The notes under the pieces: model-generated | What the model was told of the DNA's origin: nothing | What the model saw: the letters and a program-made list of their open reading frames with translations, nothing else | Database searches by the model: none | NCBI GenBank assembly: GCA_902500785.1 | Contig: CABVRW010000005.1 | Coordinates: forward strand, 83,008-116,157 | Source of the DNA: an uncultured Nitrospira sp. | GTDB lineage: Bacteria > Nitrospirota > Nitrospiria > Nitrospirales > Nitrospiraceae | Length of the DNA: 33,150 bases | Reading direction: 5' to 3' | In this document: piece by piece, positions 1-33,150 of the stretch | Layout: the number at the start of each line of letters is the position of its first letter | Position numbering within the stretch: position 1 is the stretch's first letter | Made by a program: the position numbers and the translations under genes

Positions 1-374
1 GGTTTCAAAAGATGGGAATCGCCATGCGTTTTGCCGCTCTTTTGCCCCAGAGACGATGTCCTCGAATTGGCCTGAAGACGCTCTGTGGCTAGTTCGCTTT
101 CAATCGAAAGCTTGTCCCAGTCCTGATTGAATTCATCCCAAATGTCACGATCTGCCCTGCTTGCTCTCACGAGGCCCTTAATTCCTTTAGTGCGCAAGGC
201 GGGGTCAAAGGAACCGAAATTGCCAAGCTTCATCGCCACGGAGGCTGGTGATCTACCGATCAGCCGAGCAAGCTCGATTACTACATGATTGCTGGATTTA
301 GTTTTGGCAAAAGGGATCTTGCAATACAGATTGAAAGCGACAAGTAACTGATCGCGCGTCCAAGATTCATTCAT
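1..374 (-). CDS. HNH-endonuclease-type protein, N-terminal part (cut by window edge)
   Basis: An open frame of 124 codons runs without a stop from ATG at 374 to the left edge of the window, so the 3' part lies outside. The protein begins MNESWTRDQLLVAFNLYC and contains ELARLIGRSPASVAMKLGNF followed by GIKGLVRASRADRDIWDEF. From memory this is the helical N-terminal region of a family of bacterial HNH endonuclease proteins whose HNH nuclease motif lies further downstream; that motif is not visible here. The SPASVAMKL stretch looks like a helix-turn-helix. The gene has no strong Shine-Dalgarno sequence; a TGTACA-17-TATTAT promoter-like pair lies upstream on the minus strand. The DNA here is AT-richer than the rest of the window, which together with the function fits an accessory, possibly acquired, gene. 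It could instead be a DNA-binding protein without nuclease activity. Confidence 0.6.
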   Translation of the reverse strand, partial: MNESWTRDQLLVAFNLYCKIPFAKTKSSNHVVIELARLIGRSPASVAMKLGNFGSFDPALRTKGIKGLVRASRADRDIWDEFNQDWDKLSIESELATERLQANSRTSSLGQKSGKTHGDSHLLK

Positions 375-914
375 ACGCTGATAGTGTGAAGCCGACCAAT
401 ATACAGCGAAATAATAGACATATGGACTGCTAATGTACACAGTTGTCAGTCGATATCCGAGTTAGGTGTCTTGCCTGAGGCGACATCTTTCATAGCAATT
501 CAATTCGTCACGGCCCTGTCATTCATGTACGCGAGGTGGTTGTCGTGGCCTCCAATGCGCGCGAACTTCTGACTCGCTCTACCCTCCGGCACACCGAGAC
601 GTGCTATTCACTTACACGAGGACCTTCCCCGACGGCGTGCGAGCACGGAGTCCACACACCTACCTCGCTACTCATGTTCGGAGACCGCATTACGCAACGT
701 GCCAGACAACACGGTCAGAACGGGGTTGTTTCATTCACAGCGCTGACACCAAACCCGTGAGCGGTGATGCGTTGAATAGTGGAAGCATGACGTATCATGA
801 GCTGCTATAGTGACTGCACGTGGGCATGGCATTGGTCTGATGCAGGCCGACCATGGACAGATCGGTTCTGATCCCCCATGCAGTGGTGCTGTTTGTTTAC
901 CAGGGAGGTTCGTT
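375..914. other. Intergenic stretch, no supported gene
   Basis: This is the divergent region between the HNH-type gene and the small exported protein. Short open frames at 536-810 lack ribosome binding sites and protein-like composition. The left part (to about 480) is AT-rich and probably holds the promoter of the HNH-type gene. A TATAGT element at 806-811 could serve the gene at 915, but I see no convincing -35 box. Confidence 0.5.
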
Positions 915-1220
915 ATGCAGAAATCATTGGTCATTGCCGTCGCAATCGCAATCGGTCTCGGTGCAAGCTCGCTCCCTTCGCTGCTGTCATCGGTCCATGG
1001 GGCGGGCATGGTGTCGGAAGGTAAAGAGGCCATGAAGAACACCGGCACGTCGCTGACGGACGCCACCGGAAAACTCAAAACCGATGCGGCCAAGACGAAG
1101 GATGATGCCAAGGCACTCGACCTCGAGAAGACCAAAAAGGGGGCGGGTGACGTGAAGGAAGACGTGAAAGGTCTCAAGGACAATGCCAAGGGGATGATGA
1201 CCAATCCGATGGGTAAGTAG
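915..1220 (+). CDS. Small exported, lysine-rich helical protein
   Basis: A 101-residue protein. The start at 915 is chosen because AGGGAGG (902-908) sits at ideal spacing; a frame extension back to 810 has no such site. Residues 1-25 form a signal peptide or membrane anchor (MQKSLVIAVAIAIGLGASS). The mature part is charged, rich in Lys, Asp and Ala, without cysteine or aromatic residues, and has loose repeats such as LKTDAAKTKDDAKAL and VKEDVKGLKDNAKG, predicting an amphipathic helix resembling LEA-like or CsbD-like stress proteins. No known family can be named. The export signal suggests a periplasmic or envelope role. It is transcribed alone, flanked by a likely terminator. Confidence 0.75.
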   Translation: MQKSLVIAVAIAIGLGASSLPSLLSSVHGAGMVSEGKEAMKNTGTSLTDATGKLKTDAAKTKDDAKALDLEKTKKGAGDVKEDVKGLKDNAKGMMTNPMGK

Positions 1221-1247
1221 CCCACCGTACCTGTGTATGTCACGAAG

Positions 1248-1279
1248 AAGCTCCGCTGATCCTGTGATCGGCGGGGCTT
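1248..1279 (+). terminator. Hairpin terminator after the small exported protein
   Basis: Arms of 14 bases (1248-1261 and 1266-1279) pair around a CTGT loop, with two G-U wobbles if read as RNA, starting 27 bases after the stop codon. The following bases (GTATTTCATTC) are T-rich but not a clean T tract. A Rho-independent terminator is the simplest reading. Confidence 0.6.
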
Positions 1280-1281
1280 GT

Positions 1282-1589
1282 ATTTCATTCCCATCCCCCC
1301 ACCTGTCTGATCCATACACACGAGGCCGCCGCCCCCGGAACCGACATGAGATCCGTATCATCACGCCGGATATCGAGCAGGCAGTGGAAACACTCGATTG
1401 TTGCGCAATACGCTGCGATCAGCTCAGGCCGGTTCGTGACACGTCGTGCGTCCTCTCGGCACAGCCCTGGAGTCCCTGACGAGATACGTTTTACGCTTCG
1501 CGGAGATCGAGCACGACGCCGATAGACTTTTTCCGCATTCTGCTGGAGATTCGCGGTACAGTATCAGGCAAACAATGGAGTGGTCGGCG
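1282..1589. other. Intergenic stretch holding a copy of a dispersed repeat
   Basis: No gene is supported; the reading frame of the next gene stays open through part of it, but without a ribosome binding site. It contains one copy of a 38-base repeat (1478-1515) that recurs at 27406 and partly at 14890. The promoter of the YihY-family gene should lie here, but no clear -35/-10 pair is visible. Confidence 0.45.
1478..1515 (+). repeat. Dispersed intergenic repeat, copy 1
   Basis: The 38 bases starting GACGAGATACG match 27406-27443 at 32 of 38 positions by hand alignment, and share the ACGCTTC...CGGA...CGA.CACG core with 14890-14915. All three copies are outside genes. Confidence 0.6.
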
Positions 1590-2921
1590 ATGAATCGGTT
1601 GGCGCGCATCCCACAATTTCTCACGCAAGATCTCTGGACCATCAATCTGTCCACACTGCCAAGGCACCAACGCTTCGCCATCCATGCGCTGCGGCTGGCG
1701 ATTGCGGTGGCGATGGAGTTCCGCCACCGACTGCTCGATGCCCGCGCCGCCGGGCTAGTCTACACGACCCTCCTCTCGCTGGTGCCCTTTCTCGCCGTCA
1801 TGTTTTCGGTCTTGAAGGCCTTCGGGGTGCATCAGCAGATCGAACCGGTCCTGTCCCAGGCGCTTGAACCGCTGGGATCGAAAGGCCAGGACATCACGGA
1901 CACCATCATCGGTTTCGTAGACAACCTGAAGATCGGCGTGCTGGGCGTCGTCGGCGTCGCGGGACTCTTCTACACCACCTTTTCGCTCATCGACAAAATC
2001 GAACAGGCCTTGAACGCCATCTGGCTGGTGCGGGAAGGGCGCGCATGGGGACGGAAGTTTGCCGACTATTTGAGCGCCGTTTTAGTCGGTCCCTTGTTGG
2101 TCGTGACGGCTTTCGGCTTGCTGGCCTCAATCCAAAGCCATACCCTGGTGCAGCGTGTATTGGAGATCCAACCGTTAGGCTTCGTGATGGTCTGGGCCGG
2201 TCAATTGCTGCCGTTCCTCATCCTCAGCGGGTTATTCACTTTCTTGTATAAGTTCATCCCCAATACGTCGGTGCGGTTTGACTCCGCGCTGGTCGGGGGC
2301 GTCACCGCTGCCGTGCTCTGGGGCATCGCGGGAGCGGCATTTGCGACATTTGTGGCCGGGTCGGCCAACTACAACGCCATTTATTCCGGCTTTGCCGTCT
2401 TGATCTTGTTTCTCTTGTGGCTCTATGCAGGCTGGCTGATCGTGCTCATCGGAGCGCAACTCTCATTTTTTTATCAGCACCCCACCGCCTATGCGTCCCG
2501 GCTGCTTTGGCAACAGGGAAGCCATGCATTCAGAGAACACCTCGCCCTCAGTCTCTTACTGGCACTCACCCGTCGATATGTGAAGGGAAACGGCCCGTTC
2601 GGCATGGATGAATTGGCCATAGAGCTTCACCTGCCCGTCTCACTCGTGGAAGAACAGGTGGCGCATCTCGTGGATGCCGGGCTGCTCGGCCTCATGGCCC
2701 AACCGGAAGGCGTCAGCCTCGCCAAGCCGCCCGAGTTCATTCCCGTCACAGCGGTCCTGGCTGCCGTGCACAAAAGAGGCGCCGGCGACGCGATCGTCCC
2801 GCCAGATGCTGAAGATCCAGTCCAAGCGGTGCTGCATCGGCGCGACCGAGCCGTCAATGCGGCGCTCGCGGGACAGACCTTGCGATCGCTTGTCGATGCG
2901 CCCCTGACTCGTGACACGTGA
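1590..2921 (+). CDS. YihY/virulence factor BrkB family membrane protein
   Basis: A 443-residue inner-membrane protein of the YihY/BrkB family, once misnamed ribonuclease BN. Family hallmarks are the ARAAGLVYTTLLSLVPFLAVMFSV segment near residues 50-73, the internal VVGVAGLFYTTFSLIDKIEQALNAIW stretch, and the YNAIYSGFAVLILFLLWLYAGWLIVLIGAQLSF end of the membrane domain; about six hydrophobic helices are seen. The C-terminal ~110 residues are soluble and contain a winged-helix-like stretch (MDELAIELHLPVSLVEEQVAHLVDAGLL), present in a subset of the family. ATG at 1590 is preferred because GGAG (1577-1580) precedes it by nine bases; ATG at 1575 and an upstream extension to 1446 are possible but poorly supported. 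The transported substrate, if any, is unknown for the family. Confidence 0.85.
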   Translation: MNRLARIPQFLTQDLWTINLSTLPRHQRFAIHALRLAIAVAMEFRHRLLDARAAGLVYTTLLSLVPFLAVMFSVLKAFGVHQQIEPVLSQALEPLGSKGQDITDTIIGFVDNLKIGVLGVVGVAGLFYTTFSLIDKIEQALNAIWLVREGRAWGRKFADYLSAVLVGPLLVVTAFGLLASIQSHTLVQRVLEIQPLGFVMVWAGQLLPFLILSGLFTFLYKFIPNTSVRFDSALVGGVTAAVLWGIAGAAFATFVAGSANYNAIYSGFAVLILFLLWLYAGWLIVLIGAQLSFFYQHPTAYASRLLWQQGSHAFREHLALSLLLALTRRYVKGNGPFGMDELAIELHLPVSLVEEQVAHLVDAGLLGLMAQPEGVSLAKPPEFIPVTAVLAAVHKRGAGDAIVPPDAEDPVQAVLHRRDRAVNAALAGQTLRSLVDAPLTRDT

Positions 2922-3066
2922 CCTGTCGTCCGGCTTCGTGACGAGGTCGGGAAACGGTCCTTCCGCTGCGTGCGGCATAATGAGCCTCGCCTGTCCGCAC
3001 ACCGACGAGGCGGTGGATCGGCGGTGTCTCCTCGGGACATCCAGACGCCTCCCTGCTCCTCACTCC

Positions 3067-3094
3067 TTGCCGCAACACCACTCCGACTGATAAA
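3067..3094 (+). promoter_or_regulatory. Possible promoter for prfC
   Basis: TTGCCG (3067-3072), a 16-base spacer and GATAAA (3089-3094) lie about 80 bases before the prfC start. The elements are moderate matches to a sigma-70 promoter. Confidence 0.35.
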
Positions 3095-3175
3095 AGAATG
3101 CGTTCCCATAGCGGAGCCCGAAGCAACCATGTATTCCCCTGTCTCGTTGGCCACATTAACCTAGAGAGCGCCCCT

Positions 3176-4813
3176 ATGTCCCTGCCGGCTGAGAAGTCTG
3201 CGTCCGACGAACTACGTCGAGAGGTGCTGCGACGGCGCACGTTTGCCATCATTTCACACCCGGACGCCGGGAAAACCACCTTAACGGAAAAGCTACTGCT
3301 CTATGCGGGGGCCGTGCATCTGGCGGGCGCGGTACAGGCTCGATCCAGCCAACGTCAGGCGAAGTCCGACTGGATGGAGCTGGAGCAGGCGCGCGGGATC
3401 TCCATCACTTCCACCATGCTCCAGTTCGATTATCAGGGCGCGCGCGTCAATCTTCTCGATACGCCGGGACACCAGGATTTCAGTGAAGACACCTATCGCA
3501 CCCTCATGGCGGTGGATAGCGCGGTCATGGTGCTGGACGGCGCGAAAGGCATCGAGCCGCAAACCAAAAAACTTTTTGCTGTCTGCCGCAAGCGCGGCAT
3601 CCCCATCCTGACCTTCATCAATAAGATGGATCAACCGGGCCGCCACCCCTTCGATCTGCTCGATGAAATCGAGCGCACCTTGGGCATGACGGCGGTGCCC
3701 TTCAATTGGCCGATCGGCGAAGGGTCCGGCTTTCAAGGCCTGTATGATTTCCAGCATCGACAGGTGCTGTTCTTCCAACGGACGGCACACAACCAACGCC
3801 GCGCTCCCATGACGGTCGAAGCCTTTCCCAACCCGAAACTGGCGGAGACGCTGGGCGAGGCCTACGCTCCGCTGCAGGAAGAGATCGGGTTGTTATCCGG
3901 CGCAGGCGCCTCGTTTGATCGTCACCGTTTTCTCGCGGGCGAACTCACCCCGGTGTTCTTCGGCAGCGCGTTGACCAACTTCGGGGTCGGACCGTTCCTC
4001 GATGCCTTCACGCAACTCGCGCCGCCGCCGGGCCCACGGGAGACCGCTCAAGGATCGGTGCAACCGACGGACGAGACCTTCTCCGGCTTCGTGTTCAAAA
4101 TCCAAGCGAATATGGACCCGCAGCATCGAGACCGCATGGCCTTTCTCCGCATTTGTTCGGGCCGCTTCGAAAAGGACATGATGGTCTATCACGCCCGGTT
4201 GGGTCGGAAGATCCGCATGACGCGTCCGCACCGGCTCTTCGGTCGCGATCGCGAAACGATTGATGAAGCTTACCCCGGCGACGTGGTGGGATTGGTCAAC
4301 CCCGGCCTGTTCACGATCGGCGATACCCTGACCTCCGACCCCGCGCTGGCCTTCGATCCCATTCCGCATTTTGCTCCCGAATGTTTCGCCCTTCTGCGCA
4401 CGCACGATATTTCCAAGCACAAGCAGTTTCAGAAGGGACTCAAGCAGCTGGAAGAGGAAGGGGTCATGCAGATTTTTTATTCGCCGGACCACGTGCGTCG
4501 CGAACCGGTGCTGGCCGCGGTGGGTGAGCTGCAATTCGACGTGGTCATGTCTCGCTTGGAGAACGAGTACGGGGTCACGACGTCCGTCGAGCGCCTGCCC
4601 CATGCGCTGGCCCGCTGGGTCGTCGGTGATCCCGCGACGATCGCGGCCGTCTATTGGCCTTCCGACACCATCCGGCTCGTCGATCAACAGGGCCGCGGCG
4701 TCATGCTGTTCACCACCGAACACCTCCTCGCCTATTGCATCAAATCGAACCCGTCCATCAAGTTTCTGCTACGGGAGGACGTGGCCGGAGCTGAACACCA
4801 GCGGGACGTCTGA
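3176..4813 (+). CDS. prfC: Peptide chain release factor 3 (RF3)
   Basis: A 545-residue translational GTPase, close to the family length of about 530. RF3 recycles RF1 and RF2 from the ribosome after peptide release, in the cytoplasm. All GTPase motifs are present: G1 SHPDAGKTT (about 27-35), G2 RGISIT (73-78), G3 DTPGHQDFSEDTYR (95-108) and G4 NKMD (149-152). RF3-type features are the G1 SHPDAGKTT rather than the EF-G form, and the C-terminal stretch VRREPVLAAVGELQFDVVMSRLENEYG. The ATG at 3176 gives the typical N-terminus (SDELRREVLRRRTFAIISHPDAGKTT); an upstream extension to 3098 has no family support. GAGAG just upstream is a modest ribosome binding site. It follows the YihY-family gene by 254 bases and has its own likely promoter. 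Confidence 0.97.
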   Translation: MSLPAEKSASDELRREVLRRRTFAIISHPDAGKTTLTEKLLLYAGAVHLAGAVQARSSQRQAKSDWMELEQARGISITSTMLQFDYQGARVNLLDTPGHQDFSEDTYRTLMAVDSAVMVLDGAKGIEPQTKKLFAVCRKRGIPILTFINKMDQPGRHPFDLLDEIERTLGMTAVPFNWPIGEGSGFQGLYDFQHRQVLFFQRTAHNQRRAPMTVEAFPNPKLAETLGEAYAPLQEEIGLLSGAGASFDRHRFLAGELTPVFFGSALTNFGVGPFLDAFTQLAPPPGPRETAQGSVQPTDETFSGFVFKIQANMDPQHRDRMAFLRICSGRFEKDMMVYHARLGRKIRMTRPHRLFGRDRETIDEAYPGDVVGLVNPGLFTIGDTLTSDPALAFDPIPHFAPECFALLRTHDISKHKQFQKGLKQLEEEGVMQIFYSPDHVRREPVLAAVGELQFDVVMSRLENEYGVTTSVERLPHALARWVVGDPATIAAVYWPSDTIRLVDQQGRGVMLFTTEHLLAYCIKSNPSIKFLLREDVAGAEHQRDV

Positions 4814-4836
4814 ACACAGGGCATAGGGTCGTCCCC

Positions 4837-4845
4837 ATACTGGAC
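4837..4845 (+). repeat. ATACTGGAC motif, copy 1
   Basis: Nine bases identical to the core of the half-site in the 5058-5078 palindrome. It is the outermost of three copies upstream of the SGNH-like gene. Confidence 0.45.
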
Positions 4846-4886
4846 CTTCGCGCAGCGACGTTCGCCACGGCCCGCCTTATCCAGCT

Positions 4887-4897
4887 ATACTGGACAC
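4887..4897 (+). repeat. ATACTGGACAC motif, copy 2
   Basis: Eleven bases identical to 5068-5078 in the same orientation. With the preceding T it also makes a TATACT box, though no good -35 element is placed in front of it. Confidence 0.5.
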
Positions 4898-5042
4898 TTC
4901 ACTCGCCGGGCCTTTCACACATCCCGCTACACCTGAGGTCATCGCCCCGATGAGTCCGCCCAATCGTTCACCTCGCGATCGACAAGAGCCCGCTTTGCGC
5001 TGTATCTCCGTCTCGTCACCGACCAGCACCCGTTCCCCAGGA

Positions 5043-5071
5043 TTGACTTAACTCAATGTGTCCAGTAATAC
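5043..5071 (+). promoter_or_regulatory. Strong sigma-70 type promoter for the SGNH-like gene
   Basis: TTGACT (5043-5048), a spacer of exactly 17 bases, and TAATAC (5066-5071) form the best -35/-10 pair in the window. Transcription would start near 5078, about 75 bases before the start codon at 5153. The -10 box lies inside the palindrome at 5058-5078. Confidence 0.65.
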
Positions 5072-5078
5072 TGGACAC
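5058..5078. promoter_or_regulatory. Perfect palindrome overlapping the -10 box, candidate operator
   Basis: Nine-base arms GTGTCCAGT (5058-5066) and ACTGGACAC (5070-5078) flank AAT. The palindrome covers the -10 box and the expected transcription start, the usual place for a repressor operator. Half-sites at 4887 and 4837 could be auxiliary sites. No regulator gene is adjacent. A remnant of inverted transposon ends is the alternative reading. Confidence 0.55.
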
Positions 5079-5152
5079 TCGGGCTGGCTTGCTTCGCCGC
5101 AACATCCGCGCTTCCAGCCCAGTGCCGATGATTCACCTTCAACTCCTCAAAC

Positions 5153-6592
5153 ATGGAACCGATCGAATGCAGTCTCGCCATGCGAAATGATGAACGGAGA
5201 GGGATTACCATCCTCCTCACCCTGATGGTGTTCCTTGCGGGGTACGGCATCCTCTTCCTCACGGGAGTGACGAACATCCGGCACCTGCTCGACAATGTCA
5301 TCTCGGCCTATCTGTTGGCCTGGGCATTGTATGGAATGTTTGCGCGAGTCCCACTCTCGGAAACAGGGTCACGTTTTCTGCTCACGACCGGCTCACTCGT
5401 GTTTTGCTGGTTGCTTGCCGAGGGCGCTGTCATGATCGGCGCAATTGATTTCCGTACGCTCCTCGGAGCGTACGAACCGGGCACGGCTTTAAGTATGGAA
5501 GGGAGGCGGTACGATAAAGAACTCTTATGGCGACACGATCCGCATTATCAGTACGAAGCGTCTTACCAAGGGAACCTCGGTGGAGCGCTGTGCATTCCTC
5601 CCGATCCGACGCACAAGATAGACGTCCGGTATGACCACAATGGATTTCGCAATGCCCGCGACCTCCATGAGGCGGAGCTCGTGGTCATCGGGGATTCATA
5701 CATTGAGGGATATCTCACGCCCGAGTCGAAGCTGATCACGACGGTACTGAGTGAGCTGCAAGGCACCTCCGTCGCCAATCTTGGTCATTCAGGGTATGGC
5801 CCCCAGCAGGAACTGGCCGTCCTTCGACGGTTCGGGCTGCCGCTCAAACCCAAGACCGTGGTCTGGGCGTTTTTTGAAGGCAATGACTTCTCTGATTCGT
5901 TGGCCTATGAAAGGCAGGCTTATGGATCCGGCAACGATTTCTGGCAGAACTTCTGGTTTCGTTCATTGACCAGAAATGTCGCGGCTCTCATGTTTCGGCA
6001 GGGGCGACAATGTATCCCGAAGGAATCGATCACTGAATTCCGGGCCGAGTTCATCGACGCCGAGCACATGACCAAGACCATACTGTTTGCCCCGACTGAA
6101 GTGGCACAGCCATCCGGTCCGACCCTTCACAACGCCATCGCGCCCATCGTCGAAGCGGCGCTCCTCTGTCGCGAGCAGAACATCCGCTTCCTCGTCGCCT
6201 TTGTCCCGGAAAAATTCCGGGTGTACCATGACCTCCACAATGTGTCGTTGACCACGGATGCGGTCCGCCAATTGCGTGTCACCGATCTACCCGACCACAT
6301 GCGACGGCTCCTGACGGAGTTAGTCCCAACCATTGAGTATGTCGATCTGACTCCGGCGCTGAAGTCCGCAACGCGCGCAGGCATTGCCACCTACCTGGCC
6401 GATGATACACATTGGACGGATGAAGGCAATCGTATCGCAGCCGACACGATTCACCGTGCGCTGAGAAAGAACCACGCCGATCGCGGCTTGGGATGGATAT
6501 TTTCTCGAATCTCATCGCTACCGGATCAGTCCTCATCCGACGACAACGTGCGGCACGGTGGCCCGCAGTATAGAAGGCTCATTAAAAAATAG
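5153..6592 (+). CDS. SGNH/GDSL-type, AlgX/AlgJ-like membrane-anchored protein
   Basis: A 479-residue protein with N-terminal hydrophobic segments at about residues 17-38, 48-65 and 75-97, followed by a large soluble domain. The soluble part carries SGNH-hydrolase blocks: VVIGDSYIEGY (GDS with Ser182), a Gly-containing LGHSGYGP block (211-217), FFEGND with Asn244, and a terminal DDTHWTDEGNRIAAD (Asp418, His420), the DxxH pair typical of AlgX/AlgJ and other carbohydrate O-acetyl transferases or esterases. It therefore probably acts on a polysaccharide or cell-envelope glycan outside the membrane; the substrate is not inferable. ATG at 5153 is used though its ribosome binding site is weak; ATG at 5180 is an alternative. 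It is a single-gene unit behind the strong promoter and palindrome at 5043-5078. Confidence 0.75.
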   Translation: MEPIECSLAMRNDERRGITILLTLMVFLAGYGILFLTGVTNIRHLLDNVISAYLLAWALYGMFARVPLSETGSRFLLTTGSLVFCWLLAEGAVMIGAIDFRTLLGAYEPGTALSMEGRRYDKELLWRHDPHYQYEASYQGNLGGALCIPPDPTHKIDVRYDHNGFRNARDLHEAELVVIGDSYIEGYLTPESKLITTVLSELQGTSVANLGHSGYGPQQELAVLRRFGLPLKPKTVVWAFFEGNDFSDSLAYERQAYGSGNDFWQNFWFRSLTRNVAALMFRQGRQCIPKESITEFRAEFIDAEHMTKTILFAPTEVAQPSGPTLHNAIAPIVEAALLCREQNIRFLVAFVPEKFRVYHDLHNVSLTTDAVRQLRVTDLPDHMRRLLTELVPTIEYVDLTPALKSATRAGIATYLADDTHWTDEGNRIAADTIHRALRKNHADRGLGWIFSRISSLPDQSSSDDNVRHGGPQYRRLIKK

Positions 6593-6964
6593 AGGTCTTG
6601 TTGCGCGGCCATCAAACGCGTGACGTGCCACGGCGCTCATGAAAATGTGTTATAACGAGTCGGGATTCAGCCGAAGAATTTCTGTCTCGCGGTATGCGAG
6701 CATGTAGACAAGACTTCCCACAGAGGGTCTCCACAACGTCTGGACAAGGTCACGAACACACCCCTTGCTCTCTGTAGCGCCTGAGGCCGACTCGGCCCAG
6801 GTACTCTGCCCGCTTCCTGACATGGGCTCAGGTCCTGCCGTCCTCCACGCTCAAGGACCGGCATAGGGCGGACAAGAACACGCGACCGACGCCGATGAAG
6901 ACCGGCTCGCACGCCCACCCGATGACACGCAGTTGAACCGACGAACGTTTCGAGGAGAAGAACC
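6593..6964. other. Intergenic stretch before the zinc-finger gene
   Basis: No gene is supported. TATAAC at 6651-6656 is a good -10 box candidate, part of a 12-base motif (AATGTGTTATAA, 6644-6655) that recurs on the minus strand upstream of the pyrophosphatase gene. If used, the transcript would have a leader of about 300 bases before the start at 6965. Confidence 0.4.
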
Positions 6965-7135
6965 ATGCCGAAGGCACGAACCGCGAAAAACTGTTACCGC
7001 TGCGAAGCGGAAGACCGAATCAAGATGACCTTTATGCTGTGCGGCCTCTGCCATCGGCATTTCTGCAGCGCCCATGGCGTGCCCGATCTCGAACAATGCA
7101 CCAAGTGCCTGGAAGCCAGTGAAGTAACGGAATAG
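6965..7135 (+). CDS. 56-residue zinc-finger protein, AN1-like cysteine spacing
   Basis: Too short for most ORF filters, but it has a strong ribosome binding site (GAGGAG, 6952-6957) eight bases before ATG at 6965. The sequence is built around cysteines and histidines: CYRC (10, 13), CGLC (26, 29), HFC (32, 34), H37, and CTKC (44, 47). The spacing C-x2-C-x12-C-x2-C-x4-C-x2-H resembles the start of AN1-type zinc fingers and other treble-clef or cross-brace fingers that bind two zinc ions. Nothing else is present: no signal peptide and only a nine-residue basic N-terminus. The role is unknown; protein-protein or nucleic-acid binding in the cytoplasm is likely. It lies convergent to the pseudo-AAA gene. 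Confidence 0.7.
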   Translation: MPKARTAKNCYRCEAEDRIKMTFMLCGLCHRHFCSAHGVPDLEQCTKCLEASEVTE

Positions 7136-7321
7136 CCTCAGGGCGCTGAACAACTCCGTCGGCATCCTGCTCGCACAACAGTGCCGACTCGACGACGCCC
7201 CTCGCAGACATGGCGCTCATCATGCTCGCCCCCTGGACCCGCCCCGTCCATGCCGGACTGCCTTTCGATCCTCCGTGGTTCATCACGGGACCGTTCGGCG
7301 GCAATGACCGGCGGCGACTCG

Positions 7322-7873
7322 TCAGACCACCTTGCTCCGCTTCTGCTTGATATCCACCATCATGGACACCTGTGCTTGTCGAGACAACGCTTGATCGATC
7401 CGGCTTTTCCCGTCGGTCGTGAGAATGACCAGGCCATTGTGGGCCTCGATACGTTGCAACAGATGGGCCGCCCCGGCATCGGCATAGTGACTCGCGCCGT
7501 CCTTGCCTGCCCCGCGTCTCCCGAACAGCGCGTCCGCCTCGTCAAAGAAAAGGATCGATCCGCTACGTTCCGCCTCATCGAACACCCGGTTAATGTTCTT
7601 CTCGGTTTCGCCGACACGGCGGCTCACCACTGAGGAAAGATTCACCTTCGCCAAATCCAACTGCAGCTCTTCCGCCACCAATTCCGCCGCCTTGTTCCGG
7701 CGAAGCGGGGTGGAACCGGACAGCACCACGACCGCCACGGTCGGCCGCTTGGCGCGAGGCGTCTTTGCGCGGCGTGCCGGAGCCGCACTTTTCGTCCCTG
7801 ACCTGTTCACGGCGTTCTTCGTAGCCTTCTTCCCGACCACGCTCGTACGCCGCGTCACCCGATTTCCAGCCAT
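7322..7873 (-). CDS. Degenerate AAA-family protein with intact Walker B but lost P-loop (paralogue 1)
   Basis: A 183-residue protein. ATG at 7873 follows a strong GAGAGGAAGG site. Residues 1-45 are a basic, disordered tail (many Lys, Arg, Ala, Thr). The rest matches the core of small AAA ATPases: LSGSTPLRRNKAAELVAEEL (51-70) sits where the Walker A P-loop should be, but the GxxGxGKT glycines, lysine and threonine are gone; RRVGETEKNINRVFDEAE (85-102) and Walker B ILFFDEADALFG (107-118) are intact; sensor 1 Asn is replaced in LTTDGKSRID (151-160). The arginine-finger helix and the small lid domain are missing: typical family members continue for 60-100 residues. It should not hydrolyse ATP normally. 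It follows the SF2 helicase gene by 81 bases. A close paralogue is at 28907-29482. Confidence 0.8.
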   Translation of the reverse strand: MAGNRVTRRTSVVGKKATKNAVNRSGTKSAAPARRAKTPRAKRPTVAVVVLSGSTPLRRNKAAELVAEELQLDLAKVNLSSVVSRRVGETEKNINRVFDEAERSGSILFFDEADALFGRRGAGKDGASHYADAGAAHLLQRIEAHNGLVILTTDGKSRIDQALSRQAQVSMMVDIKQKRSKVV

Positions 7874-7954
7874 TGTTGCCTTCCTCTCATCTTGAGATGC
7901 GTCTTGATCACGCGCCCACTGATCGGGCATGCCTTCTTTTTCACATGTCGGGGG

Positions 7955-9532
7955 TCAACGCTTTTGATCGAAGCCCACATCTCGCCATTTCTCCAACAGG
8001 GCAATCCGTCGCTCCAGTTGGGGGATCGTCGCCTGGTCGACTCGACCACCCGTTCGCTTGATCAATTCCGCATTAAGCTGCCGATGGTCGATACCGCACT
8101 TCCGCGCCACCGCCCCGACGAGGGTGCGATGTCTGTCCCGCAGGGTATTTTTCTGGTCATGCAGCGCCGCCGCCGGCTCCGGATGGCCCTTCCCTTCGAC
8201 GGCCGGATCGCCCTCGTCCGCGCCGATCAAGGCGTCGAGTCTGGCCACGCCATTGAGGGGAATATACTCTTTCAGCGAGGTGGCCGCCGTACCGAACAGC
8301 GTCCGCTGCACGGCCGGCATGATCTCTTCGAGCACATGGTCGCGCTCGACCTTGATGCGCTTGGCGTAATGCACCAAGGTGGCATCCTTCGGCAGGTAGA
8401 GCCAGGCCCGTTGCGGTTTCGGCACGTTCTCCTGCATCCGCACAAAGCGCCCGACGACCTGGCGAAAATACATCTCCGTCAACACATTGGTCGCATACAC
8501 GCCGACCCGGAGGCGCGGGATATCGACGCCTTCGCTCACCATATTCACCGCCACCAGCCATTGCTGCGACTTGTGACGGGCGAACGTTTCGATGGTCTTC
8601 GACGCGGATGGATCGTCGGACACCGCGACGTGCGCGCGCGCGCCCGTGATCTTCAGAACCAGGTCCGCCACCTGCCGCGCATGGTCCTGGTTCATGGTCA
8701 CGATCAACCCGCCCGCGTCCGCCTGTTCCTGCTTCCGCAACCGCTGCAGCTCGGCATGGGCATCGTTCAATACCGGGCCCAGCCAGCTCTCCTGCAGCAA
8801 GGCGGTCTTGAGCCGCTCCCTCTGGCGCTCGAAGGTCAACCCGTCTTCAAAGGTGGCCCGATGCTCACGCCCATCCGACAACCAGGTCAGTTCCCCTTCA
8901 TAGCTCGGGAACAGAATCGGCCGGCAGACTCCGTCTCGGATCGAATGCGAATACCCGTAGGTGAAATCAGCCTGGCTTTCGCCCTGCTCGTATCGCACAT
9001 AGGGAATCGGGTTGTTGTCCGAGCGGAAGGGCGTGCCGGACAGCGCAAGACGAAACACCGCTTCCCCGAAAGATTCCCGTAACGCCTTGCCCCAATCCTT
9101 TCCATCTCCGGCATGGTGCAACTCGTCGAGAATGACCAGAGTCTTCCGATTGCGGCAGGCTCGGCGGAACACCTCCGGCGCCAGGCATACTTGCTGATAG
9201 GTCACCACCGCGCCATGATAATCCCGCGCCTCGCAGGCTTGCTCATTTGAGAGCGCCGGATCGAGCTGAATACCGACCTGACCGGCCGCCGATGCCCATT
9301 GCGTCCGCAAGTGATTCGTCGGACAGATCACGAGGACGCGGCCGGCGGCCCGGTCGGCAAGATACTGATGGGCGATTCGGAGCGCAAAGCGAGTTTTTCC
9401 CGCAGCCGGCGTCGCCGTGACCAGATAGTCCTCGCGCTTCTGCGCCAGCACATCGGCCACCGCCCGAGTCTGCCAGTCCCGCAACAAGACCTTCCAAGGC
9501 AAGAGGCTCACGCCCATCTCATCACCGTGCAT
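7955..9532 (-). CDS. Superfamily 2 DEAD/DEAH-type helicase
   Basis: A 525-residue SF2 helicase. Visible motifs: Walker A ATPAAGKT (40-47), motif Ia VICPTNHLRTQW (68-79), DELH (136-139), motif III SGTPFR (165-170), motif V VNMVSEGVDIPR (329-340) and motif VI QVVGRFVR (358-365). The layout resembles the XPB/RadD-like DNA helicases and not the DEAD-box RNA helicases. After the two RecA domains a 140-residue C-terminal extension ends in a helical stretch (HRQLNAELIKRTGGRVDQATIPQLERRIALLEKWRD), perhaps for partner or DNA binding. ATG at 9532 is used; its GGAG is too close, so ATG at 9517 is possible, and the upstream frame soon meets a stop. It heads a probable two-gene unit with the degenerate AAA gene. 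Role in repair or defence is inference. Confidence 0.88.
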   Translation of the reverse strand: MHGDEMGVSLLPWKVLLRDWQTRAVADVLAQKREDYLVTATPAAGKTRFALRIAHQYLADRAAGRVLVICPTNHLRTQWASAAGQVGIQLDPALSNEQACEARDYHGAVVTYQQVCLAPEVFRRACRNRKTLVILDELHHAGDGKDWGKALRESFGEAVFRLALSGTPFRSDNNPIPYVRYEQGESQADFTYGYSHSIRDGVCRPILFPSYEGELTWLSDGREHRATFEDGLTFERQRERLKTALLQESWLGPVLNDAHAELQRLRKQEQADAGGLIVTMNQDHARQVADLVLKITGARAHVAVSDDPSASKTIETFARHKSQQWLVAVNMVSEGVDIPRLRVGVYATNVLTEMYFRQVVGRFVRMQENVPKPQRAWLYLPKDATLVHYAKRIKVERDHVLEEIMPAVQRTLFGTAATSLKEYIPLNGVARLDALIGADEGDPAVEGKGHPEPAAALHDQKNTLRDRHRTLVGAVARKCGIDHRQLNAELIKRTGGRVDQATIPQLERRIALLEKWRDVGFDQKR

Positions 9533-9864
9533 CTCCGTCGCAATCAGATCTTCGAGTTTTGGATCCCTCTACCCGCCAGAAGACCGCTCCGATATCGCCG
9601 CCCGTCAAATGCCGTCGGCTCTCATCCGCAGACCGGGAGGTCTACGATGATCCGCGGATGCTATGGGGCTTCTGGCGAGGAGAGTGACGAGATGTGTCGG
9701 GCGCCCTGCCGAGACAGACTGTTCGTCAATCGGCAGCCGCCGAGATCTTCCTGGAACTCATCATATCCGTGCGGGATGGTAGCGCAAAAATCGGCGGGCA
9801 ACAAGAGGCTCGACACATTGCCGGAGACCATCCTGTTGAGCGATGACGAGTGGACGGTGATCGA
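9533..9864. other. Intergenic stretch, no clear gene
   Basis: Frames here have mixed composition. A plus-strand frame ending at 9874 finishes with a plausible acidic helix (LPETILLSDDEWTVIDQA) but shows no ribosome binding site and overlaps the MFS gene on the other strand. A second plus frame (about 9715-9845) also looks protein-like, which suggests a decayed gene at most. Confidence 0.35.
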
Positions 9865-11325
9865 TCAGGCGTGAGACGGATCCTCTGAGTGGGGCCGGGC
9901 GGACAAGGGTGCGGCAATGTGTTCGAGCGAACGACGCTCCGCCTTCACTCCCAGCCACAACTCCACGATCGCACCCACGAGCATCATCCCGGCGCCCAAG
10001 AGATACCCGTAATAGACGCTTTCGGCGGAGGTTTCGATCAGCTTGCCATATAACCACGGCGCGACGATTCCTGCACCCTGCGCCACCACGAAGAAAAATG
10101 CGATGGCCATGGCGCGAATCTCCATGGGAAAGATTTCACTGACCGTCAAATAGGCCGCACTGGCGCCGGCGGAGGCGAAGAAGAAAATGCAGGACCAGGC
10201 CAGCGTTTGAGTGACGGACGTGAACACCCCCTGCAAGAACAGATAGCCGGTCGCCGCGAGGAGGCAGCCGGCGAGCGCGTAGGTGGCGCTGATCATTTGT
10301 TTGCGGCCGATCGTATCGAAGAACCTGCCGAGCAAGAGGGGGCCCAAGAAGTTGCCGATCGCGAACGGCAGGATGTAATACCCGATGGTGTGGATCGGCA
10401 CCGCGTAAAATTTCGTGAGCACGAAGGGATAGGTGAACGAGATGGCATTGTACATGAACGACTGCGTGACCATGAGCACGATACCCAGGGTCGTGCGCCG
10501 AGGATAGGTGACGAACAGTTCTCGCGCGACCGTGGCCAGGGTCGCATGCGGCCGCGCATGGACAGTGATCGAGCCTTCGGGCGACGGCAGGGAGGCGACC
10601 TTTTCGTCGCGCAACACTTGCGCTTCGATGCCGGAAACAATCGCGTCCGCCTCATCCAATCTTCCATGCGTCATGAGCCAGCGCGGACTTTCCGGAATCA
10701 CCCGCCGAATCAACATGATGCCCACGCCCAGCACCGCACCCAGGGCAAAACAGAGACGCCATCCGAGGTATTCAGGAATCAGCAGCGGGTTCAGCAGCAC
10801 GATCGTCAGGAGCGCGCCACCGGCGCTTCCCAACCACCAACTCCCGTTGATCGCCAGGTCCGTATGGCCCCGCGTCCGCGCCGGTATGAGTTCATCGATG
10901 GCCGAGTTGATGGCCGCATATTCCCCTCCGATGCCGGCGCCGGTCAGGAACCGGAAAAACATGAAGCTCCACAGGTCCCAGGAAAAGGCGGTCAACACGG
11001 TCGCGGTGAGATAGAGCAGCAGGGTCAACAAGAACCACTTCTTTCTCCCCTGCCGATCGGTCAGATAGGAAAAGACAATGGCTCCGATCACGGAACCCGC
11101 CAAATAGGCCGAGGCTGTCATGCCGACCTCGGAGGCCGTCAGGTTCAACGTGGTGTTACGGGTGAGCACCGGTCCGAGCGCCGCGACGATGGAGACCTCG
11201 AGGCCGTCCAGGATCCAGGTCACGCCAAGGGCGACTACAACCAGCCAATGCCATCGCGACCAGGGCAACCGGTCCATGCGCTGAGGAATGTTGGTGCTGA
11301 CGGGAAGGCTTGCGGCAGCTGACAT
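9865..11325 (-). CDS. MFS transporter, sugar-porter-like
   Basis: A 486-residue inner-membrane protein with about 12 hydrophobic segments. The first helix (HWLVVVALGVTWILDGLEVSIV) carries the conserved Asp seen in sugar/metabolite porters of the major facilitator superfamily; the loop DRQGRKKW (about 90-97) is the MFS signature between helices 2 and 3; RFLTGAGIGGEYAAINSAIDELIPARTRG and ESPRWLMTHGR are typical of the sugar-porter and aromatic-acid porter branches; FFDTIGRKQMI repeats the loop signature in the second half. The substrate cannot be assigned. The ATG at 11325 has only a weak ribosome binding site, and TTATAT lies about ten bases upstream, so the transcript may have a very short leader. 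Transcribed alone on the minus strand. Confidence 0.88.
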   Translation of the reverse strand: MSAAASLPVSTNIPQRMDRLPWSRWHWLVVVALGVTWILDGLEVSIVAALGPVLTRNTTLNLTASEVGMTASAYLAGSVIGAIVFSYLTDRQGRKKWFLLTLLLYLTATVLTAFSWDLWSFMFFRFLTGAGIGGEYAAINSAIDELIPARTRGHTDLAINGSWWLGSAGGALLTIVLLNPLLIPEYLGWRLCFALGAVLGVGIMLIRRVIPESPRWLMTHGRLDEADAIVSGIEAQVLRDEKVASLPSPEGSITVHARPHATLATVARELFVTYPRRTTLGIVLMVTQSFMYNAISFTYPFVLTKFYAVPIHTIGYYILPFAIGNFLGPLLLGRFFDTIGRKQMISATYALAGCLLAATGYLFLQGVFTSVTQTLAWSCIFFFASAGASAAYLTVSEIFPMEIRAMAIAFFFVVAQGAGIVAPWLYGKLIETSAESVYYGYLLGAGMMLVGAIVELWLGVKAERRSLEHIAAPLSARPHSEDPSHA

Positions 11326-11442
11326 CGGCCCAATATAACACTATCTGCCCGGGACATGGGAACAGACCGAGGGGCGTCTCAGGTCGTCATGATCGCCGTC
11401 AACCCGGCGCGAAACAAATCGACTGGTGGCCGCCCTTGCTCC

Positions 11443-13173
11443 TTAATCTCTAAACAACCTCACCGCCACCTTTTGCCCCTTGATACGCGTTCGACCCAGA
11501 GCCTCGATAATCTGCCGAGCCGCCTCCTCCTGCACATCCACCAGCGAGAATCGCTCCTCGACTTCGATCGCGCCGATCATGCGCGAGGGCACGCCCGCTT
11601 CATTGGCAATGGCACCGACGAGATCCCCTGGCCTGATGCCGGCCGCGCGTCCGGCTCCGATATAGACCCGCACCGTTCCGGCCGCCCGTCCACCGCGGCT
11701 CGGACCGCCTCGCGGCGCGCGCGCACGATCGCCCTGCTGAGGAGCCGAGCCATACGAAGGACGCGACGGTCGATAGGGCTCCGGCGCCCTCGTCGAGACC
11801 GCCGGGATCTCTTCTTCCGCTCGTTCGCCGCCATGAGACCGATACACCAGCTTGATGGCCGCCGCCGCGATATCCGCCGGATCTGCCGAGACAGCCATCG
11901 CTTGAACGACGCGGCGAAAATCTTCCAGCTCACCGGCCTCCAAAGTTTCTTGGATGGAGGCCTTCGTACGTTCCAGCCGCTTCGCCAACAGATCACCGAG
12001 GGACGGCACGGAGGCGATCGTGATTTTGGCTTTGGTATGCTGCTCGACGCTGCGCAACAACCGCTGTTCGCGTGGCTCGATGATGGTCATCGCGGCGCCT
12101 TCTCGCCCGGCGCGACCGGTTCGCCCGATACGATGGACGTAGACTTCCAACGACGACGGAAGATCGTAGTTGATCACATGGGAGACGGAGGGAATATCCA
12201 GCCCGCGCGCGGCCACGTCGGTCGCGACGAGGAGTTCGGTTTGTCCGGAGCGAAACGCCTGCATGACACGATCCCGCTGGACCTGGCTCATGCCGCCGTG
12301 AATGGCCTCGGCTCGATACCCGCGACTGTTCAATGCCGCGGTCACTTCATCGACCTCCAGCCGGGTCCGGCAGAACACGAGAGCGGACTTCGGCGTCGCA
12401 ATATCCAACACGCGGGCCAACGCGGACACCTTGTGCTGTCGCGCCACCACATAGGCGGTCTGTTGCACGCGGGGCGCAGCGCCCGCTTTCACCGGCTCAC
12501 GGGCAATCGTCACATCGACTGGATTCTTCAAATGTCGGCGGGCAATGGACGCAATCCGCGGCGGCATGGTCGCCGAAAACAACGCCGTCTGTTTGCTCTC
12601 CGGGGTTTGCTCGAGAATGGCATCGAGGTCGTCGGCAAACCCCATGTCGAGCATCTCGTCCGCCTCGTCCAACACCACGACTTGAAGATCGGCCAGTTTC
12701 AACGTCTTGCGACGGAGGTGATCCAAGGCCCGTCCCGGCGTGGCGACAATGACTTCGACCCCTCGACGAAGCGCCTGCAGTTGAGGGCCCATCGCCTGAC
12801 CGCCGTACAACGCCAGCACGCCGATCCGGAGTTCCTTGCCGTACCGTTGCACCGCCTCACTCACCTGCACGGCGAGTTCCCGGGTCGGCACCAGCACCAG
12901 CGCCGTAGGCCGCTGCCGCGGGCCATGCGAAATCCGTTGCAAGAGCGGTAACGCAAACGCCGCCGTCTTGCCGGTCCCCGTGGCAGCTTGACCCAACAAG
13001 TCGCGACCCTCCAGGAGCGGAGGGATGGCTTCGCGCTGAATCGGAGTGGGCTCTTCGTAGCCCAACGCCTCAAGGGTGGTCAACAGCGAGGCTTCTAATC
13101 CAAGCGCGGCAAACCCGGGAGAAAATCCCTTGGCCGCCGGCTCCGTCTGCGAATGCGTCGTGGTGTGTTTCAT
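11443..13173 (-). CDS. deaD: DEAD-box ATP-dependent RNA helicase (DeaD/CsdA type)
   Basis: A 576-residue RNA helicase. Motifs: Q motif (FAALGLEASLL ... PTPIQREAIP, 21-51), Walker A AATGTGKT (63-70), PTREL (96-100), DEAD (169-172), SAT (200-202), VATDVAARGLDIP (316-328) and HRIGRTGR (347-354). After an Arg/Gly/Ser-rich linker (about 450-498) comes a DbpA-type RNA-binding domain with the VYIGAGRAAGIRPGDLVGAI signature, as in CsdA/DeaD, which act in ribosome assembly and mRNA turnover, often in the cold. ATG at 13173 gives the family-like N-terminus but is preceded by a pyrimidine-rich TCCTCCCCTC, not a ribosome binding site; GTG at 13227, inside the end of the pyrophosphatase gene, is an alternative that would imply translational coupling. 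Confidence 0.93.
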   Translation of the reverse strand: MKHTTTHSQTEPAAKGFSPGFAALGLEASLLTTLEALGYEEPTPIQREAIPPLLEGRDLLGQAATGTGKTAAFALPLLQRISHGPRQRPTALVLVPTRELAVQVSEAVQRYGKELRIGVLALYGGQAMGPQLQALRRGVEVIVATPGRALDHLRRKTLKLADLQVVVLDEADEMLDMGFADDLDAILEQTPESKQTALFSATMPPRIASIARRHLKNPVDVTIAREPVKAGAAPRVQQTAYVVARQHKVSALARVLDIATPKSALVFCRTRLEVDEVTAALNSRGYRAEAIHGGMSQVQRDRVMQAFRSGQTELLVATDVAARGLDIPSVSHVINYDLPSSLEVYVHRIGRTGRAGREGAAMTIIEPREQRLLRSVEQHTKAKITIASVPSLGDLLAKRLERTKASIQETLEAGELEDFRRVVQAMAVSADPADIAAAAIKLVYRSHGGERAEEEIPAVSTRAPEPYRPSRPSYGSAPQQGDRARAPRGGPSRGGRAAGTVRVYIGAGRAAGIRPGDLVGAIANEAGVPSRMIGAIEVEERFSLVDVQEEAARQIIEALGRTRIKGQKVAVRLFRD

Positions 13174-13202
13174 GAGGGGAGGATAGACCTTTCTTGGTGG
13201 TA

Positions 13203-13886
13203 CTAGCTGTTCATGCTGGCGGGCCACATGAATTCCAACTCAGGGAACTTGTGCTTGTAGTCGTCATGACTGGCGCGAATGACCTGCAAGGCTTCGTCGC
13301 GGCCGTACATGCTCGTAATTTCGACCTTATGCTGAGTGGATCCCGGCGCGTGCTTGTAGGTCAGGAAATAGTGCTGCAGCCGGTCCAGGAGTGTCATCGG
13401 GCAGTCTTTGAGATCGGTGAACGTTCCGTACACGGCATCGTCCCGCATGACCGCGATGATCTTGTCGTCGGCTTCCCCGCCGTCCGCCATGCTGAACCCG
13501 CCGATGGGCCGGGCCGTCAGGAGAATGTCGCTATGCGGAATCGTCTTTTCGGTCAACACGCAGATATCGAGCGGATCGCCGTCGCCGATCATGTCCGGCC
13601 GGTTCGCGCGCGTGCCGAACAGCTTGGCCACACGTTCGCCGCAATAGGTTTGCGGGATCAGCCCGTAGTACACCGGACAAAAGTTGGAGAAACGCTGCGG
13701 GCGATCGACCTTGAGAAATCCGCTGGCCTTGTCCACTTCGTACTTCACCGTATCGGTCGGCACAATTTCGATATAGGCCGTCAACAATTCCGGCGCATGG
13801 TCGCCCATGGAGACTCCGTGCCAAGGATGCGCCTTGAACATGAGGCTCATCAGTCGCCGCGCTGCATCGATTTCCTTCTTGCTCAT
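13203..13886 (-). CDS. ppa: Inorganic pyrophosphatase, family I
   Basis: A 227-residue soluble pyrophosphatase, which hydrolyses pyrophosphate to phosphate and so drives biosynthetic reactions. The family I signature is DGDPLDICVL (102-111), with Tyr/Lys active-site residues in VKYEVDKASGFLKVDR (48-62) and a DDKIIAVMRDD block further on. It is longer than the E. coli enzyme (about 175 residues), with an N-terminal helix (MSKKEIDAARRLMSLMFKAHPWHGV) and a central insertion, resembling the longer Chlamydia/plant-like branch. It lies 29 bases upstream of the DEAD-box helicase ATG, so the two are probably one transcript. An AGGGGG lies 14 bases before ATG, somewhat far. Confidence 0.95.
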   Translation of the reverse strand: MSKKEIDAARRLMSLMFKAHPWHGVSMGDHAPELLTAYIEIVPTDTVKYEVDKASGFLKVDRPQRFSNFCPVYYGLIPQTYCGERVAKLFGTRANRPDMIGDGDPLDICVLTEKTIPHSDILLTARPIGGFSMADGGEADDKIIAVMRDDAVYGTFTDLKDCPMTLLDRLQHYFLTYKHAPGSTQHKVEITSMYGRDEALQVIRASHDDYKHKFPELEFMWPASMNS

Positions 13887-14180
13887 CCTAATTCATTCCC
13901 CCTGTGAATCCTCTCGGAACTGACGGTCTGACGACCGTACGATCCGGCAAGGTCTGGATTGATTCGACGAAATATCCGCAATGGCTCGTGAGTACCAGGC
14001 TAGAGAAACAGTCAGCTTATAACACATTGGGGCCGAATGGAACAGGAGGGGCGTCGGCTGGCGGTTTGCGCACCGGTCCGCCGTTGAGAGAAGGTGACCG
14101 ATGACGGTCGGAGACGGATGGCCGCTCTCGACGGCTGACTATCGTGAGACGAGACGGCGCCGAACTCCGCAATGCTTGTC
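13887..14180. other. Leader and promoter region of ppa
   Basis: No gene is supported. A perfect six-base inverted repeat (ACGGTC, TGAC loop, GACCGT) lies at 13923-13938, and a minus-strand TATAAG -10 candidate at 14016-14021 sits within the 12-base motif AATGTGTTATAA (14017-14028, minus strand). Confidence 0.35.
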
Positions 14181-14531
14181 CTACTGATGCGCGAGGACAT
14201 TGATGAGCTTGCCGAATGGGTCACGCACGTAAAATCGTCGCACTCCCCAAGGCTCATCTATCGGCCCATACTCCGCCACAAACCCGGCTGTCGTCATGCG
14301 ATCAAGCGCGACATTTACATCATCCACTTCAATGGACAGGTCTGGCGTCGGGGTGTCGGATCCACCCTGCGTCGCGAAACTAATTTGAATGTTCATGCTC
14401 ACGGCCGATCCGTACGTCGCGATCCAGCCGTGATCCATCAATATATCGAGACCTAAGACATCATGGTAAAAACGCTTTGCCGCCGCAATATCTCGAGTGT
14501 CTATATTGGCTACGATTCGTTTGACTTTCAT
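14181..14531 (-). CDS. VOC superfamily (glyoxalase/bleomycin-resistance-like) protein
   Basis: A 116-residue protein of one glyoxalase-like VOC domain. It opens with the typical strand and helix (MKVKRIVANIDTRDIAAAKRFYHDVLGL) and ends with the second-module pattern WGVRRFYVRDPFGKLINVLAHQ, where DPFG(N/K)xINV is diagnostic. The Glu in LSIEVDDVNVALDRM is a usual metal ligand position. Members include dioxygenases, glyoxalases and drug-binding resistance proteins; the substrate is not inferable from this sequence. ATG at 14531 is chosen because GAGGCGG precedes it and because family members begin exactly here; an extension to 14582 is not supported. It appears to be transcribed alone. Confidence 0.85.
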   Translation of the reverse strand: MKVKRIVANIDTRDIAAAKRFYHDVLGLDILMDHGWIATYGSAVSMNIQISFATQGGSDTPTPDLSIEVDDVNVALDRMTTAGFVAEYGPIDEPWGVRRFYVRDPFGKLINVLAHQ

Positions 14532-14943
14532 GGCCGCCTCGGTGGTAGAGAACAGATTTACTTCCAGGGCACGAGATTCCATCGTATCAACAGATCAGAC
14601 CCATTGCGCAAGCTTTCGAATGTTTGCTTTGCGGCGGTCAATCTGATCGCGCCCGAGTCGTAATAGACGAGTTGAGCAAGGGGCGGCGCTACGAGGCCGG
14701 CCAAGCTCACTCGGAAACCTGCTGTCATCCTCAGAGACGCAAGAGCGGATGGCGGAAAGAAACCATAGAACGTGCAAGATGGGTCGGTCGAAGCGAGAAG
14801 GGGAGATCCTGGGCAGCCAGGCACGGACGACCGTGACCTGACTACCCAACGCGTCTTGGCTACCAGCGATACGCCCTGCGATCGGATCCGATACGCTTCA
14901 CGGACGGCGAGCACGCCGCTCGCGGACTCCGCATCCTGCCTGA
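14532..14943. other. Intergenic stretch with partial dispersed repeat
   Basis: No gene is supported. A minus-strand frame across it reads SALASLRMT, a string that commonly arises from translated intergenic repeats in diverse bacteria. The segment 14890-14915 is a partial copy of the dispersed repeat at 1478 and 27406. Confidence 0.45.
14890..14915 (+). repeat. Dispersed intergenic repeat, partial copy
   Basis: It shares GATACG, then CTTCACGGAC..CGA.CACG with 27411-27443 after a short deletion relative to the two longer copies. It lies in non-coding DNA. Confidence 0.45.
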
Positions 14944-15531
14944 TTAAAACGTGTGACGCACCCCGAAAAGCAAGCCCATGGTGGATCCATCACCACCCGA
15001 AGGATGATTACGCTTCCACGCCGTTTCCATATTCAACATCAGCCCTTTCGGCGCCGACTGAACCAAATTGCTCAAGGCATAGTCGATGCCTCCGCCGACT
15101 CGCCAGGCAAACGTATCGCTGACATCTTTGGTGTTGATGTTCACACCGATCCCGGTCGTGAGGTAGGGGATGAAGTTCCCAAAATGCCCGGGACGATACT
15201 CCAAGTTGACCGGCAGAAGCGTAATGGTATTGAGGGATCCGCTTCGAGGCCCATCGATTCCATGATTTTCCCACTCCAACATCATACCGAGACGAAACCA
15301 CTTGTTCAGTCCGTACATACCCTGGAAATTCAGTGCCGGACCGACCGTCGACACACCGGAACTCTGAGTGGTGAAACTCGGTCCTACCCGAAAGCCGGTG
15401 GTGATCTTCCCTTCTTCAGCCATGCCCTCATGCACCCATTCGGCAGCCTGGGACAGCGCGGGGGCGAGGCCCAACCAGGCAGTCAGCACCAGCGCCCCAC
15501 CGAACATATACCGCTCACGAATCCTACGCAT
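14944..15531 (-). CDS. Outer-membrane beta-barrel protein with signal peptide
   Basis: A 195-residue exported protein. ATG at 15531 follows an excellent AAGGAGG. Residues 1-32 are a signal peptide (hydrophobic FGGALVLTAWLGLAPA, probable cleavage after SQA). The mature chain alternates polar and hydrophobic residues in strands such as ITTGFRVGPSF, RLGMMLEWENHG, LLPVNLEYRP and AWRVGGGIDYAL, and ends in LLFGVRHTF with the terminal Phe that the BAM machinery recognises. About eight strands fit the small OmpA/OmpW/OmpX-size barrels. No ligand can be predicted. It has its own promoter (15574-15603) and is transcribed alone. Confidence 0.82.
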   Translation of the reverse strand: MRRIRERYMFGGALVLTAWLGLAPALSQAAEWVHEGMAEEGKITTGFRVGPSFTTQSSGVSTVGPALNFQGMYGLNKWFRLGMMLEWENHGIDGPRSGSLNTITLLPVNLEYRPGHFGNFIPYLTTGIGVNINTKDVSDTFAWRVGGGIDYALSNLVQSAPKGLMLNMETAWKRNHPSGGDGSTMGLLFGVRHTF

Positions 15532-15573
15532 ACGTTCCTCCTTATGATGAATGAATACCTCTTCGAACGGTGC

Positions 15574-15603
15574 ACTGTAGGCAAGTCGTCTTTCTGTTTT
15601 CAA
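15574..15603 (-). promoter_or_regulatory. Promoter of the outer-membrane protein gene
   Basis: On the minus strand TTGAAA (15603-15598), an 18-base spacer and TACAGT (15579-15574) form a good sigma-70 pair about 43 bases before the start codon, in a locally AT-rich segment. Confidence 0.55.
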
Positions 15604-16081
15604 GAAAAAGCGTGTCGGATTACGAAAACAAAATGGTTCCAATTTGTGCACCAACCTGAGACACAGCTGTCGCCGAAGATGACGCAACGGGTAAAACCAT
15701 TAGTACGTATTATGAGGTAGGCCTACGAGAAAAAACCGCCGGCAAATGACTGGATTCGCCGTCGCCTGGGAACTTCGTAGAACACGAATCCGTTGCGCTT
15801 ACGACAGCGCGCCGGACACCGCAACGCTCTGCGGCGTCAGCCCGTTCAGGCTTCCGCATCACGCGGGTCGCCCCCCTGTCTTGCAACGATGAGAACGGCA
15901 TGAGGCGACAAGCGACCTGCTGCGCCGAAAGGCCCGCCAACGGCTTCTTCGACACGTTCGGATTCGCGTCGCTGAGGTAGGTCGAGAACACTCCCGAATA
16001 CTCGCGGAGGCAGCGACCGCATTGAGCCCACTAACACGGCGGTCACCACCTCCATGCCCTGTCAAGTTCGGCGTCACGCGA
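15604..16081. other. Intergenic stretch, nothing recognised
   Basis: Between the outer-membrane protein promoter and the end of the next minus-strand gene. Short frames exist on both strands (for example minus 15710-15991), but none has a ribosome binding site or a recognisable product. No hairpin with a T tract was seen. Confidence 0.4.
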
Positions 16082-16474
16082 TTAGCTGGGGCCGGGTGGA
16101 TCTTCGCGATCTTCCCCCGTCAACAGCTCCGACTCTTGCGTTTCGAGTACCTGGAGATCGGTCAAAATGCTCTGTAACACCTGCCGGCGCTGCTGCAACC
16201 CTTTCTTCGGGATGTCCCGCGTCTGCGGTTCCTGCGCTGACTCCGGCAAATTCACCATCGCTTCGGCTTCCCCGACGGTGGCGTATTTGTAGGACTCCAC
16301 ATACTTGTGGTTGGCCCCATAAATTTTGATGAGGATGGATTCTGTTTCTGCGTCAAACACGTCGAAGGTAGGATTCACCACCGTGTGATGTGCGAGGCCT
16401 TCAAGCTTGTCGATCTGAGCCTTGAGATCATCACTTCGCAACCGGGCATGATACATCGAATTCACGTCAACCAT
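16082..16474 (-). CDS. Uncharacterised 130-residue helical protein, shares its domain with the CBS protein at 30292
   Basis: ATG at 16474 follows GAGGAGA at good spacing. The protein is charged and mostly helical, cytoplasmic, without cysteines. Its core (about 37-111) contains FDAETESILIKIYG, then ESYKYATVGEAEAMVNLPESAQE and GLQQRRQVLQSILTDLQVLE. The same pattern (FDxETExxI, ExYxYAxxGEAxxxVNL, LLQRxxVLxSxIxxLE) makes up the N-terminal half of the CBS-pair protein at 30292-31062, so this is a reusable domain. No known family can be named. The acidic, proline-rich tail (EDREDPPGPS) is probably disordered. It appears to be a single-gene unit. Confidence 0.72.
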   Translation of the reverse strand: MVDVNSMYHARLRSDDLKAQIDKLEGLAHHTVVNPTFDVFDAETESILIKIYGANHKYVESYKYATVGEAEAMVNLPESAQEPQTRDIPKKGLQQRRQVLQSILTDLQVLETQESELLTGEDREDPPGPS

Positions 16475-16839
16475 ATCGTGGTCTCCTCTGTATTGTTGAT
16501 ATACCTCTCTTTGAGACATTGGGGCAGCTAGGGATCTCCCTGGAGTGGGAGCGGGAGGTGAGCCGCGACGACTCTTCCAGTTGCCGCATGGCGACCATCT
16601 TGCCGCCTCCGTGGGAACAGACTTTCGTCATCGGGAACATCTGCTGCCGGCGGCCCTGCAGTCCCTTCCCATCCGCTCCTTGAACTCTTCCCGATGGGTA
16701 TGCCCAGGCGTTGTCCATACAGGTGAGGCCTACTGTGTCCTGTCGCCCCCCACAGCACAACTAGAGACAGGCCTAGTAGCCGACGAAAGACGATCTGCTG
16801 TATGTTCCAGGTGTTGTGGTATGTTTTCACCGCTTGCCT
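16475..16839. other. Intergenic stretch between divergent genes
   Basis: A minus-strand frame (16528-16845) begins with a stretch that could pass for a signal peptide (FRRLLGLSLVVLWGATG), but then becomes Arg/Pro-rich without pattern and has no ribosome binding site. A decayed small exported-protein gene is possible. Promoters for both flanking genes must lie here; none is clear. Confidence 0.35.
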
Positions 16840-17634
16840 ATGCATCTACGGAGTTCACTCCATTTTCATGCTTTCAGGGTCTGCGTTCAAGCCGCGACCC
16901 TGGCTTTTTTCGGTCTCAATGCTGTCGCGTCTGCGGTCGCGGCCTCCCCTCTCGACCATCGCTTCTCACTGGAATTTGAAACCGGGGCCGTTTGGCAATC
17001 ACGCAACCAAATCCACATACCGGATAGTTCCGCAGGAACCCGTTTCAGCCTGACCGATATCCAAGACAACGGTCCCGAAGTGCAGCGGCGCGTCGAACTC
17101 ACCTGGAATGTGAGTCACCGGCATTCGCTTCGATTTGTCTATGCCCCGCTCGCTTTCTCCGGTAGCGGCCCCTTCGCGATGCCGGTGCGCTTTGCCGGCA
17201 GCTCATTTGCCCCGAACAGTCCGGTGGATTCCGATTATCGTTTCGATTCCTATCGGCTGACTTATCGCTATCTACTCCACGACGCGGACCGCTTGCGCTG
17301 GCGCATCGGCGCGACGGCATTTATCCGAGATGCCAAAGTGGAGTTGCGTCAGCAAGGTGTCACGGCCTCCGATAGCAATGTGGGATTCGTGCCCTTGCTG
17401 AGCACCAGCCTGGAATATGATCTTGCGCCGCGTTGGACCGCGCTGCTGGATTTCGACGGTTTGGTCAGCACTCAGGGACGGGCCATCGATGCGGCGGTGA
17501 AGATTCGGTACGATCTCAGCAATGCTTGGTATATGACAGCGGGCTATCGCGTCTTCGAGGGCGGTGTGGACAATGATACCTATGCCTTCGGTTGGTACAA
17601 TTTCGCCCTCGTTTCCTTAGGAGTTCGATTCTAG
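16840..17634 (+). CDS. Outer-membrane beta-barrel protein
   Basis: A 264-residue exported protein. The N-terminus (FRVCVQAATLAFFGLNAVASAVA) is a signal peptide with probable cleavage near residue 34, before SPLDHRFS. The mature part is built of alternating strands: FSLEFETGAVWQSR, RVELTWNVSHRHSLRFVYAPL, YRFDSYRLTYRYLL, LRWRIGATAFIRDAKVEL, FVPLLSTSLEYDL, AVKIRYDLSNAWYMTAGYRVFEGG and the closing ALVSLGVRF with terminal Phe. Roughly ten to twelve strands are expected. No family name can be given. The start is uncertain: ATG at 16840 gives the best signal peptide but lacks a ribosome binding site; GTG at 16816 adds eight residues in frame. Confidence 0.75.
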   Translation: MHLRSSLHFHAFRVCVQAATLAFFGLNAVASAVAASPLDHRFSLEFETGAVWQSRNQIHIPDSSAGTRFSLTDIQDNGPEVQRRVELTWNVSHRHSLRFVYAPLAFSGSGPFAMPVRFAGSSFAPNSPVDSDYRFDSYRLTYRYLLHDADRLRWRIGATAFIRDAKVELRQQGVTASDSNVGFVPLLSTSLEYDLAPRWTALLDFDGLVSTQGRAIDAAVKIRYDLSNAWYMTAGYRVFEGGVDNDTYAFGWYNFALVSLGVRF

Positions 17635-17672
17635 CGGCCGCCGGTCGCGGTCTCCTGCCGCACCTCCTCACG

Positions 17673-18098
17673 TCATGGCATCCCCCGTGGTCGTGGTCCC
17701 TCTTTTGGATCTGTACGAACAGGCGGTGGCGCAGGGCGCCTGGTGTACCAGGCAGCCCAGGCGATCAGTGCCCCTTGAAGCGGCAACCGGAGCCACAGGC
17801 CAAAGGGCGAGGCCCAAGGGTATTGGTCCGGATGCAGCGCCATATGGAGGTTGGCGGGAAACACCGCAATGAGAAGCGCAATCAACCCCCACGCCGCCAC
17901 CGAGGACCAGCGTTCCAGCATCAACAATGCCCCCAACCCTATCTCAGCGAACCCGCTGATATAGACGAGTTCACGATGCCACGGCAGATAGGGCGGCATG
18001 ATGCCGACATACAATTCAGTCTGAACGAAATGGTTGACGCCGGCAACGATAAACAGCGCCCCATAGGTGTAACGAAGCACCGGTTTGGCTCGACACAT
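17673..18098 (-). CDS. DoxX-like four-helix membrane protein
   Basis: A 141-residue inner-membrane protein with four hydrophobic segments at about 10-22, 43-61, 66-82 and 101-118. The motif NHFVQTELYVGIMPPYLPWHRELVYISGFAEIGLG is typical of the DoxX-like branch found in many bacteria. The family is linked in places to thiosulfate-quinone oxidoreductase or oxidative-stress functions, but most members, like this one, have no established role. ATG at 18098 follows GGAAG; an extension to 18203 is Arg-rich and unsupported. The C-terminal 20 residues are Pro/Arg-rich and cytoplasmic. It lies downstream of the large kinase on the same strand, 218 bases away, and convergent with the barrel gene. Confidence 0.82.
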   Translation of the reverse strand: MCRAKPVLRYTYGALFIVAGVNHFVQTELYVGIMPPYLPWHRELVYISGFAEIGLGALLMLERWSSVAAWGLIALLIAVFPANLHMALHPDQYPWASPFGLWLRLPLQGALIAWAAWYTRRPAPPPVRTDPKEGPRPRGMP

Positions 18099-18316
18099 TG
18101 CTGGCTTCCGCCTTCGGCGCCTGGTTCCTCCTGCCTTCCATTCGACTTGAGAAAAGAGCCGATCCAAGTCCCCAGACAGCCACGTCCTCCAATTTAATCC
18201 CATCGCACCTTATGAGGATCGTGCGTCCATTGCACGGACGTGGTCATGAAAATCAGCTGATCCTGCGGGAAACCTTGCGCGCGGACTCTGTCACGCAGTC
18301 CTCACTCGCCGGAGCC

Positions 18317-21300
18317 TCATTCGCGAACGACCCGGACTGCCGCTTCGATCGCTTTGCATAACTCGTCCGCGGCACTCTCTTTGGTAAGATACCCGACGGC
18401 GCCGGCAGCGATCAGCTGCTGCGCCACATCCGACGAACGATGAACCGACAGGCCGATGATGGCGATCTCCGGATGGCGCTCCTTGATCCGCCTCGTGGCC
18501 TCGATGCCGTCGAGCTGCGGCATGTTGACATCCATCACGATCACCTCCGGCGCGAGGCGGCCCGCAAGCTGGATGGCCTCTACTCCGTTACTGGCCTCGC
18601 CCACGACATTCAGATGGTCATACCCGGTCACGATACTGCGCAGGCCCTGTCGAAGCATGACATGATCGTCGACCAACAACACCCGAATCGGGCGTCCTGG
18701 TTGAGGCGATAGACGCGGCACAGGAGCGGGCCGGCTCGGGCGTCTGTCAACCCCGGCGGCAACCTGCGGTCCATCTCGCTGCTGCAGCGGCAAGGTCAAT
18801 CTCGCCGTCGTGCCTTTCCCAGGCGCCGACTCGATTTCGAATGCTCCGTCCAGCGCTTTCATCCGTTCACGGATGCTGAAAAGGCCGAATTTTGACGAGG
18901 CCGGCGCCGGACGATCGACGGCAGCCGCGTCGAACCCCCGTCCTTCGTCGCGCACCTCGAGTTGTAGAAATTCGTCCTCATACCAGAGGGTCACCGCCGC
19001 CTCTGTGGTCTCGGCATGTTTGGTGATGTTGATCAATAGTTCTCTCACCGATTGAAACAATAAGACCGCCCGATCTTCCGTAATCGGCCATTCTGTGGCA
19101 TCCGGCGTGCGCACAGCCACGGTCAAATGGTACCGCTCCATCTGGCTGGGCAACCAGCGCAACGCAGCGGCAAGACCAAACTCCCGCAATATGGGCGGAC
19201 TCAGTCCGGCTACCAGCGTACGCGTATAAGCGAGCGCATCATCGAGCACGCCTTCGGTGTCCTTGATGAAGTCGGCACAGGGTCGGACCACCCCTTCAAC
19301 ACGCTTCGCCTGTCCGAGCTTCAGCCGTCCGAGCACGAGCAGTTGCGCCAGATGGTCGTGTAATTCAGTGGCCAGTTTGGTTCGCTCGCGGTGTTCCGTG
19401 AGGTTCAGCTCCGTCGCAAGTTCCCGGAGTCGACCTTGCGAAAGCAGCAATTCGTCCGTCCTCGCCTCCACCAGTCGTTCCAATTGACCGGCGAAGGATC
19501 GGAGTTGCTCTTCGCTGTCGCGCAAGGCTGCCTCGGCGCGCCGACGCTTGATCCATTGGGCGATGGTGTCGGCGATGGGCGCGAGTTCATTGAAGGCGGT
19601 GTCGGAAAGGGCGCGGCGGGCGAACAGCGCCATCACGCCGAGCACGCCGCCTTCGAGCAGCATCGGATAGCCGGCGAACGCGACCATGCCTTCTCGTTCG
19701 GCCCATGACCGGTCGCTGATATTCGGGTCGCGAACCAGGTCATTCGTCATCAACGACCGGCCGGTTTGCGCGATGCGACCGATCTCCAACTCGCCCACCT
19801 TCACGCGCCCATGCGATCCGTCCAGGCGCGTATTCATGCCGGCGCTGCCCTGCATGTCCAACACCTGCTCCGTCTCGTCGAGTGTCCAGATCCGCGCGAA
19901 GGCCAGATCGAGATGTTGCACCAGGATCTCGCAACAGCGCTGCAGCACCGCGGGAATCGAACGCTCCACGCCGACCAGCACGGCGTTCAGGTCCGCCCGC
20001 AGGACGGTGAATCGCCCTCGCTCACGGAGTGATTCTTCGGCCCGCTTCCGGTCGGTCAGGTCTTGCATCGCGCCGATCATGCTCGTACATCGCCCCTGGT
20101 CGTCGCGGATCGCATAGCCCCGGTCGAACACGTCCGCATAGGAGCCGTCTGCGCGGCGAAAACGGTACGCATCGCGCCATAACGTGTCATCACTGTGAAT
20201 GACCGCGTCGGCGCCGGCCACGACGCGCGCGCGATCATCGGGATGAATGTGCCCATGCCACCACTCGATATCCGAGCCGACTTGGTCGGCCATATAGCCG
20301 AACAGCGTTTGCACCCCCTCGTTCCACCAGAGCGAGTTCGCGGCGAGATCCCAGCTCCAAATCGCATCGTTGGTGGCGCGCGCAGCGATCTGGAATCGTT
20401 GCTCGCTTTCGCGCAACGCCACTTCCGCCTGTTTACGTTCAGTGATGTCGATCGCCACGCCGAAATGCCGCACGGCTTCACCGGCGGCGTCGTATTCCGC
20501 TCGAGCCCGGTTGGCGATCCATCGCACCGTCCCATCCGGCCGAACAATACGGAATTCGTACACGAATTCCTGCCGCTCTCGAACCGTCGCTTCGAAATGT
20601 CGCCACATGCCCGCTCGGTCGTCGGGGTGGACCAGCGCGGTGAAGGCGTCACGTGTCGGCGTAAACCGGCGTCGATCGACGCCGAATACAGCAAAGATCT
20701 CCTCCGACCACCAGAGCTTATCCTGCGTCAAGTCGAAATCGTAGACGCCCATTTGACCGGCCTTCAGCGCGAGAGACAACCGTTCACGTTCAAGGCGAAG
20801 CGCCGCCTCAGTCCTGCTCCGCTCCGTAATGTCGGACCCGGTCGGGGCGAGGAACAAGACCCGCCCAGCCTCGTCCTTGACCGGAACAATGATCATATCG
20901 GCGATCCGCTCGGTCCCGTCGGCCAGAAAGTATGGGTATTCTTGCCGAAAGAACCGGCCTTTGGCCGCCTGTCGAACCCCCTCTTGGACCATATTCATCA
21001 CGCCCAGAGACCGATTCCACCAGCCACAATCCCAAAATTTCTTACCGATGACTTCCTCTCGGCTAAACCCGCAGCCTTCCAGTGACAGGTGGTTCGTCTC
21101 GACCACCGTTCCGTCCGGCGTCAGGACCGCGGCAAAGTATGATCCTTGATCAAAAAATGCTCTGAATTTGGCATTGGCTTCGGCGGCGGCCAATGCATCC
21201 GTGGCCGCACGACGCTGCCATTCTTCGGCCCGTTTGCGTTCCGACACGTCGATGCACGATCCGATAAACCCGAGAAATTGCTCCCGTTCGCTGAGAAACG

Positions 21301-23887
21301 GCGTCGCGGCATCGATGTGCCAGTAATAATTTCCATCGTGGCACTTGAGCCGATACTCCAGCCTGAATGCCTCACGCCGGCGGTTCGCTTCGAGGAACAG
21401 CTCGGCGCTCGGCCCCCTGTCATCCGGATGGACTGCCTCCAACCATCCGAATCCCAAGCCCGTCCCGGGAGTTTGTCCGGTAAACTCGTACCAAGATTTG
21501 CTGAGGAAGGTGCAGGCTCCGTCCTGATCCGTCACCCACACCATGACCGGCGCATGGTCCGCCATGCGACGAAACCGCTGCTCGCTCTCACGGATCGCCT
21601 CGGCTGCGTCACGACGGATGAGCGCCATGTTCACATGGGCATCCACCCGTGCCAGCAATTCTCGCGCAGTGAAAGGCTTGATGAGATAGTCGTCCGCCCC
21701 CTGCTCCAGACCCTGCACTTGAGATTCCTCTCCGGCTCGGGCGGAGAGCATAATGACCGGGATCGTTTTGCTGTCGGGATTGGCCCGCACTTCGCGCAAC
21801 AGACCAAATCCATCCAGATTCGGCATCATCACATCGGTCACGATCAAGTCCGGTCGTTGCCTCCGAATGGCCTGCAAGGCAGCTTTACCGTCCGGGACCG
21901 TTTCGACCTGATACCGTTCAGCCAGCAAGCGGGCGATATAGTGGCGGACATCGGCATTGTCGTCGGCGACGAGGATGCGGGGCGCGCTGGACTCCCCTTC
22001 CGCTCCCTCAGCCAGAGCCGGCTCCGACGGCTGCTGCGACGTCGATTCAAAGTCGTGACCAAGACCATCCTCACCCTCCGGCAACCATCGCAAGGCTTCT
22101 TCGACAAAGGGCCCAGCACCCAACGCCGTCGAGACTCCGTTTCGATCCAGACCGATACGATCCGACGGCACATGGGCCGTTCCTATCGGAACCGTGACGA
22201 TAAAGGTGCTGCCTCCGCCCATGCGACTGTCGACCTGGATGGAACCGCCGTGCAGTTTGACCAGTTCCTGCACCAAGGCCAACCCGATGCCGCTCCCTTC
22301 GTGCGTGCGACTGCGCGCCTGAGAGATGCGATGGAACCGTTCGAACAGGCGAGGAAGACCCTCGGGAGGAATACCGATGCCCGTATCGCGGACGCGTAGT
22401 TCGGCGTGCTGACCGACCTGCTGCACCGTCACTGAAATGTCGCCGTCGAAGGTAAATTTGAACGCGTTGGAGAGAAGATTGAGCACAATCTTTTCCCACA
22501 TGTCGCGATCGACAGAGACGGGCTCCGGCAGGGGTCGGCAATCCACCAGCAGACGCAGCCCGGCCCGCTCGATCGCGGACCGGAACAGGCCGGCCAGTTC
22601 GGCGGTCAATGACGCAAGGTCTGTCGGCACAAAGGAGGCCTGCATCCGCCCGGCTTCCATGCGGGAGAAGTCCAGCAGAGTATTGACTAGGCGCAGCAGG
22701 CGCAGGCCATTGCGATTCACGAGTTCCAACTGGTCTTTCGTCGCGGGGGACAGGTCCGTGGCCCCCCTGGCCAGGAGATCTTCCACCGGACCAAGCATCA
22801 GTGTGAGCGGGGTGCGGAATTCGTGGCTCACATTGGTAAAAAATATGGTCTTGGCGCGATCGATCTCGGCCAGGGCCTCGACACGCCGCTTCTCCTCGTC
22901 ATAGGCGCGCGCGTTCGACAGGCCGGTGAGGATACGGTCGGCCACCATGGTGAGAAAGTCGCAGTAATCATCGTCAAAGGGACGGCGGCCGCTGATGCCC
23001 GCGATCAAAAACCCATAGGCGCTGCTGCCGGGCCTCGCAAGGGGGAGCACGAGCGCCGACTGCGATGAACCCTGTATCGGCATCTCCTCAAGCAGGACTG
23101 GTTTGTCCTCCGACGCCACTCGGGACAGCGACCAGAGGACGTCCTCTCCTGCCGATAGATCGATCGTGAACGGAGCATGCGCGCCTCCGGCCTCCATGCG
23201 TAACGCACCGGCCAGATGAGCCCTGGTATGGTCTGAGTCGGCCCGATAGAGGAGGGCGAAGGGAATATCGTGACGATTGTCCGTGAGTGTCTCGATCAGG
23301 CGCTTCCACGTCTCCTGTTCGCTGCGGATGGTCGCCGCGCAGGCGGCCAGGTCCCGCAGGGTGCGCAGACGACGCTCCCCGAGCACATTGCCTGTGGTTT
23401 CCGTCACGGCGCAGAACACGCCGCCCACGCCCCCGCTCTCATTGCGAATCGGACTATAGGAGAACGTAAAATAGCATTCTTCGGAAAAGCCTCGCCGCTC
23501 CAGGAAGAGGAGTTGGTTCTCGGACCAGGTGGCCTCTCCTCGCAAGAGAACCCCCTCCAGCATGGGGCCGATGATGTGCCAAATCTCCGGCCAGCAGGCG
23601 CGGGCTGCCTGGCCCATGGATTGGGGATGTTTGTCGCCTAGGATCGGCCGATAGGCATCGTTGTAGATCTTGATGAAATCCGGCCCCCACCAGATAAGGA
23701 TCGGGAACCGTGAATTGAGGCAGGTACTCACGGATGTGCGGAGCGACTGTGGCCAGGTCTGCACTGACCCCAAGGCGGTCTCGGACCAGTCTATTGAGCG
23801 CACGAGTGCGCCCATCTCACCGCCTCCGGCCAACCACCCATCCGCCGCCGAGGCAGCAGTCGTCAGATCGGCATCACCGAATTCCAC
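18317..23887 (-). CDS. Giant sensor protein: two histidine kinases and two receiver domains in one chain
   Basis: An 1856-residue protein, counted from GTG at 23887, chosen because a perfect AGGAGG (23893-23898) stands five bases before it; the frame stays open to 24112 with another ATG at 23950. Order: PAS-like (25-170), GAF (180-325), HisKA with His355 in SHEFRTP, HATPase with N-box (Asn474) and GSGIGLALV (531-539), receiver 1 with Asp685 and Lys737, four PAS domains (about 765-885, 900-1025, 1030-1153, 1160-1283), GAF (1300-1450), HisKA_3 with His1510 in ELHDHLAQ, a second HATPase (Asn1620, DEGRGFD near 1650), and a NarL-type receiver 2 with Asp1786 and Lys1836. The NarL-type receiver ends the protein without its usual DNA-binding domain. 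No membrane segments, so a cytoplasmic sensor. Outputs are unknown. All phosphorylation residues are intact. Confidence 0.93.
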   Translation of the reverse strand: MEFGDADLTTAASAADGWLAGGGEMGALVRSIDWSETALGSVQTWPQSLRTSVSTCLNSRFPILIWWGPDFIKIYNDAYRPILGDKHPQSMGQAARACWPEIWHIIGPMLEGVLLRGEATWSENQLLFLERRGFSEECYFTFSYSPIRNESGGVGGVFCAVTETTGNVLGERRLRTLRDLAACAATIRSEQETWKRLIETLTDNRHDIPFALLYRADSDHTRAHLAGALRMEAGGAHAPFTIDLSAGEDVLWSLSRVASEDKPVLLEEMPIQGSSQSALVLPLARPGSSAYGFLIAGISGRRPFDDDYCDFLTMVADRILTGLSNARAYDEEKRRVEALAEIDRAKTIFFTNVSHEFRTPLTLMLGPVEDLLARGATDLSPATKDQLELVNRNGLRLLRLVNTLLDFSRMEAGRMQASFVPTDLASLTAELAGLFRSAIERAGLRLLVDCRPLPEPVSVDRDMWEKIVLNLLSNAFKFTFDGDISVTVQQVGQHAELRVRDTGIGIPPEGLPRLFERFHRISQARSRTHEGSGIGLALVQELVKLHGGSIQVDSRMGGGSTFIVTVPIGTAHVPSDRIGLDRNGVSTALGAGPFVEEALRWLPEGEDGLGHDFESTSQQPSEPALAEGAEGESSAPRILVADDNADVRHYIARLLAERYQVETVPDGKAALQAIRRQRPDLIVTDVMMPNLDGFGLLREVRANPDSKTIPVIMLSARAGEESQVQGLEQGADDYLIKPFTARELLARVDAHVNMALIRRDAAEAIRESEQRFRRMADHAPVMVWVTDQDGACTFLSKSWYEFTGQTPGTGLGFGWLEAVHPDDRGPSAELFLEANRRREAFRLEYRLKCHDGNYYWHIDAATPFLSEREQFLGFIGSCIDVSERKRAEEWQRRAATDALAAAEANAKFRAFFDQGSYFAAVLTPDGTVVETNHLSLEGCGFSREEVIGKKFWDCGWWNRSLGVMNMVQEGVRQAAKGRFFRQEYPYFLADGTERIADMIIVPVKDEAGRVLFLAPTGSDITERSRTEAALRLERERLSLALKAGQMGVYDFDLTQDKLWWSEEIFAVFGVDRRRFTPTRDAFTALVHPDDRAGMWRHFEATVRERQEFVYEFRIVRPDGTVRWIANRARAEYDAAGEAVRHFGVAIDITERKQAEVALRESEQRFQIAARATNDAIWSWDLAANSLWWNEGVQTLFGYMADQVGSDIEWWHGHIHPDDRARVVAGADAVIHSDDTLWRDAYRFRRADGSYADVFDRGYAIRDDQGRCTSMIGAMQDLTDRKRAEESLRERGRFTVLRADLNAVLVGVERSIPAVLQRCCEILVQHLDLAFARIWTLDETEQVLDMQGSAGMNTRLDGSHGRVKVGELEIGRIAQTGRSLMTNDLVRDPNISDRSWAEREGMVAFAGYPMLLEGGVLGVMALFARRALSDTAFNELAPIADTIAQWIKRRRAEAALRDSEEQLRSFAGQLERLVEARTDELLLSQGRLRELATELNLTEHRERTKLATELHDHLAQLLVLGRLKLGQAKRVEGVVRPCADFIKDTEGVLDDALAYTRTLVAGLSPPILREFGLAAALRWLPSQMERYHLTVAVRTPDATEWPITEDRAVLLFQSVRELLINITKHAETTEAAVTLWYEDEFLQLEVRDEGRGFDAAAVDRPAPASSKFGLFSIRERMKALDGAFEIESAPGKGTTARLTLPLQQRDGPQVAAGVDRRPSRPAPVPRLSPQPGRPIRVLLVDDHVMLRQGLRSIVTGYDHLNVVGEASNGVEAIQLAGRLAPEVIVMDVNMPQLDGIEATRRIKERHPEIAIIGLSVHRSSDVAQQLIAAGAVGYLTKESAADELCKAIEAAVRVVRE

Positions 23888-23892
23888 AACAG

Positions 23893-23898
23893 CCTCCT
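23893..23898 (-). promoter_or_regulatory. Ribosome binding site fixing the kinase start
   Basis: AGGAGG on the minus strand, five bases before GTG at 23887. The alternative upstream ATG at 23950 has no comparable site. Confidence 0.65.
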
Positions 23899-24010
23899 GT
23901 TTTCGGCCACACGATTGTAGTGGAAAGAGATTCCAGGGTCGATCCTCCATCGTTCGTCTATGAGAATTGGACGAGACATAAGAGTATAGCTGAACCGGCA
24001 CAGGCTGATC

Positions 24011-24028
24011 GCTAGGGGAATCCCTAGC
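24011..24028. repeat. Inverted repeat in kinase upstream region
   Basis: Seven-base arms GCTAGGG and CCCTAGC separated by GAAT, just upstream of the minus-strand TATACT element. It may be a regulator site; there is no T tract for a terminator. Confidence 0.4.
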
Positions 24029-24228
24029 CCTCGTTCTCTGGCACCTCACGCACGCGTACGGTTCGCCATTGAACGGAGCACACCATCGATCGGGCTCATG
24101 GACAGCCGGCACCTAGGGCTATGCCCAGCATCACTGGTCGCAGCAGTGAGGCATCGTAATGATTTTATTTCTCTCTACTTTCTCGCTTCACGAAATTGTA
24201 GGATGCTTGTGGTGGGTGGAAACAAGAC

Positions 24229-24855
24229 ATGTGGAGTCATTTGACGCGTGCAACTCGAGGGATGATGAAATCACAACAATTACGTTATGGATGGAGCTAC
24301 GTATTGGCCTCCTGCCTGGTCTTGTGGCTGGGCACCGGGTGCGGACCACAGATACGGGCGGAAGGAACTCATCAGCTGACTCCCCCTCCGGGCACACTCG
24401 TGACAGTCTGGGGTGACAACCAGATCGTGGTGAAGGCCGCCTCCATGTGGCTCAAGATGCGCGGGCTGGAAGTAGTCGATCCCTCGCAGGTACAGGCCGC
24501 CCTGCAGGCTGGGACCAAATCGGTCGTTCACGTGCCCGGGGAGGCTGAACTCCTTCACATCGCCGACAACCTCGGCGTCGAACAGTTGGTCTTGGTCGGC
24601 CTGTCCGGAGACCTACGGGCGCCGGCTATCTTCGTGCGGGGGTTGGAGGTCAAGTCCCGTCGCATGTCATGGATTGGAAGCGCTCGGTATGAGGAGTATG
24701 TGACGACCCCAATCTCGAACCACATTATCATCGCGACCTGTCGGGCGCTGGCGGCCGCCTGGGACAAGCCGAACACTACCTCGGACACGCACTGTGCGGC
24801 AGAAGGTACGAGAGCGGATCCAACGGATCAGCAGGGGGAGAGGATCAAGCCATGA
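24229..24855 (+). CDS. Exported lipoprotein, first gene of a lipoprotein operon
   Basis: A 208-residue protein with a signal peptide (YGWSYVLASCLVLWLGTGC) ending in a lipoprotein-type Cys at residue 38, although position -3 is Gly instead of Leu. The mature domain (about 50-175) begins PPPGTLVTVWGDNQIVVKAASMWLKMRGLEVVDPSQVQAAL and continues AELLHIADNLGVEQLVLVGLSGD and an AIFVRGLEVKSRRM strand, an alpha/beta pattern reminiscent of periplasmic nucleotide-free domains that sense or assemble envelope components; no family can be named. ATG at 24229 follows GGAAA at eight bases; ATG at 24262 or 24265 is also possible. The stop overlaps the next start by four bases (ATGA), so the two are translationally coupled. 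Confidence 0.72.
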   Translation: MWSHLTRATRGMMKSQQLRYGWSYVLASCLVLWLGTGCGPQIRAEGTHQLTPPPGTLVTVWGDNQIVVKAASMWLKMRGLEVVDPSQVQAALQAGTKSVVHVPGEAELLHIADNLGVEQLVLVGLSGDLRAPAIFVRGLEVKSRRMSWIGSARYEEYVTTPISNHIIIATCRALAAAWDKPNTTSDTHCAAEGTRADPTDQQGERIKP

Positions 24856-25457
24856 GGCGAGGACGGCATGCGAACACAAGGTGGGCGTGGGCCGTCCTGC
24901 TCGTGATGGCGGGACCCATGGCCATGGGCTGCAGCACCATGCAGGATCGCACCAATTCTCCGATGACCTCGGTGGAACAATTGCTCCTATCGCAAGCCGT
25001 TGAGCGAGGTCTGTCGAACCTGAGTCTCCCGCTCTCGCCGGGCACTCCCGTATCGATGAAGGCCTTCGGATATACTCCGGACAAGGACTTTGCGCATCGG
25101 CAGGTTGAGAGTTGGTTCCTCGCCCACGGGTACCCGGTCGTCGGGGCCAAGGGCGCAGCGGTCACGGTCCGCATCTTGATCCATGCCTTGGGAACCGAAC
25201 ATGGCGAGTCGTTTTTCGGAGTTCCAGCCATCAACAGTGGCTTAATCCCCATTGCGCTGCCTGAATTAGCCCTCTACCGAGAAGCCAGCCAGCGAGGAGT
25301 GGCCCGTTATGAATTGGAACTGGCGGATTCGGAAACAGGCGCTCTGCTCTATCGCTCGCGGCTTTGCGAGGGTACGGTCTATTTGAATCAATACACCGTT
25401 CTTCTGTGGTTTACCTTTCAGCGGACCGACCTCCTGCCACCACCGACTCCGTTGTGA
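24852..25457 (+). CDS. Exported lipoprotein, second gene of the operon
   Basis: A 201-residue protein with a basic N-terminus, hydrophobic stretch (WAWAVLLVMAGPMAMG) and a probable lipid-modified Cys27. The mature part has a helix (MTSVEQLLLSQAVERGLSNL), a strand-helix unit (DKDFAHRQVESWFLAHGYPVV), and paired strands (AVTVRILIHALGTEHG and VARYELELADSETGALLYRS), a fold plausible for envelope-anchored assembly proteins. It is not recognised as a known family. Its ATG overlaps the TGA of the upstream lipoprotein gene, a strong sign of shared expression and probably a shared complex. Confidence 0.78.
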   Translation: MRRGRHANTRWAWAVLLVMAGPMAMGCSTMQDRTNSPMTSVEQLLLSQAVERGLSNLSLPLSPGTPVSMKAFGYTPDKDFAHRQVESWFLAHGYPVVGAKGAAVTVRILIHALGTEHGESFFGVPAINSGLIPIALPELALYREASQRGVARYELELADSETGALLYRSRLCEGTVYLNQYTVLLWFTFQRTDLLPPPTPL

Positions 25458-25512
25458 TGTACAGCGGGCAGGAATAGGCGCGTGAGCAAATGATCTTACG
25501 CGGAGGGGGACA

Positions 25513-25980
25513 ATGACCTGTGAGCGCGGAAGACTGATCTGCCTGTTTCTCGGATCGATCTTCGCCTGGGCCCTGTTTGTGCCGACACAGAGCCGGTCGC
25601 AACCTCAGTCACGGACCATCACAGTACACGCCCCCGGATACCCGACCGGACAGGTTCTGGCTCCCTGGTCCGATCGATGGCTGGAAGAGATCCACCTCGG
25701 TGAGTCTCTACACGTCGGGATTGTACTCGCGAACGATGAGCCGCTTTCCTACGGCTACCGAGAGCGAACCAGGGACGTGGAGAGAGACCGGAGTTCAGGC
25801 CGGTCGAGAACCGCGCGTGGTGACGACCCTAACCGGACCACCATCAGAGGTGGCTCCCGGTTTCGCCCTCTAGATGCGGACGACGATCAAGACGATTCGG
25901 CGCCCACGGGCCGGAGTGGGAAAGAGGATGACGCTGAAGAGGCTGGTGAGACAGACCAGGATAGTTCGGAGAAGAAGTAA
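25513..25980 (+). CDS. Small exported protein with long acidic tail
   Basis: A 155-residue protein with a ribosome binding site GGAGGGG right before ATG at 25513. Residues 1-30 are a signal peptide (LICLFLGSIFAWALFVP, cleavage near SRS/Q). A short structured middle (TITVHAPGYPTGQVLAPWSDRWLEEIHLGESLHVGIVLAND) is followed by a 70-residue disordered tail, first Arg-rich (YRERTRDVERDRSSGRSRTA) then strongly acidic with many Asp, Glu and Ser. No family is recognised. It follows the lipoprotein pair by 55 bases and is probably in the same transcript. Confidence 0.68.
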   Translation: MTCERGRLICLFLGSIFAWALFVPTQSRSQPQSRTITVHAPGYPTGQVLAPWSDRWLEEIHLGESLHVGIVLANDEPLSYGYRERTRDVERDRSSGRSRTARGDDPNRTTIRGGSRFRPLDADDDQDDSAPTGRSGKEDDAEEAGETDQDSSEKK

Positions 25981-26002
25981 CGCTCCGGGCTCCAGCCGTT
26001 CT

Positions 26003-26500
26003 TCAGTCCCATTCCCTACCAATGGCGGAGCGGATTTTCTGCACGATCTCGTCCGGAGGGAGCGCCGCATCGACGACCACGGCCTCGGCTGGCTCCTCCA
26101 GGATGGCGAACTGACTGGCCAATAGCTCCTGTCGCATGAAATGATCGGTGCGCTGGGCGACACGTTGCCGGAACATTTCGAAGCTGCCCTTCAAGTAGAC
26201 TACCGCCACCTGATTTCGATACCCACCCGCGACCCTCTCGCGGTAGGAGGCCTTCAGCACGGAGCAGGCCAGCACCGCCGATTGCCCCCTGCGTACCCAC
26301 TCGGCCACGGCCGCGTGAAGGCCTTCGAGCCATGGCTCCCGATCCGCATCCGTCAGCGGAAGACTGTGACGCATCTTCTCGATGTTTTCAGGCGAGTGGA
26401 ACTCGTCGCCGTCAGAAAATTGCCATCCGAGCGCATCGGCCAGACGACGGCCGACCGTCGATTTACCGGCCCCCGAGACGCCCATCACGAGGATCACCAC
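26003..26500 (-). CDS. Gluconokinase
   Basis: A 165-residue kinase that phosphorylates D-gluconate to 6-phosphogluconate with ATP. P-loop GVSGAGKST (7-15), then WQFSDGDEFHSPENIEKMRHSLPLTDADREPWL (about 25-57), the family hallmark with the DADR.PWL motif, and ACSVLKASYRERVAGG with the substrate-side residues, followed by VYLKGS and RQRVAQRTDHFMRQELLASQFAILEEP, all typical of GntK/IdnK. The start is GTG at 26500: AGGAG (26509-26513) stands eight bases before it and the length then equals the family norm; upstream in-frame codons are unsupported. No gluconate transporter or Entner-Doudoroff gene is nearby. It converges on the small exported protein gene, 22 bases away. Confidence 0.92.
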   Translation of the reverse strand: MVILVMGVSGAGKSTVGRRLADALGWQFSDGDEFHSPENIEKMRHSLPLTDADREPWLEGLHAAVAEWVRRGQSAVLACSVLKASYRERVAGGYRNQVAVVYLKGSFEMFRQRVAQRTDHFMRQELLASQFAILEEPAEAVVVDAALPPDEIVQKIRSAIGREWD

Positions 26501-26839
26501 AATGCCTTCTCCTGCGTTTCCTCGACACAACATCATAGCCGAACATTGGCCTATCACTGATCCTGGTTGGAGCTCTTCACGAGGGTACTCGGGGATGATC
26601 CGTGCGTCACCAACCAAAGCGGTGGTGATGGCCACGGCACCCCTGACACGGATCCTCCTCTCGGTTTCATTCCCGTCAATCGATGCCGCTGCCGCCGTAG
26701 CGAGGGCCTGATCATCCGGGAGTGCCTTGGGTAAGTCCCCGGTACGCTACCGGCTTCCAGGGGAGGTGTCAACGCGAGGGCGACCAGTCACAGGAGGCCA
26801 TGAACCACACCCCTTCGGCAGGAGGACGCATCCGATCGC
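26501..26839. other. Intergenic stretch, nothing recognised
   Basis: Upstream region of the gluconokinase gene and downstream region of the DUF2127 gene. The minus-strand frame of gluconokinase stays open to 26635 but has no site to start there. No promoter or terminator stands out. Confidence 0.35.
26509..26513 (-). promoter_or_regulatory. Ribosome binding site fixing the gluconokinase GTG start
   Basis: AGGAG on the minus strand, eight bases before GTG at 26500. Confidence 0.6.
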
Positions 26840-27301
26840 TCACCGGAGCGTCTGCGTTCCAAGTCGACGGACAAGATAGCCCACAATGGCGATATTGATC
26901 AGGAATACCATCGCGTGCATCGCCGAGACCTGTTGCATCACTTCGTAGAATTCTCCGGGCAGGAAGACGCTGGTGGACACCACAGTCATATATCCGGCCC
27001 ACGCGGCTTCACGCCACAGGCCGAACCCTTCGACCAGCAAAATAGCGGCGTACAGCAGGCTGGTATAGGCCATCAGACCCAGAGTATGAGACGACAATGC
27101 CGTGACCTTAACCAGAAGCGAATGGAGCAGGCGAGCATGTCCGTGAAGATGGAAGACATCCAGCACCGGAGCGAGGAAGGTGGCGATCTCGGGATCCACA
27201 AGACGAAGCAGGCCGGCACCGACGAGCAGCAAGACGATTCCCTTGAACAGTTTGAACAGGGCGATCAGAGCCAGGCCGTTATGGCGTGACGGCTGCGTCA
27301 T
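26840..27301 (-). CDS. DUF2127 family membrane protein
   Basis: A 153-residue inner-membrane protein with four hydrophobic segments (about 13-31, 65-83, 92-112, 125-143). The opening GLALIALFKLFKGIVLLLVGAGLL is the family signature of DUF2127, as is the closing HAMVFLINIAIVGYLVRRL; the internal FLPGEFYEV is also family-like. The function of DUF2127 is unknown. ATG at 27301 matches family starts; ATG at 27328 is a longer alternative with no better binding site. Confidence 0.8.
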   Translation of the reverse strand: MTQPSRHNGLALIALFKLFKGIVLLLVGAGLLRLVDPEIATFLAPVLDVFHLHGHARLLHSLLVKVTALSSHTLGLMAYTSLLYAAILLVEGFGLWREAAWAGYMTVVSTSVFLPGEFYEVMQQVSAMHAMVFLINIAIVGYLVRRLGTQTLR

Positions 27302-27405
27302 GAATGGAGCCACGCCGTTTCCCGCCATCCCGGCACCGCCGAGCAGCCCTCAGAAAAATCGAGCTGTGCGCAATACGCGGCCATCGGCCGTACGCTCTTA
27401 TCCTC

Positions 27406-27443
27406 GACGAGATACGATTCACGCTTCACGGACTTCGACCACG
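27406..27443 (+). repeat. Dispersed intergenic repeat, copy 2
   Basis: Matches 1478-1515 at 32 of 38 positions and shares its centre with 14890-14915. It lies between the DUF2127 gene and the SnoaL-like gene. Confidence 0.6.
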
Positions 27444-27518
27444 TCTCTGGCGGACAGTTTTACCCTTCTGCTAGGCTATGCCCATCCGCATCGTACATTC
27501 ACGAAAGGTCTGAGCGAG

Positions 27519-27878
27519 ATGAACGAACAGCAAGCAACCAGCCTGGCCCAGGCGTGGATCGAAGCCTGGAACCGGCACGACCTGGACGCCATCGTGCACC
27601 ATTATGCGCCGGACGTGGAGTTTACCAGTCCGTTCGTGTCGACGCTATCCGGTGAATCGTCCGGTCTCATCCGCGGCCGTGACGCGTTGAAAGCGTACTT
27701 TCGCAAGGGGCTTCACGCCTACCCAGACTTGCAGTTTGAACTGTTGCGAACGCTGACGGGTGTCGACAGTGTGCTGCTGTACTACCGCAGCGTCAAGGGA
27801 CTCCTGGCGGCAGAAATGATGACCGTCAACGGCGAGGGTCAGATTCAAACCGTGCGCGTGCATTACGTCAAAGAGTGA
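27519..27878 (+). CDS. SnoaL-like/NTF2-fold protein
   Basis: A 119-residue single-domain protein of the SnoaL-like, NTF2-fold superfamily. It starts with the typical helix LAQAWIEAWNRHDLDAIVHHYAPDVEFTSPF, where NRHDLDAIxxxYAPDVEF is diagnostic, and continues IRGRDALKAYFRKGLHAYPDLQFELLRTLTGVDSVLLYYRSVKG to a final strand VRVHYVKE. Family members are polyketide cyclases, isomerases or ligand-binding proteins; the substrate is unknown. The ATG at 27519 is preceded by AAAGG and GAGCGAG. Transcribed alone, convergent with the next gene. Confidence 0.88.
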   Translation: MNEQQATSLAQAWIEAWNRHDLDAIVHHYAPDVEFTSPFVSTLSGESSGLIRGRDALKAYFRKGLHAYPDLQFELLRTLTGVDSVLLYYRSVKGLLAAEMMTVNGEGQIQTVRVHYVKE

Positions 27879-27954
27879 CGGCGACCGCGAGACTTGAAGG
27901 GAACGCGGGAGAACTCAACTGGCCTGTTCCCAGGGTGCCGCCTCGGCGCGCCGC

Positions 27955-28302
27955 TCAGGGACGACTTCCGTTCTTTGCGTCGGCTACCAGGTGCGAAATG
28001 ATCAGGCTGGCATCGCTGATCGGATCGCTGGTGAAGGGCGCCTCATGCCGTCTGGTCACGGCGGTCGTCAATCGCTCCGCCGCCTGCCTGACGGACAATG
28101 GAAAGGCCGCATGTCGATGAATTCGACGCAGATGATCCACCGCATCCCCACCCCACAACGGTTGCGCCAAGCTCGCCAGCCATGCGTCGGCAGCCAGAGC
28201 CACCGCCCGTCGCGCGCAAACCCTCGCCTTGCCTTCGTTGCCGCCTTTCCAGGCCTCCGCTGCGACAGCAAGTTCTCGATCGATCGTGGTGCCATGAGAC
28301 AT
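27955..28302 (-). CDS. Hypothetical helical protein, possibly HEPN-like
   Basis: A 115-residue protein, mostly helical, starting at ATG 28302 (MSHGTTIDRELAVAAEAW). The helix KGGNEGKARVCARRAVALAADAWL and the later RRIHRH, which fits an R-x4-H spacing, recall the HEPN superfamily of helical nucleotide-binding or RNase domains, but the match is weak. The end (PFTSDPISDASLIISHLVADAK) is a further helix. No family is named. The ribosome binding site is weak. Its 5' end faces the GIY-YIG nuclease gene divergently, 178 bases apart. Confidence 0.6.
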   Translation of the reverse strand: MSHGTTIDRELAVAAEAWKGGNEGKARVCARRAVALAADAWLASLAQPLWGGDAVDHLRRIHRHAAFPLSVRQAAERLTTAVTRRHEAPFTSDPISDASLIISHLVADAKNGSRP

Positions 28303-28480
28303 GGCCGGGTACGCTACGCGGCTGAAGCCCACGCTGTCAATGAAGGCAGCGTTGAGCGAACCAGCATGCACCACCGTCGAACACGTCGTGCCACATCCAC
28401 ACCATTGTTTCCCTTCATTGGCTTTCGTTATCATCGCCTGCCGCCAGGGCGATCAGACCTGAACACCCACGCAGGAACCC

Positions 28481-28768
28481 ATGACTTGGATTGTGTATAT
28501 CCTCGAGTGCACCGACGGAAGTCTCTACACCGGGATCACCAATGACCTGGAGCGACGCATGAACGCCCATGCGGCCGGCAAGGGAGCGAAATATACAAAG
28601 CGCCGGGGGCCGTTCATCCTGCGCTATAGCGAACCGCTCGACAGCAAGGGGGCAGCGTTACAACGTGAGGCCGCGATCAAATCACTGGATCGCGCTGCGA
28701 AGATGGCGCTGATCTCGGCTGACTCGGAATCGGCAGGCGCCCCTCGTCCGTGTCAATCAGATCGATGA
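28481..28768 (+). CDS. GIY-YIG nuclease domain protein (UPF0213/YhbQ-like)
   Basis: A 95-residue single-domain protein. The GIY-YIG core appears as WIVYILECTDGSLYTGITNDLERRMNAH: Tyr6 and Tyr16-Thr-Gly replace the canonical GIY and YIG, and Arg25 is the usual catalytic arginine; Glu63 in LQREAAIKSLDR supplies the metal-binding glutamate. Length and layout equal the small UPF0213 (YhbQ) family of stand-alone GIY-YIG nucleases, whose cellular role is not settled. AGGA lies before ATG at 28481. The last 20 residues (SADSESAGAPRPCQSDR) are probably disordered. It lies just downstream in convergent orientation to the second degenerate AAA gene. Confidence 0.9.
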   Translation: MTWIVYILECTDGSLYTGITNDLERRMNAHAAGKGAKYTKRRGPFILRYSEPLDSKGAALQREAAIKSLDRAAKMALISADSESAGAPRPCQSDR

Positions 28769-28906
28769 GAGAATAAGCCGTGACATCAAGAGAAGCTGCC
28801 AACACCGGAAGATTCACGGTAAGCAGCTTGGCCGCACGAGGATTCGGCCGAAACGCGATCGACTTCTCTGACCATGTTTTCTCATCGTGGCAGCCTTAAT
28901 CCCCGC

Positions 28907-29482
28907 TCACTTCTTTTTCACGACCTTCTTCTTGAGTTTGGATACGGTCTTGACGGGAGGCTTGGCTTTGGCTGTAGCCGTTTTCTTCGCGGCTCCACCC
29001 AGCACGATCACCGGCTTCTCGGGCGAGAACGCTTCCTCAATGCGACTCTTTCCGCTGGTCGTGAGGATGACGAGGCCCTGGTGTTTTTCGATGCACTGGA
29101 GGAGATGAGATACCTCGGTATTCGCATACCGATCGTGAGCATCATGCACCTGGGTGCGTTTGCCGAACAACGCGTCTGCCTCGTCAAAAAGAAGGATCGA
29201 CCCGTGACGGTTGGCCATGTCGAACACGCGATTCACATTTTTTTCGGTTTCGCCGACATGTTTGCTCACGACCGCCGACAGATCCACGCTGGCCAAGTGT
29301 AATTGCAGTTCTTCGGCCAGCACCTCCGCCGCCTTTTGCCGGCGAAACGCCGTGGCCCCGGACAGCACGATGACGGCGCCGGACGGCGCCTGGGCACGAG
29401 CCCTCTTGGGCGTTCTCACGGACGTCGTCTTTTTCTGCTGCGGAGCGTTCTTTCCTCGCCGAGTGACTGTTCCACCTGCCAT
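28907..29482 (-). CDS. Degenerate AAA-family protein with intact Walker B but lost P-loop (paralogue 2)
   Basis: A 191-residue close paralogue of the protein at 7322-7873, starting at ATG 29482 behind GAAGG. The P-loop position reads LSGATAFRRQKAAEVLAEEL (40-59) with no glycine-rich loop, lysine or threonine of Walker A. KHVGETEKNVNRVFDMAN (74-91) and Walker B ILLFDEADALFGKR (96-109) are intact, as is a HDRYANTEVSHLLQ stretch (116-129) typical of AAA ATPases of the family that includes the contractile-injection ATPases. Sensor 1 Asn is absent (LTTSGKSRIEEAFS) and the arginine finger and lid domain are lacking. Basic tails lie at both ends: residues 1-35, and 163-191 with AAKKTATAKAKPP and KLKKKVVKKK, which could bind DNA. 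Confidence 0.8.
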   Translation of the reverse strand: MAGGTVTRRGKNAPQQKKTTSVRTPKRARAQAPSGAVIVLSGATAFRRQKAAEVLAEELQLHLASVDLSAVVSKHVGETEKNVNRVFDMANRHGSILLFDEADALFGKRTQVHDAHDRYANTEVSHLLQCIEKHQGLVILTTSGKSRIEEAFSPEKPVIVLGGAAKKTATAKAKPPVKTVSKLKKKVVKKK

Positions 29483-29835
29483 AACCTTCTTCCCTTTCCC
29501 GTGCTTGCGTGGCTTACACTGACCTTGCCGTTCCCCTCCCGCATGGGAAACGGCTGAGTATAACCGGTTCTGTCTCTGGCTGGTGAATTTCTTCGCGCTG
29601 ATCTCGAACGGGGATACCCCACACGGCGCGCGAGAACGGGCGATCTAAGCACTGTGTTTCCAGCGAGGTGGATTCCTATCGAAAAGGAGAGGAAATTAAA
29701 ACGGTCTCTCTACTGGGGACTGCTCGGACCTATCGCCCGATTGCGCACATCAACCGAGCACCGCCCGTAACAACAATCCTGTGTGCGCGGGCGGCGAGCA
29801 AAAGGGATGGCTCCGGGCAGTCCCGCCCCCCTCTC
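29483..29835. other. Intergenic stretch, no supported gene
   Basis: Upstream region of the second degenerate AAA gene. A minus-strand TATACT (within 29555-29562) is a possible -10 box without a clear -35. A plus-strand AAAAGGAGAGG at about 29681-29691 looks like a ribosome binding site but is followed by no usable start codon. Confidence 0.4.
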
Positions 29836-30195
29836 TTATGTTTCCATCATTTCCAACCGCGTATCGAATTCATGGCCGCAGGCCGTGCAACGGATGCAGT
29901 CTGATTCAACCGTGAGTTCATCCGCTCTGATACCCATGCCACCGCAATCCGGACAGCGGGCGAGATGAACCTTTTGATCATCGACCGTCTCGTATTGCAC
30001 GCCATGCAGACAATAGACCGGCTTTCCATCCAGCTGCCAGGGGGTACCGGCATTGTCGAGCACCGGCACGCTGATATAGTGATGCTTCACATACTCATCC
30101 AGTGCCTGACCGTTTGCGAATCCATCCTGTATGAGTTTGCCGCTGACAGCCTCGTGGAGTGCCAGCCCCTTGACGATTGCCTTGGTAGGACCCAT
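29836..30195 (-). CDS. Zinc-ribbon protein of unknown function
   Basis: A 119-residue protein beginning at ATG 30195 behind a strong GAGGAGG. Residues 1-55 are helical (LALHEAVSGKLIQDGFANGQALDEYVKHHY), residues 55-75 hold a hydrophilic strand with Cys62, and the C-terminal part is a classic zinc ribbon: CPDC (81-84) and CTAC (103-106) separated by a strand pair (GGMGIRADELTVESDCIR). A zinc ribbon with an N-terminal helical domain suggests nucleic-acid or protein binding; no family is named. It follows the CBS-pair gene by 96 bases on the same strand, so the two are probably one transcript. Confidence 0.75.
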   Translation of the reverse strand: MGPTKAIVKGLALHEAVSGKLIQDGFANGQALDEYVKHHYISVPVLDNAGTPWQLDGKPVYCLHGVQYETVDDQKVHLARCPDCGGMGIRADELTVESDCIRCTACGHEFDTRLEMMET

Positions 30196-30291
30196 GCCAA
30201 ACCTCCTCTTGTGTGGAACGCAGGAACCGCCTGCGGCAACCTGCGTCGAATGCGCTATTGGTCATCCCTTGCTGACAGTTGCTCGATGTGG

Positions 30292-31062
30292 CTATACCAC
30301 GCCTGAGTAATACCGCAGAATATTCGAGACGGAGATCACCCCGATGATGGAGCCGTCCTGCGTGACCGCCAGATGCCGCGTCGCCTGCTCCTTCATCATG
30401 CGCACCGCGTCGATAATCGGTCGATCCCCTCCTATCGAAACCACCGGCTTGCGCATGCAGACCTTGACCGCGGTCGCCGGATTCAGCCCGTTGGCAACCA
30501 CGGCGCGCGCCAGGGCCGAATCGGTGATGAAGCCCACATAGGCTCTATTGTCCGTCAGCAGCAGCGAGCCGAGCTTCCATTTTTCCATGGCTTGGCCCGC
30601 CTCTTTCAGGCTTGCATCCTGGGACAGACTGCGGATGTCGGAAGACATATGCTCGGCGACTTGCGGACCCATGAGCACGTGTCGGCTCGCCTGAGATTGT
30701 TTCGGTTCCGTGGCCCGTCTGGCTTCGAGTTCGGCGATGCAACTTTCCAGGACCCGGCTGCGTTGCAACAGGCGTTGACGCTGGCTCTCCACGCCGGCGC
30801 TTTCCGGCGCTTCGTCCCTCAGATTCACTAGGCCGGCCGCTTCGCCGAACTCGGCATATTCGTAGGCTTCCAGCAAATCGGACGTATCCCCGAGCAACTC
30901 TGCAATGAGCTCTTCGGTTTCCTGGTCGAACTCTTCCAGGCTGCGGGTGGGGTGGCCCTTGCCCAGATAGGTGGCCAGATCGGCCAGCTGCTTTCGCAAA
31001 CGCTCGATGCTGCGGTCGAGGGAGATCCGGGCTCGTTTGGGAGTCGTGCGTGTCGTGGACAT
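30292..31062 (-). CDS. CBS-pair protein with an N-terminal domain shared with the 16082 protein
   Basis: A 256-residue protein; ATG at 31062 follows AGGAGG (31072-31077). Residues 20-115 (FDQETEELIAELLG, LEAYEYAEFGEAAGLVNLRDE, LLQRSRVLESCIAELEARR) match the stand-alone protein at 16082-16474. Residues 134-252 are two CBS domains: MSSDIRSLSQDASLKEAGQAMEKWKLGSLLLTDN...VGFITDSALARAVV, then VSIGGDRPIIDAVRMMKEQATRHLAVTQDGSIIGVISVSNILRYY. CBS pairs bind adenosyl nucleotides (AMP, ATP, SAM) and gate the activity of attached domains; here the attached domain has no known catalytic motif, so the protein is probably a regulatory sensor. No membrane segments. Confidence 0.85.
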   Translation of the reverse strand: MSTTRTTPKRARISLDRSIERLRKQLADLATYLGKGHPTRSLEEFDQETEELIAELLGDTSDLLEAYEYAEFGEAAGLVNLRDEAPESAGVESQRQRLLQRSRVLESCIAELEARRATEPKQSQASRHVLMGPQVAEHMSSDIRSLSQDASLKEAGQAMEKWKLGSLLLTDNRAYVGFITDSALARAVVANGLNPATAVKVCMRKPVVSIGGDRPIIDAVRMMKEQATRHLAVTQDGSIIGVISVSNILRYYSGVV

Positions 31063-31185
31063 GGCACCATCCTCCTGCGTGGTGGGATGGTGGATCTTAC
31101 CCCTCTGGAACAGACGAGGCAAGCGCCGAGGTCGCCGACGCTCCACGCTCTTGACCCCGGCGAGAAGCAGGTGCATCTTACGTCG

Positions 31186-32211
31186 ATGCATCGAAATTCG
31201 AGACGACCTCATCGAGCGGCGTCTGTGGGAGGCCGTCCCAGCCTGATCGCCTGCTGTCTCATTCTGCCCTGGTTCATGGGTGACCCGTCGCCGACCCGGG
31301 CAGTCGCTTCCGGACAGGTCGCGCCGATAGCGTCCAACGGCACGCTGTCCGGGCATGAGTTACTGCGGATCGGCGAGATCCACGACCTCCAACAACATTT
31401 CCGCGAGACACTCACGTATTACCAACTCGCGCTGTCGCGGTTCCGGGAGAAGCAACAATCCCATGGCATCGCCACCGCCTTGCTCAAAATCGCGCGGGTC
31501 TATGAACGCCAAGGCAAAATTCAGGAGGCCTACAGGGTCCTCCAGGAAGCCCTGCCGCTATTCGCCCGCTCCACTGATCGATCCGCCCAAGCCGAAGCGC
31601 TCTTGGCGATGGGCCGCGTAGCGGCGCGACTGGGACAACGCGACGAGTCGCGTGATTCGTTCAGCCAGGCCGTCGGCCTCTTCACGCGCGGGAAGGATGC
31701 TCGCGGGTGGAATGAAGCGATGGTTCAGTTGGGGCTCTTGCAGGTCAGCGACGAGAAGAGTGCGGCAGGACTCTCCTCGCTGCAACAGGCGATCGAAGAG
31801 GCCGGCACCCGTCGAGATGCGGAACAGCAACTCACGGCGCTCGTCGCGCTGGGGGATGCGCATAGGCTCTTGGATCGAACCCTCGATGCGCGCGCCGACT
31901 ATCTCCGCGGTCTGCGCCTGGCTGAAGCGGACCATCAACTCCCGTTCGAAGCCACACTGCGACTGCGGCTCGCACAGCTCGACGATGCCGACGGAGCGCT
32001 GAACGATGGAGTCACCTTGGCCAAACGCGCGGTGCTCCTGTCGCAAACCCTGCACGACGCCGCCACGGAAGCACAAGCCTGGTCGCTCCTCGCCGACCTC
32101 TATCGGAAGCTGGGCCAGCCGACCGAGACGGAAGTGGCGGAAATGCGGGCACTGGCACTCTATCGCAAGCGGGAGATCTTCGTGCATGGCGCGCGGCAGG
32201 AAGGATCGTGA
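31186..32211 (+). CDS. Exported TPR-repeat protein
   Basis: A 341-residue protein. The N-terminus has a basic start and a hydrophobic stretch (SLIACCLILPWFMG), probably a signal peptide or anchor. From about residue 60 it is made of tetratricopeptide helix pairs: HFRETLTYYQLALSRFREKQQ, ATALLKIARVYERQGKIQEAYRVLQEALPLF, AEALLAMGRVAARLGQRDESRDSFSQAVGLF, WNEAMVQLGLL, and so on to AWSLLADLYRKLGQPTETEVAEMRALALY. Roughly six to seven repeats are seen. TPRs mediate protein-protein contacts; partners are unknown. ATG at 31186 is used though its binding site is weak. It is divergent from the CBS gene (123 bases) and convergent with the MFS gene. Confidence 0.78.
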   Translation: MHRNSRRPHRAASVGGRPSLIACCLILPWFMGDPSPTRAVASGQVAPIASNGTLSGHELLRIGEIHDLQQHFRETLTYYQLALSRFREKQQSHGIATALLKIARVYERQGKIQEAYRVLQEALPLFARSTDRSAQAEALLAMGRVAARLGQRDESRDSFSQAVGLFTRGKDARGWNEAMVQLGLLQVSDEKSAAGLSSLQQAIEEAGTRRDAEQQLTALVALGDAHRLLDRTLDARADYLRGLRLAEADHQLPFEATLRLRLAQLDDADGALNDGVTLAKRAVLLSQTLHDAATEAQAWSLLADLYRKLGQPTETEVAEMRALALYRKREIFVHGARQEGS

Positions 32212-32287
32212 CGCTGTTCGATCGAACAGGCATCGTGGAACATTGAACCGGTGTGAGCAGGGGCGTTCGATGCGCGCCGCCTGTCCA

Positions 32288-33150
32288 TCAGGCCCCTCTC
32301 GTCACTCGCCAGGCGATTCCCGCCCCGATCAGCAGCATCATCGTCGATAACAGATAGGGCGCGCCGGGCAGGTGCCAGTCGGCCTGTGGACCGATGAATG
32401 CGGCGAAGGTTTGCGTGAACAGCGTCGGCCCGATCAGGCCGGCGATGCCGGTGAGGCTGGCGATGGCGCCTTGCAGTTGCCCTTGCTCCGACGCACTCAC
32501 CCGGCGCGTCATGAACACCTGCGCAGAGGGACCGGCAAGCCCCCAAAACGCCATGACCGGAATACCGAAACAGTAGATGAGGGGCGTGGGCGCGAGCCCA
32601 TAGATGGCAAAGCCGGCGGCTCCGCAAAGCAGCCCGGTGAGCAACGTGCGCCGCTCTCCCAATCGCGCGGTGATCGGCCGCACCAACGTTCCCTGTACGA
32701 TCATGGCACAGACTCCGACCGCCGCGAGCGTAAAGCCCACCGCCGATGGACCCCAACCATACCGATATCCCAGGTACAACACGGCGACGCTGGGCAACAC
32801 CCCGTGAGCCAGGTTCATCAAAAAGTTCGACGCCGCCAGGCCGAAGAGCTCATGATGTGAACGCAACAGCATCAACGCACCCGCCGGATTGGCCCGCGTC
32901 CACCTGAACGGCGCCCGCTTCTCACGCGGCAGCGATTCCGGCAACACGAAGAACCCGTAACAGGCGTTAAGCAAACTCGTCGCCGCCGCGCCCCAAAATG
33001 GCCAGCGGGGATCGACGGCGCCCAGGAGTCCACCCACGGCGGGCCCCAGCACGAAACCGAGGCCGAAGGATGCCCCCATCAGGCCGAATGCGGCGGCGCG
33101 TTTGTCCGGCGGCGTCACATCGGCGATGTAGGCGCCGGCCGTGCTGAAAC
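32288..33150 (-). CDS. MFS transporter, TetA-like drug exporter (5' end beyond window)
   Basis: The last 286 codons of a membrane transporter; the frame is open to the right edge (reading FSTAGAYIADVTPPDKRAA), so the start lies outside. The motif AYIADVTPPDKRAAAFGLMGASFGLGFVLGPAVGGLLG is the helix 4-5 signature of the TetA/Bcr group of 12-helix drug:proton exporters, and the second half includes the MFS loop TARLGERRTLL and a helix with GLAGPSAQVFMTRRVSASEQGQLQGA. Drug specificity cannot be told from sequence. Convergent with the TPR gene. Confidence 0.88.
   Translation of the reverse strand, partial: FSTAGAYIADVTPPDKRAAAFGLMGASFGLGFVLGPAVGGLLGAVDPRWPFWGAAATSLLNACYGFFVLPESLPREKRAPFRWTRANPAGALMLLRSHHELFGLAASNFLMNLAHGVLPSVAVLYLGYRYGWGPSAVGFTLAAVGVCAMIVQGTLVRPITARLGERRTLLTGLLCGAAGFAIYGLAPTPLIYCFGIPVMAFWGLAGPSAQVFMTRRVSASEQGQLQGAIASLTGIAGLIGPTLFTQTFAAFIGPQADWHLPGAPYLLSTMMLLIGAGIAWRVTRGA

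Follow-up and report, generated by a model that had tools for sequence, protein, structure and literature searches.

The closest described systems are the XRE-cupin proteins of Pseudomonas (PauR, PsdR, ErfA and others), which, in the part of the published account consulted, are local inhibitors that recognise palindromic sequences and attach next to the genes encoding them (PMC7901475). The same part of that source describes these proteins as combining a helix-turn-helix (HTH) domain with a cupin domain, with few targets and with sites located in promoters, and PuuR of E. coli as leaving the DNA upon sensing putrescine (PMC7901475). The candidate Nitrospira system analysed here shares the domain architecture, the palindromic sites, the small number of targets, the site next to the own gene and the location of sites in promoters. 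The difference relates to the targets: the Pseudomonas proteins, as far as that part of the account goes, act on the uptake and processing of small molecules (PMC7901475), whereas the Nitrospira targets are polysaccharide genes, several of them unlinked to the regulator.

Through comparative evidence, a regulator, a 19-bp site and a set of target genes have been tied together, which offers a testable handle on surface-polysaccharide control and extends to Ca. N. defluvii. Nitrospira are key nitrite oxidisers living in flocs and biofilms and, to our knowledge, few of their regulators have assigned targets. The literature searched, partly at the level of titles and abstracts, contained no description of the motif or of a Nitrospira XRE-cupin regulator. 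The kind of switch is well known; the candidate regulator and its predicted target set are newly recognised.

Palindrome and promoter upstream of the AlgX-like gene

The window, i.e. the whole analysed stretch of 33,150 nucleotides from an uncultured Nitrospira sp., contains a perfect palindrome, GTGTCCAGTAATACTGGACAC, composed of two perfect 10-bp arms and one central base (GTGTCCAGTA-A-TACTGGACAC) and located some 100 bp upstream of the gene for an AlgX-like SGNH protein (Table 1). The earlier note on this DNA had reported the palindrome as perfect; it is real and perfect, with arms one base pair longer than noted. The same note had placed this operator over a promoter, a reading that stood: TTGACT and TAATAC, separated by 17 bases, are both present in the sequence, and the palindrome lies over the promoter that they form. 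A promoter scan recovered the same -35 element but favoured AATACT at a spacing of 18 bases, which leaves a one-base uncertainty in the -10. The transcription start would lie near 5078.

Table 1. Features of the window related to the palindrome (positions are those of the window).
Feature	Position	Strand	Remarks
Main operator (putative)	5058..5078	no strand	19-bp conserved core TGTCCAGTAATACTGGACA at 5059-5077; kept within the genus
-35 element TTGACT	5043..5048	+	TTGAC at the same offset (-16 from core) in 10/13 orthologous promoters
-10 element TAATAC	5066..5071	+	on the dyad centre; alternative AATACT 5067-5072
Auxiliary operator TATCCAGCTATACTGGACA (putative, 3 mismatches)	4878..4896	no strand	181 bp upstream of the main site
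Isolated half-site TACTGGAC	4838..4845	+	weak, may be chance
AlgX-like SGNH gene (target)	5180..6592	+	PF16822 E 8e-14; homologues align from ATG 5180
prfC (release factor 3), upstream neighbour, context	3098..4813	+	PF16658 RF3_C and GTP_EFTU

The promoter was compared with its orthologues in a set of 13 window-type loci, the window included, in which the AlgX gene is 64-98% identical to that of the window; in 11 of them this gene adjoins and follows prfC. The promoter reading is supported by the constant register of TTGAC, which precedes the core by exactly 16 bases in all but three members; it lies at -17 in L075, at the weaker, gene-proximal site in L071, and is absent from L058.

In the window, the pattern GTGTCCAGTNNNACTGGACAC (up to 3 mismatches) gave two matches against 0.02 expected, the second being an imperfect copy at 4877-4897. 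By count alone this 3-mismatch copy is not above chance, as judged by the own-genome control given below, and its support comes from its conserved position. A second copy, 126-223 bp away, is found in 7 of the 13 window-type promoters, at distances of 181 (window, between centres), 180, 184, 181, 178, 126 (98% sister G080) and 223 bp; the scores range from 11.7 to 33.1, the best value in 50 shuffles of a 1.1-kb stretch being 6.0. L071 differs in that its weaker copy is the one closer to the gene. The spacing suggests that the two copies may be joined by DNA looping.

The AlgX-like gene scores above the gathering threshold of the AlgX family (PF16822, 52.3 bits against 26.5), in agreement with the earlier assignment of the regulated gene to SGNH/AlgX-like enzymes. 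The match differs from a full AlgX in covering only positions 10-135 of the 268 of the profile, and the O-acetyltransferase function is putative. Sequence search found no solved structure for this protein. The longest open reading frame begins at 5153; since homologues align from the ATG at 5180, the latter is probably the start, giving a protein of 470 aa.

In five window-type promoters the arms extend beyond the 19-mer, by 12 pairs in L062 and L056, 11 in L048, 9 in L072 and 5 in L049, with flanks that differ in sequence between genomes. Protein binding to the 19-mer would not require these extended arms; template-switch repair or a structure at the DNA level are guesses as to their origin.

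Distribution of the motif and its neighbouring genes

In the window's own genome (3.9 Mb), TGTCCAGTANTACTGGACA with up to 3 mismatches occurs at four sites against two for the reversed-pattern control, from which the 0- and 1-mismatch sites stand well above chance; a looser pattern did not rise above noise (13 sites against 22 in the control). Two of the four sites belong to the window, one lies on contig C16, some 270 bp upstream of the gene for a hexapeptide acetyltransferase (HexAT), and one on C6 before a family-2 glycosyltransferase (GT2) gene.

Among 147 genomes of the family, the 19-mer TGTCCAGTANTACTGGACA (up to 1 mismatch) has been identified in 27: in 25 of the 29 belonging to the genus Nitrospira and in 2 of the 118 others (G056 and G132), the reversed-pattern control giving 0 throughout. 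It was found in none of the 216 genomes outside the family in a set of 295 drawn from the phylum. A search for exact matches in 84,980 named genomes (GTDB) returned 18 stretches, 12 of them from Nitrospira or Nitrospiraceae, including Ca. Nitrospira defluvii. By this distribution the window belongs to Nitrospira. The remaining six compare with our own chance estimate of about 4, and the sequence around them contained no XRE-cupin relative at E 1e-5.

Two groups of these distant matches may be described separately. In two rumen bacteria, the same palindrome recurs, exactly or nearly so, ahead of AAA_14/DUF4143 ATPase genes (L131:25-43 and 66-84; L142:153-171), with no XRE-cupin relative in the sequence examined. 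Two Heliobacterium species carry exact copies (L133:5408-5426, L138:2183-2201, L135:4193-4211), two of the three in nearly identical surroundings beside a gene that we take, by eye, to be integrase-like.

All sites with up to 1 mismatch in the 147-genome scan were fetched with their flanks, giving 45 loci with 46 sites. Polysaccharide-type genes lie beside the site in 45/45 of these loci, and are of three kinds: (i) the AlgX-like enzyme; (ii) an operon of EpsC-like acetyltransferase, FkbH, acyl carrier protein (ACP) and Wzt; (iii) glycosyltransferases. The earlier note had named, as a refuting case, a palindrome occurring mainly inside transposon ends; the loci carry polysaccharide genes instead, many of them syntenic. 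A first blastp search placed the AlgX-like family at 18 loci and HexAT at 18; further comparisons brought in L052 (genome G107) for the AlgX-like gene, and L061 and L065 for the HexAT operon. Of the remaining six loci, L055 holds a fragment with 92% identity to the Wzt-like ABC ATPase, L085 a GT2, L069 an epimerase plus GT2 and L074 a GT2/FkbM gene, and in L087 and L088 a glycosyltransferase is followed by the regulator described below (in L088 by position and sequence start only). A specific repressor very probably docks at this palindrome and would also control other polysaccharide genes.

The XRE-cupin candidate and its co-occurrence with the motif

Clustering of the genes surrounding the sites revealed an XRE-cupin protein of about 200 aa beside several of them. 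In the window's genome (G000) it is encoded at C16:43399-43968, on a contig other than that of the window, which fits the earlier proposal of a regulator not encoded nearby. The protein consists of an N-terminal Cro/CI-type HTH (HTH_3, 5.7e-9, residues 27-81) and a C-terminal cupin domain (Cupin_2, 3.7e-13, residues 126-195), and has one remote solved relative, 1y9q. Its best-scoring curated family is PuuR (NF007408), aligned over nearly the whole protein; at 63.9 bits against a cut-off of 211 it is nevertheless not PuuR, and, in contrast to the E. coli regulator, no polyamine genes were seen at the palindrome sites.

In G000 the HexAT operon starts with the same palindrome and ends with the regulator gene; the site thus stands at the operon head and not directly beside the regulator. 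The genes of this operon are, successively, HexAT, FkbH (TIGR01686, above cut-off), MaoC/SDR, acyl carrier protein, a Wzt-like ATPase and the regulator. HexAT resembles the EpsC/CysE-type hexapeptide acetyltransferases in sequence, yet with 88 bits against the cut-off of 150 (NF041874) it is not an assigned EpsC. Six genomes (G000, G030, G038, G055, G072, G113) have the HexAT palindrome and the regulator on one strand, with the regulator some 6-8 kb further downstream.

A second arrangement, in the order AlgX-like gene, palindrome and divergent regulator, was found at 16 loci in 15 genomes. Among 30 regulator loci compared, 16 have a site (up to 4 mismatches) close to the regulator, against a mean of 0.3 in whole-set base shuffles. 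Six genus genomes (G110, G086, G064, G095, G066 and G089) have no site within the fetched flank (up to 1.5 kb) of the regulator, and three of them, examined over a longer distance, have none within about 5 kb; autoregulation is therefore not universal.

The regulator has been identified in 32 of the 147 family genomes (28/29 of the genus and 4/118 others, with a partial match in G018). It is present in 27/27 motif genomes, the motif being found in 27/32 regulator genomes and in 0/115 genomes without the regulator (Fisher 8e-25, uncorrected for relatedness). Shared ancestry inflates this association, as most of the genomes come from one genus; outside the genus, both motif genomes are among the four with the regulator (P 9e-4). 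Of the five regulator genomes without a site of up to 1 mismatch, four (G018, G058, G014 and G033) carry more divergent sites (2-4 mismatches) close to the regulator, the variant of G033 being TGTACAGTAATACTGTACA; the other one, G110, has a completeness of 66%. A degenerate search (up to 2 mismatches) gave no match in the regulator-negative relatives G001, G045, G073 and G078, nor in G092, G110 and G018, and one match in G014, on C6; its reversed control gave one match in G092 and two in G033. Neither the motif nor the AlgX-like gene nor HexAT is present in G092, the sole member of the genus that lacks the regulator.

The same pattern was obtained when the target genes were taken as the starting point. 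AlgX-like loci carry a site (up to 4 mismatches) in 24 of 25 cases in regulator-positive genomes and in 0 of 5 in regulator-negative ones (30 loci scanned of 49 matches listed, genes of G056 and G132 excluded). The regulator-positive G110 has no site near its AlgX-like gene in the approximately 220 bp of upstream sequence covered. Correspondingly, HexAT loci (30, same threshold) carry a site in 24/26 regulator-positive and 0/4 regulator-negative cases, the two misses being in G056 and G132, where HexAT is divergent. Each of these two genomes has one site by pattern, before a glycosyltransferase-regulator pair. The sites, their conservation, their gene contexts and their co-occurrence with the regulator are matters of direct observation, and together they make it probable, with good confidence, that the palindrome is the operator of the Nitrospira XRE-cupin transcription factor (HTH_3 plus Cupin_2, PuuR-like).

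Promoter geometry, proposed mechanism and competing explanations

Two promoter geometries are associated with the motif. At window-type promoters the -10 element falls on the dyad centre. At HexAT promoters (18 loci) the start of the core is 75-291 bases upstream of the gene, and after the core comes an extended -10, TATGNTAAGAT or a similar sequence; there is no clear -35. If these -10 assignments are right, a bound protein would cover about -19 to -1 at the former and -36 to -18 at the latter. Two known arrangements have been set aside: a sigma-54 enhancer type, because of the fixed TTGAC offset in 10 of the 13 window-type promoters and the extended -10 after HexAT-type sites, and a MerR-type spacer operator at HexAT promoters, where by inspection the dyad is not centred in a 19-20 bp spacer.

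In the proposed mechanism, an XRE-cupin dimer would bind TGTCCAGTANTACTGGACA. At the window's gene it would cover the -10 region and, as the operator lies over this element, should exclude RNA polymerase; at the HexAT operon it would sit just upstream of the extended -10. A small metabolite from the pathway is probably the ligand of the cupin domain, and its binding would release the DNA. Release would jointly switch on the AlgX-like SGNH enzyme, the HexAT/FkbH/MaoC-SDR/ACP/Wzt operon, the glycosyltransferase and the regulator itself. We infer binding, repression, looping with the upstream copy and release by a ligand, and the inhibitor-and-release principle is carried over from the Pseudomonas relatives and PuuR by family resemblance.

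The competitor that survives best accepts the XRE-cupin protein as the binder and makes it an activator, or a dual regulator, at some promoters such as the HexAT operon. The palindrome there occupies the -35 region, next to a conserved extended -10 with no clear -35. A dyad centre near -27 is, however, unusual for a classical activator, and at the window's gene the site lies over the -10 of a promoter whose -35 is good. The characterised Pseudomonas relatives, in the part of the source consulted, are moreover inhibitors (PMC7901475), and activation is considered unlikely.

It is somewhat less likely still that another regulator binds the palindrome and that the XRE-cupin gene is one of its targets. 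The correlational nature of the association would allow this, as would the six genus genomes that have the regulator gene and no nearby site, but presence and absence of the XRE-cupin gene match the motif in 27/27 motif genomes, including two of another genus, and adjacency of site and regulator is very frequent.

An RNA hairpin, serving as a processing site or as an attenuator of read-through from prfC in place of a protein site, is very improbable. The arms extended by 5-12 pairs with differing flanks in some orthologues would suit it; against it, the sequence of the 19-mer itself is conserved beyond what pairing alone requires, the arms at HexAT-type sites are extended by 0-2 pairs (21 sites), and the predicted start falls after the left arm. 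No terminator was predicted, and a comparison with Rfam at gathering score returned no known RNA element. Transposon ends, too, can give rise to short palindromes, but a mobile-element repeat or chance palindrome is hardly credible given the excess of matches in the window, the synteny beside prfC and the AlgX-like gene at 11 loci, and the restriction of the motif to the family within the phylum set.

With the XRE-cupin operator as the preferred reading, a Nitrospira-specific form of the switch may tentatively be outlined, in which one operator is used in two geometries, the AlgX site forms a loop of about 180 bp and the cupin domain senses an FkbH/ACP intermediate. Dispersed genes for an acyl-modified surface polysaccharide would then be turned on, the ligand possibly being glyceryl- or hydroxyacyl-derived. 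The stretch L119:5394-12540 carries the operon HexAT-FkbH-MaoC/SDR-ACP-Wzt-like ATPase-regulator, whose composition suggests that synthesis on a carrier protein may provide an acyl group for a surface glycan. G075 and G104 each hold two AlgX-like paralogues, of which one adjoins the regulator and the other belongs to the window type; both kinds carry sites.

Follow-up and report, generated by a model that had tools for sequence, protein, structure and literature searches.

Two lid-less AAA proteins with a replaced Walker A loop are conserved in Nitrospira and related to the ATPases of contractile injection systems

The 33,150-nucleotide stretch of Nitrospira DNA analysed here, referred to as the window, contains two paralogous genes encoding small AAA-type proteins, which we name copy A and copy B (Table 1). 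The two proteins share 56% identity over 171 aa (E 4e-60). In profile searches they matched the Pfam AAA family (PF00004) with 58 and 61 bits against a cut-off of 21.2, and no other Pfam domain scored above cut-off in either of them. In both cases the alignment to the profile leaves out the P-loop and begins only at position 14-15 of the profile. Outside the AAA core these proteins of ~183-191 aa consist of basic tails alone, and they have neither an N domain nor a first AAA domain. The ATG proposed as the start of copy A is preceded by a conserved purine-rich ribosome site just upstream. Rfam and tRNA scans of the window gave no matches, and no sigma-70-type promoter was recognised in a scan near copy B, a result that carries little weight.

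Table 1. Genes and sequence features of the window that bear on copies A and B
Feature	Position	Strand	Evidence or remark
Copy B, 191-aa lid-less pseudo-AAA protein	28907-29482	-	ORF, Pfam AAA match, orthologues, dN/dS
Copy A, paralogous pseudo-AAA protein	7322-7930	-	likely true start ATG near 7873, ~183 aa
Basic N-terminal tail of copy B, residues 1-34, net +9	29381-29482	-	charge kept, sequence diverges
Basic C-terminal tail of copy B, residues 162-191, net +12, in the lid's place	28910-28999	-	pLDDT <50
Replaced Walker A of copy B, residues 42-53 (G-A-T-A-F-R-R-Q-K-A-A-E)	29324-29359	-	compared column by column with full-length eCIS-type AAA
Replaced Walker A of copy A (G-S-T-P-L-R-R-N-K-A-A-E)	7682-7717	-	column table; dN/dS 0.031
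Walker B block of copy B (LLFDEADALFG, residues 97-107), intact	29162-29194	-	column table; dN/dS 0.02
RadD/ResIII-type SF2 helicase directly upstream of copy A	7955-9532	-	Pfam ResIII/DEAD
Conserved protein, ~115 aa core, GKARVCARRAVA motif, beside copy B and the sister-genus copy	27955-28434	-	42/42 genomes

The first-pass annotation had described the two copies as sharing a replaced P-loop and the same truncation. Both observations hold: the Walker A position is occupied by LSGATAFRRQKAAE in copy B and by LSGSTPLRRNKAAE in copy A, and both proteins end before the C-terminal helical lid, which is absent together with sensor 2. The arginine-finger pair is also lost (PE in B, RQ or KQ in A). 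The loop that stands at the old Walker A follows the consensus G-[SA]-T-x-L-R-R-[NQR]-K-A-A-E, and GxxGxGK[TS] is absent from A and B. We tabulated the motif columns for 57 sequences, comprising A, B, the copies of two genomes that have an A-type gene only (G021 and G022) and those of the sister genus (g17). All 57 of them have Arg for the Walker A lysine; 56 have Arg for the Gly before it, and 56 have Lys directly behind the Thr position. The inner glycines have become P/A/V and R, and the group to which a sequence belongs can be told from its residue at the Thr position (N for A, Q for B and R for g17). The RRxKAAE motif, whose conservation had been proposed as a check, is thus nearly invariant (second R in 57/57), at a dN/dS of ~0.03.

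The GETEKN and DEADALFG blocks had been called intact as well. This is correct for copy B; the DEAD block, however, is not a fixed trait of the family, because 16 of the 19 copy-A orthologues read DGAD. In these the Walker B Glu is replaced by Gly, and the window's copy A is among the 3/19 that keep it. The DE pair is present in 25/25 B and 11/11 g17 copies and in the window's copy A; the Walker B Asp is invariant, and the sensor-1 Asn is kept in most sequences. The pore-loop tyrosine is kept in g17, is His in most B and is Arg or Gln in most A. Judged by established AAA chemistry, hydrolysis of ATP by this site appears unlikely. The conserved Walker B Asp, accompanied in B by the Glu, and the sensor-1 Asn leave room for nucleotide binding, which could still take place weakly.

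To survey the family within the window's genus we used the 24 genomes that were at least 90% complete and at most 5% contaminated. Copy A was present in 21 of them and copy B likewise in 21, with both found in 19. Neither copy is present in G004; copy A is missing from G013, and also from G009, where its place falls at a contig end. In genomes where a single contig carries both, A and B have the same orientation and lie 11-24 kb apart within a conserved region. The larger distance in the window is due to a 9-kb block (16816-25980) with a 1931-aa ORF (18317-24112) and small neighbours, which, of the genus loci compared, only those of the window's genome and of G023, its closest relative, contain. 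In the sister genus, which belongs to the same family, 23 genomes carry one copy apiece. Three more genera each have a single, diverged gene, and there are diverged relatives in other parts of Nitrospirota, so that the further family members expected by the first-pass annotation do exist.

In the phylogenetic tree, A, B and the sister-genus copies form one clade in which the replaced loop was already present (support 100/96 for A, 100/99 for B, 100/100 for A together with G021/G022 and 98/96 for g17). The losses in A and B therefore reflect shared ancestry, and the earlier view that they arose independently in the two copies has to be abandoned in favour of one ancestral loss before the A/B split. 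Diverged members of the family have Arg instead of the Walker A lysine while two out of three still have the Thr, which suggests an early date for the K to R change. Searches of phage and plasmid collections returned only AAA relatives with partial coverage, none of them covering 80% of the query.

Ratios of dN/dS were calculated from NG86 counts for pairs with dS 0.05-1. The cores gave 0.088 (B) and 0.089 (A), so that neither paralogue shows the value near one that would be expected of genes free of constraint. The old P-loop, with 0.036 (B, residues 36-53) and 0.031 (A), is among the lowest parts of the protein, and the Walker B block gave 0.02-0.04. Values for neighbouring genes ranged from 0.04 (helicases and pyrophosphatase) to 0.20 (a SnoaL-like gene). 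The N-terminal tail gave 0.43-0.57, the upper value being that of copy B. Reading frames are open in every genome except one fragmented assembly. Locus L047 (G020), from a very fragmented assembly of 1030 contigs, has copy B in two overlapping frames, which is likely an assembly error and is the one interrupted B frame observed.

The net charge of the N-terminal tail of copy B is +8 to +12 in 25/25 orthologues, and lies between +8 and +15 in every A and B protein; that of the B C-terminal tail is about +11. Conservation of charge while the sequence diverges fits a disordered tail that binds a polyanion, and this polyanion may be nucleic acid. A first structure model based on 15 close sequences had a pLDDT of 49.8. 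A second AlphaFold2 model, for which 26 intact AAA sequences from viral contigs were added, had an overall pLDDT of 62, with moderate values of ~75-85 in the core and tails without confidence. The modelled core superposes on the AAA domains of p97/Cdc48 with Z ~14 and an rmsd of 2.6 across 126-133 residues, a match to be read in the light of an alignment seeded with intact AAA sequences, which will have steered the fold of the model. Helix 1 begins at residue 45 in the model, within the former P-loop. The proposal that a new basic surface was formed at the old P-loop is compatible with the conserved R47, R48 and K50; further positive charge comes from the strongly basic tails.

The RadD-like helicase adjoins copy A in every genus locus examined. 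The start of copy A lies 80-83 nt after the helicase stop codon in 18/21 loci and 57 nt after it in G021 and G022; locus L061 has the usual spacing by alignment. Genes for a DEAD-box RNA helicase and an inorganic pyrophosphatase are also located upstream of copy A, and other neighbours of the pseudo-AAA genes include GIY-YIG. The conserved arrangement indicates that the RadD-like helicase is a probable operon partner of copy A. An obligatory pairing was considered and rejected, because G004 and G013 keep the helicase without copy A, no remnant of which was found beside the helicase in these two genomes, and A-like genes without the helicase also exist. Convergent with copy A, a gene at 6965-7135 (+) of the window encodes a 56-aa cysteine-rich protein (MPKARTAKNCYRCEAEDRIKMTFMLCGLCHRHFCSAHGVPDLEQCTKCLEASEVTE) that probably binds zinc; across the genus loci, including two genomes without copy A, it shows 76-95% nucleotide identity and a clear three-base periodicity.

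The 115-aa protein lies near copy B or the g17 copy in 42/42 genomes that have both genes on one contig, with gaps of 141-1367 nt, and its orientation relative to the pseudo-AAA gene differs between the two genera. This shared neighbour suggests that copy B is the positional counterpart of the g17 copy. Profile searches with the 115-aa protein gave no Pfam match. Its all-helical look is reminiscent of HEPN-like proteins, an identity that no profile supports. In some genomes the protein is fused in frame to the following gluconokinase-like gene (~300-aa frames).

A third, full-length relative of A and B (643 aa) is encoded on contig 13 of the same genome. In N. defluvii the orthologous protein (L088:4993-6924) combines a winged-helix domain with an AAA domain at the C-terminus, and its gene is flanked by Pvc16_N and eCIS_core genes, which identifies it as the ATPase of an extracellular contractile injection system (eCIS). 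The small proteins are 55-60% identical to the last AAA domain of eCIS ATPases; for the proteins of 643-674 aa the value is 57-60%, over ~120 aa of the core. The GETEKN, FDEADALFGKR and DRYAN blocks are common to them and to these ATPases of the Pvc15/Afp15 type. They differ from Pvc15/Afp15 in having no N domain, first AAA domain, Walker A, arginine fingers or lid; moreover, their genes lie outside the eCIS locus and also occur where the genome has no eCIS. In Photorhabdus, cargo is stabilised by the second AAA domain of Pvc15 on its own, even when the catalytic Glu of this domain is mutated (PMC11495950); the literature thus hints that a core of this type can serve a purpose without hydrolysing ATP. 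The first AAA domain of Pvc15 resembles A and B in that its Walker A Lys is changed to Arg, with presumed loss of hydrolysis and retention of the fold (PMC11495950); it is, however, part of a multidomain ring protein, whereas A and B are free-standing small proteins.

Stand-alone lid-less cores of the same type (167-248 aa) were also found in two other Nitrospirota families (L100-L105 and L095-L099). Their Walker A may be intact (GTGKT), slightly changed (GAGRT, GKGQT, GTGKK, GTGKM, GTGEA and GKRKT) or gone (SDDLKT and PRQKEKLE). The f34 members have a common N-terminal IPRIVIYGSxGFEELIRRF-like motif and are mostly acidic to neutral, in contrast to the basic Nitrospira proteins; one of them combines an intact Walker A with a changed Walker B (YFEEAD). 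A single origin of all small cores is neither shown nor rejected by the topology test (p-AU 0.37 for one clade). As the f34 clade contains members with intact loops as well as members with eroded ones, the sequences indicate that erosion of the loop must have occurred more than once. Comparison of neighbourhoods revealed no partner gene conserved across all Nitrospirota small cores.

The explanation that we favour, and hold with moderate confidence, is that A and B are a domesticated, non-hydrolysing AAA core that serves as an ATP-independent binding or adaptor module with basic anchoring tails. As can be read from the sequences, the alpha/beta core of the last AAA domain of an eCIS-type ATPase became a separate protein that lacks the remaining domains as well as arginine fingers and lid, and its phosphate loop was replaced, before A and B separated, by the fixed consensus given above. 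Lacking the K, the T, the arginine fingers and the lid, the proteins most likely no longer hydrolyse ATP or form a working ring. A protein or anionic partner may then be held by the rigid core, of which the Arg-Arg-Lys patch at the former phosphate site is a part, and the lysine/arginine-rich tails would attach the core to nucleic acid or another polyanion. Judged by gene order, copy A probably acts in connection with the RadD-like helicase encoded beside it, and copy B in connection with its 115-aa neighbour. The strict preservation by selection makes a binding job that does not burn ATP probable. Several points speak against this explanation: the retained Walker B and sensor-1 residues leave room for nucleotide binding, the comparably eroded Staphylococcus aureus protein PcdA still hydrolyses NTP weakly (PMC10602043), the helicase partnership is not obligatory, and the modelled core has only moderate confidence and comes from an alignment seeded with intact AAA sequences.

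PcdA is the closest precedent for A and B, being an AAA domain from another system that lost its lid and most of Walker A, is conserved in a lineage and was put to a new use (PMC10602043). The Nitrospira proteins share with it the eroded Walker A, the lost lid and lineage-wide conservation under selection. It differs in its McrB origin, its two EVE domains, its weak NTPase and its one arginine finger (PMC10602043), whereas A and B consist of core and basic tails only, always have Arg for the Walker A lysine, and have eCIS-type AAA domains, not McrB, as their closest relatives. By analogy with PcdA, A and B might be a nucleotide switch with residual activity, whose site binds and perhaps slowly hydrolyses nucleotide and thereby controls self-assembly or partner binding. 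We regard this as rather unlikely. The invariant Walker B Asp, the Glu kept in B and g17, the mostly kept sensor-1 Asn and the low dN/dS of the Walker B block (0.02-0.04) are in agreement with it, as is the fact that PcdA, with a degenerate Walker A and no lid, has a weak NTPase that is needed for its function (PMC10602043). However, the phosphate-gripping K, T and inner glycines are all replaced in A and B, neither arginine fingers nor lid remain, and the Walker B Glu is gone as well from most copy-A orthologues, while PcdA retains a Walker A remnant lysine besides its arginine finger (PMC10602043).

It is improbable, to a greater degree, that the proteins have a non-enzymatic role unrelated to nucleic acid, in which the tails bind polyphosphate or an acidic protein, or the protein acts as holdase for one client. 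Tails selected for charge over sequence fit any polyanion, copy A lies downstream of the inorganic pyrophosphatase and RNA helicase genes, and the second AAA domain of Pvc15 chaperones its cargo independently of the catalytic Glu (PMC11495950). Against such a role, no client or partner is conserved across all lineages, and the acidic to neutral cores of another Nitrospirota family indicate that small AAA cores do not as a rule have basic tails.

That A and B are dead subunits entering the hexamer of the genome's own full-length eCIS ATPase, to regulate or poison it, seems highly improbable. They are 57-60% identical to the last AAA domain of that ATPase, and in most of the genus the small proteins and the full-length ATPase occur in the same genome. 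Nevertheless, Pvc16_N is present in 2/23 and absent from 21/23 g17 carriers, most of which are without the full-length ATPase; G015, G017 and G028, which are 99-100% complete, carry both A and B and have neither of these markers. The same co-occurrence data led us to reject any dependence of A and B on an eCIS. Furthermore, their genes are not near the eCIS locus, and the pore-loop tyrosine is lost in A and most B. Finally, although the genes are shorter than those of full-length AAA proteins, have lost the catalytic motifs and can be lost themselves (A and B in G004, A in G013), the idea that they are remnants on their way out can be dismissed, and the functional family proposed by the first-pass annotation upheld, since dN/dS is 0.09 in the core and 0.03 across the replaced P-loop, the new motif is conserved, frames are open, ribosome site and spacing are conserved, and orthologues are syntenic across the genus.

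AAA-derived pseudo-enzymes are known mostly as subunits of larger rings, and the conserved unknown genes of nitrite oxidisers have been little studied. In Nitrospira the smallest possible unit, a single core lacking the lid, persists as a free protein in two orthologous groups. This also ties the ATPase of contractile injection systems to a function inside nitrite-oxidising cells. The emptied ATP site is among the most conserved parts of A and B, which makes it a testable claim that a nucleotide pocket was turned into something else. More tentatively, Nitrospirota may have repeatedly made free-standing proteins from the contractile-injection AAA core, with loops lost in parallel; in Nitrospira the emptied site would have become an Arg-Arg-Lys ATP-independent binding site and the basic tails a nucleic-acid anchor, giving a new class of AAA-derived adaptor that the main nitrite oxidisers retain in two orthologous copies. 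The small cores of the phylum, with a loop at all stages of erosion, are natural intermediates with which to test which step removed the use of ATP.

No description of the A/B family was found among papers with open full text. The best NCBIfam profile for both copies is that of the anti-phage ATPase IteA (NF042959), which they match through the AAA core with 45 and 53 bits. These scores are far under the cut-off of 510 bits, the matches span only between a quarter and a third of the profile, and A and B differ from IteA in being without the active-site motifs. A 123-aa AAA fragment (L086:4914-5285 (+), G034), which is without the whole P-loop half, is related to a different AAA subfamily (L094) and looks like a separate truncation or remnant.
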